A stretch of 64,000 nucleotides of DNA. Source: an uncultured Flavobacteriales bacterium. Lineage in GTDB: Bacteria; Bacteroidota; Bacteroidia; Flavobacteriales_D; Parvicellaceae. The position numbers and the translations under genes are program-made. Where the stretch lies: contig CALSRM010000001.1 of the NCBI GenBank assembly GCA_943788755.1, forward strand, positions 434,001 through 498,000. Direction: 5' to 3'. Positions 1 to 64,000 of this stretch are shown here, piece after piece (the stretch's first letter is position 1; the number at the start of each line of letters is the position of its first letter). Under the pieces are notes generated by a model that was not told where the DNA came from, ran no database searches, and saw only the letters and a program-made list of their open reading frames with translations.

Positions 1-170
1 TCGTTTGTTGTTACCTCTTCACTACCAATATACATAGGAACCTCAATTGGCTCTTGATTGTACATTTCTTTGTATTTGGCTAATAAACTATCTTTTTCTT
101 CCGAACCAGGGGCATATCCTTTTACAGGTTCGTTAGCAGGATATGGTGCAGTATATACTCCGTTTGACAT
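1..170 (-). CDS. pruA: L-glutamate gamma-semialdehyde (1-pyrroline-5-carboxylate) dehydrogenase, N-terminal part
   Basis: Only the first 56 codons lie in the window; the gene runs off the left edge. The translation begins MSNGVYTAPYPANEP and continues through a PGS.E motif to EVPMYIG. This matches the N-terminus of the Bacteroidota form of this NAD-dependent enzyme, which oxidises glutamate semialdehyde to glutamate in the last step of proline degradation. The catalytic Cys and Glu would lie outside the window. It is divergent from valS, with 190 bp between the two starts. The assignment rests on N-terminal resemblance alone. Confidence 0.75.
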   Translation of the reverse strand, partial: MSNGVYTAPYPANEPVKGYAPGSEEKDSLLAKYKEMYNQEPIEVPMYIGSEEVTTN

Positions 171-324
171 ATGTTGAGTTTTAATTTTTAAATTCTTAAC
201 GCGAAATTAAAATAACCTAGAAGATAGAGGCTAATAATAGCTGTTAAATATTAACAAATGAAGAATTAAACTTAAAATGGTTAACAAAATCAATTAATTA
301 AAGCTAGAATAGATTGCATTCTAG

Positions 325-332
325 TATTTTTG
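325..332 (+). promoter_or_regulatory. Bacteroidota -7 promoter element for valS
   Basis: TATTTTTG fits TAnnTTTG, the -7 element used by the primary sigma factor of Bacteroidota. It lies 28 nt before the ATG of valS, giving a predicted leader of about 20 nt. A correctly spaced -33 TTG is not obvious. Confidence 0.45.
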
Positions 333-360
333 CAATCGGAATACTACAACAATACTGATA

Positions 361-2997
361 ATGATGGAAATACCTAAAATATACGAAGCAGGAAGAGCAG
401 AACAGAAATGGTACAAATACTGGGTTGATAATGGATATTTTAAATCAACCCCAGATGATAGAGAGCCTTATACTGTTGTTATTCCACCTCCAAATGTAAC
501 AGGTGTGTTGCACATGGGACACATGTTGAACAATACTATTCAAGACATATTAGTGAGAAGAGCTCGTATGTTAGGTAAAAATGCTTGCTGGGTTGCAGGA
601 ACAGATCATGCTTCTATTGCAACTGAAGCAAAGGTAGTAGCTAAATTAAAATCCGAGGGAATTCAAAAAACAGACTTAAAGAGAGATGAGTTTTTGCAGC
701 ATGCTTGGGATTGGACAGAAAAACATGGTGGGATAATTCTAGAACAATTAAAAAAATTAGGAGCTTCTTGCGATTGGGATCGTACCCGATTTACAATGGA
801 TAAGGATTATTACGATAGTGTAATAAAAGTATTTTGTAATCTTCATGAAGAAGGGTATATCTACCGTGGTGTTAGAATGGTAAATTGGGATCCTTCAGCT
901 CAAACTGCATTGAGTGATGAAGAAGTAAATTACAAAGAGGTAAACTCAAAGTTGTATTACGTTCGTTATAAAATAGAAGGAACAGATGACGAGTGGTTAT
1001 CAATCGCTACAACGCGTCCTGAAACAATCTTAGGAGATACTGCAATTTGCATTAATCCAAATGATGAGAGATATTCACATTTAAAAGGAAAAAACGCAGT
1101 TGTTCCATTAGTTGGAAGGCAAGTGCCTATTATTTTTGATGAGTACGTTGACCCAGAATTTGGAACGGGTTGTCTGAAAATTACTCCTGCACATGATCCA
1201 AATGATTATGAATTAGGAAGTACGTATGATTTAGAGTCAATAGACATCTTAAATGATGATGGGACAATTAATGAGGATGTTGGGTTTTATGCTAACCAAG
1301 ATAGGTTTGAAGTTCGTAAGCAAATCGCTATTGACCTAGAGAACCAAGGTTATTTGGTTAAAACAGAAGATCATATTAATAAAATAGGATTTTCGGAAAG
1401 AACAAATGCCGTAATTGAACCTAAACTGTCTATGCAGTGGTTTTGCGCCATGGAAGACTTAGCTAAACCAGCTTTGGACAATGTAATGAACGATACTATT
1501 CAATTTCACCCAGAGAAGTTTAAAAATTCTTATCGCCACTGGATGGAAAACATTAAGGATTGGTGTATTTCTCGTCAATTATGGTGGGGACATCAAATTC
1601 CTGCATATTTCTATGGAAGAAAGAAAGATGATTTTGTTGTTGCAGAAACAATTGAAGAGGCTTTGGTTAAAGCAAGAGAGAAAACAGGAAATATTGATTT
1701 AAAACAAGGAGACTTGCGTCAAGATGATGATGTGATGGATACTTGGTTTTCTTCTTGGTTATGGCCAATATCAGTATTTAATGGGTTTAAAGAAGGTAAT
1801 GACAACAAGGACTTAGATTATTATTATCCAACCAATGATTTAGTTACAGCTCCAGAGATTATGTTCTTTTGGGTGGCAAGAATGATTATTTCAGGTTATA
1901 AATACAAAGGAGATCTTCCTTTTAAAAATGTTTATTTCACGGGTATTGTTAGGGATAAGTTAGGGCGCAAAATGTCAAAGTCCCTTGGTAATAGTCCAGA
2001 TCCATTGGATTTAATTGATAAGTATGGTGCTGATGGCGTAAGAGTTGGAATGTTATTGAGTTCTCCTGCAGGAAATGATTTGCCTTTCGATAGCTCCCAA
2101 TGTGAACAAGGACGTAATTTTTCAAACAAGATATGGAACGCATTTCGTTTGGTTAATAGCTGGGATGTTCAAGATATCAAACAGCCCAATTACGCTGCTA
2201 AAGGTATTGAATGGTTTAAAAGTAAGTTCAATAAGACTTTATCTGAAATCAACGATTCTTACGATAAATTTAGAATTTCAGAAGCGTTAATGAGTACGTA
2301 TAAATTAGTTTGGGATGATTTCTGTTCTTGGTATTTAGAAATAGTAAAACCTCCTTATCAGCAACCTATTGATGCGATTACGTATAAAGAAACACTTTCA
2401 ATATTTGAGTCGTTACTAAAAGTTATGCATCCATTTACTCCATTTATTTCTGAGGAGATTTGGCATTTAATTGGAGATAAAAAAGACGAAGATTGTATTA
2501 TGGTGGCTGAATGGCCTACATTAGGAGATGTTGACGAAGATTTATTATCCAACTTTATTCTTGCTGAAGAGGTAATTACGAATATTCGAAATATCCGAAA
2601 AGAAAAGAACATTGCAAATAAAGTTGCTTTGGACTTAATAGTAATTGACAATGAAAAAGCGAATCGATCATTTGATCCAATAATTTCTAAAATAAGTAAT
2701 CTTTCTAGTTTGGAATATGTTGATCACAAAGTGGATAATGCCTTTTCTTTTGTCCTGAAATCAAATGAATATTTTGTCCCGTTTAATGAAGATATTGATG
2801 TAAAAGCAGAGATTGAAAAAATAGAGCAGGAATTGAAGTATACCAAAGGTTTTTTAATCAGTGTTTCAAAAAAGCTGAGCAATGAACGATTTGTTAGTAA
2901 TGCTCCAGAAAAGGTTGTAGCTATTGAGAAAAAGAAAATGGCAGATGCAGAAGCAAAGGTTAAAATACTCGAAGAGAAGTTGAATACTTTTGCTTAA
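361..2997 (+). CDS. valS: valine--tRNA ligase
   Basis: Class I aminoacyl-tRNA synthetase that charges tRNA-Val with valine in the cytoplasm. The 878 residues are a normal length. The HIGH-type motif is in [13 protein letters not shown] (about residues 42-54) and the KMSKS loop is RKMSKSLGN (KMSKS at 537-541). The editing (CP1) domain lies between them, including [12 protein letters not shown]. The C-terminus carries the coiled-coil arm typical of ValRS (about 810-878). Two Met codons open the frame; either could be used. The stop overlaps the convergent gene at 2994 by 4 bp. No defects are seen. Confidence 0.97.
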
Positions 2998-3416
2998 ACA
3001 ACTTGATTTTTTAAAAGATGTAATTTGTTTTGTTCATTTAGCCATAGGGTAGCTTCAATTTCGTTTTTGAAAAATTGAACAGGATAGGGAACTTTATTTA
3101 TTTTAAAGTAAAATTTAGATAGTAACCTTTGTGAAAGTGATTCAATAATTAATCCAATTGCTATTGTGTTGGAATTATCTTCTTGAATGCTAACTTTTCG
3201 AGCTTCTGTCGTAATTGATCCATAAAGACCAGGGATTGATAAAATACACCTTTGCTCCCCTTTGTATAATGATTTTATAGCATCAATAAACTCTTGCATT
3301 ACCTCCTCTGTAATTTCATAGGAGTCTTCTCTAGCAAATCGTTGCTCAATAATTCCGTCACTCCTCAATGAAAATGTACAGAAGTCTAGTTCTATGGATT
3401 CTATTATTGTCGCCAT
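2994..3416 (-). CDS. SpoIIAA/STAS-like small protein (DUF7793-type), function unknown
   Basis: A 140-residue soluble protein without a signal peptide or membrane segment. The layout (N-terminal strands, a helix around [14 protein letters not shown], a central SIPGLYG strand-loop, then a helix with [22 protein letters not shown] and EATLWL) resembles small Bacteroidota STAS/SpoIIAA-like proteins often annotated as DUF7793 or hypothetical. No catalytic motif is visible, so no activity is proposed. It converges on valS with a 4-bp overlap of stop regions and is monocistronic. The family call is by resemblance and is moderate. Confidence 0.65.
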
Positions 3417-3499
3417 TATATTTTACTATATCACCAAATATACAATTAAACAAGCCAAATGCCCTTTTTATATCATTAACAGCATAATATATTATGCAA

Positions 3500-4621
3500 T
3501 TATATGTGATTTTTATAAATTTTTAATAATTCATTGCGAACAAAATTCTTTGATGAATGTGTGGATAATGAATTAGCAATGGAATCTGGTAAAAGACCTT
3601 TAGTTTGGATAGAAGTCATAGCATTTTCAAGCAGCTCGTCACAGTTTATATCAATAAGCATCCCGTTTTTTTCATTGATGAATTGTTCAGGACCTTTACA
3701 ACGGGTAGCAATTACAGGTACACCGCTTAAAATAGCTTCAACTGTTACCATTGAGTAGGTTTCAAAATAACTATTTACAATAACACAATCCACTTGCGTA
3801 TAATATTCCAAAACATCTCCTTGTGAAATCCGTCCAATAAAATTTACAGAATCAGTAATGTTAGCATCCTTTACTAGTTCAGAAAGCATTTTTTTATCTT
3901 TTCCATCACCAATTATATCTAATATGCTATTTGGTTGGGTTTTTAGTGTTTCCGAAAACGCACGGATAACTCCAGAAATATTTTTTGTTTGATCGACTAA
4001 ATCAGCAACTATTAAAAAGGTGAAATTTTTCTTTTCCAATTGTTTTCTAATTCCTTTTGTTTCTATAACATTATCTACAATTGATATTTTATTTTGAATT
4101 CCTTTGCTTTTTATCGCTTCTGCTAGATGTTTGCTAACTGCGATTACTTCCTTGCAATTGTTTATCCGTTTAATTCTTTTTTTCTTTTTAAGGTTTGGAA
4201 TAGCGTCAAATCTTCCATCTAAATATCCAGACCAATGTTCTGAGAGAATTACAGGTATTTTTTTAAAATATTTTTCTGCAATCCATAAATTTCTTCCTGC
4301 GATATGACAATGAACCAAATCAGGGTAGAATCCGGAATCTGCAATAGCAGATAAGCCTTTTTGAAGTGCTCCTAGATAAAACTTTATGCGTTTGTAGGCA
4401 TTTCCTTTTGCACAATATACAACCTGAATCTCTTTGATGCCATTATAGTCATTAATAGAAAGAGAAATGTCAGAAATGTTTTTAGATCCAATTATTGATA
4501 AAACTAAATTGTTACAATCTGATGCGGTGGCAATAATTTGTTTCTGAATGAATGTTCCTAGCTGTATATCATCTGGGTTTGGATACCATTGCGGAATATG
4601 CAGTATTTTAGGATTGTTCAT
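3500..4621 (-). CDS. glycosyltransferase family 4 protein
   Basis: A 373-residue GT-B fold glycosyltransferase of the GT4 type. It starts KILHIPQWYPNPDDIQLGTF, the acceptor-side strand of this family. The C-terminal half has the donor-site region with NSYFETYSMVTVEAILSG and GVPVIATRCKGPEQF, containing the E-x7-E type signature. It probably transfers a sugar from a nucleotide-sugar during surface polysaccharide or glycolipid synthesis; the donor and acceptor cannot be read from sequence. It is the last of four minus-strand genes that also include an MBOAT acyltransferase and a MATE exporter. A 102-bp gap separates it from the MATE gene. Confidence 0.85.
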   Translation of the reverse strand: MNNPKILHIPQWYPNPDDIQLGTFIQKQIIATASDCNNLVLSIIGSKNISDISLSINDYNGIKEIQVVYCAKGNAYKRIKFYLGALQKGLSAIADSGFYPDLVHCHIAGRNLWIAEKYFKKIPVILSEHWSGYLDGRFDAIPNLKKKKRIKRINNCKEVIAVSKHLAEAIKSKGIQNKISIVDNVIETKGIRKQLEKKNFTFLIVADLVDQTKNISGVIRAFSETLKTQPNSILDIIGDGKDKKMLSELVKDANITDSVNFIGRISQGDVLEYYTQVDCVIVNSYFETYSMVTVEAILSGVPVIATRCKGPEQFINEKNGMLIDINCDELLENAMTSIQTKGLLPDSIANSLSTHSSKNFVRNELLKIYKNHI

Positions 4622-4643
4622 TTTTGCTAAGATAATAACTTTT

Positions 4644-4666
4644 GGTTCACGCTGAGCGGAGTTGAA
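4644..4666. repeat. possible dispersed intergenic repeat
   Basis: The 23 bases containing CACGCTGAGCGGAGTTGAA resemble the CTTCGACTCCGCTCAGC-type motif that recurs between genes in many Flavobacteriia genomes. Only one copy was noticed in this window, so this is a recollection-based call that needs a genome-wide count. Confidence 0.25.
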
Positions 4667-4723
4667 ATAAGATAAGTTTTTTCAACGAGGTTTGGATTTG
4701 TAAGTTCGTAAATAGTTTAAAAA

Positions 4724-6058
4724 TTAAACAACCTTTTTTTTCCAATTTCCTTTTTTTAAATACCAAAAAGCCATTATGCCTAGTACTGAGAAATAAATAA
4801 ATTCTGAGCACCAAACTAATTCTAGTCTTAATCGGAGAATGACTGTCATATAATATGTCGTTGTTAGGTATATTAAAATATTAATAAACTCCATAGCCAT
4901 TGTTACTTTGGTGTTACCAGTTCCAATAACCCCATTAAACAATATTGAAGCCACGCAAAATAAATAGATCGTCATGCTAATAATTTTTAATGTCGAAATT
5001 GACAGAGGAACAAGAGATACGTCGTTAGTGTACAACAAAATAACTTGTTCGGGAGCAATCCAAATTAATCCTAATAAAATGGTAGTAAATGCTACACATA
5101 AAACAATAATCTTCTTTAATAAGTCACCTATATAGATACTTTTACCAGCACCAATTAGATTGCTCACTAAAGTGTTTGTAGCTACGTTTAAACCCATTAA
5201 TGGAATTATTAAAACCATGTAAATACTTCTTATAATATGGGATACAGCTAATTCAGATTCTCCCAATTTTTCTAATATCATAAAGAATATGAACCATGAA
5301 CCTAAAGCTAAAGTATTTTGCATCATTACCGGTGCACTAATTTTGATTATACGGCCAAATAATTCTGTATTTAACCTGCCAAAGCGGAACATGTTGTACT
5401 TTACTTTATTCGAATCCCAACGACTATAAATAATGAAAAAGAGTAATGTTGTTATTTCTGCAAATACCGATGCTAAGGCTGCTCCTTTAACTCCCATTTC
5501 AGGGAATCCAAGTTCGCCAAATATCAATACATAGTCAAAAAAGACATTTGTAAGGGCCATTAATAGGGTGGAGTACGTTAATATATTTGTTCGTGTTGTA
5601 CCCACAAAATAAGAAATGAAAACAAAATTGAAAAGGGCAAATAGTATACCAGAGGAACGAAAGTTCATATAGGAAATAGATGCTTTACTAATTGAATCAG
5701 AATTGGTGAATGATTCGAATATTGCCGGTGAAATATAATAGAGGAGGAGAAACATGATAATGCCAAGTGGAATCATTAAAAACAACGTATGGTTGAATAT
5801 TGCTCCAACTTGTGCGTAATTTTTCTCACCGTTTCGTCGACCGATAATAATTTGAGAACCAGTAGACATTCCCATTCCTAACATCACAAAAACGAAGTAA
5901 AAAAGGCCAGCGTTACCAGCAGCGCCTAACTCAATTTCCCCCAATCTCCCCAGAAACGCAGTATCTGTTACATTAACAATGTTTTGAGCTACACCACTTA
6001 GGACAATTGGTATTGAAATGTTTAAAATATGTTTGTATGATATAGCGCCCGTTTGCAT
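4724..6058 (-). CDS. MATE family efflux transporter
   Basis: A 444-residue polytopic inner-membrane protein with about 12 hydrophobic segments in two homologous halves. The opening ILNISIPIVLSGVAQNIVNVTDTAFLGRLG is the conserved first helix and loop of MATE transporters (see the D..FLGRLG part), and STGSQIIIGRRNGE follows in the second segment. These carriers export drugs or metabolites in exchange for Na+ or H+; the substrate cannot be told. The start is set by a TATATTTG box 5 nt upstream, suggesting a leaderless transcript separate from the preceding gene. Confidence 0.9.
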   Translation of the reverse strand: MQTGAISYKHILNISIPIVLSGVAQNIVNVTDTAFLGRLGEIELGAAGNAGLFYFVFVMLGMGMSTGSQIIIGRRNGEKNYAQVGAIFNHTLFLMIPLGIIMFLLLYYISPAIFESFTNSDSISKASISYMNFRSSGILFALFNFVFISYFVGTTRTNILTYSTLLMALTNVFFDYVLIFGELGFPEMGVKGAALASVFAEITTLLFFIIYSRWDSNKVKYNMFRFGRLNTELFGRIIKISAPVMMQNTLALGSWFIFFMILEKLGESELAVSHIIRSIYMVLIIPLMGLNVATNTLVSNLIGAGKSIYIGDLLKKIIVLCVAFTTILLGLIWIAPEQVILLYTNDVSLVPLSISTLKIISMTIYLFCVASILFNGVIGTGNTKVTMAMEFINILIYLTTTYYMTVILRLRLELVWCSEFIYFSVLGIMAFWYLKKGNWKKKVV

Positions 6059-6063
6059 ACGCG

Positions 6064-6071
6064 CAAATATA
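6064..6071 (-). promoter_or_regulatory. -7 promoter element for the MATE gene, nearly abutting the start codon
   Basis: On the minus strand TATATTTG (TAnnTTTG) ends 5 nt before the ATG. Transcription starting about 5-7 nt downstream would produce an mRNA with almost no leader. Confidence 0.5.
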
Positions 6072-6091
6072 CGTTTATGTAATTAGGGTTT

Positions 6092-7504
6092 TCAAATAGT
6101 AGGCGCTGATAATTTAGTATTGACAACCTTCGTTTGTAGAATTTTAATAAATTCTATATCATTAGCTGGTATGGAGTAAATATATTGTTCTCCAGGTATA
6201 TGGTATTTATTAAAAGGTAAATTAACTTGAATTCTTTGCGGCTTTCCTTTTAATTTCACATCCACTATCATCCGAACTTCTAAGTCCTCCTTTTCACTTT
6301 CTAGAATATAGGATTTAGGGATTTTAGCCATAATTATTTTCACCTTTTCTTCTTGAACAATTCCAACTTCTTTTATTGTAAAGTTTTCTGTAACAATTTC
6401 ATTTTGAACAAAAAGTACTTTATTTCCCAAAATCATAGGATTGTTGTAAAAATAACTTTCCTCTCCATAAAACATATTGTGCCAAACCTGATCTGCTTTT
6501 CTATTTGGTAACCCAGCAGAATTAGTGCTATTTTGGATGCTATCTGAAAGGCTGTAGGTAACAATTAATGAACCTAAGTATGTCATGTGTTGATTTCCAT
6601 AAGTGTTTTCAAAGCAATCGGGAGTTAGCATATCTTCTTGGTAAAATTGTTGGAAGTCAAATAATTCATAGCCGTATTTTTTTTCGATTAAGTTTGACAG
6701 TAGTTCATAGCGTGTATTGTAATTTTCAATATGATCTTTATAAACAGGAATGGTGAAAAAGACAGGTTGAATATTATTGTCCTCTAGTAAATCAATTAAA
6801 AGTTGCAAGCTATTCAGCTGTTCATCACTAATGGTTAAGCTATCTCCATCAACTGCTGGTCCATCGGATTCGTATATATTTAAAATAGAATCCTTGATTC
6901 CAGAAGTGAACCGAACGTACCTTCCTAAGTATAGCTTGTTATTTACAACTTCTGTTTTTTCTTTGTTTTTTTCTATTTGCTCGGTATTAGTAAATAAGAA
7001 GTTATGATTTCTAATACTTGTCGACCATGCAAATGCGTATTCTTCAATATCAAACCATCGAGGTGTTGTAATTACTTTCTCATAAATATTTCGACGCGCA
7101 TCAAAGTCCTTATATAAAAATGATTTCCCGGAACCTTCTTTATCAGCCATAATCGTGCTGTTAAGAGTGCTAACCTCTATAGCTACTATTTTTGGTTTAC
7201 AAATAGTTAAGCCTTCTCTAAGGTTATAATAGCACTGACTTAAAGATCCATTGGGTGTTGCCAATACAAATGTATTTAACCCAAGTATCGAACTCATTGT
7301 TTTTGGGTTGATGCCACAGTATGTTTTTGAATTACCAAGAATCAATAAATCAATTTCATTTTCATTGGTAAACTTATATATACCATCCCATCTTTTCTCA
7401 ACGTGATCCTCGTCAAATGAAAAAAGTTTTGATGCATCTAAATAGTAAACGGTGCCAAGAACAACAATCATTATTACTACTATTTTTATAACCATTTTCT
7501 TCAT
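6092..7504 (-). CDS. SGNH/AlgJ-like membrane-anchored protein paired with MBOAT
   Basis: A 470-residue protein with one N-terminal membrane anchor (VIKIVVIMIVVLGTVYYL) and an extracytoplasmic body. The motif DLLILGNSKTYCGIN looks like block I of SGNH hydrolases, in the degenerate form seen in DltD/AlgJ-like partners of MBOAT acyltransferases. A downstream GNQHMTYLG may provide the distal His block. The start is 12 bp after the MBOAT stop, so the two are co-transcribed. The likely role is accepting or handing on an acyl group in O-acylation of a surface polymer. This is inferred from context and fold-like motifs, and direct esterase activity is equally possible. Confidence 0.6.
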   Translation of the reverse strand: MKKMVIKIVVIMIVVLGTVYYLDASKLFSFDEDHVEKRWDGIYKFTNENEIDLLILGNSKTYCGINPKTMSSILGLNTFVLATPNGSLSQCYYNLREGLTICKPKIVAIEVSTLNSTIMADKEGSGKSFLYKDFDARRNIYEKVITTPRWFDIEEYAFAWSTSIRNHNFLFTNTEQIEKNKEKTEVVNNKLYLGRYVRFTSGIKDSILNIYESDGPAVDGDSLTISDEQLNSLQLLIDLLEDNNIQPVFFTIPVYKDHIENYNTRYELLSNLIEKKYGYELFDFQQFYQEDMLTPDCFENTYGNQHMTYLGSLIVTYSLSDSIQNSTNSAGLPNRKADQVWHNMFYGEESYFYNNPMILGNKVLFVQNEIVTENFTIKEVGIVQEEKVKIIMAKIPKSYILESEKEDLEVRMIVDVKLKGKPQRIQVNLPFNKYHIPGEQYIYSIPANDIEFIKILQTKVVNTKLSAPTI

Positions 7505-7516
7505 TATAAATCAAAT

Positions 7517-8971
7517 TTAAAATTGAAAGTATAAGAACTGATTATCGCTAACGTCTTCACCATACGCTCCCAAATAAATTATCATGAGTATTGCGGTAAT
7601 ATACACTGCAAAACGGATAACAATATTTCTCTCGGAAAGGAATTTATATAGGTCTTTTTTCTCTTGAATATAATCAAGGATATAAATACCAACTAAACAG
7701 TAAAATACAAATTTGAACTCTGAAACTGTTAGCCCTAGTTCATATAAGTTATCCCAACCGGCTAAAGATATATTTTGAAATACGTAAATCGCATCATCAA
7801 ATGTTTGCGCTCTAAAAAAGATTAACGAGCCACCCCAAAGTAACATTACAACAGCACTTTGTACTAAACGTTTAATGAAGTAGGTTTTCGGTTTTTTTGA
7901 AGTTTTTCTGCTGTCAATAAACACTTGAGCGATTAAAAAGATACCGTTTAATAGCCCCCATAGGGCAAAATTCCAACTGGCACCGTGCCATAAACCACTC
8001 AATAAAAATGTGATTAGCAAGTTGATTAAATGTCTTTTTACTCCTCTTTTATTTCCTCCAAGCGGAATATAAACATAGTCTCTAAACCATGTGGATAAAG
8101 AAATATGCCACCTATGCCAAAAGTCAGAGATAGAAGTAGCCAAATAAGGTCTTCTGAAGTTACTTTGTAAGTCAAAACCTAATACTCTTGCAGCACCAAT
8201 TGCAATGTTTGAATATGCAGAGAAATCTAAGTACAATTGAAACATAAAAAAGAATGAGGCGATGAATAAAGAGGCCCCAGTATGATCAAGCAAATAGTTA
8301 TGTGATTCATCGTGTTTGTAAACGGTATTGACTAAAATAGCAAGCCTATCAGCAATGACTATCTTGACGAAGAATCCCCAAAGCATGAGTAATAATCCAT
8401 TTTTTACACGTTCGTATTCAAATACCACCTTATTATAAAATTGAGGGATCAGGTGTTTTGCTCTTTCAATTGGCCCGGCTACTAATTGTGGGAAGAATGA
8501 TACGTATGTTGCAAAAATACCCACGTGCTTGATAGGTTTAATTTTATCGTAATAGATGTCAATGGTATAACTCAATGTCTGAAACGTATAAAAGGAGATT
8601 CCAACGGGTAATAGCAACTTAAGAGTGCTTGGGTCAAATTGTATACTAAATAGATTTAAAGTATCACGGATAGAATCATTGAAGAAGTCCCAGTATTTAA
8701 AAGTGAATAATAGCCCTAGATTGACAAATAAACTTAAGAATAGCCAAAGTTGTTTTCTCTTTTTGGAATCTGCATTTTCAATTGCTAATCCAGCACCAAA
8801 ATCAACTAAGGTGGAGGCTACAATTAGAATAATATATTCCGCCTTCCACGACATGTAAAAGTAGTAGCTCGCAATTAATAATAGTATCCACCGAAATTTT
8901 TGCGGAAGCGCATAATAAAGCCCAACAACAATTGGGAAAAACATTAAAAAATGAAATGAATTAAACAACAT
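7517..8971 (-). CDS. MBOAT family O-acyltransferase (AlgI/DltB-like)
   Basis: A 484-residue multi-spanning membrane protein. It has the AlgI-type N-terminus (MLFNSFHFLMFFPIVVGLYY), the central FFPQLVAGPIERAKHLIPQ motif, the amphipathic DFWHRWHISLSTWFRDYVY segment, and the catalytic-His helix LLSGLWHGASWNFALWG. This family moves an acyl group from a cytoplasmic donor across the membrane to an extracellular polysaccharide. It is first in a unit with the SGNH-like gene. The polymer acylated is unknown. The C-terminus (EDVSDNQFLYFQF) is typical for the family, so the protein is complete. Confidence 0.92.
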   Translation of the reverse strand: MLFNSFHFLMFFPIVVGLYYALPQKFRWILLLIASYYFYMSWKAEYIILIVASTLVDFGAGLAIENADSKKRKQLWLFLSLFVNLGLLFTFKYWDFFNDSIRDTLNLFSIQFDPSTLKLLLPVGISFYTFQTLSYTIDIYYDKIKPIKHVGIFATYVSFFPQLVAGPIERAKHLIPQFYNKVVFEYERVKNGLLLMLWGFFVKIVIADRLAILVNTVYKHDESHNYLLDHTGASLFIASFFFMFQLYLDFSAYSNIAIGAARVLGFDLQSNFRRPYLATSISDFWHRWHISLSTWFRDYVYIPLGGNKRGVKRHLINLLITFLLSGLWHGASWNFALWGLLNGIFLIAQVFIDSRKTSKKPKTYFIKRLVQSAVVMLLWGGSLIFFRAQTFDDAIYVFQNISLAGWDNLYELGLTVSEFKFVFYCLVGIYILDYIQEKKDLYKFLSERNIVIRFAVYITAILMIIYLGAYGEDVSDNQFLYFQF

Positions 8972-9203
8972 TTACTCGGGGTTAAGCATTATAAAGTTTA
9001 ACGAAAATAATAAATTTATTAAATAATAATCCGTTTTTTTTAGTTAAAAAAGCTAATAAAAAACTTAATAATGAGCAGGTTATAAGGATGCATGTTTGTT
9101 TTTTAGCTCCATTTTGAACTCACTCAATATAGGTTGCCGAGAATCAAAATTAGTAATCATAACGAATTAAAAAGCAACTTTAATGATATTAATTCTTGAT
9201 TTA

Positions 9204-10829
<1,626 letters not shown>

Positions 10830-10838
10830 TTAAGGGCG

Positions 10839-10846
10839 CAAAGATA
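10839..10846 (-). promoter_or_regulatory. -7 promoter element for the ABC-F gene
   Basis: TATCTTTG on the minus strand fits TAnnTTTG and lies 21 nt before the start codon of the ABC-F gene. Confidence 0.4.
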
Positions 10847-10931
10847 ATGGTTTTATTTGGATTGCATGCTCTTATAACTTCGAAAGAAGCAATATTCGTT
10901 AGGGCATATAGGTCATTTTCGACTTAAAATA

Positions 10932-11792
10932 CTATATATTTTCTTCCCCTTTTTCAGCTTCAATAATTAAGTAAATTCCGTCTTCTTTAATTATAATAAG
11001 TTTGTGTTTATATAGCCACCCGATTGCTTTTTTGAAGACTTTTTTACTTATTTCCAATTCAGATTTAATTTCTTCAGGAGTGCTCTTGTCTGTAAGGTCC
11101 AAAAAGCCATTACATTCTTTTAGTGTTTCCAAAATTTTAGCAGAAACAGGCTCGATAATATGTTGAAAACCTTCTTGTTCTAGCACTATGTCTAGTTTTC
11201 CATCGTCTCTTACGGTTTTAACAAAGCCTTCTAAAAAATCCCCTTCTTGCAAACGTTTGAATATTTTCTCCTTATATATAAGTCCTTTGTATTTATCTTG
11301 AACAATAACGTTTGCCCCTAAGTCAGAAAAGTTGCGGACTACGAGGTTAACTTTATCTCCTTCTTTGACCTCAATTGTTTCGGATTTCAGGTACTTGTCT
11401 AATTTACTAGTACCAACCAGTCTTTCTGTTTTGTCATCAACATATAAATAGATGACATACCAGTTTCCAGCCACCATTTTTTGATGTTGCTCATTAAATG
11501 GAACCAATAAATCCTTTTCAAGTCCCCAATCTAAAAAAGCGCCAACTTCGTTGGTCTCATTCACTTCTAAATAAGCAAATTCCCCTACTATAAGGTAAGG
11601 TTCTAATGTTGTTGCAACAAAACGATCTTCAGAATCTTTATATATAAAGACCTTGGCTTCTTTTTTAATCCTGTGGTTATCCGAAATGTATTTATTGGGC
11701 AACAATACTTCAGCTCCTTCTTCGTCAGCCAGATAAAAACCATTATCTGACCTTCTTGTAATAGTAAGCGTATTAAATTTTCCTAATTCCAT
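10932..11792 (-). CDS. cvfB: S1-like RNA-binding protein of the CvfB family
   Basis: A 286-residue cytoplasmic protein made of S1-like OB folds and a C-terminal winged helix. It starts MELGKFNTLTITRRSDNGFYLAD and has the family's GAFLDWGLEKDLLVPFNEQ segment in the second S1-like domain, with another S1-like domain around 148-210. The winged helix is near EEIKSELEISKKVFKKAIG. CvfB proteins bind RNA and were first described as a virulence-gene regulator in Staphylococcus; in Bacteroidota the targets are unknown. A TATCTTTG box ends 5 nt before the ATG. Confidence 0.88.
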   Translation of the reverse strand: MELGKFNTLTITRRSDNGFYLADEEGAEVLLPNKYISDNHRIKKEAKVFIYKDSEDRFVATTLEPYLIVGEFAYLEVNETNEVGAFLDWGLEKDLLVPFNEQHQKMVAGNWYVIYLYVDDKTERLVGTSKLDKYLKSETIEVKEGDKVNLVVRNFSDLGANVIVQDKYKGLIYKEKIFKRLQEGDFLEGFVKTVRDDGKLDIVLEQEGFQHIIEPVSAKILETLKECNGFLDLTDKSTPEEIKSELEISKKVFKKAIGWLYKHKLIIIKEDGIYLIIEAEKGEENI

Positions 11793-11797
11793 GCTTG

Positions 11798-11805
11798 CAA
11801 AGATA
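11798..11805 (-). promoter_or_regulatory. -7 promoter element for cvfB, nearly abutting the start codon
   Basis: Minus-strand TATCTTTG (TAnnTTTG), then 5 nt, then ATG. It predicts a leaderless or near-leaderless cvfB mRNA. Confidence 0.5.
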
Positions 11806-11910
11806 GGCTATAATTCGAATTGGAATTATACATTAATGTTTTGTAAGATTTCTTTTGCTTTAGCCCTGTATAGTAAGTAGGCAGCTCCTTAAAATGTGAA
11901 ATTAATATAA

Positions 11911-11946
11911 TAAAATAAAAAAAGACCCCAACATATGTCGAGGTCT
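11911..11946 (-). terminator. intrinsic terminator of pckA
   Basis: Read on the minus strand, an imperfect hairpin (AGACCTC with GGGGTCT, loop around the ACATATGT region) lies about 20 nt after the pckA stop and runs straight into a T-rich tract (TTTTTTTATTTTATT). Confidence 0.7.
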
Positions 11947-11967
11947 CTTCAATAAAATAATTCTGTT

Positions 11968-13582
11968 TTAAACTGTCGCTTTCACCTTAGGTGCAGCATC
12001 CATAATCTCCTCATTTGCATTACTAGCAAATTGCTCGAAATTTTTAACGAATTGCTCAGCAAGGTTATTAGCTTTTTCATCGTATGCAGCTTTATCTTCC
12101 CAAGTGTTTTTTGGGCTTAAAATTTCAGCTGGAACGTTAGGACAAGTATCTGGCATTTTTAACCCGAATACTTCGTGTGTTGTGTAGTCTACATTGTTTA
12201 ATTCACCCGATAAAGCAGAAGTAATCATTGCTCTGGTGTGTTTTAAACTCATTCTTTCACCTATTCCGTAAGCTCCACCTGTCCAACCGGTGTTAATTAA
12301 CCAAACATTAACATTGTTTTCTGTCATTTTATTACCCAACATTTCAGCGTACTTTGTAGGATGTAATGGTAAAAACGGTGCCCCGAAACAAGCAGAAAAA
12401 GCAGTTACAGGCTCTGTGATTCCAGCTTCTGTTCCGGCAACCTTAGCGGTATAACCAGAAATAAAGTGATACATAGCTTGCCCTTTTGTTAATTTAGATA
12501 TTGGAGGTAATACACCAAAAGCATCTGCAGTTAAGAAGAAGATGTTTTTTGGTGTTGTTCCTTTACTTCCAGGAGCAATATTGTCAATGTGATGAATCGG
12601 ATAACTTACTCGAGTGTTTTCTGTTTTCGATTTATCTTCAAAATCAACATTAGATGTATCTGCATGAAAATTGATGTTTTCAAGGATTGATCCAAATTTA
12701 ATAGCATCCCAAATTTGTGGTTCTTTTTCTTTGGTTAAGTCAATACATTTAGCATAACAACCACCTTCAAAGTTAAATACTGAACTGTCAGCCCAACCAT
12801 GTTCATCATCTCCAATCAATTGTCTGTCTGGATCAGCAGATAAAGTAGTTTTACCTGTTCCAGATAAACCAAAGAATACTGCAGTATCACCGTCTTTACC
12901 AATGTTTAGCAGAGCAATGCATTGATAAGGTATCTTTTTCGTGTGGTAAAATAAAGTTCAATACAGAGAATATTCCTTTTTTGATTTCTCCAGTATAACC
13001 TGTTCCACCAATTAATATCATTTTTTTGGTAAAGTTGATTGATGCAAAATTGTGCTGACGCGTACCATCAGTTTCAGGATTAGCATACAATCCAGGAGCA
13101 CACAGAATCGTCCATTCAGCATCAAAATTCTTTAACTCTTCCATTTCTGGACGTAAGAACATGTTGTAAGCAAATTGATTCGACCAAGGAAACTCAGTAA
13201 TAACGCGTAAGTTTAATCTGTAATTTTCGTCTGCACAAGCGTAGGCATCTCTTACATAAACATCTCTTTGTTGTAAGTAAGAAGTAACTTTATCATACAA
13301 TTTATCGAAATGATCTGGAGTCATTTTAATATTGATGTCTCCCCACCAAACAGCTTCTTCTGTTTTTTCATCGCAAACGATAAACCTGTCTTTCGGTGAT
13401 CTTCCTGTAAATTCACCTGTATCAATGGCTAGTGCTCCATTGTCTGCAAGCACTCCCATTCCTTTTAAAATGGTTTCTTCTACCAATTCCGCAGGTGACA
13501 AATTCCAAAATGCGTTGGCAACATTTCCTAAACCTAGTTCTTTCAAATTAGCAGTTTCAGGTCTTATTCCAAATTCGTTCAT
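11968..13582 (-). pseudogene. pckA: phosphoenolpyruvate carboxykinase (ATP), broken by one inserted base
   Basis: The enzyme converts oxaloacetate and ATP to PEP for gluconeogenesis. The N-terminal frame (13582 down to 12896, 228 residues) holds GRSPKDRFIV and GGTGYTGEIKKG, then ends after MHCSAKHW. The downstream frame resumes in [14 protein letters not shown] (P-loop) and [10 protein letters not shown] and continues to 11968. Deleting one T from the TTT at 12905-12907 restores [19 protein letters not shown] and a 537-residue protein, the family's normal length. All other conserved motifs are intact, so either the break is recent or it is a sequencing error. A -7 box (13610-13617) and a terminator (11911-11946) flank the gene. 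Confidence 0.9.
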
Positions 13583-13609
13583 ATAATTTTAGTTTCTGTT
13601 TTAGTTTAA

Positions 13610-13617
13610 CAAAACTA
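13610..13617 (-). promoter_or_regulatory. -7 promoter element for pckA inside a small palindrome
   Basis: Minus-strand TAGTTTTG fits TAnnTTTG and lies 27 nt upstream of the pckA ATG. It sits in the dyad TTAGTTT-TGTT-AAACTAA, which could bind a regulator. Confidence 0.4.
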
Positions 13618-13750
13618 AGTCATTTAATTCCTCTTAGCTTTAGCTTTTATGCAGAGTTATCCACAGAATTGATGAATTGTTAATAAACTTACATTATACT
13701 AATTATTGTTAGGATAACTGTTAGTTATTCATTATTCAAATAATCTGAAT

Positions 13751-13758
13751 TACATTTG
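13751..13758 (+). promoter_or_regulatory. -7 promoter element for the GSCFA gene, nearly abutting the start codon
   Basis: TACATTTG (TAnnTTTG) ends 4 nt before the ATG at 13763, predicting a leaderless transcript. Confidence 0.5.
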
Positions 13759-13762
13759 CAGC

Positions 13763-14755
13763 ATGAATTACCGAACTATAGTGGTACCCAAGGATTTCGA
13801 TTTTGAAATATCTCATCAATCAAATTTGTTGTTGTTGGGTTCTTGCTTTAGTGACAATATAGGAAGCAAGCTGGTAGTAAATAAATTCAACACATTGATT
13901 AATCCTTTTGGAATTTTGTTTAACCCGATTTCCATAGTAAATACTTTGAACGATATAATAGATGAAAAAGATGTTGGACTAAGAGATTTACATTTTGAAA
14001 ATGGTTTGTACCATAGTTTTGCACATCATAGTAGTTTTTCAGGTCCAAATAAGGATGAAGTAGTAAATTTGATTAACCAAACTAGGGCAGAAGCGACTCA
14101 ATTTTTGATTAAGACGGATGTGATAATATTCACTGTTGGTAGTTCTTGGGCCTACAGATATAATGATACTGGAGAATTCGTTGCGAATTGTCATAAAGTT
14201 CCAAATAAAAAGTTTACCAAAGAATTATTGGAGGTAAGTTTTATAGTTGAAAAATTGCAAGAGATTATAAATAAATTGCAAGCTATTAATCCTAAATTAA
14301 AAGTAATTTTTACCATTAGTCCAGTCCGTCATTGGAAAGATGGAGCAGAAGAGAATACTTTGAGTAAATCAATTTTAAACGTTGCTATACATCAGCTAGC
14401 TTGCAGTAAATCAATTTATTACTTCCCGGCTTATGAGATGATTATAGATGATTTACGTGATTATCGATTTTACAAGGAGGATATGCTTCATCCCAACAAT
14501 GTTGCCATTGATTATGTCTGGAGTAGATTCGAAAGTGCATTTTTTTCTACTAAGACGATCAAACTAAATAAAGAAATTTTTAAAATAACCCGAGCCAACA
14601 AACATAAACCTTTCAATAGTGCTGGAGATGAGCATCAGCGTTTTTTGAGAATGCAATTGAAAAATATAAATACAATTAAAATGAAGAATCCAATTATAAA
14701 TTTTGACAAGGAAATTGGTTTTTTCGAAAAACAATTAATTGACCCAACTCTTTAA
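13763..14755 (+). CDS. GSCFA domain-containing protein
   Basis: A 330-residue protein with the family signature LLLLGSCFSDNIG near residue 25, followed by NPFGILFNPISI. Further blocks are FTVGSSWAY near 130, FTISPVRHWKDG near 188 and DMLHPNNVAIDYVW near 240. The GSCFA family is related to SGNH/GDSL hydrolases: the Ser of GSCFS and the H of DMLHP would be the catalytic pair. The substrate is unknown. There is no signal peptide, so it is probably cytoplasmic. It is divergent from pckA and convergent with the barrel gene at 14771. Confidence 0.88.
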   Translation: MNYRTIVVPKDFDFEISHQSNLLLLGSCFSDNIGSKLVVNKFNTLINPFGILFNPISIVNTLNDIIDEKDVGLRDLHFENGLYHSFAHHSSFSGPNKDEVVNLINQTRAEATQFLIKTDVIIFTVGSSWAYRYNDTGEFVANCHKVPNKKFTKELLEVSFIVEKLQEIINKLQAINPKLKVIFTISPVRHWKDGAEENTLSKSILNVAIHQLACSKSIYYFPAYEMIIDDLRDYRFYKEDMLHPNNVAIDYVWSRFESAFFSTKTIKLNKEIFKITRANKHKPFNSAGDEHQRFLRMQLKNINTIKMKNPIINFDKEIGFFEKQLIDPTL

Positions 14756-14770
14756 GTTGTTAAGGATTGT

Positions 14771-15565
14771 TTATCCCCAAATAATTCTAAAAGTTATTCC
14801 ATTGTGAATCCCTCGGGGAGCAAAGTCCTCTTTCATTTTTGTTTTGGTATAGTATAAGCTGTAGGCTAAATCAAAAGTAAAATTATCATTAAACTTATAC
14901 TTAATGCCCAAACCTGTACCTCCTCCAGAGCCAACTCCTCCTGGTAAAATGTTTGGCTTACCTGGAAAAACATGATTAATAAAGTATTGCCTTCCATTTA
15001 CAACAAAATAATTTTTTTCCAGCCTGGTGCTATTTAAGTTTCCAAACAGCGTAAAGTAGGCGTTCATTTTATTTTCATTGTAAAAACTGAATTGTACTCC
15101 TATATTTATATTCATTCTTTTTTCCTCTCCGAAAAGAGGAATCTGCTCATAGGTCGGATCTGGAGACTGATTGTTAGGATCTTCAATAGATACAGTAAAG
15201 AAGTTTTCAAAATCCAATGAACTAAAATTTGCGTCAACATAAATTGTATTGCCTTGACCTAAGTGAATTCCACAATGGCCACCTATATCCAATGCAGGTC
15301 TATATTTCCATTTTTGTGGAAGTTCCACAATAGCATATGGATACTGAAAGTAGTTGTCAAAAATAGGTTTGTTAATCGTATTCGAGAATAAATCTTCAAC
15401 GCCATAGTTTGAAAATGCATCAGCACCTGTATATAATATGGAAGTGTTTTTATTTGCGAAAAACCCGCCCACATTTATGCCAAAAAAAGCAGAACCATTT
15501 TCTTGAGCCGAAATTGAAGAAAATGTAATAATTGAAACGAATAGGAGTAAGACTATTTTTTTCAT
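14771..15565 (-). CDS. outer-membrane beta-barrel protein
   Basis: A 264-residue protein with a clear signal peptide (MKKIVLLLFVSIITFSSISA, cleavage before QE). The body consists of alternating aromatic/polar strands separated by Gly/Asn turns, ending in GITFRIIWG, as expected for an 8-10 strand outer-membrane barrel of the PorT/OMP_b-brl type. No specific function can be read. It starts 4 bp after the E1 stop on the same strand and is probably co-transcribed with it, although no functional link is obvious. Confidence 0.65.
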   Translation of the reverse strand: MKKIVLLLFVSIITFSSISAQENGSAFFGINVGGFFANKNTSILYTGADAFSNYGVEDLFSNTINKPIFDNYFQYPYAIVELPQKWKYRPALDIGGHCGIHLGQGNTIYVDANFSSLDFENFFTVSIEDPNNQSPDPTYEQIPLFGEEKRMNINIGVQFSFYNENKMNAYFTLFGNLNSTRLEKNYFVVNGRQYFINHVFPGKPNILPGGVGSGGGTGLGIKYKFNDNFTFDLAYSLYYTKTKMKEDFAPRGIHNGITFRIIWG

Positions 15566-15569
15566 AGAA

Positions 15570-17573
15570 TTAATAATTAACCAAACTTGCTAATTGCCCT
15601 TTAAATCGGTCCTTTGGTAAGAAGTCTTTTTCTAATGCTGTTGCAAATGGAATCGGAGTATCTAAACTTGCACTTCTAACAACTGGGGCATCTAGATATT
15701 CGAAACATTCTTCGCTAATCATAGCAGAAATATCTCCTCCAATTCCACCGGTTAAACAATCCTCGTGCAGAATAATTGCTCTACCTGTTTTTTTAACAGA
15801 AGTTAAAATAGCTTCTTTGTCTAAAGGAGCAAGCGTACGTAAATCAATTAGGTCAGCCTCAATTTCAGGGTTTTCTGTTAAAGCTTCTAACGCCCAGTGA
15901 ACTCCCATTCCGTAGGTTATGATAGTAACTTGGCTTCCTTCCTTTAGAAGGTTAGCTTTACCTATTTCTATCGTATAATAATCATCATTAACCTCTTCTT
16001 TTATACTTCTGTAAAGTGCCTTGTGTTCGAAAACCATTACGGGATTTGGATCCTCTATCGCAGCAGCTAATAATCCTTTTGCATCTCCAGGAAAAGCTGG
16101 ATAGACAATTTTTAAACCAGGAGTATGGGTAAACCATGCCTCTGTGCTTTGTGAATGAAAGGGTCCGGCACCAACACCTGCTCCAGTTGGCATTCTTATT
16201 ACTACATCAGCATTTTCTTGCCATCTATAATGGAGCTTCGCTAAGTTATTTACTATTTGGTTAAATCCAACCGTTACAAAATCAGAAAACTGCATTTCCA
16301 TAACTGCTTTGTAGCCTTTAATAGAAAGGCCTAAAGCTGCTCCAACAATAGCAGATTCACAAATAGGCGTATTTCTGACTCTCTCTTTTCCAAATTGTTC
16401 TAAAAAACCTTCAGTGATCTTAAAAACACCCCCGTATTCAGCAATGTCCTGTCCCATGATAATTAACTTATCATGTTTCTCCATGGATTGTCTTAATCCG
16501 TCAGAAAGTGCATCTATTAATCTTTTTTCAGTTTTTTCATCTGAAGATGGTGCAATTGGTTTATTGTCGAAATCTGCGAACAATAAGTCATATTCTCTTT
16601 GTGCATCTGCTTGAATTTCTGGAGAAGCATAAGCGATATCCAATCCGTCGTTTATTTGCTTTTTTATGGTAGCTGTTGCTTTTTGAATAAAAGCATCATC
16701 TATAACTCCTTCGTTTTTCAAGAACAATTCAAAATTAGCAACAGGGTCTTTAAGCGCCCATTTATCTTGTATTCCTTCCGGGTAATATTTAGTTCCAGAA
16801 GCTTCCTCATGACCTCTCATTCGATAAGTCATACATTCTACTATAAAAGGACGCGGTTTTTTTGCTATAGAATTTTTTACTTTACGAATGGTTTCATAAA
16901 CATCAATAATGTTGTTTCCATCTACTTGAATGGCTTCCATTCCATATCCAATTCCTTTATCAATAAACTGTTTACATTTAAATTGTTCATTTGAAGGTGT
17001 CGATAATCCCCATTGATTATTCTCAATTATAAAAATCACAGGTAAATCCCAAACAGCAGCAACATTTAAAGCCTCATGAAAATCACCTTCACTTGCTCCT
17101 CCATCACCAGTAAAAGCAACGGTTATCTTTTTATTCTTTTCTAATTTGTTTGCCAAAGCAATACCGTCAGCAATGCTAAGCTGAGGCCCTAGGTGCGATA
17201 TCATTCCTACAATATGATCAGCTTTTGAACCAAAATGAAATGATCGATCATGCCCTTTTGTGTAGCCATTTTCTTTTCCTTGAAATTGCATAAACAAGCG
17301 ATCTAATGGAAGGTTTCGACTTGTAAAAACACCCAAGTTTCTATGCATAGGGAGCATAAACTCATCTTGATCTAAAGCTAATCCAACACCCATCGAGATA
17401 GCTTCTTGTCCAATTCCAGAAAACCACTTTGAGATTTTACCTTGCCGTAACAAGATCAACATTTTTTCTTCAATTAGTCTAGGCAGAAGAATTGATTCAT
17501 AAAAAGATTTTAACTCGTTATCTGATAAAGAATCACGATTATATTTTAGTTTTAACTTTTCTAATGTTTCCAT
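15570..17573 (-). CDS. 2-oxoacid dehydrogenase E1, alpha and beta subunits fused
   Basis: A 667-residue fusion of the two thiamine-diphosphate-dependent E1 subunits. The alpha half (about 1-330) has the TPP motif VAFTGDGGASEGDFHEALN and the RMRGHEEASG loop. The beta half (about 345-667) begins RLIDALSDGLRQSM and has MGQDIAEYGGVF, NTPICESAIVGAALG and MPTGAGVGAGPFHSQS. E1 decarboxylates a 2-oxoacid and passes the acyl group to the lipoyl domain of E2. Fusion is common in Bacteroidota and fits the branched-chain enzyme better than pyruvate dehydrogenase, but substrate preference is an inference. No E2 or E3 gene lies nearby. A -7 box is at 17593-17600. Confidence 0.9.
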   Translation of the reverse strand: METLEKLKLKYNRDSLSDNELKSFYESILLPRLIEEKMLILLRQGKISKWFSGIGQEAISMGVGLALDQDEFMLPMHRNLGVFTSRNLPLDRLFMQFQGKENGYTKGHDRSFHFGSKADHIVGMISHLGPQLSIADGIALANKLEKNKKITVAFTGDGGASEGDFHEALNVAAVWDLPVIFIIENNQWGLSTPSNEQFKCKQFIDKGIGYGMEAIQVDGNNIIDVYETIRKVKNSIAKKPRPFIVECMTYRMRGHEEASGTKYYPEGIQDKWALKDPVANFELFLKNEGVIDDAFIQKATATIKKQINDGLDIAYASPEIQADAQREYDLLFADFDNKPIAPSSDEKTEKRLIDALSDGLRQSMEKHDKLIIMGQDIAEYGGVFKITEGFLEQFGKERVRNTPICESAIVGAALGLSIKGYKAVMEMQFSDFVTVGFNQIVNNLAKLHYRWQENADVVIRMPTGAGVGAGPFHSQSTEAWFTHTPGLKIVYPAFPGDAKGLLAAAIEDPNPVMVFEHKALYRSIKEEVNDDYYTIEIGKANLLKEGSQVTIITYGMGVHWALEALTENPEIEADLIDLRTLAPLDKEAILTSVKKTGRAIILHEDCLTGGIGGDISAMISEECFEYLDAPVVRSASLDTPIPFATALEKDFLPKDRFKGQLASLVNY

Positions 17574-17592
17574 TTATTTCTGTTTGGAGCAT

Positions 17593-17600
17593 CAAATGTA
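17593..17600 (-). promoter_or_regulatory. -7 promoter element for the E1 gene
   Basis: Minus-strand TACATTTG (TAnnTTTG), 19 nt upstream of the E1 start codon. Confidence 0.4.
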
Positions 17601-17799
17601 TGGATTTGCAAATTTTACACTACTAAAATTTTAGGTTAATTTTTGAACCATTTTTAGAATTAAATAGGATAGCTATATTTATTACAACCATTTCATTTAC
17701 TCTTAAATGTATATAATCTATGTTTTATGTCATTGTAAAACTATGTAAATCAAATTATTGCGGGTATTAATATCTTGTGTAGTATGCCAGTTTTTGCGT

Positions 17800-18212
17800 C
17801 TCATATTGTTTGAAGAGACATTTTAGTGCAATGGATTGCAGCTAATGATTATATCATAAAAGTTCAAGTTTATAGAGGTAATGTTAATGGACAGCTTACT
17901 ATCCCTAAAAGTCTTGATATTGATGTATATCAGATAGGAACAAATATTCAATAATTATCAGTTACTATTGCGCTAACTACTTCTTCAATTGTCACCTTGG
18001 GAAATCATTGTTATTAGCCAGATCCAAATGTTGTAAGTTTCTCAGACCCCTATTTTATGCGGAACGGAACAAACAAAGGAGGCGCTGAATACGCAGAAGA
18101 AGCATATGTTGTTATAATTTATGGAACATATGGAAGTACTTATCATCTAACTACAATAGAAGTAATTCCAAACATTGTTATTAATGAATATACATTAAAG
18201 TTATTTAGATAA
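17800..18212 (+). pseudogene. decayed coding remnant, origin not recognised
   Basis: This gap between E1 and bshA has no full gene, but two short open stretches read like real protein. One, ending at the TAA near 17952, includes QWIAANDYIIKVQVYRGN and LTIPKSLDIDVYQIGTN. The other, in a different frame from an ATG at 18057 to TAA at 18212 (51 residues), includes MRNGTNKGGAEYAEEAYVV and NIVINEYTLKLF. No homology is recognised. The second stretch overlaps the last 12 bp of bshA in the convergent direction. It is best read as a truncated, frameshifted gene remnant. Bases 17601-17800 hold nothing that can be identified. Confidence 0.3.
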
Positions 18213-19331
18213 CTCAATCGTTTTTCTATAAAGATTTTCGTAAAGTGGAAGTATTTGATTAATATCAAATTCTTTCGCTTTTTTTCTTGCTGCTTTTTTG
18301 AATTGATTAAGTCTTTCTTCAGATTCTAAAATAAATAAAGCATGTTTCACCATTCCGTCAATATCTCCAACGTTTGTTAAGCACCCGCTTTCTCCATGAG
18401 TAACTACTTCGGGTAATCCTCCGGTATTTGACGCAATGACCGGAACTCCAGATGCCATAGCTTCTAATGCGGCTAAACCAAAGCTTTCGGTTTCAGAAGG
18501 TAAAAGAAATAAATCAGAAATATTTAGAACCTCTTTTGTAGATTCCATTTGCCCCAGAAACAAGGTGTTGTCCATGCAGTATTTATCTCTGCATAACCTT
18601 TCTAATCTAGGTCTTTCTGGACCATCTCCAACCAATAAAAGTTTACAAGGAATTTTCTCTCTTAATTGATTAAATACTGCTATAACGTCATCAACTCTTT
18701 TTACCTTTCTAAAATTAGAAATATGGGTAATAATGAATTCTCCATTTGGAGCATACCTCTTTTTATATTTTTCATTATTGGGTAAATTATATTCTTTAAG
18801 GCAGATAAAATTTGGAATAACTTCAATTCCATTATTGATAGTAAAATGCTTGTAAGTGTCATTTTTCAAGCTTTCCGAAACTGCTGTTACAGCATTAGAA
18901 TTATTAATCGCAAATGTAATTACTGGTTCAAAAGATGGATCTTTACCAACAAGTGTAATATCCGTTCCATGTAAAGTTGTTATAAAAGGGATATTAATTC
19001 CCTGAGATTTCAGTATTTGTTGTGCCATATAAGCGGCAGATGCATGCGGAATAGCGTAATGTACATGCAGTAAGTCTAATCCTTCAAATTTTACAACATC
19101 AACTAATTTACTTGTAAGTACTTGTTCGTATGGTGTATGCTCAAACAATGGGTATTCTGAAACAGAAACTTGGTGAAAATAAATATTTCCTCTTAATTCA
19201 TTTAACCTTACGGGTTTACTATAAGTAATGAAATGTATTTCATGCCCTTTTTCTGCTAAAGCTTTTCCTAACTCCGTTGCTACAACACCACTTCCTCCAA
19301 AAGTTGGATATAAAACTATTCCTATCTTCAT
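18201..19331 (-). CDS. bshA: N-acetyl-alpha-D-glucosaminyl L-malate synthase BshA
   Basis: A 376-residue GT4 glycosyltransferase that joins GlcNAc from UDP-GlcNAc to L-malate, the first step of bacillithiol synthesis in the cytoplasm. Diagnostic BshA features are the start KIGIVLYPTFGGSGVVATEL, the FEHTPYEQVL and LHVHYAIPHASAAY segments, and the C-terminal donor loop PSETESFGLAALEAMASG. Bacillithiol is the usual low-molecular-weight thiol in many Bacteroidota. bshB and bshC are not in the window. It is divergent from the carboxylase gene. A TACCTTCG box and a small dyad (TACAC-TTT-GTGTA, 19337-19349) precede the start. Confidence 0.92.
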   Translation of the reverse strand: MKIGIVLYPTFGGSGVVATELGKALAEKGHEIHFITYSKPVRLNELRGNIYFHQVSVSEYPLFEHTPYEQVLTSKLVDVVKFEGLDLLHVHYAIPHASAAYMAQQILKSQGINIPFITTLHGTDITLVGKDPSFEPVITFAINNSNAVTAVSESLKNDTYKHFTINNGIEVIPNFICLKEYNLPNNEKYKKRYAPNGEFIITHISNFRKVKRVDDVIAVFNQLREKIPCKLLLVGDGPERPRLERLCRDKYCMDNTLFLGQMESTKEVLNISDLFLLPSETESFGLAALEAMASGVPVIASNTGGLPEVVTHGESGCLTNVGDIDGMVKHALFILESEERLNQFKKAARKKAKEFDINQILPLYENLYRKTIELSK

Positions 19332-19414
19332 CTTTCTACACTTTGTGTAAGCGAAGGTATGTAATTATATGGAAAGGATTTTGTCAGAAATTTCACAATC
19401 TATGATTCCTTTCT

Positions 19415-19422
19415 TATCTTCG
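19415..19422 (+). promoter_or_regulatory. -7-like element upstream of the carboxylase gene
   Basis: TATCTTCG resembles the TAnnTTTG element with one substitution (TTCG), 34 nt before the ATG at 19457. There is no correctly spaced TTG, so this is a weak call. Confidence 0.3.
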
Positions 19423-19456
19423 TGCCAATAGCTACTAGAACTATTGAAAATGTATT

Positions 19457-21115
19457 ATGGCAACAGAAGAAACTAAAATGAAGAAGCAAGATTTAAAATT
19501 CAATAAGAATGAAGATACTATGAAATTAAAACTTTCTGCACTTCAGCTAAAAATTGACAAAATTCATTTAGGGGGTGGAGAGAAAAAGATTAAAAAACAT
19601 CATTCAAAAGGGAAGTTAACAGCAAGGGAAAGAATAGCGTTTTTATTGGATAAAGATACTGACTATGTGGAAATGGGAGAATTTGCAGGATACGGAATGT
19701 ACGAGCAATATGGTGGATGCCCAAGTGGAGGGGTAGTTATAGTAATAGGTTATGTAAGTGGAAAACAATGTGTAGTGGTTGCAAATGACGCAACTGTTAA
19801 AGCTGGCGCATGGTTTCCTATTACAGGAAAAAAAAATCTAAGAGCGCAAGAAATTTCTATAGAGAATAAATTGCCAATTATATATTTAGTCGATAGTGCA
19901 GGGGTTTTCTTACCAATGCAAGACGAAATATTTCCAGACAAAGAGCACTTTGGTAGAATATTTAGAAATAATGCTATTATGAGTTCTATGGGAATTACGC
20001 AAATAGCTGCTGTAATGGGCAGTTGTGTTGCAGGTGGGGCTTATTTGCCAATAATGAGTGATGAATCATTGATAGTTGATAAAACAGGTAGTATTTTCTT
20101 GGCAGGATCCTATTTGGTAAAAGCTGCAGTAGGAGAAGTTATTGATAATGAGGCCTTAGGAGGTGCAACTACGCATACTGAAATAAGCGGAGTATGTGAT
20201 TACAACAGTCCAGATGATAAATCATGTTTAACAACAATTCAGGAAATTATTGATAAAATTGGGGCACATGAATCCGCTGGATTTGATAGAAAGAAAAGTC
20301 TTGAACCTAAATTAAATCCGAAAGAGATTTATGGAATTTTCCCAAAGGAAAGAACAACTCCTTACGAGACGAGAGATATTATTAAACGTTTAGTTGATAA
20401 TTCTGAATTTACGGAATACAAATCTGGTTATGGAAAAACAATTGTTTGTGGGTACGCTCGAATAGATGGCTGGTCTGTTGGAATTGTAGCAAATCAGCGT
20501 GAGCTTATAAAAACTAAAAAAGGGGAAATGCAATTTGGTGGTGTTATCTACAGTGATAGTGCTGATAAAACAGCTCGTTTTATTATGAATTGTAATCAAA
20601 AGAAGGTTCCGCTAGTCTTTCTTCAAGATGTAACCGGGTTTATGGTTGGTTCTCGTTCTGAACATGGTGGAATAATCAAGGATGGAGCTAAATTGGTGAG
20701 TGCAATGGCTAATTCAGTTGTTCCGAAATTTACCATTGTAATGGGGAATTCTTATGGTGCAGGAAATTACGCAATGTGCGGAAAGGCTTATGACCCTAGA
20801 TTGATTGTTGGATGGCCAACAGCTCAAGTTGCGGTAATGGGTGGTTCCCAAGCAGCAAAAGTGCTATTGCAGATTGAAGTGGCTAGTTTAAAAGCCAAAG
20901 GAGAAGAAATAACAGCTGATAGGGAGAAAGAAATGTTTGATTCTGTTAAGGCCCGATATGATGAGCAGACTACGCCGGAATATGCAGCATCAAGACTTTG
21001 GTTAGATGCGATAATAGATCCGCTAGAAACACGTAAATGGATTTCAATGGGTATTGAAGCTGCCGACCATTCGCCAATTGAAAAACCGTACAATGTTGGA
21101 GTCATACAAACTTAA
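19457..21115 (+). CDS. acyl-CoA carboxylase beta (carboxyltransferase) subunit
   Basis: A 552-residue carboxyltransferase that moves CO2 from carboxybiotin to an acyl-CoA. The N-terminal half has KLTARERIAFLLDKDTDYVEMG and the oxyanion-type GSCVAGGAYLPIMSDE segment. The C-terminal half has PLVFLQDVTGFMVG and MGNSYGAGNYAMCGKAYDP. The layout and length best fit the methylcrotonoyl-CoA carboxylase beta subunit of leucine breakdown. A propionyl-CoA or broad acyl-CoA carboxylase is the alternative. The biotin-carrying alpha subunit is not adjacent. A hairpin at 21128-21151 follows the stop. Confidence 0.88.
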   Translation: MATEETKMKKQDLKFNKNEDTMKLKLSALQLKIDKIHLGGGEKKIKKHHSKGKLTARERIAFLLDKDTDYVEMGEFAGYGMYEQYGGCPSGGVVIVIGYVSGKQCVVVANDATVKAGAWFPITGKKNLRAQEISIENKLPIIYLVDSAGVFLPMQDEIFPDKEHFGRIFRNNAIMSSMGITQIAAVMGSCVAGGAYLPIMSDESLIVDKTGSIFLAGSYLVKAAVGEVIDNEALGGATTHTEISGVCDYNSPDDKSCLTTIQEIIDKIGAHESAGFDRKKSLEPKLNPKEIYGIFPKERTTPYETRDIIKRLVDNSEFTEYKSGYGKTIVCGYARIDGWSVGIVANQRELIKTKKGEMQFGGVIYSDSADKTARFIMNCNQKKVPLVFLQDVTGFMVGSRSEHGGIIKDGAKLVSAMANSVVPKFTIVMGNSYGAGNYAMCGKAYDPRLIVGWPTAQVAVMGGSQAAKVLLQIEVASLKAKGEEITADREKEMFDSVKARYDEQTTPEYAASRLWLDAIIDPLETRKWISMGIEAADHSPIEKPYNVGVIQT

Positions 21116-21127
21116 TTGCAAGAACTA

Positions 21128-21151
21128 GCAGCATAATGATTTTAATGCTGC
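21128..21151 (+). terminator. weak hairpin after the carboxylase gene
   Basis: GCAGCAT and ATGCTGC form a 7-bp stem with a 10-nt loop, 12 nt after the stop. No T-tract follows, so it may be an attenuator or mRNA-end hairpin and not a strong terminator. Confidence 0.3.
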
Positions 21152-21216
21152 ACCTAGTATTCCTTAACTTTCTATAACTATCCAAAAAGATACAATTGAA
21201 TAAATAAATTATACTT

Positions 21217-21942
21217 ATGAATAAAGTAAGAATCTCAATAGTTTTAATGGGTTTATTAGTGGTTCAGTGTTTTGGGCAAGAGGTTAACGAGCATCTATCA
21301 CATAGCAGCTGGGACGCTTTATTGAGTAGTCATGTAACTTCAGAAGGAAAAGTGGATTATGATGGTTTTAAGTCAGATATGTCCAAACTAGATAATTACC
21401 TTAAGCTAATTGGAGATAATGAGGCAGAAACTGGATGGTCGCAAGCAGAAAAAAAAGCATTCTGGTTGAATGCATATAACGCTTGGACAATTAAACTCGT
21501 ATTAGAAAGATATCCTGTGAATAGTATAAAAGATGTTTCTACAAAACCGTGGGATAAAAGATTTATCAAGATTGGTGCGAATACACATACCTTGAATGAT
21601 ATTGAAAATAAAATTATTCGAAGACAATTTAAAGATGCAAGAATTCATTTTGCAGTTAATTGTGCAACTATTTCTTGTCCGAAATTAAGCAACAAAGCAT
21701 TTACAGTAAAAAACGTAGAAAAGGAATTAGATAGACTTACTAAAGAATTTTTTAAATCCGAGAATGTTAAATTAGTTGAGAAATCTGCACAATTGTCCAA
21801 AATTTTTGAATGGTATGCTGATGACTTTATCGAAGAAAGTGAATCCGTTCTAAAATTTGTAGAACGATATTCAGGAATGACATTTCATCCCAAAGTAAAA
21901 GTTAGTTACCTGGATTACAGTTGGAAACTGAATAAGCAATAA
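21217..21942 (+). CDS. DUF547 domain-containing secreted protein
   Basis: A 241-residue protein with a signal peptide (RISIVLMGLLVVQCFG, cleaved before QE) and one DUF547 domain. The domain shows WDALLSSHVTSEGKVDYDGF, KKAFWLNAYNAWTIKLVLE and the HFAVNCATISCPKL core, whose Cys residues are conserved in the family. DUF547 has no established reaction. The stop lies 7 bp before the ArsS-type radical SAM gene, so the two are co-transcribed. The periplasmic location and conserved cysteines leave thiol or metal chemistry as an untested possibility. Confidence 0.87.
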   Translation: MNKVRISIVLMGLLVVQCFGQEVNEHLSHSSWDALLSSHVTSEGKVDYDGFKSDMSKLDNYLKLIGDNEAETGWSQAEKKAFWLNAYNAWTIKLVLERYPVNSIKDVSTKPWDKRFIKIGANTHTLNDIENKIIRRQFKDARIHFAVNCATISCPKLSNKAFTVKNVEKELDRLTKEFFKSENVKLVEKSAQLSKIFEWYADDFIEESESVLKFVERYSGMTFHPKVKVSYLDYSWKLNKQ

Positions 21943-21949
21943 GCTATAA

Positions 21950-23020
21950 ATGATAGAGACAAAACTCCGTAAAATATCTTTAAAAGGACAAGATAAAGCT
22001 ATCGTTGAAGCAAAAAAACAACTAATGATATTAGAAGGGGAGTTGTTTGAGAGTGATTTATATCCTAAGTTTTCAAGTAAATTAAAGGTTCAGAATAACT
22101 TTCCGCTTAAAGTTAAAAAACTTGAAATATTTCAGGTTAATATTGGCTACATGTGCAATCAGGTTTGTGAGCATTGCCATGTTGATGCAGGGCCTGACAG
22201 AAAAGAAATTATGACCAAAGACACTATGGGACAGTGTTTGGAAGCTATAAAAAAATCTGGAACGCATACAGTGGATATTACAGGTGGAGCACCCGAAATG
22301 AATCCAAACTTTAGATGGTTTATTGAAGAGTTAACCAAAATAGGTGTAGATGATATTATCGTTCGTTCTAACTTGACTATTATTGTTGCAAATAAGAGGT
22401 ATCGGAATTTACCTGCTTTTTTTAAAGCGAATAATATTCACTTAATTTCTTCACTTCCTTGTTATACGGAAGATAATGTAGATAAACAAAGAGGAGATGG
22501 TGTTTTTATTGACTCGTTAGAAGCTTTGAAAATGCTTAATGAAGTAGGGTATGGCGTTGAAAATTCAGGCCTTCAATTAGATTTAGTTTTTAACCCAGGA
22601 GGAGCATCTTTACCTGGTGATCAACATAGCTTAGAGCTAGATTATAAAAGAGAATTACAACAAAATTTCGGGATAGCTTTTAATCAATTATTTACTATAA
22701 CAAACCTACCAATAAGTCGGTTTTTAGATTTTCTAGTTGCGAGCGAACGATTTGAAGAATACATGGAGAAACTAATTACGTCATTCAATCCTTATACCGT
22801 CGAAAATTTGATGTGTCGTAATACCATTTCAGTAAGCTGGGATGGTCATTTGTATGATTGCGACTTTAATCAAATGTTGCAGCTGAAAACAGCTTCATCG
22901 GTTCAGCACATAGCAGACTTTAATGTTGAGCAGCTGAGTAAAAGAGATGTCGTAATTTCACAACATTGTTATGGGTGCACCGCTGGTGCAGGTTCTAGTT
23001 GCCAAGGAACGGTGGCTTAA
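21950..23020 (+). CDS. arsS: radical SAM protein of the ArsS (arsenosugar biosynthesis) family
   Basis: A 356-residue radical SAM enzyme. The [4Fe-4S] motif is CNQVCEHCHVDAGPDR (C-x3-C-x2-C, about residues 65-72), followed by DITGGAPEMNPNFRW. The C-terminus has LMCRNTISVSWDGHLYDCDF and HCYGCTAGAGSSCQG, matching ArsS (formerly DUF3641), which adds a 5'-deoxyadenosyl group to methylated arsenic on the way to arsenosugars. ArsM and the arsenosugar glycosyltransferases are not in this window, so the substrate is inferred from family. Some relatives carry selenocysteine; here the motif positions are ordinary Cys. Confidence 0.88.
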   Translation: MIETKLRKISLKGQDKAIVEAKKQLMILEGELFESDLYPKFSSKLKVQNNFPLKVKKLEIFQVNIGYMCNQVCEHCHVDAGPDRKEIMTKDTMGQCLEAIKKSGTHTVDITGGAPEMNPNFRWFIEELTKIGVDDIIVRSNLTIIVANKRYRNLPAFFKANNIHLISSLPCYTEDNVDKQRGDGVFIDSLEALKMLNEVGYGVENSGLQLDLVFNPGGASLPGDQHSLELDYKRELQQNFGIAFNQLFTITNLPISRFLDFLVASERFEEYMEKLITSFNPYTVENLMCRNTISVSWDGHLYDCDFNQMLQLKTASSVQHIADFNVEQLSKRDVVISQHCYGCTAGAGSSCQGTVA

Positions 23021-23046
23021 TAATACTATTTTTCACTGAGAAAAGT

Positions 23047-23080
23047 GTGCATTAAGTCCAATGAATTAGACTTAATGCAC
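23047..23080. terminator. hairpin terminator between convergent genes
   Basis: GTGCATTAAGTC and GACTTAATGCAC form a perfect 12-bp stem with a 10-nt loop, lying between the stops of arsS (23020) and the acyl-CoA dehydrogenase (23106). The minus-strand side runs into ACTTTTCTC and the plus side into CAAATAACTTT, so it probably serves both directions. Confidence 0.65.
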
Positions 23081-23105
23081 CAAATAACTTTAACTATATT
23101 ACTTC

Positions 23106-24893
23106 TTAATAGCAGTATTCATTTTTCTCAATTAACCTGATTGCAATTCTTTGTCTTGCTTCTTTTGCATTGAAGGGAGCGTGTTTTGTAAATCGTTTTA
23201 ATCCCATTAACATCATTCTCATTTCATCACCTTCTGCGAAAGCATTCAAAGCATCTTTACCTGATTTGTTTACAGAATCACAGGCATCGTATATAAGAAC
23301 ACGCATCATGTCTAATTGTTCTTGGCATTCATTTTCACTTTTCATACCTACCATTTTCTCAACTCTTAACAATGTAGATTCAGTGATATAAACCATATTG
23401 ATCATATCAGCAATATTCATTACAATTTCTTGTTCCTTAGCCATTTTTTCGCCCACTTTTTGAGCGGCAGAACCAGCAATCATTAATACGGATTTCTTCA
23501 AATTGGCAACATATCCTTTTTCAGCTGCAAAAAGCGCTTCATCTGGAGCACCAAAATCAGGAATACCCATTAATTCATTCCCAACAGCCATTGCAGGGCC
23601 CATTAAATCTAATTCACCTTTCATTGCTTTTTTAAGAATCATTGAAACCGTTAACATTCTATTGATTTCGTTTGTTCCTTCAAATATTTTGTTTATTCGG
23701 GCATCTCTATATGCCCTTTCAATATGTGTTTCAGCACTGTAACCCATTCCACCGTGAATTTGAACTCCTTCGTCAACCACATAGTCTAATGTATCAGAAC
23801 CATAAACTTTTAGAATAGCACATTCAGGTGCAAATTGTTCGATACCTTTCAAAGTGGCTTTCTCTTTTGACATGCCTCCGTCAATCAAGGTCTGAATAGC
23901 ATCGTCTATATTTTGGGATGCTCTATAAACCGCACTTTCAGTAGCAAATGTCCTTACACATTGTTCTGCCAGTTTATGACGAATAGCACCATATTTAGAA
24001 ATAGATCTACCAAATTGCTCTCTTTCGTTTGCGTAGTTAACGCTATCTGTTATTGCGGCTTTGCATCCACCCATTACACCTCCACCTAATTTAGCTCGAC
24101 CGATATTTAAGATGTTTACAGCAATCTTGAAACCGTTTCCTCGATCAGAAAGCATATTTTCAGCAGGGACTTTTACATTATTGTAAAATACTTGTCGAGT
24201 AGAAGATCCTTTAATTCCCATTTTCTTTTCTTCGGGATTTAAAGTGATACCTTCCAAGTCAGCCTCAACTAAAAATGCTGTAAGGTTTTCATCGTCTCCA
24301 ATTCTAGCAAAAACTGTATGTAAATCAGCGAAACCAGCGTTTGTAATCCACATTTTTTGTCCGGTTAGTTCATAATGAGTTCCATCTGCAGATAGGGTGG
24401 CGGTAGTTCTTCCCGAGTTCGCATCAGACCCAGAACTTGGCTCAGTTAAACAATAGGAAGCTTTCCATTCTCCGGTAGCCAATTTGGGAATATATTTAGC
24501 TTTTTGTTCTTCTGTACCATAGTATAAAAGTGGTAAGGTTCCAATTCCAGTATGCGCTCCATATGCAACTGAAAATGAATAACCAGCTCCAAGAGCCTCA
24601 GTTGCAAGCATGGAAGTTTTAAAATCCATTCCCATTCCTCCTAATTCTTCAGGGACTGACATTCCTAGTAAACCTAATTGTCCAGCTTTGTCCATAATGC
24701 TTGGCATTAAGTTAGTATCTTCTGCTTTGTCAATTGCTTCTAGATGCGGATGTACTTCAGCTGCAAGAAAATCGTTACACATTTGTGCAATCATTTTTTG
24801 CTCTTCATTCCATTCTTCAGGAATAAATATATCGTTAGCGTCTGTTTCTGCAATCAAAAACTCAGCTCCTCTTATTGTTTTCTTTTCTGACAT
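23106..24893 (-). CDS. acyl-CoA dehydrogenase
   Basis: A 595-residue FAD enzyme that makes the trans-2-enoyl-CoA in the first step of beta-oxidation. The core (about 30-420) has YCLTEPSSGSDANSGRT and MWITNAGFADLHTVFA (FAD/substrate binding), EREQFGRSISKYGAIRHKLA, and QIHGGMGYSAETHIERAYRD followed by FEGTNEINRM. The catalytic Glu is expected in the last stretch. A C-terminal helical extension of about 150 residues makes it longer than the 380-residue core enzymes, as in the VLCAD-like type common in Bacteroidota. It is last in the MarR-headed operon, 28 bp after the thiolase stop. Confidence 0.93.
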   Translation of the reverse strand: MSEKKTIRGAEFLIAETDANDIFIPEEWNEEQKMIAQMCNDFLAAEVHPHLEAIDKAEDTNLMPSIMDKAGQLGLLGMSVPEELGGMGMDFKTSMLATEALGAGYSFSVAYGAHTGIGTLPLLYYGTEEQKAKYIPKLATGEWKASYCLTEPSSGSDANSGRTTATLSADGTHYELTGQKMWITNAGFADLHTVFARIGDDENLTAFLVEADLEGITLNPEEKKMGIKGSSTRQVFYNNVKVPAENMLSDRGNGFKIAVNILNIGRAKLGGGVMGGCKAAITDSVNYANEREQFGRSISKYGAIRHKLAEQCVRTFATESAVYRASQNIDDAIQTLIDGGMSKEKATLKGIEQFAPECAILKVYGSDTLDYVVDEGVQIHGGMGYSAETHIERAYRDARINKIFEGTNEINRMLTVSMILKKAMKGELDLMGPAMAVGNELMGIPDFGAPDEALFAAEKGYVANLKKSVLMIAGSAAQKVGEKMAKEQEIVMNIADMINMVYITESTLLRVEKMVGMKSENECQEQLDMMRVLIYDACDSVNKSGKDALNAFAEGDEMRMMLMGLKRFTKHAPFNAKEARQRIAIRLIEKNEYCY

Positions 24894-24921
24894 GACTATT
24901 TATTTTTTAATGTGATTATAA

Positions 24922-26103
24922 TTATTTTAAAAATTCAAAAACTCCTGCAGCACCTTGACCTGTTCCGACGCACATAGTAACTGCTCCATATTTTTGATCT
25001 CTTCTTCTCATTTCGTTGAATAATTGTACCGATAACTTTGCCCCGGTACACCCTAGTGGGTGACCCATTGCGATAGCTCCGCCGTTTACATTAATGATGT
25101 CAGGGTTCAATCCTAATTCATTAATTACTGCAACTGACTGAGAAGCAAAAGCTTCGTTCAATTCAATTTGCTCTAAATCGTCTTGTTTTAAACCAGCTTG
25201 TTTTAAAGCTTTGGGTAATGCGTACATGGGTCCCATTCCCATGATTCTTGGTTCTAAACCAGAAACACTATACGAAACCAATCTTGCAACTGGCTCAAGA
25301 CCTAATTCTTTTACCATTTCTTCACTCATTACCATTACGAATGCTGCACCATCAGAAGTTTGCGATGAGTTTGCTGCAGTAACGGATCCTCCTTGTGCGA
25401 ATACGGGTCTAAGTTTAGCTAAACCTTCCATTGTTGAACCAGCTCTTGGCCCTTCGTCTGTATCAGCTGTAAAACTTCTTTCTTGTCGCTTCTCATTTTC
25501 ATCTAGGTACACTTCATTTACCGTAATTGGAACGATATCATCTTTAAATCTACCACTTGAAATTGCGTCTAAAGCTTTATCATGCGATTTTAAGGCAAAG
25601 GCATCTTGATCTTCTCTAGATACTTTGTACTCCTTTGCAACTGCTTCTGCTGTTAATCCCATCCCCCAGTACCAGTCTGGATTTTCCTTTCCAACTTGGG
25701 CATTCGGAACTAACCTCCATCCGCCAAAAGGTATTGGAGTCATTGTTTCAACTCCACCTGCAATAATGCAATCTGCTGCTCCTGATTGTATTTGCCATGA
25801 AGCTAATGCTATGGTTTGCAATCCAGAGGAGCAATAACGGTTGACTGTCATTCCAGGTACTTTTTCAGAATCTAAACCCATTAATGAGACCATTCTACCA
25901 ATGTTTAATCCTTGTTCTGCCTCTGGTGTTGCATTTCCTACAATCACGTCATCAATTCTGTTATGATCTAGTTGTGGAAAATCTTTTAATAAATGTCTGA
26001 TTACATCTGCGGATAAATCATCGGCGCGCATTGTTTTAAACATCCCTCTAGGTGCTTTGCCAACTGCTGATCTGTAACCTCCTACTATATATGCTGTTTT
26101 CAT
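24922..26103 (-). CDS. acetyl-CoA C-acyltransferase (3-ketoacyl-CoA thiolase)
   Basis: A 393-residue thiolase that cleaves 3-ketoacyl-CoA to acetyl-CoA in the last step of beta-oxidation. The nucleophilic Cys is in VNRYCSSGLQTIA (about residue 91). The second active-site block is NVNGGAIAMGHPLGCTGAK with its His, and the second Cys is in TMCVGTGQGAAGVFE. It sits between the bifunctional hydratase/dehydrogenase and the acyl-CoA dehydrogenase, with gaps of 22 and 28 bp. The equivalent of FadA or AtoB; the longer-chain role is inferred from the operon. Confidence 0.93.
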   Translation of the reverse strand: MKTAYIVGGYRSAVGKAPRGMFKTMRADDLSADVIRHLLKDFPQLDHNRIDDVIVGNATPEAEQGLNIGRMVSLMGLDSEKVPGMTVNRYCSSGLQTIALASWQIQSGAADCIIAGGVETMTPIPFGGWRLVPNAQVGKENPDWYWGMGLTAEAVAKEYKVSREDQDAFALKSHDKALDAISSGRFKDDIVPITVNEVYLDENEKRQERSFTADTDEGPRAGSTMEGLAKLRPVFAQGGSVTAANSSQTSDGAAFVMVMSEEMVKELGLEPVARLVSYSVSGLEPRIMGMGPMYALPKALKQAGLKQDDLEQIELNEAFASQSVAVINELGLNPDIINVNGGAIAMGHPLGCTGAKLSVQLFNEMRRRDQKYGAVTMCVGTGQGAAGVFEFLK

Positions 26104-26125
26104 GTTTTTTCTTGTATTAAGTTAT

Positions 26126-28514
26126 TTAGTTTCTTAAGATTTTACCTGTCTGCAATAAACTTTGTAATCTTTCTAGCGTCTTCTTTTCTGAACATAGTTC
26201 TAAGAAAGCTCTTCTTTCTAAATCGAGTAAATACTGCTCAGATACGTCTGTTGGAGCACTTAAATCTCCTCCGCAAAGCACATAACCTAATTTCTCAGAA
26301 ATCACTTTATCATGCTCAGACATATAGTTTCCGCTCCACATAGAGTGGGCGCCTACATAAACAATTCCCATTCCTTCGTTTCCAACAACTCTAATGTCTT
26401 TTACTTTTGCTGTCTGCTGATAACCTTTGTTTGCCATATCTAAACAAACTGCTTTGGCATAAGCTAGTTGATGTGCCTCTAGAAACTACAACTTCATCAG
26501 TTCCTTCCCTTAAGTACCCCAATTCAAAAGCTTCATAGGCTGAAGTTGCAACTTTTGCTTGTCCTACAGTTAGGAATTTATTTCGTAAGGCATTTGTTCT
26601 AATATCTCCTTCTTTCATTTCTTGAGAGAATCGTTTAGCGAATTCCTTGGTTCCACCACCACCGGGTATTAAACCTACTCCCATTTCAACTAATCCGATA
26701 TATGATTCAGCATTTGCTATTACTTTGTCTGCATGAAGACAAAGTTCGCAACCTCCACCTAACGTTAATCCATGAGGGGCAACTATTACTGGAATAGAAG
26801 AATGTCGTAATCGCATGGTGGTGTTTTGGAATGCTCGAATTGCAAAATCCAATTCATCATATTCTTGTTCAACAGCCATCATAAATATCATAGCGACATT
26901 TGCTCCAGCCGAGAAGTTTTCACCTTCGTTGGAAAGAATAACACCTTTGTAAGCCTCATCTTGTTCAGCCATGTCAATGGCTTTATTGATGGCCTGTAAG
27001 GTTCCTCCTCCAATTGTATTCATTTTAGAATGGAATTCTACATTTAATATTCCATCTCCTAAATGGATGATTGAAGCATCAGCATTGTTCCATACAGAAT
27101 TGGTTTCTTTAATGTTAGCTAGAGAAACTAAATCTTCCGTTCCAGGAATTACTTTGTATTTTTTTGCAGGTACATCGTAAAACTGACGAACCCCATTTTC
27201 CAACTTGTAAAATGAGGTTACACCATCGGCAACCATGTCGTAAACAAATTGAGCAGGTTTTTTGCCGAGCTCTTCCATTGTTTTTAATACTTTTTCAAAG
27301 CCGATAGCATCCCATGTTTCAAATGGTCCCATTTCCCAAGCAAAACCAGCTCGTAAAGCGTCATCTATCTTGTATAGTTCATCTGAAATCTCAGGAATAC
27401 GGTTCGTAACATATTGAAAAACACCGCAGAAAACACTTCTATAAAAATCTCCTGCTTTGTCCTTTCCTGAGAAAAGAATCTTCGTTCTTTTCTTTAAGTC
27501 TTCTTCCAATTTTGCCGCGGCTATTGTTGCAAATTTCACTTTACTTTTTGGACCGTATTCTAATGTTTTAAGATCCAATTCTAAAATTGTCTTCTTTCCA
27601 TTTTCATCTTTAGCCTTTTTGTAAAAACCTTGTTTAGATTTACTTCCTAACCAACCATTTTCTACCATTTTTGAAACAAAGTCAGGAATCGCAAATACGT
27701 CATTACGTTCGTCATCTGGGCAATTGTTTTTTACTCCGTTTGCAACATGCACTAGTGTGTCTAAACCAACAACATCGCATGTTCGAAAGGTCGCTGATTT
27801 TGGTCGTCCCATTACTGGTCCAGTTAACTTGTCTATTTCTCCGACTGTTAAATCCATCTCTTTCACAGTGTGAAATAAATCCTGAATTGCGTAAACACCA
27901 ACGCGGTTTGCAATAAATGCAGGCGTATCTTTACAAAGCACTGTAGTTTTTCCTAAAATTTTTGAACCGTAGTCCATTAAGAAGTCTACAACACTTTGTT
28001 TCGTTTCAGGAGTTGGTATTATCTCCAATAACTTTAAATAACGCGGAGGATTAAAAAAGTGAGATCCACAAAAGTGCTGTTTAAAATCATCGCTTCTTCC
28101 TTCTAACATAGTATGAATTGGAATACCTGAAGTATTTGAAGTTATCAAAGTTCCAGGTTTTCTAAATTTTTCTACGTTTTCAAAAACTATTTTTTTAATG
28201 TCTAAGCGCTCAACAACCACCTCAATGATCCAATCACATTCAGTGATTTTATTCATGTCGTCAGTCATGTTACCTGTCTCAATTCTATTAGCAAAACTTT
28301 TACTATAAATAGGAGAGGGTTTAGATTTTAGTGAAGCTTTTAAAGCGTCGTTCACTAGTTTATTCCTTGCAGCTTTTTTGTCTGTTTCTTCAGCTTCTTT
28401 TGGCACAATGTCTAATAAAAGAACACTGCACCCTACATTGGCAAAATGACAAGCAATAGCTGATCCCATTACTCCGGACCCTAAGACTGCTACTTTTTTG
28501 ATGTTTGTTTTCAT
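26126..28514 (-). pseudogene. bifunctional 3-hydroxyacyl-CoA dehydrogenase / enoyl-CoA hydratase, broken by one inserted base
   Basis: This fadB/fadJ-type enzyme hydrates enoyl-CoA and oxidises 3-hydroxyacyl-CoA in beta-oxidation. Here the dehydrogenase is N-terminal (NAD motif VAVLGSGVMGSAIACHFA; CGSHFFNPPRYLKLLEII) and the hydratase C-terminal (GENFSAGANVAMIFM; LTLGGGCELCLHAD; GLIPGGGGTKEFA). The long frame (28514 to 26391) goes astray after DEVVVSR. The last 103 residues lie in another frame (26437 to 26126). Removing one base of the CC at 26476-26477 restores SRAHQLAYAKAVCLDMANKGY and a 795-residue protein. Everything else looks functional, so a recent mutation or a sequencing error is likely. 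Confidence 0.88.
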
Positions 28515-28526
28515 TCTTTAAATATT

Positions 28527-28991
28527 TTAAAATATGTTATTCTTATCTATAATTTGATTCACCTTATTTAAGGTACTAAAGCATTGTATCAATTCCTTAT
28601 CTGGAATTTCTTCTCTAATTTTTTGATTAAACTGCATCACAATGTTTGTTGCTTGTTTCCTTAGTTTTTTTCCTTCTTTTGTTAAAAATAAGCGAACCAT
28701 TCTTTTATCGTCTTTATCTGTTCTCTTTTCGATTACTCCATTATCTTGCAAAGTTTTAATCATTCTAGTGAGGCTTCTTGGTTCCATTCCCATTTTTGGA
28801 GCAAGTTTTGTCGAAGGGGTTCCGTCTTTCTCTATGTTAAGAATTGTAATTGCAATCGCCATTGATCCACCAAACTTAGATGCTTGCATATTGTACATTC
28901 TAGAAATGTTATACCATGCCCATCTTATATGAAAGTCTATGGTGTCTTCCGGCTTCATTTGTCCCTTATTTAATTCTGTTTTTTCGCTCAC
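28527..28991 (-). CDS. MarR family transcriptional regulator of the beta-oxidation operon
   Basis: A 154-residue winged-helix protein. The recognition region reads LAPKMGMEPRSLTRMIKTL, followed by the wing with KRTDKDDKRMVRLFLTKEG, the classic DxRxxxxxLT MarR signature. It is the first gene of the operon, 12 bp before the hydratase/dehydrogenase, so it probably represses its own operon and responds to an acyl-CoA or fatty acid. The start is GTG at 28991; an in-frame ATG 11 codons later is possible. Two copies of a palindrome upstream are candidate operators. Confidence 0.9.
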   Translation of the reverse strand: MSEKTELNKGQMKPEDTIDFHIRWAWYNISRMYNMQASKFGGSMAIAITILNIEKDGTPSTKLAPKMGMEPRSLTRMIKTLQDNGVIEKRTDKDDKRMVRLFLTKEGKKLRKQATNIVMQFNQKIREEIPDKELIQCFSTLNKVNQIIDKNNIF

Positions 28992-29015
28992 GAAGAACGA
29001 ATGTAATTAAAATTT

Positions 29016-29030
29016 GTTATGCAAGCATAC
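29016..29030. promoter_or_regulatory. candidate MarR operator 1
   Basis: GTTATGCAAGCATAC, containing the dyad TATGC-AA-GCATA, 25 bp upstream of the MarR start codon. An identical 15-mer follows 29 bp further up. Confidence 0.6.
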
Positions 29031-29044
29031 TAAAATCAAAAAAA

Positions 29045-29059
29045 GTTATGCAAGCATAC
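29045..29059. promoter_or_regulatory. candidate MarR operator 2
   Basis: An exact second copy of GTTATGCAAGCATAC. The 29-bp repeat distance is nearly three helical turns, fitting two dimers bound close together. Confidence 0.6.
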
Positions 29060-29166
29060 CATATTTAGTTTTTTAGCTGACAGATAATAGTTACTGTTTA
29101 GCTAATAATAAATGGATTTTTTAAAGTTTAGGGAGAAATCCCTAAAGATGCAAAATACGAGGAAAA

Positions 29167-29310
29167 ATGGGTATTCATGGAACACCAGAAGATGGAGACT
29201 ATTTAATTGACAATATGTTGAATTGGAATTGTATTTCATTAAAGCGAGAGGATGTGGATGAAATATATCTTTATATAACGAAGAGCACTGGAATAATAAT
29301 TGAGAAATAG
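29167..29310 (+). pseudogene. remnant of an L,D-transpeptidase (YkuD) catalytic domain
   Basis: A 47-codon stretch translates to MGIHGTPEDGDYLIDNMLNW and then NCISLKREDVDEIYLYI. It matches the end of YkuD domains, where GIHGT is followed by a (W..G)C-I-(S/A/R)-L segment containing the catalytic Cys and then an ED.DE(L/I)Y helix. The usual residues before the Cys (HG or LG) are missing, and the N-terminal two thirds of the domain are absent; an in-frame stop lies a few codons upstream. It is therefore a gene remnant between the MarR operon and the RND efflux genes. YkuD enzymes cross-link peptidoglycan; this piece cannot. Confidence 0.5.
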
Positions 29311-29312
29311 AT

Positions 29313-30650
29313 TTAATCTTCATTCTCTATAATTCCTCCAGTCAATCTAATAAGATTAGTATTAGATTCTTGAATGTTATAGATGGCTTCAAATAAAGCG
29401 GTTCCTGTTTGCAGGTAAACCATTTCTATATTACGTAAATCGAACGAATTAATTATCCCAGCATTTTTTCGTAGTTGAGCGATTTCGAAACTTCTTTTTG
29501 CTACATCAAATGACTTTAGGTTTACTTTAAAAATTGCTATCCGTGTATTGTAAATTTCATAATGATTTGCTAATTCCTGCGTTAACTGGTGCTTCAATTT
29601 GCTCATATTTAAATTCGTGATATCTTCTTGAATTTGAACAGCTTGTATGGCACGTTTAACTTTTCCCCCATCAAATATTTTAAAACCTACAGTGAAATTC
29701 GCAAAGTAATTAATATTTGCACTATTAGAGGTATTTGCGCCTGGCATTGGAAAGTCATTAATTTGAAGCCTACTAGTGTTGTAGCTTGCTCCAGAGTTAA
29801 AAGATACGACTGGAAACATGGATGCTTTGGCCAAAGAAACATCTTGTTTCAGTATTTCAATATTTACTACCTGGTTTTTAATATTGGTATTATTTCCAAG
29901 CATTTTGGATTCTAATTCCTTGTAATTATAAAGCGTATTTTCAGGAAGTAATTTATCCGTCAAATTCCATTTTAAATTAATTTCAACCCCCATAAACAAG
30001 TTGAGGTTTTTGATCGCGTTTTTATAGGCTAATTCTTGCATGATAATGGCTGAAGAATCTGATAAATATGCAGACTCAAATTGCAACTGATCTACGGTTG
30101 ACGCAAAACCCATTTCTCCTTTTTCTTTTTCGTGCAAGTACTTATCTCTTGAGAGTTTTAATACATTTTTAAGAAGGTCCATCTTTTCTTTTTGAAGATT
30201 GGTACTGTAGTAAGCAAGTATAATACCTTGAATGGTATTCTCAATAATCAATGCTGCATTTCCCTCGCTTTGCGCTTCAAGGTTATTTAGCTTTAATTTA
30301 TTTGCTTTAATTCTGAATCCGTTAAACAGTACCCAATTTAAATTAGCAGCACCTTGAATGGAGTTTTGATATATTAATTGTTGAACAATAGATAAGGGGT
30401 TGTTACTTTGGTCTGAAATACTATTTCCTTGTTGAATATTGATGTCAATTGTAGGATATCTCCCTGCTTGGCCCCATGTGTTTTGTAATTTATTGATTTC
30501 AATATTTTTGGTTGATATTTGAATATCAAAATTTTTCTTTAGCCCAATCTGAATGGCATCTGAAAGAGATAAAGAATCCTGTGCAACGCTAATATTGCCG
30601 ACCGAACAAATAACCAATATCAGCAAGAAGTATGTTTTTAAAATTCGCAT
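29313..30650 (-). CDS. TolC family outer-membrane efflux protein
   Basis: A 445-residue protein with a signal peptide (LKTYFLLILVICSVGNISVAQ) and the two-fold repeated helical hairpins of TolC-type channels: SLSDAIQIGLKKNFDIQ at the start, and the second repeat around LGNNTNIKNQVVNIEILKQDV. It forms the outer-membrane exit duct of a tripartite pump. It is the third gene of the adaptor-permease-channel unit, starting 9 bp after the permease stop. Confidence 0.92.
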   Translation of the reverse strand: MRILKTYFLLILVICSVGNISVAQDSLSLSDAIQIGLKKNFDIQISTKNIEINKLQNTWGQAGRYPTIDINIQQGNSISDQSNNPLSIVQQLIYQNSIQGAANLNWVLFNGFRIKANKLKLNNLEAQSEGNAALIIENTIQGIILAYYSTNLQKEKMDLLKNVLKLSRDKYLHEKEKGEMGFASTVDQLQFESAYLSDSSAIIMQELAYKNAIKNLNLFMGVEINLKWNLTDKLLPENTLYNYKELESKMLGNNTNIKNQVVNIEILKQDVSLAKASMFPVVSFNSGASYNTSRLQINDFPMPGANTSNSANINYFANFTVGFKIFDGGKVKRAIQAVQIQEDITNLNMSKLKHQLTQELANHYEIYNTRIAIFKVNLKSFDVAKRSFEIAQLRKNAGIINSFDLRNIEMVYLQTGTALFEAIYNIQESNTNLIRLTGGIIENED

Positions 30651-30659
30651 TATAATGAT

Positions 30660-33600
30660 TTAAATATCCTCTTTTTTTAATTGGTCGTTAGAATAATCTA
30701 GGTTACCCATTTCAGCAACTCTTTTTACATGTTTCGTAACAGGTTCCACTTCAATTCTAGAGGGTGCAGAAGGACCTCCTCTCCATAACCACCACCTTGC
30801 TCTTCTAATATCCGCAAAGTATCTGAGAAGAGGAGGGAAGAAGAATAATAAAATTAATGTTCCAAATAAAACACCATAAGCAACAGAAATAGCCATTGGG
30901 ATTAAAAACTGCGCCTGGAAGCTTGTTTCTAGATATATGAGAGGAAATAATCCTGCAACCGTAGTAAGTGATGTAAGAACAATAGCTCTAAATCTAGACT
31001 TTCCAGCTGCAATTCCTGCATCTTTTGGATTCATACCTTTTTTCAAATTCCTGTTGTATTGATCCAACATTACAACCGCATCATTTACTAATATTCCTAC
31101 CAATGCAATTATACCCCAAAAGCTAAACATTGAAAACGGAATTCCAACAATTCCATGTCCTAAGATGGCACTTACAATCCCAACCGGAATAACCATCATT
31201 ATTAATCTAGCTTGATAGAAAGATGAAAAGTTAAGAGAAAGAATGACCAAGATTAGAAAGACACCTAGCGTAAATGCAATCATTAATCTACCTGCAGAAT
31301 CAGCAGCTTTTTCAGCTTGACCTTTTATTTTGTAATCTACTTTAGGGAAATATTCATGAATGTGGTCCAAGTATTCTCTTTTTATATCGGCATTTATAAC
31401 AGAAGATAATTCTCCATTATAAAGACTTCCGAAAACTCTAACCTCTTGTTTCCCGTTTATATGGCGAATAGATACCTTTCCTCTTTTAATTTCATAATCT
31501 GCTAAATCGTTTAGTGCAAACTCTTGCCCATTGGCTATTTTAATTCTTAAGTTTTCTAGGTCACCTATGGAATTTCTATCTTGTAAAGGATACCTAGTCC
31601 ACAGTTTCACTTCATCCCTTCCAATAATTACCCGCTGAATTTCTTGCCCAAAGAATCCTTGTCGAATTTGCGTCAAAATTGCCGACTCGTTTAACCCGAG
31701 CATAAACGCTTTAGGTTTTAACGTTAAATGTATTTCTCTTAATCCAAGACCGGCATTGTCGTTAATGTCTTTAACATCTGGCAGCGCCTTTATGTTAGCC
31801 AACAACCATTTTGTAGCTAAATTTAGTTGTACACCATCTTCACTTTGAAGTGATAATGAAATGTCCTTTCCAAATGGAGTTTCACCACCAATTGAGAATT
31901 TTTCCAATTTTGACAATGAGTCTTTATTGATTCTTTCTTTTAGTGTCGCTGAAATTTCGAGTGTTGAGATGAAATCATTTTCTTTTACTGAAACTCTAAT
32001 ATTTCCACAATGACTTCCGCGTTCACCAATTCTTTCAGTGGAGCCTAGGTTAAGTGAATTATATGTAATGATTGTATCTCCATAGGTTTCTATTAATTCA
32101 GTACCATAATTAGAAACAATACTATCTAGATACCAAAGGAAATCTTCAGTTTGATCTTCTCTGTCTCCTGGTTTAAAAGCTATGTCAATTCCAACATTAT
32201 CAAATGGAATATTTGGGTAGAATGCTGTTTGAATTATTCCAAAAATGGTAAGTTCAATAATTACAACAATAAAAATCATTGGCCCGAAAACAGTTACTCT
32301 ATACCATTTTGTAAAGTGAGTTACCAATTTTTCATAACCATTTCTCAATTTATCGATACCATTATTAATTTTGATTCGAATACTTTTATAGCCTTTGTTT
32401 TTACTTAGTTCTAGCGTGTGTTTATGAGAAAGGTGGGCGGGTAATATCAAAAATGCTTCAACTAATGAAAAGATTAAACAACCAATAACACTAAATGCCA
32501 TTTCTTCCATCATGGCCATGTCACCGCCAACAAATAAAAGAAATCCAAAGGCAACAATTGTAGTTAAAACAGAAGTAAAAACAGAAGATAGTACTTCCAT
32601 TGTTCCGTCTAAAGCTGCGCGCATTGGAGATTTTCCTCGTTCAAAGTGAGAGTATATATTTTCTGCAATAACAATTCCATCATCAACCAGAATACCAACA
32701 ACCAATATCATCCCAAATAATGAAATCATATTTATTGTCATTCCATAAAGAGCCCCTAGTGCAAACATCCCAATCATGGAAAATGGAATGCCAAATGCTA
32801 CCCAAAGTGATAGCCTCAGACTCAAGAAAAACCCCAAGACGATGCAAACTAGAATTAGCCCTAAAAATAGGTTCGAGGTGAGCATATCAATTCTTTGGTC
32901 TAGCATATCGCTAAACATAAAGAGTGTCTGCATTTCAAATCCATTTCCTTCATCGTTAAATTCAGACACATATCCTTTTATGTAATCCGATATACTTTTA
33001 ATGTCCTCGCTTCCTAGTTTTTTAATTACGAATGTAATACTACGTTCACCATTTACGTAAGCTTTAAGAGGGATATCAGAGAACTCAAAATTAACATCTG
33101 CTATATCTTTTAATCGAATTAACTGCCCATCGGGTAGTGCGCGAATAATGTATTCTTTAATTATATCAGGATCCGTAGATTTACTCATTGAACGGATATA
33201 TAGTTCTTCTTTATTCGATTTTATTGAGCCTCCTGAAACATCCAAATTACTGGAGCGCACTATACTTGATATCTGTTCGAACGTGATTCCATATCGTAAT
33301 AAATCGTTTTCTCTTATATCGATTGCGATAATTTGAGGCGGGTATCCAATAACTTCCAATTGGGAAAGCTTTTTGGAAGAAAGCATATCCTGTTCAATCT
33401 TATCTGCAACTATTTTTAGTTGTTCCAAGTCATCTGGACCATGCAGGGAAACAAAACCAACGGTTCCTCCTAAGCTACCCATTCCTCTCGCTTTTTGTCC
33501 ATAAACAATGGGACGCTCTGCTCCAGCAGGCATTGAGTTAATTCCATCTACAGCATTTTTCACATCCTGTAAAAGTTCATTTAAGTTAGTGCCTTCAAAG

Positions 33601-33887
33601 GCTTCTATATTGATATTTGATAAATTTTCCGATGATGTGGAAGATGTTTCCTTAATGCCTTCTAATCCAACTAAAGCCTCCTCAATACGTGTTGTTATTC
33701 CTTCCTCAATTTCTTCAGCAGATGCACCAGGATAGGCCACATTTACATAAATCCTATTCGGGTCCATTTCAGGAAAGAAGGATCTGTGCATTGTAAATAA
33801 ACTCAATAAGCCGGCCATAGCAGTAACAATCAAAATAGCATTTGACCAAATGGGGTACTTTATGAAAAAGGCAATAAATTTCCGCAT
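30660..33887 (-). CDS. RND family efflux permease (AcrB/HAE-1-like)
   Basis: A 1075-residue inner-membrane proton-driven pump with 12 membrane segments and two large periplasmic loops. The first loop opens with NVAYPGASAEEIEEGITTRIEEAL. Transmembrane segment 4 has VVGILVDDGIVIAENI, whose Asp pair (DD) is the proton relay of AcrB-type transporters. The second half repeats the pattern with LVGILVNDAVVMLDQYNR. It exports drugs, detergents or metabolites; metal-exporting CusA types are less likely, but the substrate is open. It starts 4 bp after the adaptor stop. No repressor gene lies immediately beside it. Confidence 0.94.
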   Translation of the reverse strand: MRKFIAFFIKYPIWSNAILIVTAMAGLLSLFTMHRSFFPEMDPNRIYVNVAYPGASAEEIEEGITTRIEEALVGLEGIKETSSTSSENLSNINIEAFEGTNLNELLQDVKNAVDGINSMPAGAERPIVYGQKARGMGSLGGTVGFVSLHGPDDLEQLKIVADKIEQDMLSSKKLSQLEVIGYPPQIIAIDIRENDLLRYGITFEQISSIVRSSNLDVSGGSIKSNKEELYIRSMSKSTDPDIIKEYIIRALPDGQLIRLKDIADVNFEFSDIPLKAYVNGERSITFVIKKLGSEDIKSISDYIKGYVSEFNDEGNGFEMQTLFMFSDMLDQRIDMLTSNLFLGLILVCIVLGFFLSLRLSLWVAFGIPFSMIGMFALGALYGMTINMISLFGMILVVGILVDDGIVIAENIYSHFERGKSPMRAALDGTMEVLSSVFTSVLTTIVAFGFLLFVGGDMAMMEEMAFSVIGCLIFSLVEAFLILPAHLSHKHTLELSKNKGYKSIRIKINNGIDKLRNGYEKLVTHFTKWYRVTVFGPMIFIVVIIELTIFGIIQTAFYPNIPFDNVGIDIAFKPGDREDQTEDFLWYLDSIVSNYGTELIETYGDTIITYNSLNLGSTERIGERGSHCGNIRVSVKENDFISTLEISATLKERINKDSLSKLEKFSIGGETPFGKDISLSLQSEDGVQLNLATKWLLANIKALPDVKDINDNAGLGLREIHLTLKPKAFMLGLNESAILTQIRQGFFGQEIQRVIIGRDEVKLWTRYPLQDRNSIGDLENLRIKIANGQEFALNDLADYEIKRGKVSIRHINGKQEVRVFGSLYNGELSSVINADIKREYLDHIHEYFPKVDYKIKGQAEKAADSAGRLMIAFTLGVFLILVILSLNFSSFYQARLIMMVIPVGIVSAILGHGIVGIPFSMFSFWGIIALVGILVNDAVVMLDQYNRNLKKGMNPKDAGIAAGKSRFRAIVLTSLTTVAGLFPLIYLETSFQAQFLIPMAISVAYGVLFGTLILLFFFPPLLRYFADIRRARWWLWRGGPSAPSRIEVEPVTKHVKRVAEMGNLDYSNDQLKKEDI

Positions 33888-33891
33888 CGTT

Positions 33892-35058
33892 CTACTTCCT
33901 AATTACAACTTTATCACCGTCATTAATATTGACAATCGATTCGATAACGACATTAGAATTATTTGGAATTCCTGAAACTGTAACTGTATTTTCTTTGTAG
34001 TCAATTACGTTCACTTTTAATGAAGTTAAAGCACTGTCTTTTTTAATAATGTAAACTTCATTCGCACTGATTAGTGCCTTTCTAGGTATTTCAACAACAT
34101 TGTCAAAACCATGTCCAACAATATTTGCATCTAAATACATCCCGTTATATAAACCATCTGTTTCACTTGTAATGTTAACAAAAACCGGAACCGTTTGGGT
34201 TTGCTGATTTATATAATCTCCTATACGAATAACTTTTCCCTCAAAAGATTTATGATTATTATCTATAAGCGATACGGTAGAGCCTAGCGCTAATTGATTA
34301 ATTTTTTCGGTGGCGATTGGAATTTCAATTTCCATTGTATTATCTCTGATAATACTCAATACAGGTGAACCAGGATTAACAATGGCGCCAACATCTGTAA
34401 AAGCATCAATAATACTACCGTCAAATGGTGCAGAAACAGCATATTTATTTAGCCGTTCTTCATCACTTTTTATTTGGTAATACTCCGTTAGTAGTTTTCT
34501 AGAAATAATAAAATTCTTTTCCTTTAACGAAGTAAAGTTTGGAAAACGAGAGATAGGTTCATTTACCTTCATTTCTTTGTAAAATTTGTTCCAGGTATTG
34601 AATCTTTCTGGGAAATCAATCTTTATGTCGGGCAATATGCTTGTTAACAAGGCCAAAAATCCACTTTTCCTAGCTTTTAGTGCCAATTTTGCGTCGGAAC
34701 TATTTAAAGCAAACAAAGGTTGGCCTTTCTTAAAATGGATTCCTTTTTTCAAACTGATAGCTGCCATTATTTTACCCTGAACTTCTGCTGAAACATTGAT
34801 TGAAGATGTTGATACAACTCTTCCATGCCCTTTTATAGAGGAAGGTACACTGTCGTTTAAAATAAGTGATGCTGCGACACTTTTAAATTGCACAGAGTCA
34901 TGGATATTATCATCTGACTTTTTTCTGTCAGCTCTGATTTCTTCAGCATTGGCTTCTCCGTAGCTAATTCCATTACTTTCTCCTATCTTATATAGCATAG
35001 ACATGAAGATGAGTAAAATGAAGGAAGAGACGATTATTAAAACTTGTCTTACTTTCAT
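33892..35058 (-). CDS. RND efflux periplasmic adaptor (HlyD/AcrA-like membrane fusion protein)
   Basis: A 388-residue protein with an N-terminal membrane anchor (VLIIVSSFILLIFMSMLY). It then has a split barrel-sandwich (lipoyl-like) domain (GRVVSTSSINVSAEVQGKI, later KYAVSAPFDGSIIDAFTDVG) around a helical hairpin, and a beta-barrel domain near GSTVSLIDNNHKSFEGKVIR. It bridges the permease and the TolC-like channel. First gene of the triad. It is divergent from the CotH gene, with 168 bp between starts. Confidence 0.92.
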   Translation of the reverse strand: MKVRQVLIIVSSFILLIFMSMLYKIGESNGISYGEANAEEIRADRKKSDDNIHDSVQFKSVAASLILNDSVPSSIKGHGRVVSTSSINVSAEVQGKIMAAISLKKGIHFKKGQPLFALNSSDAKLALKARKSGFLALLTSILPDIKIDFPERFNTWNKFYKEMKVNEPISRFPNFTSLKEKNFIISRKLLTEYYQIKSDEERLNKYAVSAPFDGSIIDAFTDVGAIVNPGSPVLSIIRDNTMEIEIPIATEKINQLALGSTVSLIDNNHKSFEGKVIRIGDYINQQTQTVPVFVNITSETDGLYNGMYLDANIVGHGFDNVVEIPRKALISANEVYIIKKDSALTSLKVNVIDYKENTVTVSGIPNNSNVVIESIVNINDGDKVVIRK

Positions 35059-35195
35059 GTGTAATAATTTGTCACAAATTTAACTGTCAGATTGATAGGT
35101 AAAAAGGAAATACGGATAAAAGGTTAAAACAAAGTTTTTAAGGAATTTTAAATAATTAAAAGACAAGTATGTATAACTTTTAAAACCTCAGGTGA

Positions 35196-35222
35196 TTGAC
35201 CCTCGCTTCCTATTTATATTCG
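35196..35222 (+). promoter_or_regulatory. promoter of the CotH gene, -33 TTG and -7 TATATTCG
   Basis: TTG at 35196-35198 and TATATTCG at 35215-35222, 16 bp apart, fit the Bacteroidota promoter pattern. The -7 box ends only 4 nt before the ATG at 35227, so the mRNA is probably leaderless. Confidence 0.55.
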
Positions 35223-35226
35223 TTTA

Positions 35227-37089
35227 ATGCGTTATCTGAGTTTACTTCTATCATTGGTGATTTCAACAATCTTTTTTGGACAGGTCGTTGAAGTATCGCA
35301 TAGTTCAGGTAAATACGATGGGTCAATCTCAGTAGAAATAGCAGGTGATTTTACAAAAGCATACTTTTCTATTGATGGAAGTAAGCCATCGAGACGTTTT
35401 TCGAAATCAATTGAAATTTCCAAAAGTACATTTTTGCAAATAATACCTGTTTTTGCTGGAGATTCAATTGATACGCTTATTTCAAGGACTTATATTTTAA
35501 ACTTTGAAACAAAACTCCCTATACTATCAATAGGTGTTGATGAAGACTACTTTTGGGACAAGGACAAAGGAATATATGTTTTAGGCGCAAACGTCTATAA
35601 AGACACTTTGGGTCATTGGTCTAACGCAAATTATCAAAAAAAATGGGAGAGACCAATTCATATAATTTATTTGGATACAAATAATCAAGAAGGGTTTAAT
35701 CAAAAATGTGGAATTAAAATATTTGGTGAATCTACGCGAAGGCTGCCCGACAAGTCGATGAAAATTATAGCCCGTAGTGATTACGGAACCAGCCGGTTCC
35801 AGCACCGTATATTTCCGCAAAAAGATATCTCAGCGTTTAAACAATTAGTTATACGGACTTCTGGGAATGACTACAAGGGTTCTCGTTTTAAAGATGTTTT
35901 AAATGCATATTTAGTAAGAAATATAGGGCTAGACTATATGGCATATCAACCTATCCAATTGTTTATAAATGGCCAATATTGGGGATTGTACAACCTTCGT
36001 GAAAAAGTTAACGAGCATTACTTATTCGAAAATCATGGAGCCAAAAGAGATAGCTCAAGTATTATTATGGGTAGATGGGTTAGACAGCATGGAAGTAGCT
36101 CTGATTATATGAAAATGTATAATTGGTTTATGCGTTTAGATACAATGGACAACGAGGCTTATGAAAAAGCTAAAACCTTTTTAGATATTCGAAACTACAT
36201 TAACTATCGTGTTTTTCAGATTTACTTAAACAATACAGACTCTAGAGGTAATATACGGTATTGGAACGCTAAAGATTTAGACGGAAAATTTCGAATGATT
36301 TTATACGATACTGATTTGAGTTTTGGAACAGCTTCTCGAAAATATTTAGAGAAGTGTTTAAGTTCTAAACGAACGGATTGGTTCAATCCTAAATGGAGTA
36401 CATTCTATTTGCGTAAGTTAATGCAGAACGAAGCGTTTAAGAATGATTTCATTAATCAGATGGCGCATTTAATGAATACCGCAATTCACAGAGATACCAT
36501 AATTGCTGCTGTGGATAAATTAGAGGGGATTTATAAGGATGAATTGCCTAGGGATGGAAAGTTGCTTGCTAGCCATTTGAAAAGAGTTCCTTTATCTGAA
36601 GAGGAGTGGTTAGACAAAGTTGCTCATTTTAGAATGTATGCAAAATTGAGACATCGTCATTTAAGACCTGAAATGGTTAAGCTGTTAGCTCCAAAAGGAA
36701 TGTACACTTTAAAAATGGCAGGAGACACAGGTAGTATAGTTGTTAACGAAAATTACCCGATAAAACTGCCATTTGAAGGAATATATTATAAGGACATACC
36801 TTTACCGATTAAAGCTGTAGAAAATGAAGGGTGGCAGTTTATAAAATGGAGTGATGGTGATACTTCTCAAGTAAAGCTAATACACAATTTGGAGGACACG
36901 CTTTTGGTTCAGCCAATGTATGAAAGGATTGAAAGTGAGGTAGTTATTGAAAGTAGCATTGAAAATGTAGAAAAAGAATCGACAAATAATGCAGGCAATG
37001 AATGGATGTTGTTGATTGGGTATGCCTTGCTAGTCTTGGGATTCTTACTTCTGTTAGTTTACGTGGCATTAAAAATTACAAAGAGATAA
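35227..37089 (+). CDS. CotH kinase family protein, membrane-anchored
   Basis: A 620-residue exported protein. A signal peptide (YLSLLLSLVISTIFFG) is followed by a chitobiase/beta-hexosaminidase C-terminal-like domain (about 20-95; FSIDGSKPSRRFSKSI). The CotH kinase domain (about 110-460) has CGIKIFGESTRRLPDKSMKI and the metal-site motif MILYDTDLSFG. A C-terminal membrane helix (LLIGYALLVLGFLLLLVYVA) precedes a short basic tail. CotH phosphorylates spore-coat proteins in Bacillus; targets in non-sporing Bacteroidota are unknown. The family members from this phylum often carry a T9SS tail, whereas this one is held in the membrane. Two bp separate its stop from the convergent phosphoesterase gene. 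Confidence 0.85.
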   Translation: MRYLSLLLSLVISTIFFGQVVEVSHSSGKYDGSISVEIAGDFTKAYFSIDGSKPSRRFSKSIEISKSTFLQIIPVFAGDSIDTLISRTYILNFETKLPILSIGVDEDYFWDKDKGIYVLGANVYKDTLGHWSNANYQKKWERPIHIIYLDTNNQEGFNQKCGIKIFGESTRRLPDKSMKIIARSDYGTSRFQHRIFPQKDISAFKQLVIRTSGNDYKGSRFKDVLNAYLVRNIGLDYMAYQPIQLFINGQYWGLYNLREKVNEHYLFENHGAKRDSSSIIMGRWVRQHGSSSDYMKMYNWFMRLDTMDNEAYEKAKTFLDIRNYINYRVFQIYLNNTDSRGNIRYWNAKDLDGKFRMILYDTDLSFGTASRKYLEKCLSSKRTDWFNPKWSTFYLRKLMQNEAFKNDFINQMAHLMNTAIHRDTIIAAVDKLEGIYKDELPRDGKLLASHLKRVPLSEEEWLDKVAHFRMYAKLRHRHLRPEMVKLLAPKGMYTLKMAGDTGSIVVNENYPIKLPFEGIYYKDIPLPIKAVENEGWQFIKWSDGDTSQVKLIHNLEDTLLVQPMYERIESEVVIESSIENVEKESTNNAGNEWMLLIGYALLVLGFLLLLVYVALKITKR

Positions 37090-37091
37090 AG

Positions 37092-38696
37092 CTATTGTTT
37101 AATAAACTGAAATGTTTTCATAGAAGACGTGCTAACAATTCTAACAGAATATATTCCGTTGGAAAAAGCTCCCAAGTCAATGGTGTGATTTAAATTGTTT
37201 TCTATTTCAATTTTTTCATTAGAAATAGTTTTCCCTAGTCCATCCAGTATAGTAAGTTCTAACTCCTCATAGTAGTTTGGATAGTTTCCTGTTATTTGCA
37301 CAAAATTAGCAGCAGGATTCGGGTAAAGGGCCAAGTTGTTTAAATCAATATCAGCAACGTTTAGCAAGTTGTATTCAAATGGATCCGAAGTAAATGTACA
37401 GCCATATTGATTGGTTGTTGCTACTTCATAAATTCCATTGGAAGTAGGTGTGTAGGTTTGATTTGATGCACCCGTAATTTGTATGCCGTCTAAAAACCAC
37501 ATATAACTGTTTCCACTCGTACTTTCTAAGGTGAAATTATTTAGAGAGATTTCTGGACGAATAGGAGTGAAAGCTTTTATAGTTGTCACTGAGTCGATAA
37601 CAACATCATTTATATCGATAGCAACATATGTCGCTGTATCGCCTTCAATGTTGAAACGTACATATTGATTGGCGTATATTTCAGTGTCAATATTTGGAGA
37701 ATTGCTGTTCGTGTTAAAATCAAGTGTAGATGCACCAGCGCCTCCTGAGATTATATATTTAACGCCATTTAATTCGCCTCTTTGGTAGCAATGTGAATGT
37801 CCATTTAGGACAAAATCTACATTGTATTGCTCAAAATATGGAACCAAGTCTGTGCGCATATCTTCATTTCCTTGATACAAAAAATAAGGGCTAAAAGGAA
37901 GGTAGTAATCAGCGCTCCATGCATTTGTCCATGGTGGTTGATGAAAAAACATGAAGAGCCATTGCCTGTCGTTACATTGCAATTCTTCCAGCATCCAATT
38001 GTGTTGATCCGAGCCAATGGAGTAATCTATGTTGGCATCCAAACATATAAATTTTCCATTTCCCCAAGTGAATGAATAATATCTTTCAGATTGTTGTGGG
38101 TTGTTGGATGGAAGATAAAAAGCGTCTAAGTAAGTTGCTGCATTATCAGCATAGGTGTCATGATTCCCAATACAGGTATATTGACAGGCGTTTTTTACCA
38201 AATTTGCATAGGGTCCAAAGAATACACCATCATAATCATCTCCCACACCTTGGTCAATATCTCCTGCTACAATTCCAAATTCAGCGCTATCTCCGATCAT
38301 AAGGGCAGCAATATCGTTTTGAACAGTATTGTTATACCCACAATCTCCATAATGTAGAAAAGCCATTTTTGTAGAAGCATCTGTTTTAGCGGTATAAAAG
38401 AAATCTAACGCGGAGGTAAATCCTCCGTCTGTAGATGTTTGATAGTAGTATTTTGTATTCGCAGTAAGTCCAGAAATGTCAAAATAGTGTTTTTGAGTTG
38501 CTCCGGATTCAGTTAACGTATTGTTTAGATTAAGCGCATCGGTACCCCATTCTATGGTTCCTGTGCTTAGGGATGAAGTTCGCCAAGCTATGGTTACTCC
38601 GGTTTCTGTTGGTCTTTGTACAAAATTGTAACGGTCAATCACCTGAGAATAAGATAGAGTAGAGCTAAGTAATAATAAGAAGAGTATGGAACGCAT
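37092..38696 (-). CDS. secreted purple-acid-phosphatase-like metallophosphoesterase with T9SS tail
   Basis: A 534-residue exported protein. A signal peptide (RSILFLLLLSSTLSYS) is followed by a fibronectin-III-like purple acid phosphatase N-domain (GVTIAWRTSSLSTGTIEWG). The metallophosphoesterase domain shows HYGDCGYN, GDIDQG, CIGNHDTYAD, FFHQPPWTN and LNGHSHCYQRGE as the metal-ligand blocks. An Ig-like segment follows (MWFLDGIQITGASNQTYTP), then a type A T9SS sorting domain beginning LALYPNPAANFVQITG and ending FQFIKQ. It is a cell-surface or released phosphatase; the substrate is unknown. It is a tandem paralogue of the next gene, which lacks the sorting domain. Confidence 0.92.
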   Translation of the reverse strand: MRSILFLLLLSSTLSYSQVIDRYNFVQRPTETGVTIAWRTSSLSTGTIEWGTDALNLNNTLTESGATQKHYFDISGLTANTKYYYQTSTDGGFTSALDFFYTAKTDASTKMAFLHYGDCGYNNTVQNDIAALMIGDSAEFGIVAGDIDQGVGDDYDGVFFGPYANLVKNACQYTCIGNHDTYADNAATYLDAFYLPSNNPQQSERYYSFTWGNGKFICLDANIDYSIGSDQHNWMLEELQCNDRQWLFMFFHQPPWTNAWSADYYLPFSPYFLYQGNEDMRTDLVPYFEQYNVDFVLNGHSHCYQRGELNGVKYIISGGAGASTLDFNTNSNSPNIDTEIYANQYVRFNIEGDTATYVAIDINDVVIDSVTTIKAFTPIRPEISLNNFTLESTSGNSYMWFLDGIQITGASNQTYTPTSNGIYEVATTNQYGCTFTSDPFEYNLLNVADIDLNNLALYPNPAANFVQITGNYPNYYEELELTILDGLGKTISNEKIEIENNLNHTIDLGAFSNGIYSVRIVSTSSMKTFQFIKQ

Positions 38697-38762
38697 TCTA
38701 AATTTTTTACAAATATATTTAAGTGACGTGTTAATTGTGTAGATAAAATATATAAATCTCCC

Positions 38763-40121
38763 TTAATTGTTTTTTAAGGTACTTTTTCTAAAAGTTATTT
38801 CCAAAGGTTCAGAATTTAAGGTACAGCCTATTTCATTGATAACTTGAACCTCGTATATCCCTTCTTGATTTGTATTGTATTTAATGTCGTTTCCATTTTC
38901 TATCGCAATACCATCTAAAAACCATTGGTGTTTTCCATTTAAATTACATTTTAATTCATCTCCTAAATGCGAAATATTGGGGGTTTTAGTAGGTGCTTTT
39001 TTTACCGTTTTCACCACATCAATTATTTTACCTTCAATGTCAATTGCAGTATAAATAACCGTATCTCCTTTTACATCAAATCGAACATATTGATTTTTGT
39101 ATATTTCTGTATCAATATTTGGTGATTTACTATGTCTTTTCTTGTCTAGGCGTGAAGATCCTGCACCTCCAGATATGACGTATTTTACTCCGTTTAATTC
39201 TCCTCTTTGATAGCAATGCGAATGCCCGTTTAAGACAAAATCGACTTTGTGTTTTTCAAACAATGGGACTAAGGAAGTCCGCATATCAACGTTTCCTTTG
39301 TATCTAAAATACTCCAAAAATGGAATGTTATAATCGGGGCTCCATGCATTTGTCCATGGTGGGTGGTGAAAAAAGGTAAATAACCATCGTTTGTCGCTAC
39401 ATTTTAATTCACCAACTAGCCAGTTATATTGATCTGTTCCTTCTGTATATGGAATGTTTGAATCAAGGCAAATAAATTTTGCGTTTCCCCAAGTGTATGA
39501 ATAATACCTTTCAGAATTTTGCGGATTATTTGATGGCAAATAAAATTCATCTAAATAAGTCGCTGCATCATCAGCATAAGTATCATGATTACCGATACAT
39601 GTAAAATGGCAGCTGTTTTTTAATAAGTCTTTATACACACCAAAATATATTTCATCATAATTGTTGCCTTTGTTTTGGTCTACATCTCCGGCTACAATCC
39701 CAAAATCTGTTATTTCGGCTTCCATTAGCTTGGCTATATCATTTTGGATAGTATTATTATATCCACAGTCTCCATAGTGTAAAAAAGAAAAGTGGTTTCG
39801 ACTATTCTGTTTTGCCGTATAGAAGTATTCAATTTCTGATAAAAACACATTCTCGGTTTTTGTCTGGTAATAATATTTGGAATTAGGTTTTAAGCCTTTT
39901 ATTTCAAAAACATGTTTTCGGGTAGAATTTAGCGAAACAATAGAATCTATCAAGTTAAGTGAGTCGGTTCCCCATTTTACAAAAGATATGCCAGGCACTG
40001 CCGTTCTCCAAGCTATTGTAACAGAATTTAGATCGGGTTTTTGAATATAGTTATACCTTTCCTTTACTTGTCCTAAAATAAGAAATGGGACAAAAATAAA
40101 TATGAGTAATAGCTTTGTCAT
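38763..40121 (-). CDS. purple-acid-phosphatase-like metallophosphoesterase, paralogue without sorting domain
   Basis: A 452-residue protein closely similar to the neighbour at 37092, block for block (HYGDCGYN, GDVDQNKG, CIGNHDTYAD, FFHHPPWTNAW, LNGHSHCYQRGE). It has its own signal peptide (KLLLIFIFVPFLILG) and the Ig-like segment (HQWFLDGIAIENG). It stops shortly after EVQVINEIGCTLNSEPL, with no PNP-type T9SS domain. It should therefore stay in the periplasm or leave by another route. Its start overlaps the mnmA stop by 1 base (TAATG), implying translational coupling. Confidence 0.9.
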   Translation of the reverse strand: MTKLLLIFIFVPFLILGQVKERYNYIQKPDLNSVTIAWRTAVPGISFVKWGTDSLNLIDSIVSLNSTRKHVFEIKGLKPNSKYYYQTKTENVFLSEIEYFYTAKQNSRNHFSFLHYGDCGYNNTIQNDIAKLMEAEITDFGIVAGDVDQNKGNNYDEIYFGVYKDLLKNSCHFTCIGNHDTYADDAATYLDEFYLPSNNPQNSERYYSYTWGNAKFICLDSNIPYTEGTDQYNWLVGELKCSDKRWLFTFFHHPPWTNAWSPDYNIPFLEYFRYKGNVDMRTSLVPLFEKHKVDFVLNGHSHCYQRGELNGVKYVISGGAGSSRLDKKRHSKSPNIDTEIYKNQYVRFDVKGDTVIYTAIDIEGKIIDVVKTVKKAPTKTPNISHLGDELKCNLNGKHQWFLDGIAIENGNDIKYNTNQEGIYEVQVINEIGCTLNSEPLEITFRKSTLKNN

Positions 40122-41290
40122 TAGGCATCAATTACTCCGCTTCCTAGTAGTTCATTATTATGATACCAAGCCACAAATTGACCAGGCGTAATTCCGCGCT
40201 GCATTTCTTTAAAAAGTATAAACAAACCTTCTTCCTTTTTATAAAGGGTTAATTCTTGTAATTCCTGTCGGTAACGAATTCGTCCCACATAGGTTCTTGT
40301 GTCATCTATTTTCATTATGAGATCGGGTCTAACCCAATGAATTTCTTCATTTTTTACAAATAACCCTTTTCTGTACAATCCTTTGTGATCCGTTCCTTGA
40401 CCAGTATAAACAATGTTTTTACTCGTGTCCACACCAATTACAAATAGTGCTTTAGGAGTACCTCCGACTTGCAGTCCCTTTCGTTGTCCTACGGTAAAAT
40501 AATGAGCGCCTTGATGTGTTCCAACAACTTTACCTATTTCAGGCTCAAGCGTGAAGGGTTTAACGAGTGATTTGAGTTCATTATCTGGATAGACAAAACC
40601 ATTATGTTTATTTGCAACTTCTAAAATATTTCCTTCTTTTGGTTTTAACTGTTGCTGTAAAAATACAGGTAGCTTAACTTTTCCAATGAAGCAAAGCCCT
40701 TGTGAATCCTTTTTATCAGCAGTATTCAAACCTATTTTTTTAGCAATTTCTCTGACCTCCGGTTTTTGAAGATTCCCAATCGGAAAGCGCGCCTTACTAA
40801 GTTGTTGCTGGTTTAATTGACAGAGAAAATAACTTTGGTCTTTGTTGCTGTCAGCACCAGCTACAAGTCGATAAATGGAGGTGCCATCAATTTCTATTTC
40901 TTCTTTTTGACAATAATGTCCGGTGGCTACAAAGTCAGCACCTAACTCTAAAGCTTTGTCTAAAAAGATATCAAATTTTACTTCTCTGTTACAAAGCACA
41001 TCCGGGTTTGGTGTTCTTCCTTTTTCATATTCCCTAAACATATAGTCAACTATACGTTCCTTATATTCTTTACTAAAATCTATTACCTGAAAAGGAATAC
41101 CTAACATTTCAGCAACTTGCAGCGCATCGTTACTATCGTCAATCCATGGGCAATCGTCGCTTATAGTAACGGACTCATCGTGCCAATTTTTCATAAAAAG
41201 ACCAATTACATCATACCCCTGTTCTTTTAACAAGTAGGCTGCAACGCTTGAATCAACGCCACCTGACAATCCAACCACGACTCTTTTCAT
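40121..41290 (-). CDS. mnmA: tRNA-specific 2-thiouridylase MnmA
   Basis: A 389-residue cytoplasmic enzyme that thiolates U34 of tRNA-Lys, -Glu and -Gln. The PP-loop is [17 protein letters not shown] at the N-terminus. The two catalytic cysteines are in [15 protein letters not shown] and [24 protein letters not shown] marks the tRNA-binding central domain, and the C-terminal barrel is complete. A TAAATTTG box ends 4 nt before the ATG, suggesting a leaderless transcript that continues into the two phosphoesterase genes. Confidence 0.96.
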
Positions 41291-41294
41291 GGCC

Positions 41295-41302
41295 CAAATT
41301 TA
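41295..41302 (-). promoter_or_regulatory. -7 promoter element for mnmA, nearly abutting the start codon
   Basis: Minus-strand TAAATTTG (TAnnTTTG), then GGCC, then ATG. Confidence 0.5.
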
Positions 41303-41485
41303 ATTCTTTATTTCTATGAAATGTATAGAATAATGGCAAACAAATCGAAATACTTTGAGATTGACCAATAACCAATTAAATCTGACCGTTTATGTATTAT
41401 TGCTGACAAATGTTGGAGTATTGATAGGCTAATCTTTATTTTATCTCGATATTGTACTCACAATCATCCACAAATCACTTTAATT

Positions 41486-44400
41486 ATGCACAAAAATTTA
41501 TTATTGATATTCGCTGTCTGTATTGGAATTACGGCTGAAGCACAAGATAATCTGCATGTAACATCTAAAAAGTTAGATAAAACATATATTACTGACAACA
41601 AAAGATTACCTGATCTACAATACCAGTATAAATTACGTCAACAAAAGCCTTGGCAAGATTTCTTAGCAGAAAATGGAGTGTGGTACGTAACTTTTAATGA
41701 AGAAAATGGCAGACCGCATTCAGCTTATGGTCAACCAATCAATGTGCCTGGTGGAACACCAGAATTGAAAGTAAGAAATTTTATTGATACTAAATTACCG
41801 GGGTTCAATATTCCATCGGAAGACTTGGTGTTGAATAACGTTGGTGAAACATCAAAGCATCTTTTTGTAACATTGAATCAGAAATATGAAGGTTTAGATG
41901 TATTATTTGGAAAGTTTACAGCAAAGTTGACACACGATAGTAAATTAATTTCTTGGGGAGCTGATGTTTACACAGATATTGCCCTTTCTACTACGCCATC
42001 TATCGACGAACAAGCGGCGGTTAGCGCAGCAAGCATTGATATTAGCGAGAACATTACAAATGTTAGTGTTAATTCATCACTTAAAGTTTTACCTGTACCA
42101 TACTTCAAATCAATGAAATATAAGTTGGTGTACGAAGTAAAGGTAGAGACAATGGGGACATCTAGAGTACCTTCAAATTGGTTTACATGGGTAGATGCTA
42201 ATACAGGTGAAGTGTTGTATCGCCAGAACCTCGTATTACATTGCTCTGATGGGGCTTGCAGCCATAAAGAGGAAATGGATGGTAAAGCTGATTTCAAAAA
42301 GAAAATAGCGGCTTCTAAACTTGTTTTACCTCCTGGGGATATTGAATTGAATATAGAAGCTACAATTTACGAGAACAACCCTGATATTGCTGCTATTCCA
42401 TTAAGTATGGCTAATCTAGATTTAACCGTTGGGGGAACAGCTTATCAGACCGATAATGCTGGATTTATATCTACATCTGAAACGGGAACGCAAAATGCCG
42501 TTTTAAGTTTAGAAGGTCAATGGGGGAAAGTTATAAATAATGGAACAACTCCTAGTTTTACAACTGCAGTTACTGACGGTGCTCCAACTACTGTTTCTTG
42601 GGATGGAAACGCTAGTTTAGAAGAGTTGTGTAGCTACAATAATGTCAATGCTATCCATGATTATCATAAAACAATTTTACCCACTTTTACCGGGATGGAT
42701 ATTCAATTACCAATTAATGTAGACATTACTCCTGCTGAGTGCAATGCATTTTACAATGGCTCTTCCATTAATTTTTATCAATCGTCCGCTGCCTGCAGAT
42801 CTTATGCAATGGTGGCAGACGTAGTTTTTCATGAATATGGACATGGAATCAATGATAAATATTATCAAGCTCAAGGATCATTTTTTCAAAATGGAGGAAT
42901 GAATGAGGGTTATGCAGATGTATGGGGATTTGCGCAATTGGAGGATCCAATCTTAGGAAACGGCAGTGATCCAGCAGATCCAACAGCATCGATAAGAAGA
43001 TATGATACTTTGGCAAAGGTTTACCCACTTGACATAATAGGAGAAGTTCATGCAGATGGGGAAATTATAGCAGGTGCTTGGTGGGATTTGTACCTCTTAT
43101 TAGGAAACGATATGACAGCAACCATGGACTTGTTTGCTCTTGCTTATCCGGGGTTGCAAGCTGCAACAGCAAATGGAAATGAAGGAACAGCTTTTACAGA
43201 AGTATTATTAGCTGTTTTAGAAGCAGATGATGATGATGCAAATATTACGAATGGCACACCAAATGGACTAGCGATTATTACGGCATTCGATTTGCACGGA
43301 ATTACTTTAGTTTCAAACGCGGAGCTTGTTCATACAGCTGTTGAAACAACAGCAGCTGCAACGGCTATAGATATTAGTGCTAATTTACAATTGGCTTTTC
43401 CATGGACAAATTATCTGAATAGCGTTAGTTGTTGGTATAGGTTAAATAATGGTACAACATGGACGCAAACTGGTTTAGCCAATTCTTCAGGTACAACTTA
43501 TGACGGTGTAATTCCAGGACAACCAGCCGGTACTGTCGTTGCTTATTATATTGGAGCAGAAGATATCAACGGAATGGTTTCAGCTATTAATCCTATTGGT
43601 GCAGAAAAAGTAGAATATCCAAACCTTCCTAACTTTATTTTAGTGGATATGATTGAGATTGAAAAAGAAGATGGGGGAGATAGTAATAGTGATTGGGGAA
43701 ATTGGAGTATTGGATCCAGTAGTGACAATAATACAACTGGAACCTGGGAGTTAACAGTGCCGCTTGGTTCATTTGCAGATTTAAATGGTGATGGAAACCC
43801 AGATGTTGGTGTTGCAGCAGCGCAGGTTGCGCCGAGCTCTCAGCATACAGAGTTTGGTGATTTATGTTTCTTAACAGAAAGAGCAGGACAAGCGAGTGAT
43901 GGATTAGGATTGGCTGATATTGATGCAGGGCACACAACTTTGTTGTCTCCAGTAATCGATTTAACGAGCTATACAGCACCGGTAATGTCATTTTATCGCT
44001 GGTACACCAATAATCCTCCTTCTGGAGCAAATCCAAATGCTGACTGGTGGCAAGTGTCTGTTTCTGATAATTTGGGAGCATCTTGGACAGCTGTTGAAAA
44101 CACCAAAACAGGCGATCGGGCATGGAGAAAGTTTGCCTTTAGAATTGAAGATTATGTAGGTGTTAACAGTACATTTCAAATTAAGTTTGTTGCTTCTGAT
44201 TCAACGCGACTGGGACAATACTTAGATGGCGGAAGTTTAGTTGAAGCTGCTTTGGATGATATTTCTATTTGGGATACTGCAGACTGGTCTTTAATTGAAG
44301 AAAGTGCTGTTTTTAATGTTAATTTATTTCCAAATCCAGCAGAGAATTCCATACGCTTAAATTTTAGTGGTAAATTAAATGCTGAATCTACATTTGAAAT

Positions 44401-44551
44401 AAGAAACCAGTTGGGTCAACTGATTCAATCTGGAAATGTTAGGAATGTTAGCTCGAAAGAGATTGATATATCGGGTATCAACCAAGGCATATATTATGTT
44501 GTTGTTCGCTCAGGAGACGCTAGAATAACAAGGCCATTTACAAAGTTATAG
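41486..44551 (+). CDS. M36 family (fungalysin-like) metalloprotease with T9SS tail
   Basis: A 1021-residue secreted zinc protease. A signal peptide (HKNLLLIFAVCIGITAEA) is followed by an FTP/PepSY-like propeptide (about 60-250). The catalytic domain has the zinc motif HEYGH (His449, Glu450, His453), with Glu474 in MNEGYADVWG as third ligand. A later region (about 690-940) looks like a jelly-roll/MAM-like adhesion domain (SFYRWYTNNPP). The tail starts NLFPNPAENSIRLNFSG and ends TRPFTKL, a type A T9SS sorting domain. It probably degrades extracellular protein for nutrition. A strong terminator follows at 44581. Confidence 0.93.
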   Translation: MHKNLLLIFAVCIGITAEAQDNLHVTSKKLDKTYITDNKRLPDLQYQYKLRQQKPWQDFLAENGVWYVTFNEENGRPHSAYGQPINVPGGTPELKVRNFIDTKLPGFNIPSEDLVLNNVGETSKHLFVTLNQKYEGLDVLFGKFTAKLTHDSKLISWGADVYTDIALSTTPSIDEQAAVSAASIDISENITNVSVNSSLKVLPVPYFKSMKYKLVYEVKVETMGTSRVPSNWFTWVDANTGEVLYRQNLVLHCSDGACSHKEEMDGKADFKKKIAASKLVLPPGDIELNIEATIYENNPDIAAIPLSMANLDLTVGGTAYQTDNAGFISTSETGTQNAVLSLEGQWGKVINNGTTPSFTTAVTDGAPTTVSWDGNASLEELCSYNNVNAIHDYHKTILPTFTGMDIQLPINVDITPAECNAFYNGSSINFYQSSAACRSYAMVADVVFHEYGHGINDKYYQAQGSFFQNGGMNEGYADVWGFAQLEDPILGNGSDPADPTASIRRYDTLAKVYPLDIIGEVHADGEIIAGAWWDLYLLLGNDMTATMDLFALAYPGLQAATANGNEGTAFTEVLLAVLEADDDDANITNGTPNGLAIITAFDLHGITLVSNAELVHTAVETTAAATAIDISANLQLAFPWTNYLNSVSCWYRLNNGTTWTQTGLANSSGTTYDGVIPGQPAGTVVAYYIGAEDINGMVSAINPIGAEKVEYPNLPNFILVDMIEIEKEDGGDSNSDWGNWSIGSSSDNNTTGTWELTVPLGSFADLNGDGNPDVGVAAAQVAPSSQHTEFGDLCFLTERAGQASDGLGLADIDAGHTTLLSPVIDLTSYTAPVMSFYRWYTNNPPSGANPNADWWQVSVSDNLGASWTAVENTKTGDRAWRKFAFRIEDYVGVNSTFQIKFVASDSTRLGQYLDGGSLVEAALDDISIWDTADWSLIEESAVFNVNLFPNPAENSIRLNFSGKLNAESTFEIRNQLGQLIQSGNVRNVSSKEIDISGINQGIYYVVVRSGDARITRPFTKL

Positions 44552-44580
44552 TAATTGATTGAAGATTAGTTAACTTCTAA

Positions 44581-44614
44581 AAGGTCCGAATCAAATGATT
44601 CGGACCTTTTTGTT
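44581..44614 (+). terminator. intrinsic terminator of the M36 protease gene
   Basis: AAGGTCCGAATC pairs perfectly with GATTCGGACCTT (12 bp, loop AAAT) and is followed by a T-rich tail (TTTTTGTTTT), 29 bp after the stop. Confidence 0.9.
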
Positions 44615-44634
44615 TTACGCATATTCTTAAATAA

Positions 44635-46695
<2,061 letters not shown>

Positions 46696-46696
46696 A

Positions 46697-47149
46697 ATGG
46701 CTGGCGGTTCTTTTTATAAAAATATAAAAATGATTAATTGGTACCCTCCTTACATTGGCGCCGGTATTAAGTTGAAGAAAGTAAACCAAGATAAAACGCG
46801 AATGGAGGTAGAATTGCGCAAAACGTGGTTCAATAAGAACCTCTTCGGCACCCATTTCGGCGGTTCTCTTTACGCAATGTGTGATCCATTTTATGTCTTT
46901 ATTGTTCATAATTACCTTGGTAGAGGGTATGTGGTTTGGGATAAATCTGCTGAGATTAAATTTATCAAACCGGGAACTGGAAAGGTTAGTGCTGTTTTTG
47001 AAATATCCCAAGAAAAACTTTTACAGTTAAAAGAAGAAGTTGATAGTGCCGGAAAGCATACGGTATTCTTTGAAACAGTAATTAAAAATGAGAGTGATCA
47101 GCTGGTAGCAAAAGTTCGGAAGGAAATTTACATGCGAAAAAAGTCTTAA
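46697..47149 (+). CDS. DUF4442 hotdog-fold protein, possible acyl-CoA thioesterase
   Basis: A 150-residue soluble protein. The pattern NLFGTHFGGSLYAMCDPFYV, containing GTHFGGSLYAM, is the helix-turn of hotdog thioesterase-like DUF4442 proteins, followed by VVWDKSAEIKFIKPGTGKV. It starts 1 bp after the fadH stop and so is translated from the same mRNA. The fatty-acid context supports an acyl-CoA thioesterase or acyl-binding role, but DUF4442 has no assigned reaction. A terminator follows at 47204. Confidence 0.8.
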   Translation: MAGGSFYKNIKMINWYPPYIGAGIKLKKVNQDKTRMEVELRKTWFNKNLFGTHFGGSLYAMCDPFYVFIVHNYLGRGYVVWDKSAEIKFIKPGTGKVSAVFEISQEKLLQLKEEVDSAGKHTVFFETVIKNESDQLVAKVRKEIYMRKKS

Positions 47150-47203
47150 ACATGCGCTTAACTCAAGAAAGTTAAACTCTTTACATTATAGAAAATTAGA
47201 CAT

Positions 47204-47232
47204 AAAAAAAGCCTTTCAAGAAAGGCTTTTTT
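47204..47232. terminator. bidirectional terminator between DUF4442 gene and dnaN
   Basis: The stem GCCTTTC/GAAAGGC is flanked by A6 on the left and T6 on the right, so both strands carry a hairpin followed by a T-tract. It lies between the convergent stops at 47149 and 47249. Confidence 0.9.
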
Positions 47233-47248
47233 GTTAAAGATGTATATG

Positions 47249-48367
47249 CTAGTGATTCAACATCACAGGCATAACCAGCATCAAGATATCTTCACCGTCA
47301 TTTTCAGGTTGTTCTGGGACTAGGATACCAGCTCTATTTGGAGCACTTAATTCAAGAACAACAGATTCTGCTCCCATATTGTTTAGCATTTCTAGCATAA
47401 AACGTGAATTAAAACCAATTTCCATGTCTTCTCCTTCGTAAGAACAGGTTAACCTCTCATTCGCTTCATTGGAAAAGTCTAAATCTTCGGCACTAACAGA
47501 AAGTTCACTTCCATTAATTTTTAACCTTACTTGGTGTGTTGTTTTATTTGCAAAGATTGAAACCCTTTTAATTGAGCTTAATAGAGATAATCTATCTATG
47601 GTTAATCTGTTTGGGTTTTCATTCGGAATAACCGCTTCATAATTCGGGTAATTGCCGTCAATTAATCTGCAAATAAGTGTAAATCCACCAAAATCAAATC
47701 GGGCGTTGGATTCATTGTAGGTTACTGTAACATCTCCATTACCTCCTAAAAGTCCTTTCATTAGGTTCATTGGTTTCTTTGGAATAATAAAGGAAGATGC
47801 ACTATCTGCTTTGATGTCGTTTCTTTTATAACGGACCAATTTGTGGGCATCCGTAGCAACAAATATTACATTATCTGTTTCAAACTGACAAAATATACCA
47901 CTCATTACAGGTCTTAAATCATCGTTTCCAGCAGCAAATATTGTTTTTTCAATTGCACGTTGTAAAACCTCCGAAGATATAGTAACCGTAGAAGGTGCCT
48001 CTAAAGCTGGAGTTTTAGGAAACTCATCACCATTATGACCACTCAATTTATATTTTCCATAATCAGAAGAAATCTCAATACCAAAAGTCTTTTCGTCTAT
48101 TTTAAAGGTTAATGGATGATCTGGAAAAGTTTTTAAAATATCCAGCAACAATTTTGCTGGTACCGCAACATCTCCATCTTTCTTGGCTTCAACAGCTAAT
48201 TTTGTAGTCATCGTAGTTTCTAGATCAGAAGCAGAAATTGTGAGTTCTTTCCCTTTAATTTCGAATAAAAAATTATCCAAAATAGGTAAGGTATTTGAGC
48301 TGTTTAGTACGCCTCCAACGGCTTGTAGCTGCTTAAGTAATGCGGTGCTTGAAACTATAAAATTCAT
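47249..48367 (-). CDS. dnaN: DNA polymerase III beta subunit (sliding clamp)
   Basis: A 372-residue clamp that encircles DNA and tethers the replicase. It starts MNFIVSSTALLKQLQAVGG. The three repeated clamp domains are recognisable by DVAVPAKLLLDILKTFP, KTIFAAGNDDLRPVMSGIF with DAHKLVRYKR, and SRFMLEMLNNMG. The C-terminus is LVMPVMLN. The frame is open for 10 codons further upstream, but the family start and a TATATTTG box (48395-48402) support the ATG at 48367. dnaA is not adjacent, which is usual in Bacteroidota. Confidence 0.95.
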   Translation of the reverse strand: MNFIVSSTALLKQLQAVGGVLNSSNTLPILDNFLFEIKGKELTISASDLETTMTTKLAVEAKKDGDVAVPAKLLLDILKTFPDHPLTFKIDEKTFGIEISSDYGKYKLSGHNGDEFPKTPALEAPSTVTISSEVLQRAIEKTIFAAGNDDLRPVMSGIFCQFETDNVIFVATDAHKLVRYKRNDIKADSASSFIIPKKPMNLMKGLLGGNGDVTVTYNESNARFDFGGFTLICRLIDGNYPNYEAVIPNENPNRLTIDRLSLLSSIKRVSIFANKTTHQVRLKINGSELSVSAEDLDFSNEANERLTCSYEGEDMEIGFNSRFMLEMLNNMGAESVVLELSAPNRAGILVPEQPENDGEDILMLVMPVMLNH

Positions 48368-48394
48368 TGTCAATTTATTAAAATAATACGGAAA

Positions 48395-48402
48395 CAAATA
48401 TA
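48395..48402 (-). promoter_or_regulatory. -7 promoter element for dnaN
   Basis: Minus-strand TATATTTG (TAnnTTTG), 27 nt upstream of the ATG at 48367. Confidence 0.45.
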
Positions 48403-48719
48403 ACTGAATATACTTCTCGGCACCTATATACTTTTCAACAGTTAATAGACGGTTATTAACAACCGATATATATGCTTGAATTTGTGTAAATAGAATTCAA
48501 TTTTTGGTGAAATTTCAGTAGTAAAACATTTACGCTTTTCAAGTATATTCTATATTATATGTCTATTTTTGCAATAGTTCTTTAAAAAAAGATTGTAATG
48601 AATGAGGTTGTGTATAAACGGTTTTATTTATTTTTTGATTAATCAAGGCATTTTTCGATTTAATAGCATCGCTATAGAAAAGGAAAATAACGAAGAGTAG
48701 TTGAAAAAGAGGAATAACG

Positions 48720-48743
48720 TTGCATTAAATTATTCCTTATAAT
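48720..48743 (+). promoter_or_regulatory. promoter of ssrA
   Basis: TTG at 48720-48722 and TATAAT at 48738-48743, with the predicted first base of tmRNA (G) at 48750. The positions suit -30 and -7 to -12 for an RNA gene starting at 48750. Confidence 0.4.
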
Positions 48744-48749
48744 CTTTAT

Positions 48750-49144
48750 GGGGCCGACCTTGGATTTGACAGCGAGAGTATCGGTTTTGTAAGCATGTCG
48801 AGATGTGTGAGTTGGCTCGTAAAAACTAATTCTCATCCAATTTAATTGGAAATAACAACTACGCACTTGCTGCATAGTCACTTGATGTGACTCTGCTTAA
48901 TCGAGCTACTAGGTAGCCGACAAGTACCCTGGTTATAACTACCCGTTTATCGGTTATAACTATATGGGTTCGTTGGTATAAACTAGCATTAATAGCGTCT
49001 TGATATTAATGCGAAACTAAAAAGGCTAAGCTATAAATTGGGTGTTCGCTTCCGGTTTATTGTCGAAAATTAATAGTGAAATAAACATGTAGAAAGCACT
49101 ACTTGAACCTTGTTTGGACGAGGGTTCGAAACCCTCCGGCTCCA
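48750..49144 (+). ncRNA. ssrA: transfer-messenger RNA (tmRNA)
   Basis: tmRNA rescues ribosomes stalled on broken mRNAs and tags the product for proteolysis. The 5' end GGGGCCGACCTTGGATTTGAC and the 3' end GGGTTCGAAACCCTCCGGCTCC-A form the tRNA-Ala-like acceptor and T arm (GGGGCCG pairs with CGGCTCC). The tag frame starts at GGA 48848 and encodes GNNNYALAA followed by TAG (48875-48877), the hydrophobic ALAA end expected for ClpXP targets. Pseudoknot-forming sequences follow. Length is 395 nt. CCA is not encoded (CTC follows the discriminator A). The gene is intact, and its 3' end is duplicated downstream. Confidence 0.96.
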
Positions 49145-49155
49145 CTCTGATAAAA
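49129..49155 (+). repeat. direct repeat copy 1, overlapping the ssrA 3' end (possible att site)
   Basis: 27 nt starting AAACCCTCCGGCTCC and ending TCTGATAAAA. It covers the 3' half of the T arm, the acceptor strand and 11 nt beyond ssrA. An exact copy lies at 49294-49320. Confidence 0.75.
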
Positions 49156-49183
49156 TGCTGCTCCTTTTGGAGTGGCATTTTTT
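49156..49183 (+). terminator. terminator of ssrA
   Basis: TGCTGCTCC pairs with GGAGTGGCA (9 bp including two G-T pairs, loop TTTT), followed by six T. Confidence 0.8.
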
Positions 49184-49253
49184 GTTCTGGGCAATGAGAA
49201 CTTGTTCTCTAATTGGGCTGAACAAAAAATGACAAATGAACGAAGTGAAGCAG

Positions 49254-49302
49254 CGTTTTATCCACTGCACGTTAGTCTATGGGTTCATGAAATAAACCCT
49301 CC
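49254..49302 (+). repeat. diverged repeat unit A downstream of ssrA
   Basis: 49 nt running from CGTTTTATCC through GCACGTTAGTCTATGG to AAACCCTCC. About 80% matches the unit at 49419-49468; its end overlaps the exact 27-nt repeat at 49294. Confidence 0.6.
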
Positions 49303-49320
49303 GGCTCCACTCTGATAAAA
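49294..49320 (+). repeat. direct repeat copy 2 of the ssrA 3' end
   Basis: Exact copy of 49129-49155, 165 bp downstream. Here the upstream T-arm half is replaced by GGGTTCATGAAAT, so no second functional tmRNA end is formed. Confidence 0.75.
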
Positions 49321-49352
49321 GCGTTTACCTGAAAAGGTGACGCTTTTTTTTT
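49321..49352 (+). terminator. second terminator-like hairpin downstream of ssrA
   Basis: GCGTTTACCT and AGGTGACGC form a stem with one bulge and a GAAA loop, followed by nine T. It follows repeat copy 2 exactly as the ssrA terminator follows copy 1, although the two hairpin sequences differ. Confidence 0.65.
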
Positions 49353-49418
49353 GTTAAGGAAATAAGCATGCTTATTTGAGTTAACTAAAGATAGTGTCGA
49401 TTTCGAGAATCGAAATAA

Positions 49419-49468
49419 CGTTTTTACCCATTGCACGATAGTCTATGGTTTCATAAAACAAACCCTCC
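49419..49468 (+). repeat. diverged repeat unit B downstream of ssrA
   Basis: 50 nt from CGTTTTTACC through GCACGATAGTCTATGG to AAACCCTCC, partner of 49254-49302. After the CTCC it continues ATTCCTCCC and no longer matches ssrA. The rest of 49183-49542 has small dyads (GAGAAC-TT-GTTCTC; TCGATTTCGAGAATCGA) and no gene. Confidence 0.55.
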
Positions 49469-49542
49469 ATTCCTCCCAATGGGTAAGGGGGAATTTTTGA
49501 TGAATTTGACTCGCTTTACTTTTTTATAGCCGTCGCAAAACC

Positions 49543-50292
49543 TTATATATAGCCCATAGCTTGGTAAGTGTAGTAACCAATTATTTCATGTAATAATATG
49601 CGCCATTTGTAGAGATAAGCTGATTGTGGTTGTATATACTCTTCGATGGATATGGTTTTTTGTTTTAGATTTTTCAAATAGGGATCAACGTGTAAATTAT
49701 TTTTTTTGAAACATGCTATAGCTCTTCTGTAGTGAAAATCCGAGGTAATTAATAGACAACTAGGTGTAGATTTATGATTTACTGAAAGTAATTCAGCTGT
49801 ATAAGCAGCATTTTGGTAGGTGTTTTGAGATTTGGTCTCACAAATAATATCAGTTTCAGGAATTCCAATTTTCACTAGATATGCTTTCAAAAATTTGGCT
49901 TCAATCATTTCGGATTGAAGACTTCCTGAAGCACCCGTAATGATAATTTTATTTATGACACTGTCTTGATATAATTTTACTGTATACAACAATCGATCTG
50001 AACTTTCACCAAATTTAATATCTTCTTCAGTAGAATTGAGGCTTATCATTCCTCCCAAAAGAATTCCATAATCGTATTTTTTCTTTAGCTTAAGGGGGGT
50101 TACTCCCCATTGATTAAAAGCAGTTTGATAGATAAATCCATTCGAGAAGAACAACAATAAAACAAAGGATATAAGAAGATATCTTCGTCTTCTATATTTT
50201 GTTCTTACAAACAATCCAAGAATAAAAAAGGCAGTAACAAATACCAAAGGATCTGCAATAAAGGCTACTATTTTGGATAAGATAAAAAACAA
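49543..50292 (-). CDS. YdcF/ElyC-type membrane protein (DUF218)
   Basis: A 249-residue protein with two N-terminal membrane segments (LSKIVAFIADPLVFVTAFFILGL and YLLISFVLLLFFSNGF in part) and a DUF218 domain. The domain shows YGILLGGMISL, DRLLYTVKLYQDSVINKIIITG, the ETKSQNTYQNAAYTAELL motif and LLITSDFHYRRAIACFKK. E. coli relatives ElyC and SanA affect envelope integrity; the reaction is not established. The start is TTG at 50292, because a stop lies two codons upstream and no internal Met fits. It reads toward ssrA. Confidence 0.85.
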   Translation of the reverse strand: MFFILSKIVAFIADPLVFVTAFFILGLFVRTKYRRRRYLLISFVLLLFFSNGFIYQTAFNQWGVTPLKLKKKYDYGILLGGMISLNSTEEDIKFGESSDRLLYTVKLYQDSVINKIIITGASGSLQSEMIEAKFLKAYLVKIGIPETDIICETKSQNTYQNAAYTAELLSVNHKSTPSCLLITSDFHYRRAIACFKKNNLHVDPYLKNLKQKTISIEEYIQPQSAYLYKWRILLHEIIGYYTYQAMGYI

Positions 50293-50593
50293 AGTCTATT
50301 TTTTTATAAAACTATTTATTTTCTTTTAGAACAAGTTATATTCAGCAATCTAATTCTTAGTTAATAATCAGGACTTGCTCTATCCATTGTTTTTTGACAA
50401 AAGTATTTAGTGCTTATTAGGCGTTTACTAAATAATTATGACCTCTAAAAAAATACGCTAAATTTATCGTGTTAAATGCAGAAGGTAAATCTAGCGAACG
50501 TTCTGGTTTTGAAAATTGAATAAAGCAAAATTACAACATAAATAGATTATGTTGTAAAAAGCTAAATTCCCGTGAATAATAAAAGTAATAGTT
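50293..50593. other. intergenic region upstream of the RmuC-like gene
   Basis: 301 bp between divergent genes. The only structured element seen is the palindrome at 50531-50557; the rest is A+T-rich with no clear TAnnTTTG box. Confidence 0.4.
50531..50557 (+). promoter_or_regulatory. perfect 11-bp inverted repeat upstream of the RmuC-like gene
   Basis: TTACAACATAA-ATAGA-TTATGTTGTAA, a perfect dyad with a 5-nt loop, ending 36 nt before the ATG at 50594. It could be a repressor operator or a hairpin in the mRNA leader. Confidence 0.5.
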
Positions 50594-51790
50594 ATGAATA
50601 AGTTGAATATATTTTTTGATCAAATAAAAAGAATTTCCTTTTTGGGTAGAATCTTTAAATGGTCTTCCTTAAGAAGTCTTTCTTATGAAGCCTTGCAAGA
50701 GCTAACAAGTTTAAATAATTCGTATACTAAAATAAACGATGAATTAAATCAAGTAAAAAGCGAAAAGAACCTCCTAGAGCAAAAGGTGGCTACCCTAAAA
50801 GAGCAAGAAGCAGATTTTAATATCTCTATGACTCGAATCAACACGCAAGTGGAGGCTGAGAAGAATAGGGTTACTGAGATAGCAGAAAGGCTAGTAGCGG
50901 CGAACAAAGCGCTTACTAAAGCCAATTCAGACCGTGAACGTGAAATGGAGGAATATCAAAAAAGTATTGATAAACTGAACAATGCGCAAACTTCTTTGGA
51001 TAAAGAGAAAACCAGAGTAAATGATGCCAGAGTGGAGGAGAAGGAACAAGAATTGGAAGAAATGAAAAGAACTTGGCAAAATCACGAGATAGCAGTAGCA
51101 GAAGAAATGAAAAGATTGTGTCTAAAACATACCGTTACTTATTTAGATTCTGTTCCATTTAAAGGCACTCCAGACAATCCAATTGAAATTTGCGATGAGA
51201 TTATCATCTTTGATGCAAAATCGCCTTCAAATGACGATTTAAATAACTTCCCTAAATACATTAAATTACAGGCAGAAAGCGCAAAAAAATACACCAAAAA
51301 TACCGGCGTTAAAAAGGAGTTGTACCTTGTTATCCCTTCAAATACAGTTAAAGTAATTCAGTCATTTCATTACGATATGGGAGAATACGATGTGTACGTT
51401 ATTACAATGGATGCGCTTGAGCCTGTCCTGCTCTCATTGAAAAAGATAGAAGAATATGAATTTGCAGATAAATTAAGCCCAGAAGATAGAAGCTCAATTT
51501 GCAGAGTTTTAGGTAAGTATGCGCACGCCACAAAAAGAAGGGTGCAAATAGATCAGTATTTGGCAAACCATATGTTGGGGTTATTGAAATACTCAGAAAA
51601 TGTATTGCCTGAAGAGTTTCAAGAGTCGGTTACGCAATTTGAAAAAGCGGAAAAATTAAACCCAACCCTAGAAAAAAGAAGCAAAGAAATCAGCACAGCA
51701 AAACTCAATGATGAATTCGCTAAAATCAATAAAGATGCGTTGATACACGACGAAGAATTTCCGAAAAAGTTAGGGGAGGTTGATATGTAA
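50594..51790 (+). CDS. coiled-coil protein with an RmuC-like nuclease-fold domain
   Basis: A 398-residue protein without a signal peptide. Residues about 30-185 form a long, highly charged coiled coil rich in Glu, Lys and Gln. From about 190 comes a compact domain with ICDEIIIFDAKSP, KYIKLQAESAKKYTKNTG and KKELYLVIPSNTVKVI, then a helical tail. The order D-x-strand-DAK, helix, and strand ending (L/V)xIPS resembles the PD-(D/E)XK core of RmuC, a protein that limits recombination at inverted repeats in E. coli. RmuC also has an N-terminal coiled coil but usually a membrane anchor, which is absent here. The call is by motif order only. A palindrome precedes it. Confidence 0.55.
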   Translation: MNKLNIFFDQIKRISFLGRIFKWSSLRSLSYEALQELTSLNNSYTKINDELNQVKSEKNLLEQKVATLKEQEADFNISMTRINTQVEAEKNRVTEIAERLVAANKALTKANSDREREMEEYQKSIDKLNNAQTSLDKEKTRVNDARVEEKEQELEEMKRTWQNHEIAVAEEMKRLCLKHTVTYLDSVPFKGTPDNPIEICDEIIIFDAKSPSNDDLNNFPKYIKLQAESAKKYTKNTGVKKELYLVIPSNTVKVIQSFHYDMGEYDVYVITMDALEPVLLSLKKIEEYEFADKLSPEDRSSICRVLGKYAHATKRRVQIDQYLANHMLGLLKYSENVLPEEFQESVTQFEKAEKLNPTLEKRSKEISTAKLNDEFAKINKDALIHDEEFPKKLGEVDM

Positions 51791-51822
51791 TTAACTTGCC
51801 TCGATAAATTGTGAAATTCAAT

Positions 51823-53100
51823 CTATTCTTTCCCATTCGATAACTCATTAAATTTTGTTTTCATGGTAGGGTTGCCATAAGTTAGTTTCTTAATAGTGAG
51901 ATCTCCAGCCTTATTGTTTGCTAAGCGCAGGTTGTTTTCAGAAGATAATAGAGCTTCTTTCGTTTTTTGAAGGTGCGAAATAGTCTTGTCTATTTCGACA
52001 ATAGCGGTAGCAAATTTTTTACTAGCTAAATCGTAGTTTCTGGCGAATCCTTCTTTAAACGAATTTATTTTTTCTTCAAAGTTGGTGATGTCCACATTTT
52101 GATTTCTCATCAAATTAAGCTCAGCCTTGTATTGCATAGAGTTCATGGCTGCATTGCGAAGAAGGGTAATAATGGGAATGAAAAATTGAGGACGGATAAC
52201 ATACATTTTTGGAAATTTGTGTGAAACATCAACTATTCCGGTGTTATAAAATTCATTGTCTGATTCTAAAAGCGATACTAATACAGCATATTCACATTTT
52301 TTCTCATTTCTGTCTTTGTCAAGTTTTGCAAAAAAATCTTCATTTTTCTTTTTGGTAGCTGTTTGATCATTTTCATTTTTCATTTCAAACATAATCGAAA
52401 TAATTTCATTTCCAGCGAGATCATTTTCTCTATAAATATAATCTCCTTTGGTTCCGCCACTTGAATTATTATCTTTTTCGAAGTAAGCATTTTGAAAAGC
52501 CGTTGCACGCAATTTATTGAATTCAGTTTCACAATGTATTTCCAATGTTTCACCAACCATTTTGGTAGAAAGTTTCTGCTTAAAGTCTTTGAGGCGCTCA
52601 ATTTCGTCCTCTTTCATTTTTATAGCCTCATCTTTTGCAATAAGTTTGTTCGTATAAGTCTCTTTAATTGATTTTTCTTGCAATTGCTTTTCTGATTCCT
52701 TCATTTTTAAATCATTTGCAAGATCGTCACGTTCTTTCTCTATTTTTCTGGTCGCTTCCGATACGGCAAGTTTTTTATCAAGCTCTGCCTTCTGAATATT
52801 TGCTTTCATCTCTGCAATCTCAGTTTCCTTCTGCGCCAATTTCTCTGCAAGGTTTTGTGCGCTTTGCGCTTTAAGAGAAATGATTTCATTCTCCTTTTTT
52901 GCTAAATCTTCCTGTAATGCATTTTTGAGGTTTGCTTCTGCTAACTGAATAGCATTTACCTTATCTTTTTCAGCAAGGTCTAATCTCGTTTGTAACTCTT
53001 CTTCAAATTGCTGATTTTTCACTTGTGCAACTATTTCAGAAAAGCCAGCTTCATCAATTTTAAAAGCTGTGCTGCAGCTAGGGCAAATAATTTCATTCAT
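51823..53100 (-). CDS. DUF2130 domain-containing coiled-coil protein
   Basis: A 425-residue protein. The N-terminus is a half zinc-ribbon ([17 protein letters not shown]), followed by a coiled coil (about 25-185). The DUF2130 domain (about 190-400) has [52 protein letters not shown] and YAVLVSLLE. The EMK in the middle and the D in KGDYIY suggest a restriction-endonuclease-like core, but no activity is established for DUF2130. It lies 52 bp downstream of the DUF2779 gene on the same strand (probable operon) and converges on the RmuC-like gene. Confidence 0.85.
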
Positions 53101-53152
53101 ATCGGTTGATTTAGAGTGCTAAATTTACAATAAATAGTTGATGGAATATTTC

Positions 53153-54640
53153 TTATAGTTTATAAAGTACAGCTAATATCTCAACCATCGCTAACGTGTC
53201 TAATTTGCAATAATCTATTAGGTTCTTTCTTGCAGTTTCAATATCTCCATCAAAATTGCCACTCGCCATTTGAGCAAATACATTACTTGCAGTGCCTCCT
53301 TCTTGAATTTCTAAATCACTATAGGATAGGTGGGGAACAAGAGCAGGTAAAACATTTTTAATCGAGTATTTTCCTCTCATTTCTGGCGTGTAATACCATT
53401 TTTTTTGAAAAGGTGTAGCTAAATCTTTTAGTCGGTTAATAATGCATTTTAAGTCTTTTGCGTATTCAGGGAAAACAGTGCATAGATCATCCAGTTTGCC
53501 GCGTTCAAAACCAATGTTGTAGACCAAAACATCACCAGATGTGCCACATTCCTGTATAAGCTGTTTACAGAAGTTTATTCTCGGGTCTGTTCCATCGGTT
53601 TCAGCTAAGTATTCTTTGTGTATCACTTCACCTCCTTTAGTGTTTTGGGTATGAAGAGAATATTGAAATACATATTGTCTGTAGGGCCTTGTATTATCAA
53701 AAATTGGAACTGCAGGTCCTATTGTTTCGAAATCTAAGTAATAGAGTGGATATTTTAATTCACTTAAAAAATCCTGTATGGAGGCTTTATCAATAACAAT
53801 CTTATTTTCTAGCTCACAATCAACTTGCATCCATTTATTGTCACTTAGATTAAAATCTTTTGGAATTTGATCAAACGTAATGGCCCCTGTGTTGTATAAT
53901 TCGAATTTCTTTGTTTCGTGTAATCCGCTGATATTAAAAACGGAATAGTTGGGAATGTTTTTCCAACAATGACCAGCAAAATCACATCCATAAGGAGAAT
54001 TACAGTGAACACCAATTTCCTTTTCAGGAATAGCGTCTTGTAATAAAATCTTTTTAAATAGATTAATTTGATTTGGAAGCCCTACTATTCTGGTGTTAAT
54101 GTCAGCTATAATTGATTCAGAAACAAATAGTTGATGTACATCAATAGCACCGTTTCTGCTGTATTGATTGTTTATGTAAGTTATTGAAAAGTCTTTTAAA
54201 TCGATTCCAGATTTTGTAATTACATAATATTGAAGTGTGCCATCCATTCGGTAAGTATCAGAAACACTTGTAGAACTTTTAACTTCGTATGCTTTCCAAC
54301 CATCTTCATCTTTTACTAGGATGTCAACTGCAGCTAAAACACCTTCAAATTGAAAAGCAGCTTCATAAATTACAGTTGCTCCATTCTCAATTTCTTGTTG
54401 CGTTTGCTCAACTGCTTTTTGAAAATCGTAGTAGCTTTCTAGAGTACAATCAACACCGCCTGGAAATAGTTGTGTAGCAAGTTCTCCAACATTTGTTCCT
54501 TGATCGAAAATAGCCATAGCTTGAGCAGAATACGCATCTGATTCAATACCTAATCTTCTTTTATGTTTATTCAGGTAAAGAGACTTAGGGCATTTTATAC
54601 CACGCATAAAGGTGGATTTTGATAATACATGTTTTTCCAT
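53153..54640 (-). CDS. DUF2779 protein: Cas4-like Fe-S nuclease fused to a DnaQ-like exonuclease
   Basis: A 495-residue two-domain protein. The N-terminal half looks like a RecB/Cas4-type nuclease: E93, D106 (in VLAAVDILVKD) and E119-V-K121 (YEVKSS) give the PD-(D/E)XK core. Cys17 with Cys213, Cys219 and Cys225 (HCNSPYGCDFAGHCW) matches the four-Cys iron-sulfur staple of Cas4/AddB. The C-terminal DUF2779 half has YYLDFETIGP (D303, E305), VYNIGFERGKLDDL and LIDYCKLDTLAMVEI, the DEDD layout of DnaQ exonucleases. It probably degrades or trims DNA or RNA ends; the biological role is unknown. Upstream of the DUF2130 gene in a likely operon. Confidence 0.82.
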   Translation of the reverse strand: MEKHVLSKSTFMRGIKCPKSLYLNKHKRRLGIESDAYSAQAMAIFDQGTNVGELATQLFPGGVDCTLESYYDFQKAVEQTQQEIENGATVIYEAAFQFEGVLAAVDILVKDEDGWKAYEVKSSTSVSDTYRMDGTLQYYVITKSGIDLKDFSITYINNQYSRNGAIDVHQLFVSESIIADINTRIVGLPNQINLFKKILLQDAIPEKEIGVHCNSPYGCDFAGHCWKNIPNYSVFNISGLHETKKFELYNTGAITFDQIPKDFNLSDNKWMQVDCELENKIVIDKASIQDFLSELKYPLYYLDFETIGPAVPIFDNTRPYRQYVFQYSLHTQNTKGGEVIHKEYLAETDGTDPRINFCKQLIQECGTSGDVLVYNIGFERGKLDDLCTVFPEYAKDLKCIINRLKDLATPFQKKWYYTPEMRGKYSIKNVLPALVPHLSYSDLEIQEGGTASNVFAQMASGNFDGDIETARKNLIDYCKLDTLAMVEILAVLYKL

Positions 54641-54816
54641 ACTTTTTTTGTTACGTACCTAATATACACTATATAAACGTAATCTATTTATGTATACCTG
54701 AATAAATACCAATATTTACTCATGTGATTTTCATGTAAGAATCTGCTCATCTATCCCTAATTAAAAACAATAGAATCCGTATATTACCACCTTCAAACAC
54801 AATACACACAGCACAA

Positions 54817-55860
54817 ATGCGCCAATTACTGTTATTTTTACCGATAATCTTATTCTCGGAATGTACGAGCTCTCAAATAAATCTGAAAAATGAAAAAACT
54901 TTGGACAAACAGCCTATTGATACTTCAGTTAAAGCACAGGCACCTCTGCGTAATCCATTAAAAACAGACACTATCAGTATTTGTTCATTCAACATTCAAT
55001 TTTTAGGGCATTTTAAAGCCAGAGATAACAATACACTTTCCAAAATACTGAAGCCATACGATATTGTCGTTATTCAAGAAATGGTAGCACCCCCAGTATC
55101 AGGAACTTTTCCAAGCAATGGACAAAAATACAAGTCAGATTTAGAAAGCAAAGCATTCGCTGATGCTATGCAAAAGCAAGGATTCTCTTACTGGCTATCT
55201 ACAGAAGATACGGGACCAACAAAGAACCATGTTAATTCAAGTGCTTCAGAATGGTGGATAACCTTTTATAAAGATGAAATAGTTGTTCCGGATAGTTCGC
55301 GGTATTTTGGTTTCTTAGATACTACTTTGGCTGGTAGTTTACTTTATGAAAGAGTTCCTTTCTGCCTTCCTTTTAAATCCATTGATGGCAAAAGTACTTT
55401 TTCATTAATATCTCTTCACCTTAAACCTGGCAATGGTTTAGCAGATAGAACGCGTAGGGCAGGGGAGTTGAAAACCTTGTTTGACTGGGGAGCTAAGCAG
55501 GAAACAAATAAAGATTTTATTTATTTAGGAGATTGTAATATCTACAACGAAGGAGAATTTATTGAGTTTGAAAAACAAGCTATTTATAGCTTGAATAAGC
55601 AATGTTCCAGCACAAACACTAAGTTGTATGAAGATGCTAAAAAAGGAAAACCATATGACCATGTTTTTTACACAAATAGTTCGGAAGACGAGATAATCAA
55701 GGAGTCCTTTAAAGTGGTTGATTTAATGGAAGAAATACGAACGCTTTACAAGGGTGAATCTTTTCCTTATGCACCTTACGAACACAATCTGTTCAGAACA
55801 ATATTTTCGGATCATGTTCCGATTTATTTCAACTATATATTAGGAATGGATAAGGATTAA
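54817..55860 (+). CDS. endonuclease/exonuclease/phosphatase (EEP) family lipoprotein
   Basis: A 347-residue exported protein. A hydrophobic N-terminus ending LFSECTSSQ could be a lipobox (Cys16), though Glu before the Cys is unusual. The EEP fold shows SICSFNIQFLG (Asn), YDIVVIQEM (metal Glu), SLISLHLKPGNG, FIYLGDCNIYNEG (Asp/Asn) and FSDHVPIYF (Asp-His) in the DNase I-like order. It may act outside the cytoplasm on DNA or on phosphoesters; the family includes both. It is divergent from the DUF2779 gene with 176 bp between starts. Confidence 0.85.
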   Translation: MRQLLLFLPIILFSECTSSQINLKNEKTLDKQPIDTSVKAQAPLRNPLKTDTISICSFNIQFLGHFKARDNNTLSKILKPYDIVVIQEMVAPPVSGTFPSNGQKYKSDLESKAFADAMQKQGFSYWLSTEDTGPTKNHVNSSASEWWITFYKDEIVVPDSSRYFGFLDTTLAGSLLYERVPFCLPFKSIDGKSTFSLISLHLKPGNGLADRTRRAGELKTLFDWGAKQETNKDFIYLGDCNIYNEGEFIEFEKQAIYSLNKQCSSTNTKLYEDAKKGKPYDHVFYTNSSEDEIIKESFKVVDLMEEIRTLYKGESFPYAPYEHNLFRTIFSDHVPIYFNYILGMDKD

Positions 55861-55932
55861 TAGTTTACTTGTTAATCCAACAGCTATTCTAGATTTTATT
55901 CCTACAAAGGTTCTTTTTTGTTAGCAATAGTA

Positions 55933-57246
55933 TTATTCTTTTTTTAAAATATACTCACCAGCTCCTTGCTTCAAGGTCATTTCGTTATTCAGGGGGTTAA
56001 ATTTCATTTCTATGCTAGCAGGATCAAAAGTGAATACATGCTGTTCAGTTGGCTCTAAAGGAATTTCACCTTGTCCTGTCGCTTGTGCTTTTAGCGAAGC
56101 CCCCTTTTTGGAAATGGTTATTTTTAATGGGAATTCAGAACTGGAATAAACACCAATATATTCGTTGAGTTGATTTGAAGTTAGTAGAACGAACGCTGGT
56201 ATTTCAAAAGGCTCTTTGAATAGGCACTTAAGTAATGTTAAGACAATTTTATTATTGTCATAATTGGAACCATTAGATATTAGGGAAAAACCATATTTTT
56301 CCTCCGGAAAATATCCAAAGGAAGAACTGAATCCATCTATTCCTCCATTATGTCCAAAGGATGTATGGTTCTGAAACGGAATTTTAAAAATCCCCATACC
56401 AAACCCAGATGAAATCCTTTTCATTTTTTCGAGACTTTTTTTAGAAATTAACTCACCATTAAACAAAGCCTTTGCAAATAAATTCAATTCTGTAGGTGTG
56501 CTGACTATTGCGCCAGCTCCCATTGGAATAGATAAGTCTGTTTCCGGTTGCTTTTCCCATTCTTCATATAAGGAATATGAGTAGCATTCGTTATTGTCTG
56601 GTTTTATTTCTTGACCATAGAAGGTGTTGGTGAGATCCAAATTGTCTAGGATTTGATCATTAAGTAATTGAGAATATGATTTTTTGTAAATCTTTTCTAA
56701 AATATATGATAACAAGACATAATTTGAATTGCTATAAACTGCTATACTGCCAGGTTCAAAATCGCTTCCTGCTTTCGATATAATTTCAAGCATCTCTTTT
56801 TCACTTTTAAACTGGGTGTAATAGCTCTGGTATTCTATGTCGTTTGTGAAATTATGTATACCACTACTATGGTTTAGTAAATTTTCAATGGTAATATTTT
56901 TACTGTTCTCTATTTTGGAAAACCACTTATTGATTGATTTGTCAAGTGTTAACTTATTGTCATCTATCGCCTGGAAAATTAAAGTGGCGGTAAATGTTTT
57001 AGATATGGAACCAATCCTATATTTTGTTGAATCATTGGGCCTTATTAGAGATCCGACATCCGAATATCCAGATTGCTTTGTATATACAATATTATCGCCT
57101 ATTAACAAACTAACACTCCCCATAAACTTGTTGTATTTTTCAAGTGAGTCAAAATATACATTAAGTCTATCTGTATCAAGCCCTTGACTAAAAATTGTAA
57201 CAGTAAATAAGGTTAGAATTAAAGTAATGCAGTTAATCGGGTTCAT
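55933..57246 (-). CDS. serine hydrolase of the beta-lactamase class C / DD-peptidase family
   Basis: A 437-residue exported protein with a signal peptide (INCITLILTLFTVTIFS). The catalytic S-x-x-K is Ser80-Ile-Ser-Lys83 in YRIGSISKTF. The Y-x-N block is in VYSNSNYVLLSYILE, and the third block is GHNGGIDGF. A C-terminal lipocalin-like domain (NQLNEYIGVYSSSEFPLKI) follows, a common arrangement in esterase/peptidase members of this family. Hydrolysis of peptides or esters is expected; resistance to beta-lactams cannot be inferred. It is divergent from the adhesin gene with 215 bp between starts. Confidence 0.9.
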   Translation of the reverse strand: MNPINCITLILTLFTVTIFSQGLDTDRLNVYFDSLEKYNKFMGSVSLLIGDNIVYTKQSGYSDVGSLIRPNDSTKYRIGSISKTFTATLIFQAIDDNKLTLDKSINKWFSKIENSKNITIENLLNHSSGIHNFTNDIEYQSYYTQFKSEKEMLEIISKAGSDFEPGSIAVYSNSNYVLLSYILEKIYKKSYSQLLNDQILDNLDLTNTFYGQEIKPDNNECYSYSLYEEWEKQPETDLSIPMGAGAIVSTPTELNLFAKALFNGELISKKSLEKMKRISSGFGMGIFKIPFQNHTSFGHNGGIDGFSSSFGYFPEEKYGFSLISNGSNYDNNKIVLTLLKCLFKEPFEIPAFVLLTSNQLNEYIGVYSSSEFPLKITISKKGASLKAQATGQGEIPLEPTEQHVFTFDPASIEMKFNPLNNEMTLKQGAGEYILKKE

Positions 57247-57461
57247 ATTTAGTATGTTATTGTCTAATTAAGAAAAGTCAATATATCGTTTTTTTTTTGA
57301 ATTAACCATATTAGATTTTTATTTTTATATTATAAAAACTAGATTACATGATTATTCGAAAACGTAATTTAGGCTTATCAGACTTTTTATTTTTATAACT
57401 ATTTTATTTGAGTAGTTTAGTAATGTTATTGATATTTATGGGTTATTAAAATATTAAAAAA

Positions 57462-60400
57462 ATGAATAAAATAATTGCATTCTTATTGGTGTTCTATTTT
57501 TCTTTAACAGCTCGTGCTCAAAGCACATACTATGTCAACGACTTATCTCAAGTTGGTGATGTATATACTTCTGCTATTGGGAATAACGGAAATTTAGGAA
57601 CTGCAGCATCGCCTTTTAAAACTCTTCAAAAAGCTTTAGATGTAGCAGGTGATAACGATACTATTTATATTGATGTAGGATTATATAATCAAGGAGGATT
57701 CGCAAGTTCTGATCCTGATAAGAATATGACCATTACAGAAAATGGATTGGTAATAATTGGTGCGGGATCAGATTTAAGTGTTTATCAAAATCCTGGAGGT
57801 ACCAGTAATTGGATTAAAATTGATGCTGATAATGTTACATTAATTGGTTTAGCTGCTACAGAATATGTCGGAACATCTGGTCAAGGAAAGGCATTAACAA
57901 TTTTAACAGGAAGTACGGGTATAATTTTAGATGGAATATTACTTACGGGTAATCAAGCACCAGGTGAGTCTGCTCTGCAAATAGATGGTAATACATCTGT
58001 GATAATTCGGAATAGTGCTTTTACATGTAATTTGTTAGGAGCAAGTTATGGCGGAGGTGTTTCTATTGGTAATTGGAATTATACTATTGGAACCCCAGTT
58101 AATAATGTAACTGTGGATTTTGAAAACTGCTCTATAGCAAGTAATACTCGCAGTGATTGGTATGGTGCGGGTGTTGCAATTTATGGTGATGCTACAGTCG
58201 ATGTTTCATTTACGGATTGTTCGTTTAGTGAGAGTTCTGCAAAAGCAGGTGGTGCTATTCATTTAGCGGGTGGAGCAAATGTTAATCTCTTTAATAGTTG
58301 TTTTTATGATAATTTGTCAACACAAACTTTTGGATCTGATCCAGGTGGTGCAGCTATAAATATTAATAATGGGAATGTAAATGCGTCTAATTGTACATTT
58401 ACCAACAACACAGCTGCTGCAGGTGAAGGCGGGGCTATATTTGTAAGTGCTTTAGGTACATTAGTATTAGACTCATGTGATTTTGCTGGTAACGCTTCAA
58501 GTAGGGGAACAGGGTTAGATATTTTTTCTAGAGGAACAGTTACATTATTAGACAATAATATTAATAGTATTGAGGTTAATTCTGGATCTTTCACATTGAG
58601 TTATTCAGGTACACCGACCTCTGTTGTTGGATTAGTGACTTATATTGATAATAATGCTCCCAGGGTTGCAGCTGCAACAAATTGCCCTCTACCAGTTGGA
58701 GTATGTATAGCTCCACCTCCATGTGTAAATCCTACTCCTGCAGGTGATGCCTCACAAGAGTTCTGTACTTTAGATAATCCTACAATAGCTAATTTAAATG
58801 CAACAACAGCTGGTACCTTAGTATGGTATGATGCTGCAACAAACGGAACAGCATATACAGATTTAACAAATTCATTGGTTGATGGGCAAACTTATTATGC
58901 AATTGATGAGACTGTGGGATGTGATGCTAGCTCTAGTTTTCAGGTAATAGTTAACATTGATGATCCAGGTAATGCTGGAACAGCCGGAAATTTAACAGTT
59001 TGTCAAGGAACAGCACCAACGGATGCAGAGTTATTTACAGCATTAAACGGCACACCAACAGCAGGTGGAACTTGGACAAATGTTGGATTGACTTATACTT
59101 ACACAGTAACAGCGGTTTCACCTTGTACAGGAATTGCAACAGCTGATGTAGTTGTAACGGAAGAAGCACAGCCAAATGCAGGAACAGTGGGAACCTTAAC
59201 GGTTTGTCAGGGAACCACGCCGACAGATGCAGAGTTATTTGCAGCATTAAACGGCACACCAACAGCAGGTGGAACTTGGACAAATGTTGGATTGACTTAT
59301 ACTTACACAGTAACAGCGGTTTCACCTTGTGCAGGAATTGCAACAGCTGATATAGTTGTAACGGAAGAAGCACAGCCAAATGCAGGAACAGTGGGAACCT
59401 TAACGGTTTGTCAGGGAACCACGCCGACAGATGCAGAGTTATTCACAGCATTAAACGGCACACCAACAGCAGGTGGAACTTGGACAAATGTTGGATTGAC
59501 TTATACTTACACAGTAACAGCGGTTTCACCTTGTGCAGGAATTGCAACAGCTGATATAGTTGTAACGGAAGAAGCACAGCCAAATGCAGGAACAGTGGGA
59601 ACCTTAACGGTTTGTCAGGGAACCACGCCGACAGATGCAGAGTTATTTGCAGCATTAAACGGCACACCAACAGCAGGTGGAACTTGGACAAATGTTGGAT
59701 TGACTTATACTTACACAGTAACAGCGGTTTCACCTTGTACAGGAATTGCAACAGCTGATGTAGTTGTAACGGAAGAAGCACAGCCAAATGCTGGAACAGC
59801 AGGAACTTTAGCAGTTTGTCAAGGAACTGCACCAACGGATGCAGAGTTATTTGCAGCACTAAACGGTACGCCAACATTAGGTGGAACTTGGACAAATTCA
59901 GGTTTAACTTACACTTATACGGTAAGTGCAACATTACCTTGTACAACGCCATCTGCTTCTGAAGTTGTAATAACGGAAAGCGATACTCTTGCACCAACAG
60001 GCTCTGGTGCTCAATCCTTCTGTTTTGATGCTGTTCCATTAGTTTCAGATATCTCAATCACTGCAAATGGGGTTCAATGGTATTCAGATGTTACTAATAT
60101 TACTTTACTAAATTCCTCAGATTTATTAATTGATGGAAATACGTATTACGCTACACAAACAAGTATATTTGATGGTTGTGAAAGTTCAACTTCTTTTCCT
60201 ATTGTAATAAGCTTAAGTGATCCTTTATTGGACACAACTAATCATATTATGACAGAGTCTAGTTGTTTAAATAGCAACGGTTCATTAACAGGTTTATCAG
60301 TTACAGGAGGTGAACCTAATTACGCATGGCAATGGTCAAATTCTTCAGGGGTTGTGAGCACAAATCAGGACCTTACAAACGCACCAGCAGGATCATATAC

Positions 60401-61520
60401 AGTAGTGGTAACAGATGCAATAGGTTGTCAGGATTCTGTTCAAGCTTTGATTATTAGTGATAATGGAGTTCCAATTATTGATGTTTCTGCTTCTACGATA
60501 ATTAGTGAAACTTGCGAAAATAATAATGGAATTATTACCGATATTTTTGTGTCCGGAGGAAATGGGAATTTAACCTATGAATGGTCAAATGGAAGTTCTG
60601 TTGTGTCTACAGAATTATTGTTGAGTTCTATTCCTTCTGGAAACTATACACTAACTGTAACTGATGCAAGTGGCTGTGCTTCTATAGCCGGGCCTTTTGC
60701 GGTTTCAGACTTATCAGGCCCCTCAATCAATCTATCAAATCTTGCTGTCCAGAATGCAAGTTGTAATGAATCTAATGGAAGTATTACAGGTGTTTTGGTA
60801 ATTGGCGGTAATGGAGATTTGTCTTATACTTGGTCTAATGGAGGTACTACTCTGGATATGAATAATTTAAGTGCAGGTAATTATAGTTTGACGATTACAG
60901 ACACCAATAACTGTATAGTAATGCTAGATACAAGTTTAATTTCCGATCCTGTTCCTACTGTTGTCGCAGAAAATGATTTTGCTACTACTGAACATGCTAC
61001 ATCTGTTGTGATTGTGATTGATACAAATGATGTTGGAGATGCCACAACAATTCAGGTTGTAAGCGGGCCCGATAGCGGAACAGCTTCTGTTGATTTGAGT
61101 GGGAATTTAACGTATATTCCTGATGATGGGTTTTCCGGAATAGATAGCCTTGTATATACTATATGTGATGAGTTTTGCATAGTAGCATGTGATAATGCAA
61201 CAGTTTATATAGCTGTAGAAGATATAGTTCCGATTCATATTCCTAATGGATTTTCTCCAAACACAGATGGATTCAACGATGTATTTGTGATAGAAGGGTT
61301 AGATCAATATCCAGATAATGAGATAATCATATTTAATAGATGGGGAGATGAAGTTTTTAGTGCTGCGCCCTATTTAAATGATTGGGTTGGAACAACTACA
61401 AATGGTAAATTGAAAATAACAGGGGACCAGGTGACTGAAGGAACCTATTATTACATTTTAGATCTTCATGTTGAAGAAATTATACCATTCAATGGATTTG
61501 TTGAATTGAGAAGAAATTAA
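57462..61520 (+). CDS. giant T9SS-secreted adhesin with tandem repeats and type B sorting domain
   Basis: A 1352-residue surface protein. After a signal peptide (IIAFLLVFYFSLTARA) come a right-handed parallel beta-helix (about 40-400; repeated GGAI.....A.....F..N.....GG rungs), an Ig-like domain, five 68-residue repeats (505-844; copies 1-4 nearly identical), SprB-like repeats (about 925-1160; WSNSSGVVST, GSYTVVVTDAIGC), a cadherin-like domain (TYIPDDGFSGIDSLVYTIC), and the type B CTD starting IPNGFSPNTDGFNDVF and ending FNGFVELRRN. Type B substrates need a PorP/SprF partner, and one follows 11 bp downstream. It is probably a gliding or attachment adhesin. Confidence 0.93.
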   Translation: MNKIIAFLLVFYFSLTARAQSTYYVNDLSQVGDVYTSAIGNNGNLGTAASPFKTLQKALDVAGDNDTIYIDVGLYNQGGFASSDPDKNMTITENGLVIIGAGSDLSVYQNPGGTSNWIKIDADNVTLIGLAATEYVGTSGQGKALTILTGSTGIILDGILLTGNQAPGESALQIDGNTSVIIRNSAFTCNLLGASYGGGVSIGNWNYTIGTPVNNVTVDFENCSIASNTRSDWYGAGVAIYGDATVDVSFTDCSFSESSAKAGGAIHLAGGANVNLFNSCFYDNLSTQTFGSDPGGAAININNGNVNASNCTFTNNTAAAGEGGAIFVSALGTLVLDSCDFAGNASSRGTGLDIFSRGTVTLLDNNINSIEVNSGSFTLSYSGTPTSVVGLVTYIDNNAPRVAAATNCPLPVGVCIAPPPCVNPTPAGDASQEFCTLDNPTIANLNATTAGTLVWYDAATNGTAYTDLTNSLVDGQTYYAIDETVGCDASSSFQVIVNIDDPGNAGTAGNLTVCQGTAPTDAELFTALNGTPTAGGTWTNVGLTYTYTVTAVSPCTGIATADVVVTEEAQPNAGTVGTLTVCQGTTPTDAELFAALNGTPTAGGTWTNVGLTYTYTVTAVSPCAGIATADIVVTEEAQPNAGTVGTLTVCQGTTPTDAELFTALNGTPTAGGTWTNVGLTYTYTVTAVSPCAGIATADIVVTEEAQPNAGTVGTLTVCQGTTPTDAELFAALNGTPTAGGTWTNVGLTYTYTVTAVSPCTGIATADVVVTEEAQPNAGTAGTLAVCQGTAPTDAELFAALNGTPTLGGTWTNSGLTYTYTVSATLPCTTPSASEVVITESDTLAPTGSGAQSFCFDAVPLVSDISITANGVQWYSDVTNITLLNSSDLLIDGNTYYATQTSIFDGCESSTSFPIVISLSDPLLDTTNHIMTESSCLNSNGSLTGLSVTGGEPNYAWQWSNSSGVVSTNQDLTNAPAGSYTVVVTDAIGCQDSVQALIISDNGVPIIDVSASTIISETCENNNGIITDIFVSGGNGNLTYEWSNGSSVVSTELLLSSIPSGNYTLTVTDASGCASIAGPFAVSDLSGPSINLSNLAVQNASCNESNGSITGVLVIGGNGDLSYTWSNGGTTLDMNNLSAGNYSLTITDTNNCIVMLDTSLISDPVPTVVAENDFATTEHATSVVIVIDTNDVGDATTIQVVSGPDSGTASVDLSGNLTYIPDDGFSGIDSLVYTICDEFCIVACDNATVYIAVEDIVPIHIPNGFSPNTDGFNDVFVIEGLDQYPDNEIIIFNRWGDEVFSAAPYLNDWVGTTTNGKLKITGDQVTEGTYYYILDLHVEEIIPFNGFVELRRN
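58974..59993 (+). repeat. five tandem 204-bp units inside the adhesin gene
   Basis: Units begin at 58974, 59178, 59382, 59586 and 59790. Copies 2 and 4 differ at only a few positions and copy 3 matches copy 2 almost base for base; copies 1 and 5 are more diverged. Each encodes 68 residues with TVCQGT, ALNGTPT.GGTWTN and a closing TEEAQPN. Confidence 0.95.
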
Positions 61521-61531
61521 GACTTATTGTT

Positions 61532-62464
61532 ATGATGAAAAAAACATTACTAAGTATAACATTCATTATAAGTGCGGTTGTTGGTTTTTCACAAAATCAA
61601 TATCATATTAGTCAAAATATGATGTATCAACCATTTATTAACCCATCAGTAATCGGAAGTTATTCCAATTTAAATGGGGCATTGTTTTATAAAAATCAAT
61701 GGACAGGTTTTGAAGGTGCCCCTGAAATAGCTGGTTTCAGTATTAACTCTTCCATGAAAAATAGCAATCATTCTGTTGGTCTAACTTTAATAAATGATAA
61801 AATTGGTATAAGTAATATTAAAGACTTATCCATAGCTTATTCTTACAAAATAAAGTTTAACGATAAGAATTATTTGACTTTAGGTATTGCAGGAACAATG
61901 ATTTTGATGCAATCAAATCTTGGGCAATTGGACATCATTCAGGCGGGTGATCCGATTTTTCAATCGGACACAAAAACATTTGCGATGCCCAATGCTAAAT
62001 TTGGCACATATTATTTTAGGAATAACTTTTATATTGGATTTGCTGTTCCAAATATTTTAAAAAATAAAATTGAAACTTCGGGAATAGCAGCAGGAATAAC
62101 AAATTTTGATGCAGCAAACATTCATTACTATCTGCACAGTGGATACCAATTTGATATAAATGACACATGGAAGGCCAATACTTCTATTTTATTTAAGCAA
62201 GTTTCAGGTTCTCCCCTTCAAATAGGATTAAATGGTCAAGTTGTTTACAAAGATTTAATCGGTGCTGGATTGTCTTATAGAACAAGTAAGGAGTTAGTAG
62301 CAATGATAAATTATCGCATTAATCCACAATTGAAATTGGGCTATGCATATGACTATAATTTAAATCAAATAGGTTCATATTCAAATGGAACACATGAAAT
62401 AATTTTATTATTTGAGTTTATTAAAGACAATGCTGTTCCAATCATTGAAGTTCCAAGATTTTAA
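61532..62464 (+). CDS. PorP/SprF family type IX secretion membrane protein
   Basis: A 310-residue outer-membrane barrel with a signal peptide (KTLLSITFIISAVVGFS). It has the family's opening NQYHISQNMMYQPFINPSVIG and FYKNQWTGFEGAPE, repeated beta-strands, and the end GTHEIILLFEF. In Flavobacterium johnsoniae SprF is needed to secrete the adhesin SprB encoded beside it, and type B CTD proteins are generally paired with a PorP/SprF protein. The spacing of 11 bp after the adhesin supports the same partnership here. Confidence 0.94.
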   Translation: MMKKTLLSITFIISAVVGFSQNQYHISQNMMYQPFINPSVIGSYSNLNGALFYKNQWTGFEGAPEIAGFSINSSMKNSNHSVGLTLINDKIGISNIKDLSIAYSYKIKFNDKNYLTLGIAGTMILMQSNLGQLDIIQAGDPIFQSDTKTFAMPNAKFGTYYFRNNFYIGFAVPNILKNKIETSGIAAGITNFDAANIHYYLHSGYQFDINDTWKANTSILFKQVSGSPLQIGLNGQVVYKDLIGAGLSYRTSKELVAMINYRINPQLKLGYAYDYNLNQIGSYSNGTHEIILLFEFIKDNAVPIIEVPRF

Positions 62465-62466
62465 AT

Positions 62467-64000
62467 ATGGAGATGAAGAATTTATACATTATATGTCTAT
62501 TGCTAACTGCATTGAATGGAGTTACTCAAGAAAATAATTGGGTGAAAGAGGGTGATTTTAATATGGATCATCATTTCTACAAAGAAGCACTCATATCATA
62601 CGACAACGCTTTAGCGACAGAAATAGATTCTTCGGAAAAATTACATGCACAATCGCAAAAAGCTTTAGCTTATTATCGTTTGTTTGATTATGAAAATGCG
62701 GAGAAGCAGTATGCAATTATTTTAAAGTATGCCGTAATTGAAAATCCTGAGTCATGGTTACAATATGGTCATATACTTCGAAATAATGAAAAATATGAAA
62801 AAGCAATTGATGCATACGAAACCTATGGTTCCTATTCAGGAAAATATTCAGTTATCGATTATTATGAAAAAGCTTGCAGTTGGTCAATTGAGCATAAAGA
62901 TTCGATTCAAAATTACCACATTTATCAAACAAATTTAGAAACTGGTGGCAGAAGTTTGGGTGTCGGATATTTTAAAAATGGTTTGGTTTATAGTCAGTCT
63001 CAATCCGAAGATTTTGATATTAAGACTACATTTTACGATATCTCATTCGCAGAGAAAGAAAATGATTCTGTTTTTAAAAATTTTGAAGCCTATCGGGGCG
63101 AATTGAATCGATCATTTTATGAAGGTTCGCCAAGTTTTACTGCAGACCAGCGGACAATGTTTTATACCGGAAACGCTTCTGAAAGAATCAAGTATAAAGA
63201 GCGAAAGAGAAAGAAGAAAGGGTATGAAATTAGCTCCAAAGGAGTTAATATTCTCAAGATTTATCAAGTTTCATTATCTGATTCAGGATGGATAAACAAA
63301 AAAGAATTGCCGTTTAATAGTAATGAATACAGTTGCACTCATCCTAGCATATCAAAAGATGGTCGTACACTCTACTTTATTTCTAATATGGAGGGTGGAT
63401 ACGGAGGCTATGATTTGTACGTTAGTTACAAAACAGATACAGTATGGTCAAAACCACAGAATATGGGACCTGCAATTAATTCAGCGTCCAATGAAATGAC
63501 TCCGTTTTGTATAGAAAATGTAATCTATTTTTCCTCAAAAGGAAACATGGGATATGGGGGAGCTGATATTTTTAAGGCTCAGTTTGATAGTGGTGAATTG
63601 GTAAGTGTTAAGAATATGGGTAAGCCATTTAACACAAGTAAAGACGATTTTGCTTTCGTAATGCATGAAGATAAAGAACACGGGTATTTATCTTCGAATC
63701 GAGCAGGCACCCACGGATATGACCATATATATGGCTTTGAAAAGTTTGAGATTATTTACCCAGACACTATAAGAGGAATTGCAATTAATAGAATTACTGG
63801 AATTCCTATTCGAGGTGTTAAAGTAACTGTAGAACCGGACTTAGAAAATGTATTTCATAAAATAGAAGAAACGGATCAAGGTGGTAAAATTGTATTAGTT
63901 CTTCCCAAAGGTAAAGAATTCTTAGTTACTTTTTATGCAGAAGGATTTGAAGCAAAAGAAATAATGATACCGGCTACCAATAGAGAAGATATTATAGCTC
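62467..64000 (+). CDS. TPR and PD40 beta-propeller protein, probable OmpA family (partial)
   Basis: The gene starts 2 bp after the PorP/SprF stop and is open to the window edge (511 codons seen). A signal peptide (NLYIICLLLTALNGVTQ) is followed by TPR-like helices (YKEALISYDNAL; ENAEKQYAIIL; YEKAIDAYETYG), then a WD40-like PD40 propeller (HPSISKDGRTLYFISNMEGG; SKPQNMGPAINSASNEMTP; YLSSNRAG). A carboxypeptidase-regulatory-like domain then begins (GIAINRITGIPIRGVKV). In relatives an OmpA peptidoglycan-binding domain follows; it would lie past the edge. An alternative ATG is two codons downstream. It is probably the periplasmic anchor of the adhesin/PorP system. Confidence 0.9.
   Translation, partial: MEMKNLYIICLLLTALNGVTQENNWVKEGDFNMDHHFYKEALISYDNALATEIDSSEKLHAQSQKALAYYRLFDYENAEKQYAIILKYAVIENPESWLQYGHILRNNEKYEKAIDAYETYGSYSGKYSVIDYYEKACSWSIEHKDSIQNYHIYQTNLETGGRSLGVGYFKNGLVYSQSQSEDFDIKTTFYDISFAEKENDSVFKNFEAYRGELNRSFYEGSPSFTADQRTMFYTGNASERIKYKERKRKKKGYEISSKGVNILKIYQVSLSDSGWINKKELPFNSNEYSCTHPSISKDGRTLYFISNMEGGYGGYDLYVSYKTDTVWSKPQNMGPAINSASNEMTPFCIENVIYFSSKGNMGYGGADIFKAQFDSGELVSVKNMGKPFNTSKDDFAFVMHEDKEHGYLSSNRAGTHGYDHIYGFEKFEIIYPDTIRGIAINRITGIPIRGVKVTVEPDLENVFHKIEETDQGGKIVLVLPKGKEFLVTFYAEGFEAKEIMIPATNREDIIA

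Follow-up and report, generated by a model that had tools for sequence, protein, structure and literature searches.

A probable two-unit TLR-like array behind the tmRNA gene of an uncultured Flavobacteriales bacterium

In the genome of an uncultured Flavobacteriales bacterium (assembly GCA_943788755.1), the segment directly behind the tmRNA gene ssrA, positions 49145-49475 of the window (the whole stretch of 64,000 nucleotides analyzed here), is most probably an array of two units resembling tRNA-linked repeats (TLRs). By analogy with the E. coli TLR RrB, as presented in an excerpt of PMC8144298, such units would be expressed and processed into RNA. Arrays of this kind may grow and shrink via recombination between the 3'-end copies that they contain, and occasional copying might carry single units to further tRNA-like genes or elsewhere in the genome. 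The locus and its relatives add a second phylum with TLR-like units, a tmRNA gene as host, congeners whose arrays differ in entire units, and two tRNA genes with units 98% identical to each other. These observations offer comparative material for asking whether the units move and what in them is conserved, and they caution against taking every short duplication of a tRNA or tmRNA gene end for an att site.

The first description of TLRs, in E. coli, dates from 1978 (Egan and Landy 1978, Rudd 1999, as cited in the excerpt of PMC8144298). According to the same excerpt, E. coli K-12 has 22 TLR units at ten loci, with 18-19 bp identical to the upstream gene end; the loci follow tRNA or rRNA genes and hold one to five units each, and RrA, RrB and RrF, located behind 5S rRNA, have been reported to undergo read-through transcription and processing. 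The excerpted text of this 2021 paper gives no known function for TLRs apart from the three studied and records that an early function claim for the tyrT unit was withdrawn. RtT RNAs have been detected on Northern blots in Actinobacillus (excerpt of PMC4986893), and a 175-bp VNTR is situated at the rtT RNA of Salmonella (excerpt of PMC2658671). The TLRs on record come from E. coli and related bacteria; in the open-licence literature, no description of TLRs in Bacteroidota or at tmRNA was found, and tmRNA is not named as a TLR host in the excerpted portion of PMC8144298.

Layout and predicted RNA structure of the array

A preliminary description of this locus had reported an exact 27-nt duplication of the ssrA 3' end with copies 165 bp apart, and a repeat search confirmed it: the two copies of AAACCCTCCGGCTCCACTCTGATAAAA are 100% identical at a spacing of 165 (Table 1). 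The assignment of the 27-mer to the last part of ssrA also holds, while its extension beyond the gene, previously given as 11 nt, comes to 10 nt, the other 17 nt being the last of ssrA with the ARAGORN end at 49145. A 47-nt direct repeat (87% identity) had been overlooked; it places a third, decayed copy of the ssrA end at the 166-nt step, so that the structure is an array. The units follow a common plan, in which a terminator, a T-run hairpin and a closing stem are succeeded by a ATCCACTGCACG-like motif (ATCCACTGCACGTTAG between the closing stem and the ssrA-end copy in unit 1) and by a repeat of the 3' part of ssrA that starts at the T-loop border. No open reading frame that overlaps the array exceeds 66 codons, and no recombinase is encoded across the units. 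An Rfam scan of the window returned tmRNA as the sole family above threshold, with chance-level matches besides it on the array, and a search of the same genome revealed no dispersed copies of the window unit elsewhere at E below 0.01.

Table 1. Features of the ssrA locus and its array (window coordinates)
Feature	Position	Strand	Support
ssrA (tmRNA), tag GNNNYALAA	48750-49145	+	ARAGORN; Rfam RF00023, 150 bits
27-mer copy 1: ssrA 3' end from T-loop border (AAACCCTCCGGCTCCAC) and start of unit 1	49129-49155	+	
Unit 1, 165 nt: from base after CCA to end of second ssrA-end copy	49145-49309	+	
Closing stem P1, 5' strand GATAAAATGCTGCT, predicted to pair with 49249-49262	49149-49162	+	0/300 shuffles
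Unit 1 intrinsic-terminator-like hairpin and T-run	49152-49183	+	Terminator scan
Hairpin P2, 5' strand TTTTTTGTTC, overlapping terminator T-run, predicted to pair with 49220-49229	49178-49187	+	1/300 shuffles
Hairpin P2, 3' strand GAACAAAAAA	49220-49229	+	P2 shuffle test
Closing stem P1, 3' strand AGCAGCGTTTTATC	49249-49262	+	P1 shuffle test
Unit 1 right end with ATCCACTGCACGTTAGTCTATGG motif; repeated at 49422-49468, 87%	49256-49302	+	
Possible short stem GGGTT/AACCC, 49281-49285 with 49295-49299 (start of ssrA-end copy)	49281-49299	+	Modest statistical support
27-mer copy 2, exact: ssrA 3' end and start of unit 2	49294-49320	+	
Unit 2, 166 nt: order of parts as in unit 1, middle sequence different	49310-49475	+	
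Unit 2 terminator-like hairpin and T-run	about 49318-49352	+	Centroid structure
Unit 2 second hairpin GTTAAGGAAATAAGCATGCTTATTTGAGTTAAC	49353-49385	+	Centroid and minimum-energy structures
Third copy of ssrA 3' end, decayed, AAACCCTCC only	49460-49468	+	

To the right of the array lies a DUF218 gene (49543-50292) whose counterparts in G002 and G003, 88% identical, are found elsewhere and beside a different neighbor, indicating a rearrangement near ssrA. Since the gene is located elsewhere in these two genomes, the array is not datable by synteny.

The hairpin and T-run noted earlier behind each copy were recovered, at 49152-49181 in unit 1 and in the centroid structure of unit 2. In the minimum-energy structure the terminator stretch of unit 2 is paired otherwise, and the terminator scan listed the unit 1 hairpin only. 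The predicted fold of unit 1 outperformed all 200 shuffled sequences (z -3.47), and that of 49294-49500, which includes unit 2, outperformed 199 of 200 (z -2.52). Because the strands of the closing stem overlap those of the terminator, these two structures would be mutually exclusive.

Dinucleotide shuffles were used to assess the two helices in 12 units chosen by eye from several species and behind several genes. The closing stem P1 was equaled in at most 7 of 300 shuffles in nine units and was not significant in the other three (L059, L061 and L115); for the T-run hairpin P2 the corresponding figure was at most 6 of 300 in eight units, with no significance in unit 2 of the window, the Arg unit, L059 and L157. 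The second hairpin of unit 2, which both predicted structures contain, was missed by the automatic P2 test (274/300 shuffles). When eight units were aligned and folded with RNAalifold, the consensus closing stem comprised 12 pairs, 7 of them changed on both sides. The ssrA units of G204 and G202 adopt a predicted four-way fold, with z values of -5.8 and -10.5, respectively. In a permutation analysis, the unit strand fitted the 3' end of its own host better than that of permuted hosts (10/5000 for 17 units, 115/5000 without E. coli, and 50/5000 without E. coli when one unit per distinct end was retained). A T-arm-like stem may accordingly be proposed, with modest support, to track the sequence of the host gene; the gene-end copy of G369 is out of step with its host ssrA at 2 mismatches.

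Distribution and turnover of the units

Units of the same kind occur behind tRNA genes. Of the 31 tRNA genes in the genome of the window that have 200 nt or more of downstream sequence, two were followed by a strict 3'-end copy, against none in the reversed control: tRNA-Met at 159 nt and tRNA-Arg(acg) at 181 nt, each matching without mismatch over 16 nt. Less strict scanning of 32 tRNA genes added tRNA-Trp, and decayed units were recognized by eye behind tRNA-Arg(tcg) and tRNA-Arg(tct). The unit counts in this genome are two at ssrA, two at tRNA-Met, one at Arg(acg) and one at Arg(tcg); no units were seen at the tRNA genes of four further stretches examined, nor downstream of 5S in the single rRNA operon examined. 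In G079, 3 of 27 tRNA genes gave matches, that of Glu being a neighboring tRNA gene, and two identical unit heads lie behind tRNA-Arg(tcg). One element type is common to the ssrA of the window and to the ssrA and tRNA-Arg(tct) genes of G079.

Within the same order, ssrA scored above the cut-off in 45 of 60 and 213 of 245 genomes (overlapping sets), and a subset of 147 loci was examined. Seven were dropped because the end of ssrA was not locatable (L116, L126, L133, L135, L152, L162 and L189). Among the remaining 140, nine have less than 250 nt downstream, including L114 with a copy at the contig end, which leaves 131 counted loci; one of these, L087, was placed by pattern at a doubtful position. 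Of the 131 loci, 16 repeat the final 14 nt of ssrA within 1500 nt when up to 2 mismatches are allowed, compared with 0/131 for the reversed-core control, and the other 115 have no such copy in this range. The nearest copy lies at 99-245 nt in 14 loci from five families (L134 has an additional match at 1345 nt), and the remaining two copies lie at 596 and 1175 nt. Identity is unbroken for 14-17 nt back to the T-loop border in 11 of the 14 short-range copies and interrupted by internal mismatches in L083, L134 and L063; L120 (245 nt) and L131 (192 nt) have the border alone in common. The motif GG..GAGAAG was present at 9 of 131 ssrA loci (reversed control 0), and ATYCCCTGCACGGGTTAG, with 2 mismatches allowed, was found at 16 places in 9 of 120 genomes, seven of these places being in the ssrA arrays examined. 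A contig search for exact ATCCACTGCACGTTAGTYT returned two records, apparently G079:C43 and G204:C14.

Outside the order, 60 of 151 genomes with ssrA were sampled, and a copy was detected at two of the 60 loci, convincing in G369 (L236) and weak in L271. The right end of the first L236 unit matches G073, a member of another order, exactly over 28 nt, while its ssrA-end copy is 2 nt off, and transfer between orders is possible.

The hairpin after the distal copy in G079 resembles the terminator directly behind ssrA in the same-genus genome G092. Reading this pair as a clean insertion between ssrA and its terminator was rejected, because the stretch after the copy heads a second G079 unit; as sequence evidence for insertion, the comparison is suggestive only. 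In at least eight draft genomes (G005, G030, G068, G083, G087, G160, G191 and G265), the ssrA end is within 3 nt of a contig end, and several tRNA genes of G079 are likewise at contig ends. Repeated gene ends may be part of the reason for the position of ssrA in those drafts, which would be expected if assemblies broke at such repeats.

The earlier suggestion that a discrete piece lies between the copies was borne out, and comparisons among close relatives reveal that such pieces come and go. Within the genome of the window, the bodies of tRNA-Arg(acg) and tRNA-Arg(tcg) are identical at 60 of 75 positions (80%) and their flanks are unrelated, and the units behind them are 98% identical over 170 nt. 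The end of the acg unit equals the 3' end of its own tRNA, and that of the tcg unit has decayed to AATCCTGC; the latter may also match its own tRNA, a reading for which only one or two bases are decisive. Comparison with G003 at the locus of Arg(tcg) gave 245/293 identical positions in the upstream flank, 58/77 in the tRNA and 122/180 in the unit. With the flank conserved and both tRNA and unit diverged, a joint exchange of gene and unit is possible. Behind tRNA-Met, the genome of the window carries units alpha and beta, G003 only alpha and G002 only beta, a pattern that simple deletion between repeats in a two-unit ancestor would explain.

Units without an ARAGORN tRNA in the examined stretch were found in G001 (L226), G002 (L228) and G003 (L227), and near 106.5 kb on C2 of the genome of the window. 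Those of G002 and G003 (3-kb stretches) end in AATCCTTCCGAGGTCAC or a decayed form of it. In the C2 array, at about 2000-2500 of L336 (G000:C2:104500-108500), the ends match tRNA-Arg(acg) and tRNA-Met, and the 4 kb contain no tRNA. G001 and G003 apparently share one tRNA-less place, as judged by eye from the right flank, and G001 has one more whole unit there. Taken as sequence comparisons, these cases show change unit by unit, compatible with insertion, deletion or conversion.

Relation to known TLRs and to integrative elements

Like E. coli TLRs, the units are about 100-180 nt long, lie directly behind a stable-RNA gene, number from one to several per locus, and end in the 3' end of the upstream gene. 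The end copy in the window comprises 17 nt of the gene end (27 nt with the start of the next unit) and is decayed in unit 2 and at Arg(tcg), and units stand at several stable-RNA loci of this genome. The stretch of E. coli K-12 tyrTV examined contained four RtT (RF00391) matches; these units end in AAUCCUUCCCCCACCACCA, which is the tRNA-Tyr end from the T-loop border, as in the array described here, and this copy closes a 10-bp stem (GGGGAAGGAU/AUCCUUCCCC). By eye, several type B units also resemble RtT around the host-end stem, whose 5' strand is followed by GAGAAG and whose 3' strand is preceded by GUA. When 14 loci were searched with the RF00391 model, none gave a match at an E value of 0.5 or below, so the likeness to E. 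coli TLRs that can be shown is one of layout. Further differences from E. coli TLRs are the occurrence in Bacteroidota, the inclusion of tmRNA among the hosts, a unit that opens with a terminator hairpin, and the architecture of closing stem and T-run hairpin. With integrative elements that use ssrA as attB (such as the islands treated in an excerpt of PMC3146451), the array shares the kind of target and the presence of a second gene-end copy at its far side; unlike them, it has no recombinase and no open reading frame above 66 codons, its copy lacks the T-loop, and its unit type is shared with tRNA genes.

The ssrA 3' end does serve as a docking site for such elements in this family, as had been anticipated, and the comparison of relatives provides examples. 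G003, a genome of the same genus, matches the ssrA region at 98% identity as far as the gene end, where a large gene for a serine recombinase (Resolvase, Recombinase and Zn-ribbon domains) follows directly. The stretch at 2660-12368 of L058 (G003:C6:131000-143618) holds this gene and, behind it and nearly to the contig end, open reading frames that by eye resemble a type II-C cas9 in broken form and other cas genes; it is possibly a CRISPR-Cas-bearing element integrated at ssrA. In the family member G018, a gene for a tyrosine recombinase (Phage_integrase, SAM-like and Arm domains; 2043-3263 of L066, G018:C3:25625-40000) starts about 140 nt behind ssrA, and the sequence behind ssrA in L012 and L015 starts similarly to this stretch. 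The repeats of the ssrA end at 596 and 1175 nt belong to G029 (L067, about 1885-2490) and G035 (L068, about 1885-3070), respectively, where each enclosed stretch contains a single main open reading frame and the frames listed include no recombinase; these stretches are possibly non-autonomous integrative elements.

Such elements in relatives speak for the explanation first offered for the window, according to which an integrative element entered the ssrA 3' end, left the direct repeat as an att scar, and was then lost or shrunk to 165 bp. We nevertheless consider this very unlikely. The T-loop sequence GGTTC is present in both copies that border the gene-bearing elements of G029 and G035 and absent from 14 of 14 short-range copies (the recombinase elements of G003 and G018, whose far borders were not found, were outside this comparison), and the short units have a conserved layout with helices changed on both sides, an RNA-like architecture that is common to other families and recurs behind several tRNA genes. 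Moreover, the suspected distal att site farther away did not materialize, as a genome search that allowed up to 3 mismatches (3.17 Mb, 5 contigs, 97% complete; reversed-pattern control 0) returned the two known copies of the 27-mer and no other, and none of the four PF00589 matches that answer to the proposed tyrosine recombinase lies beside the array: they are on C3, or on C1 at a distance of nearly 300 kb or more. Simple duplication of the ssrA trailer by slippage or unequal exchange is judged highly improbable. Local duplication does occur, as indicated by identical sequence after both copies in L161 (50 nt), L182 (59 nt) and L119 (36 nt) and by the paired unit heads of G079. As a sole cause it is unlikely, because units 1 and 2 of the window agree at their ends and differ in their middles, and it is hard to reconcile with the same unit type behind unrelated genes or with nearly the same unit behind two tRNA-Arg genes whose flanks are unrelated.

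A more serious alternative, although one that we regard as doubtful, is that the units are non-autonomous mobile DNA: minimal elements moved in trans by a recombinase that recognizes the T-arm of tRNA-like genes, any RNA being incidental. The 98% identical unit at two unlinked tRNA-Arg genes, the units of G002 and G003 at places without a tRNA, and the extra whole unit of G001 relative to G003 at what by eye is the same place all favor mobility, but homologous recombination or conversion between repeats could also produce gain and loss. Recombination of attP with attB would bring in the core of the element itself, yet the ends of complete units agree with the host gene (ssrA, Met and Arg), and an unsystematic inspection of the loci examined met no recombinase-bearing element with unit ends. 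Helices that are doubly changed and still kept would, furthermore, be unnecessary for an element acting as DNA only. Beyond the two-unit TLR-like array preferred for the window, a broader proposal can be put forward rather speculatively, and we hold it to be unlikely as a whole: TLRs might represent one ancient, phylum-crossing kind of non-coding mobile unit of 100-190 nt, which would insert at the segment of tRNA-like genes from the T-loop to the 3' end, leave the gene intact, adopt the end of each new host, and form cassette-like arrays, some of them orphaned far from tRNA genes.
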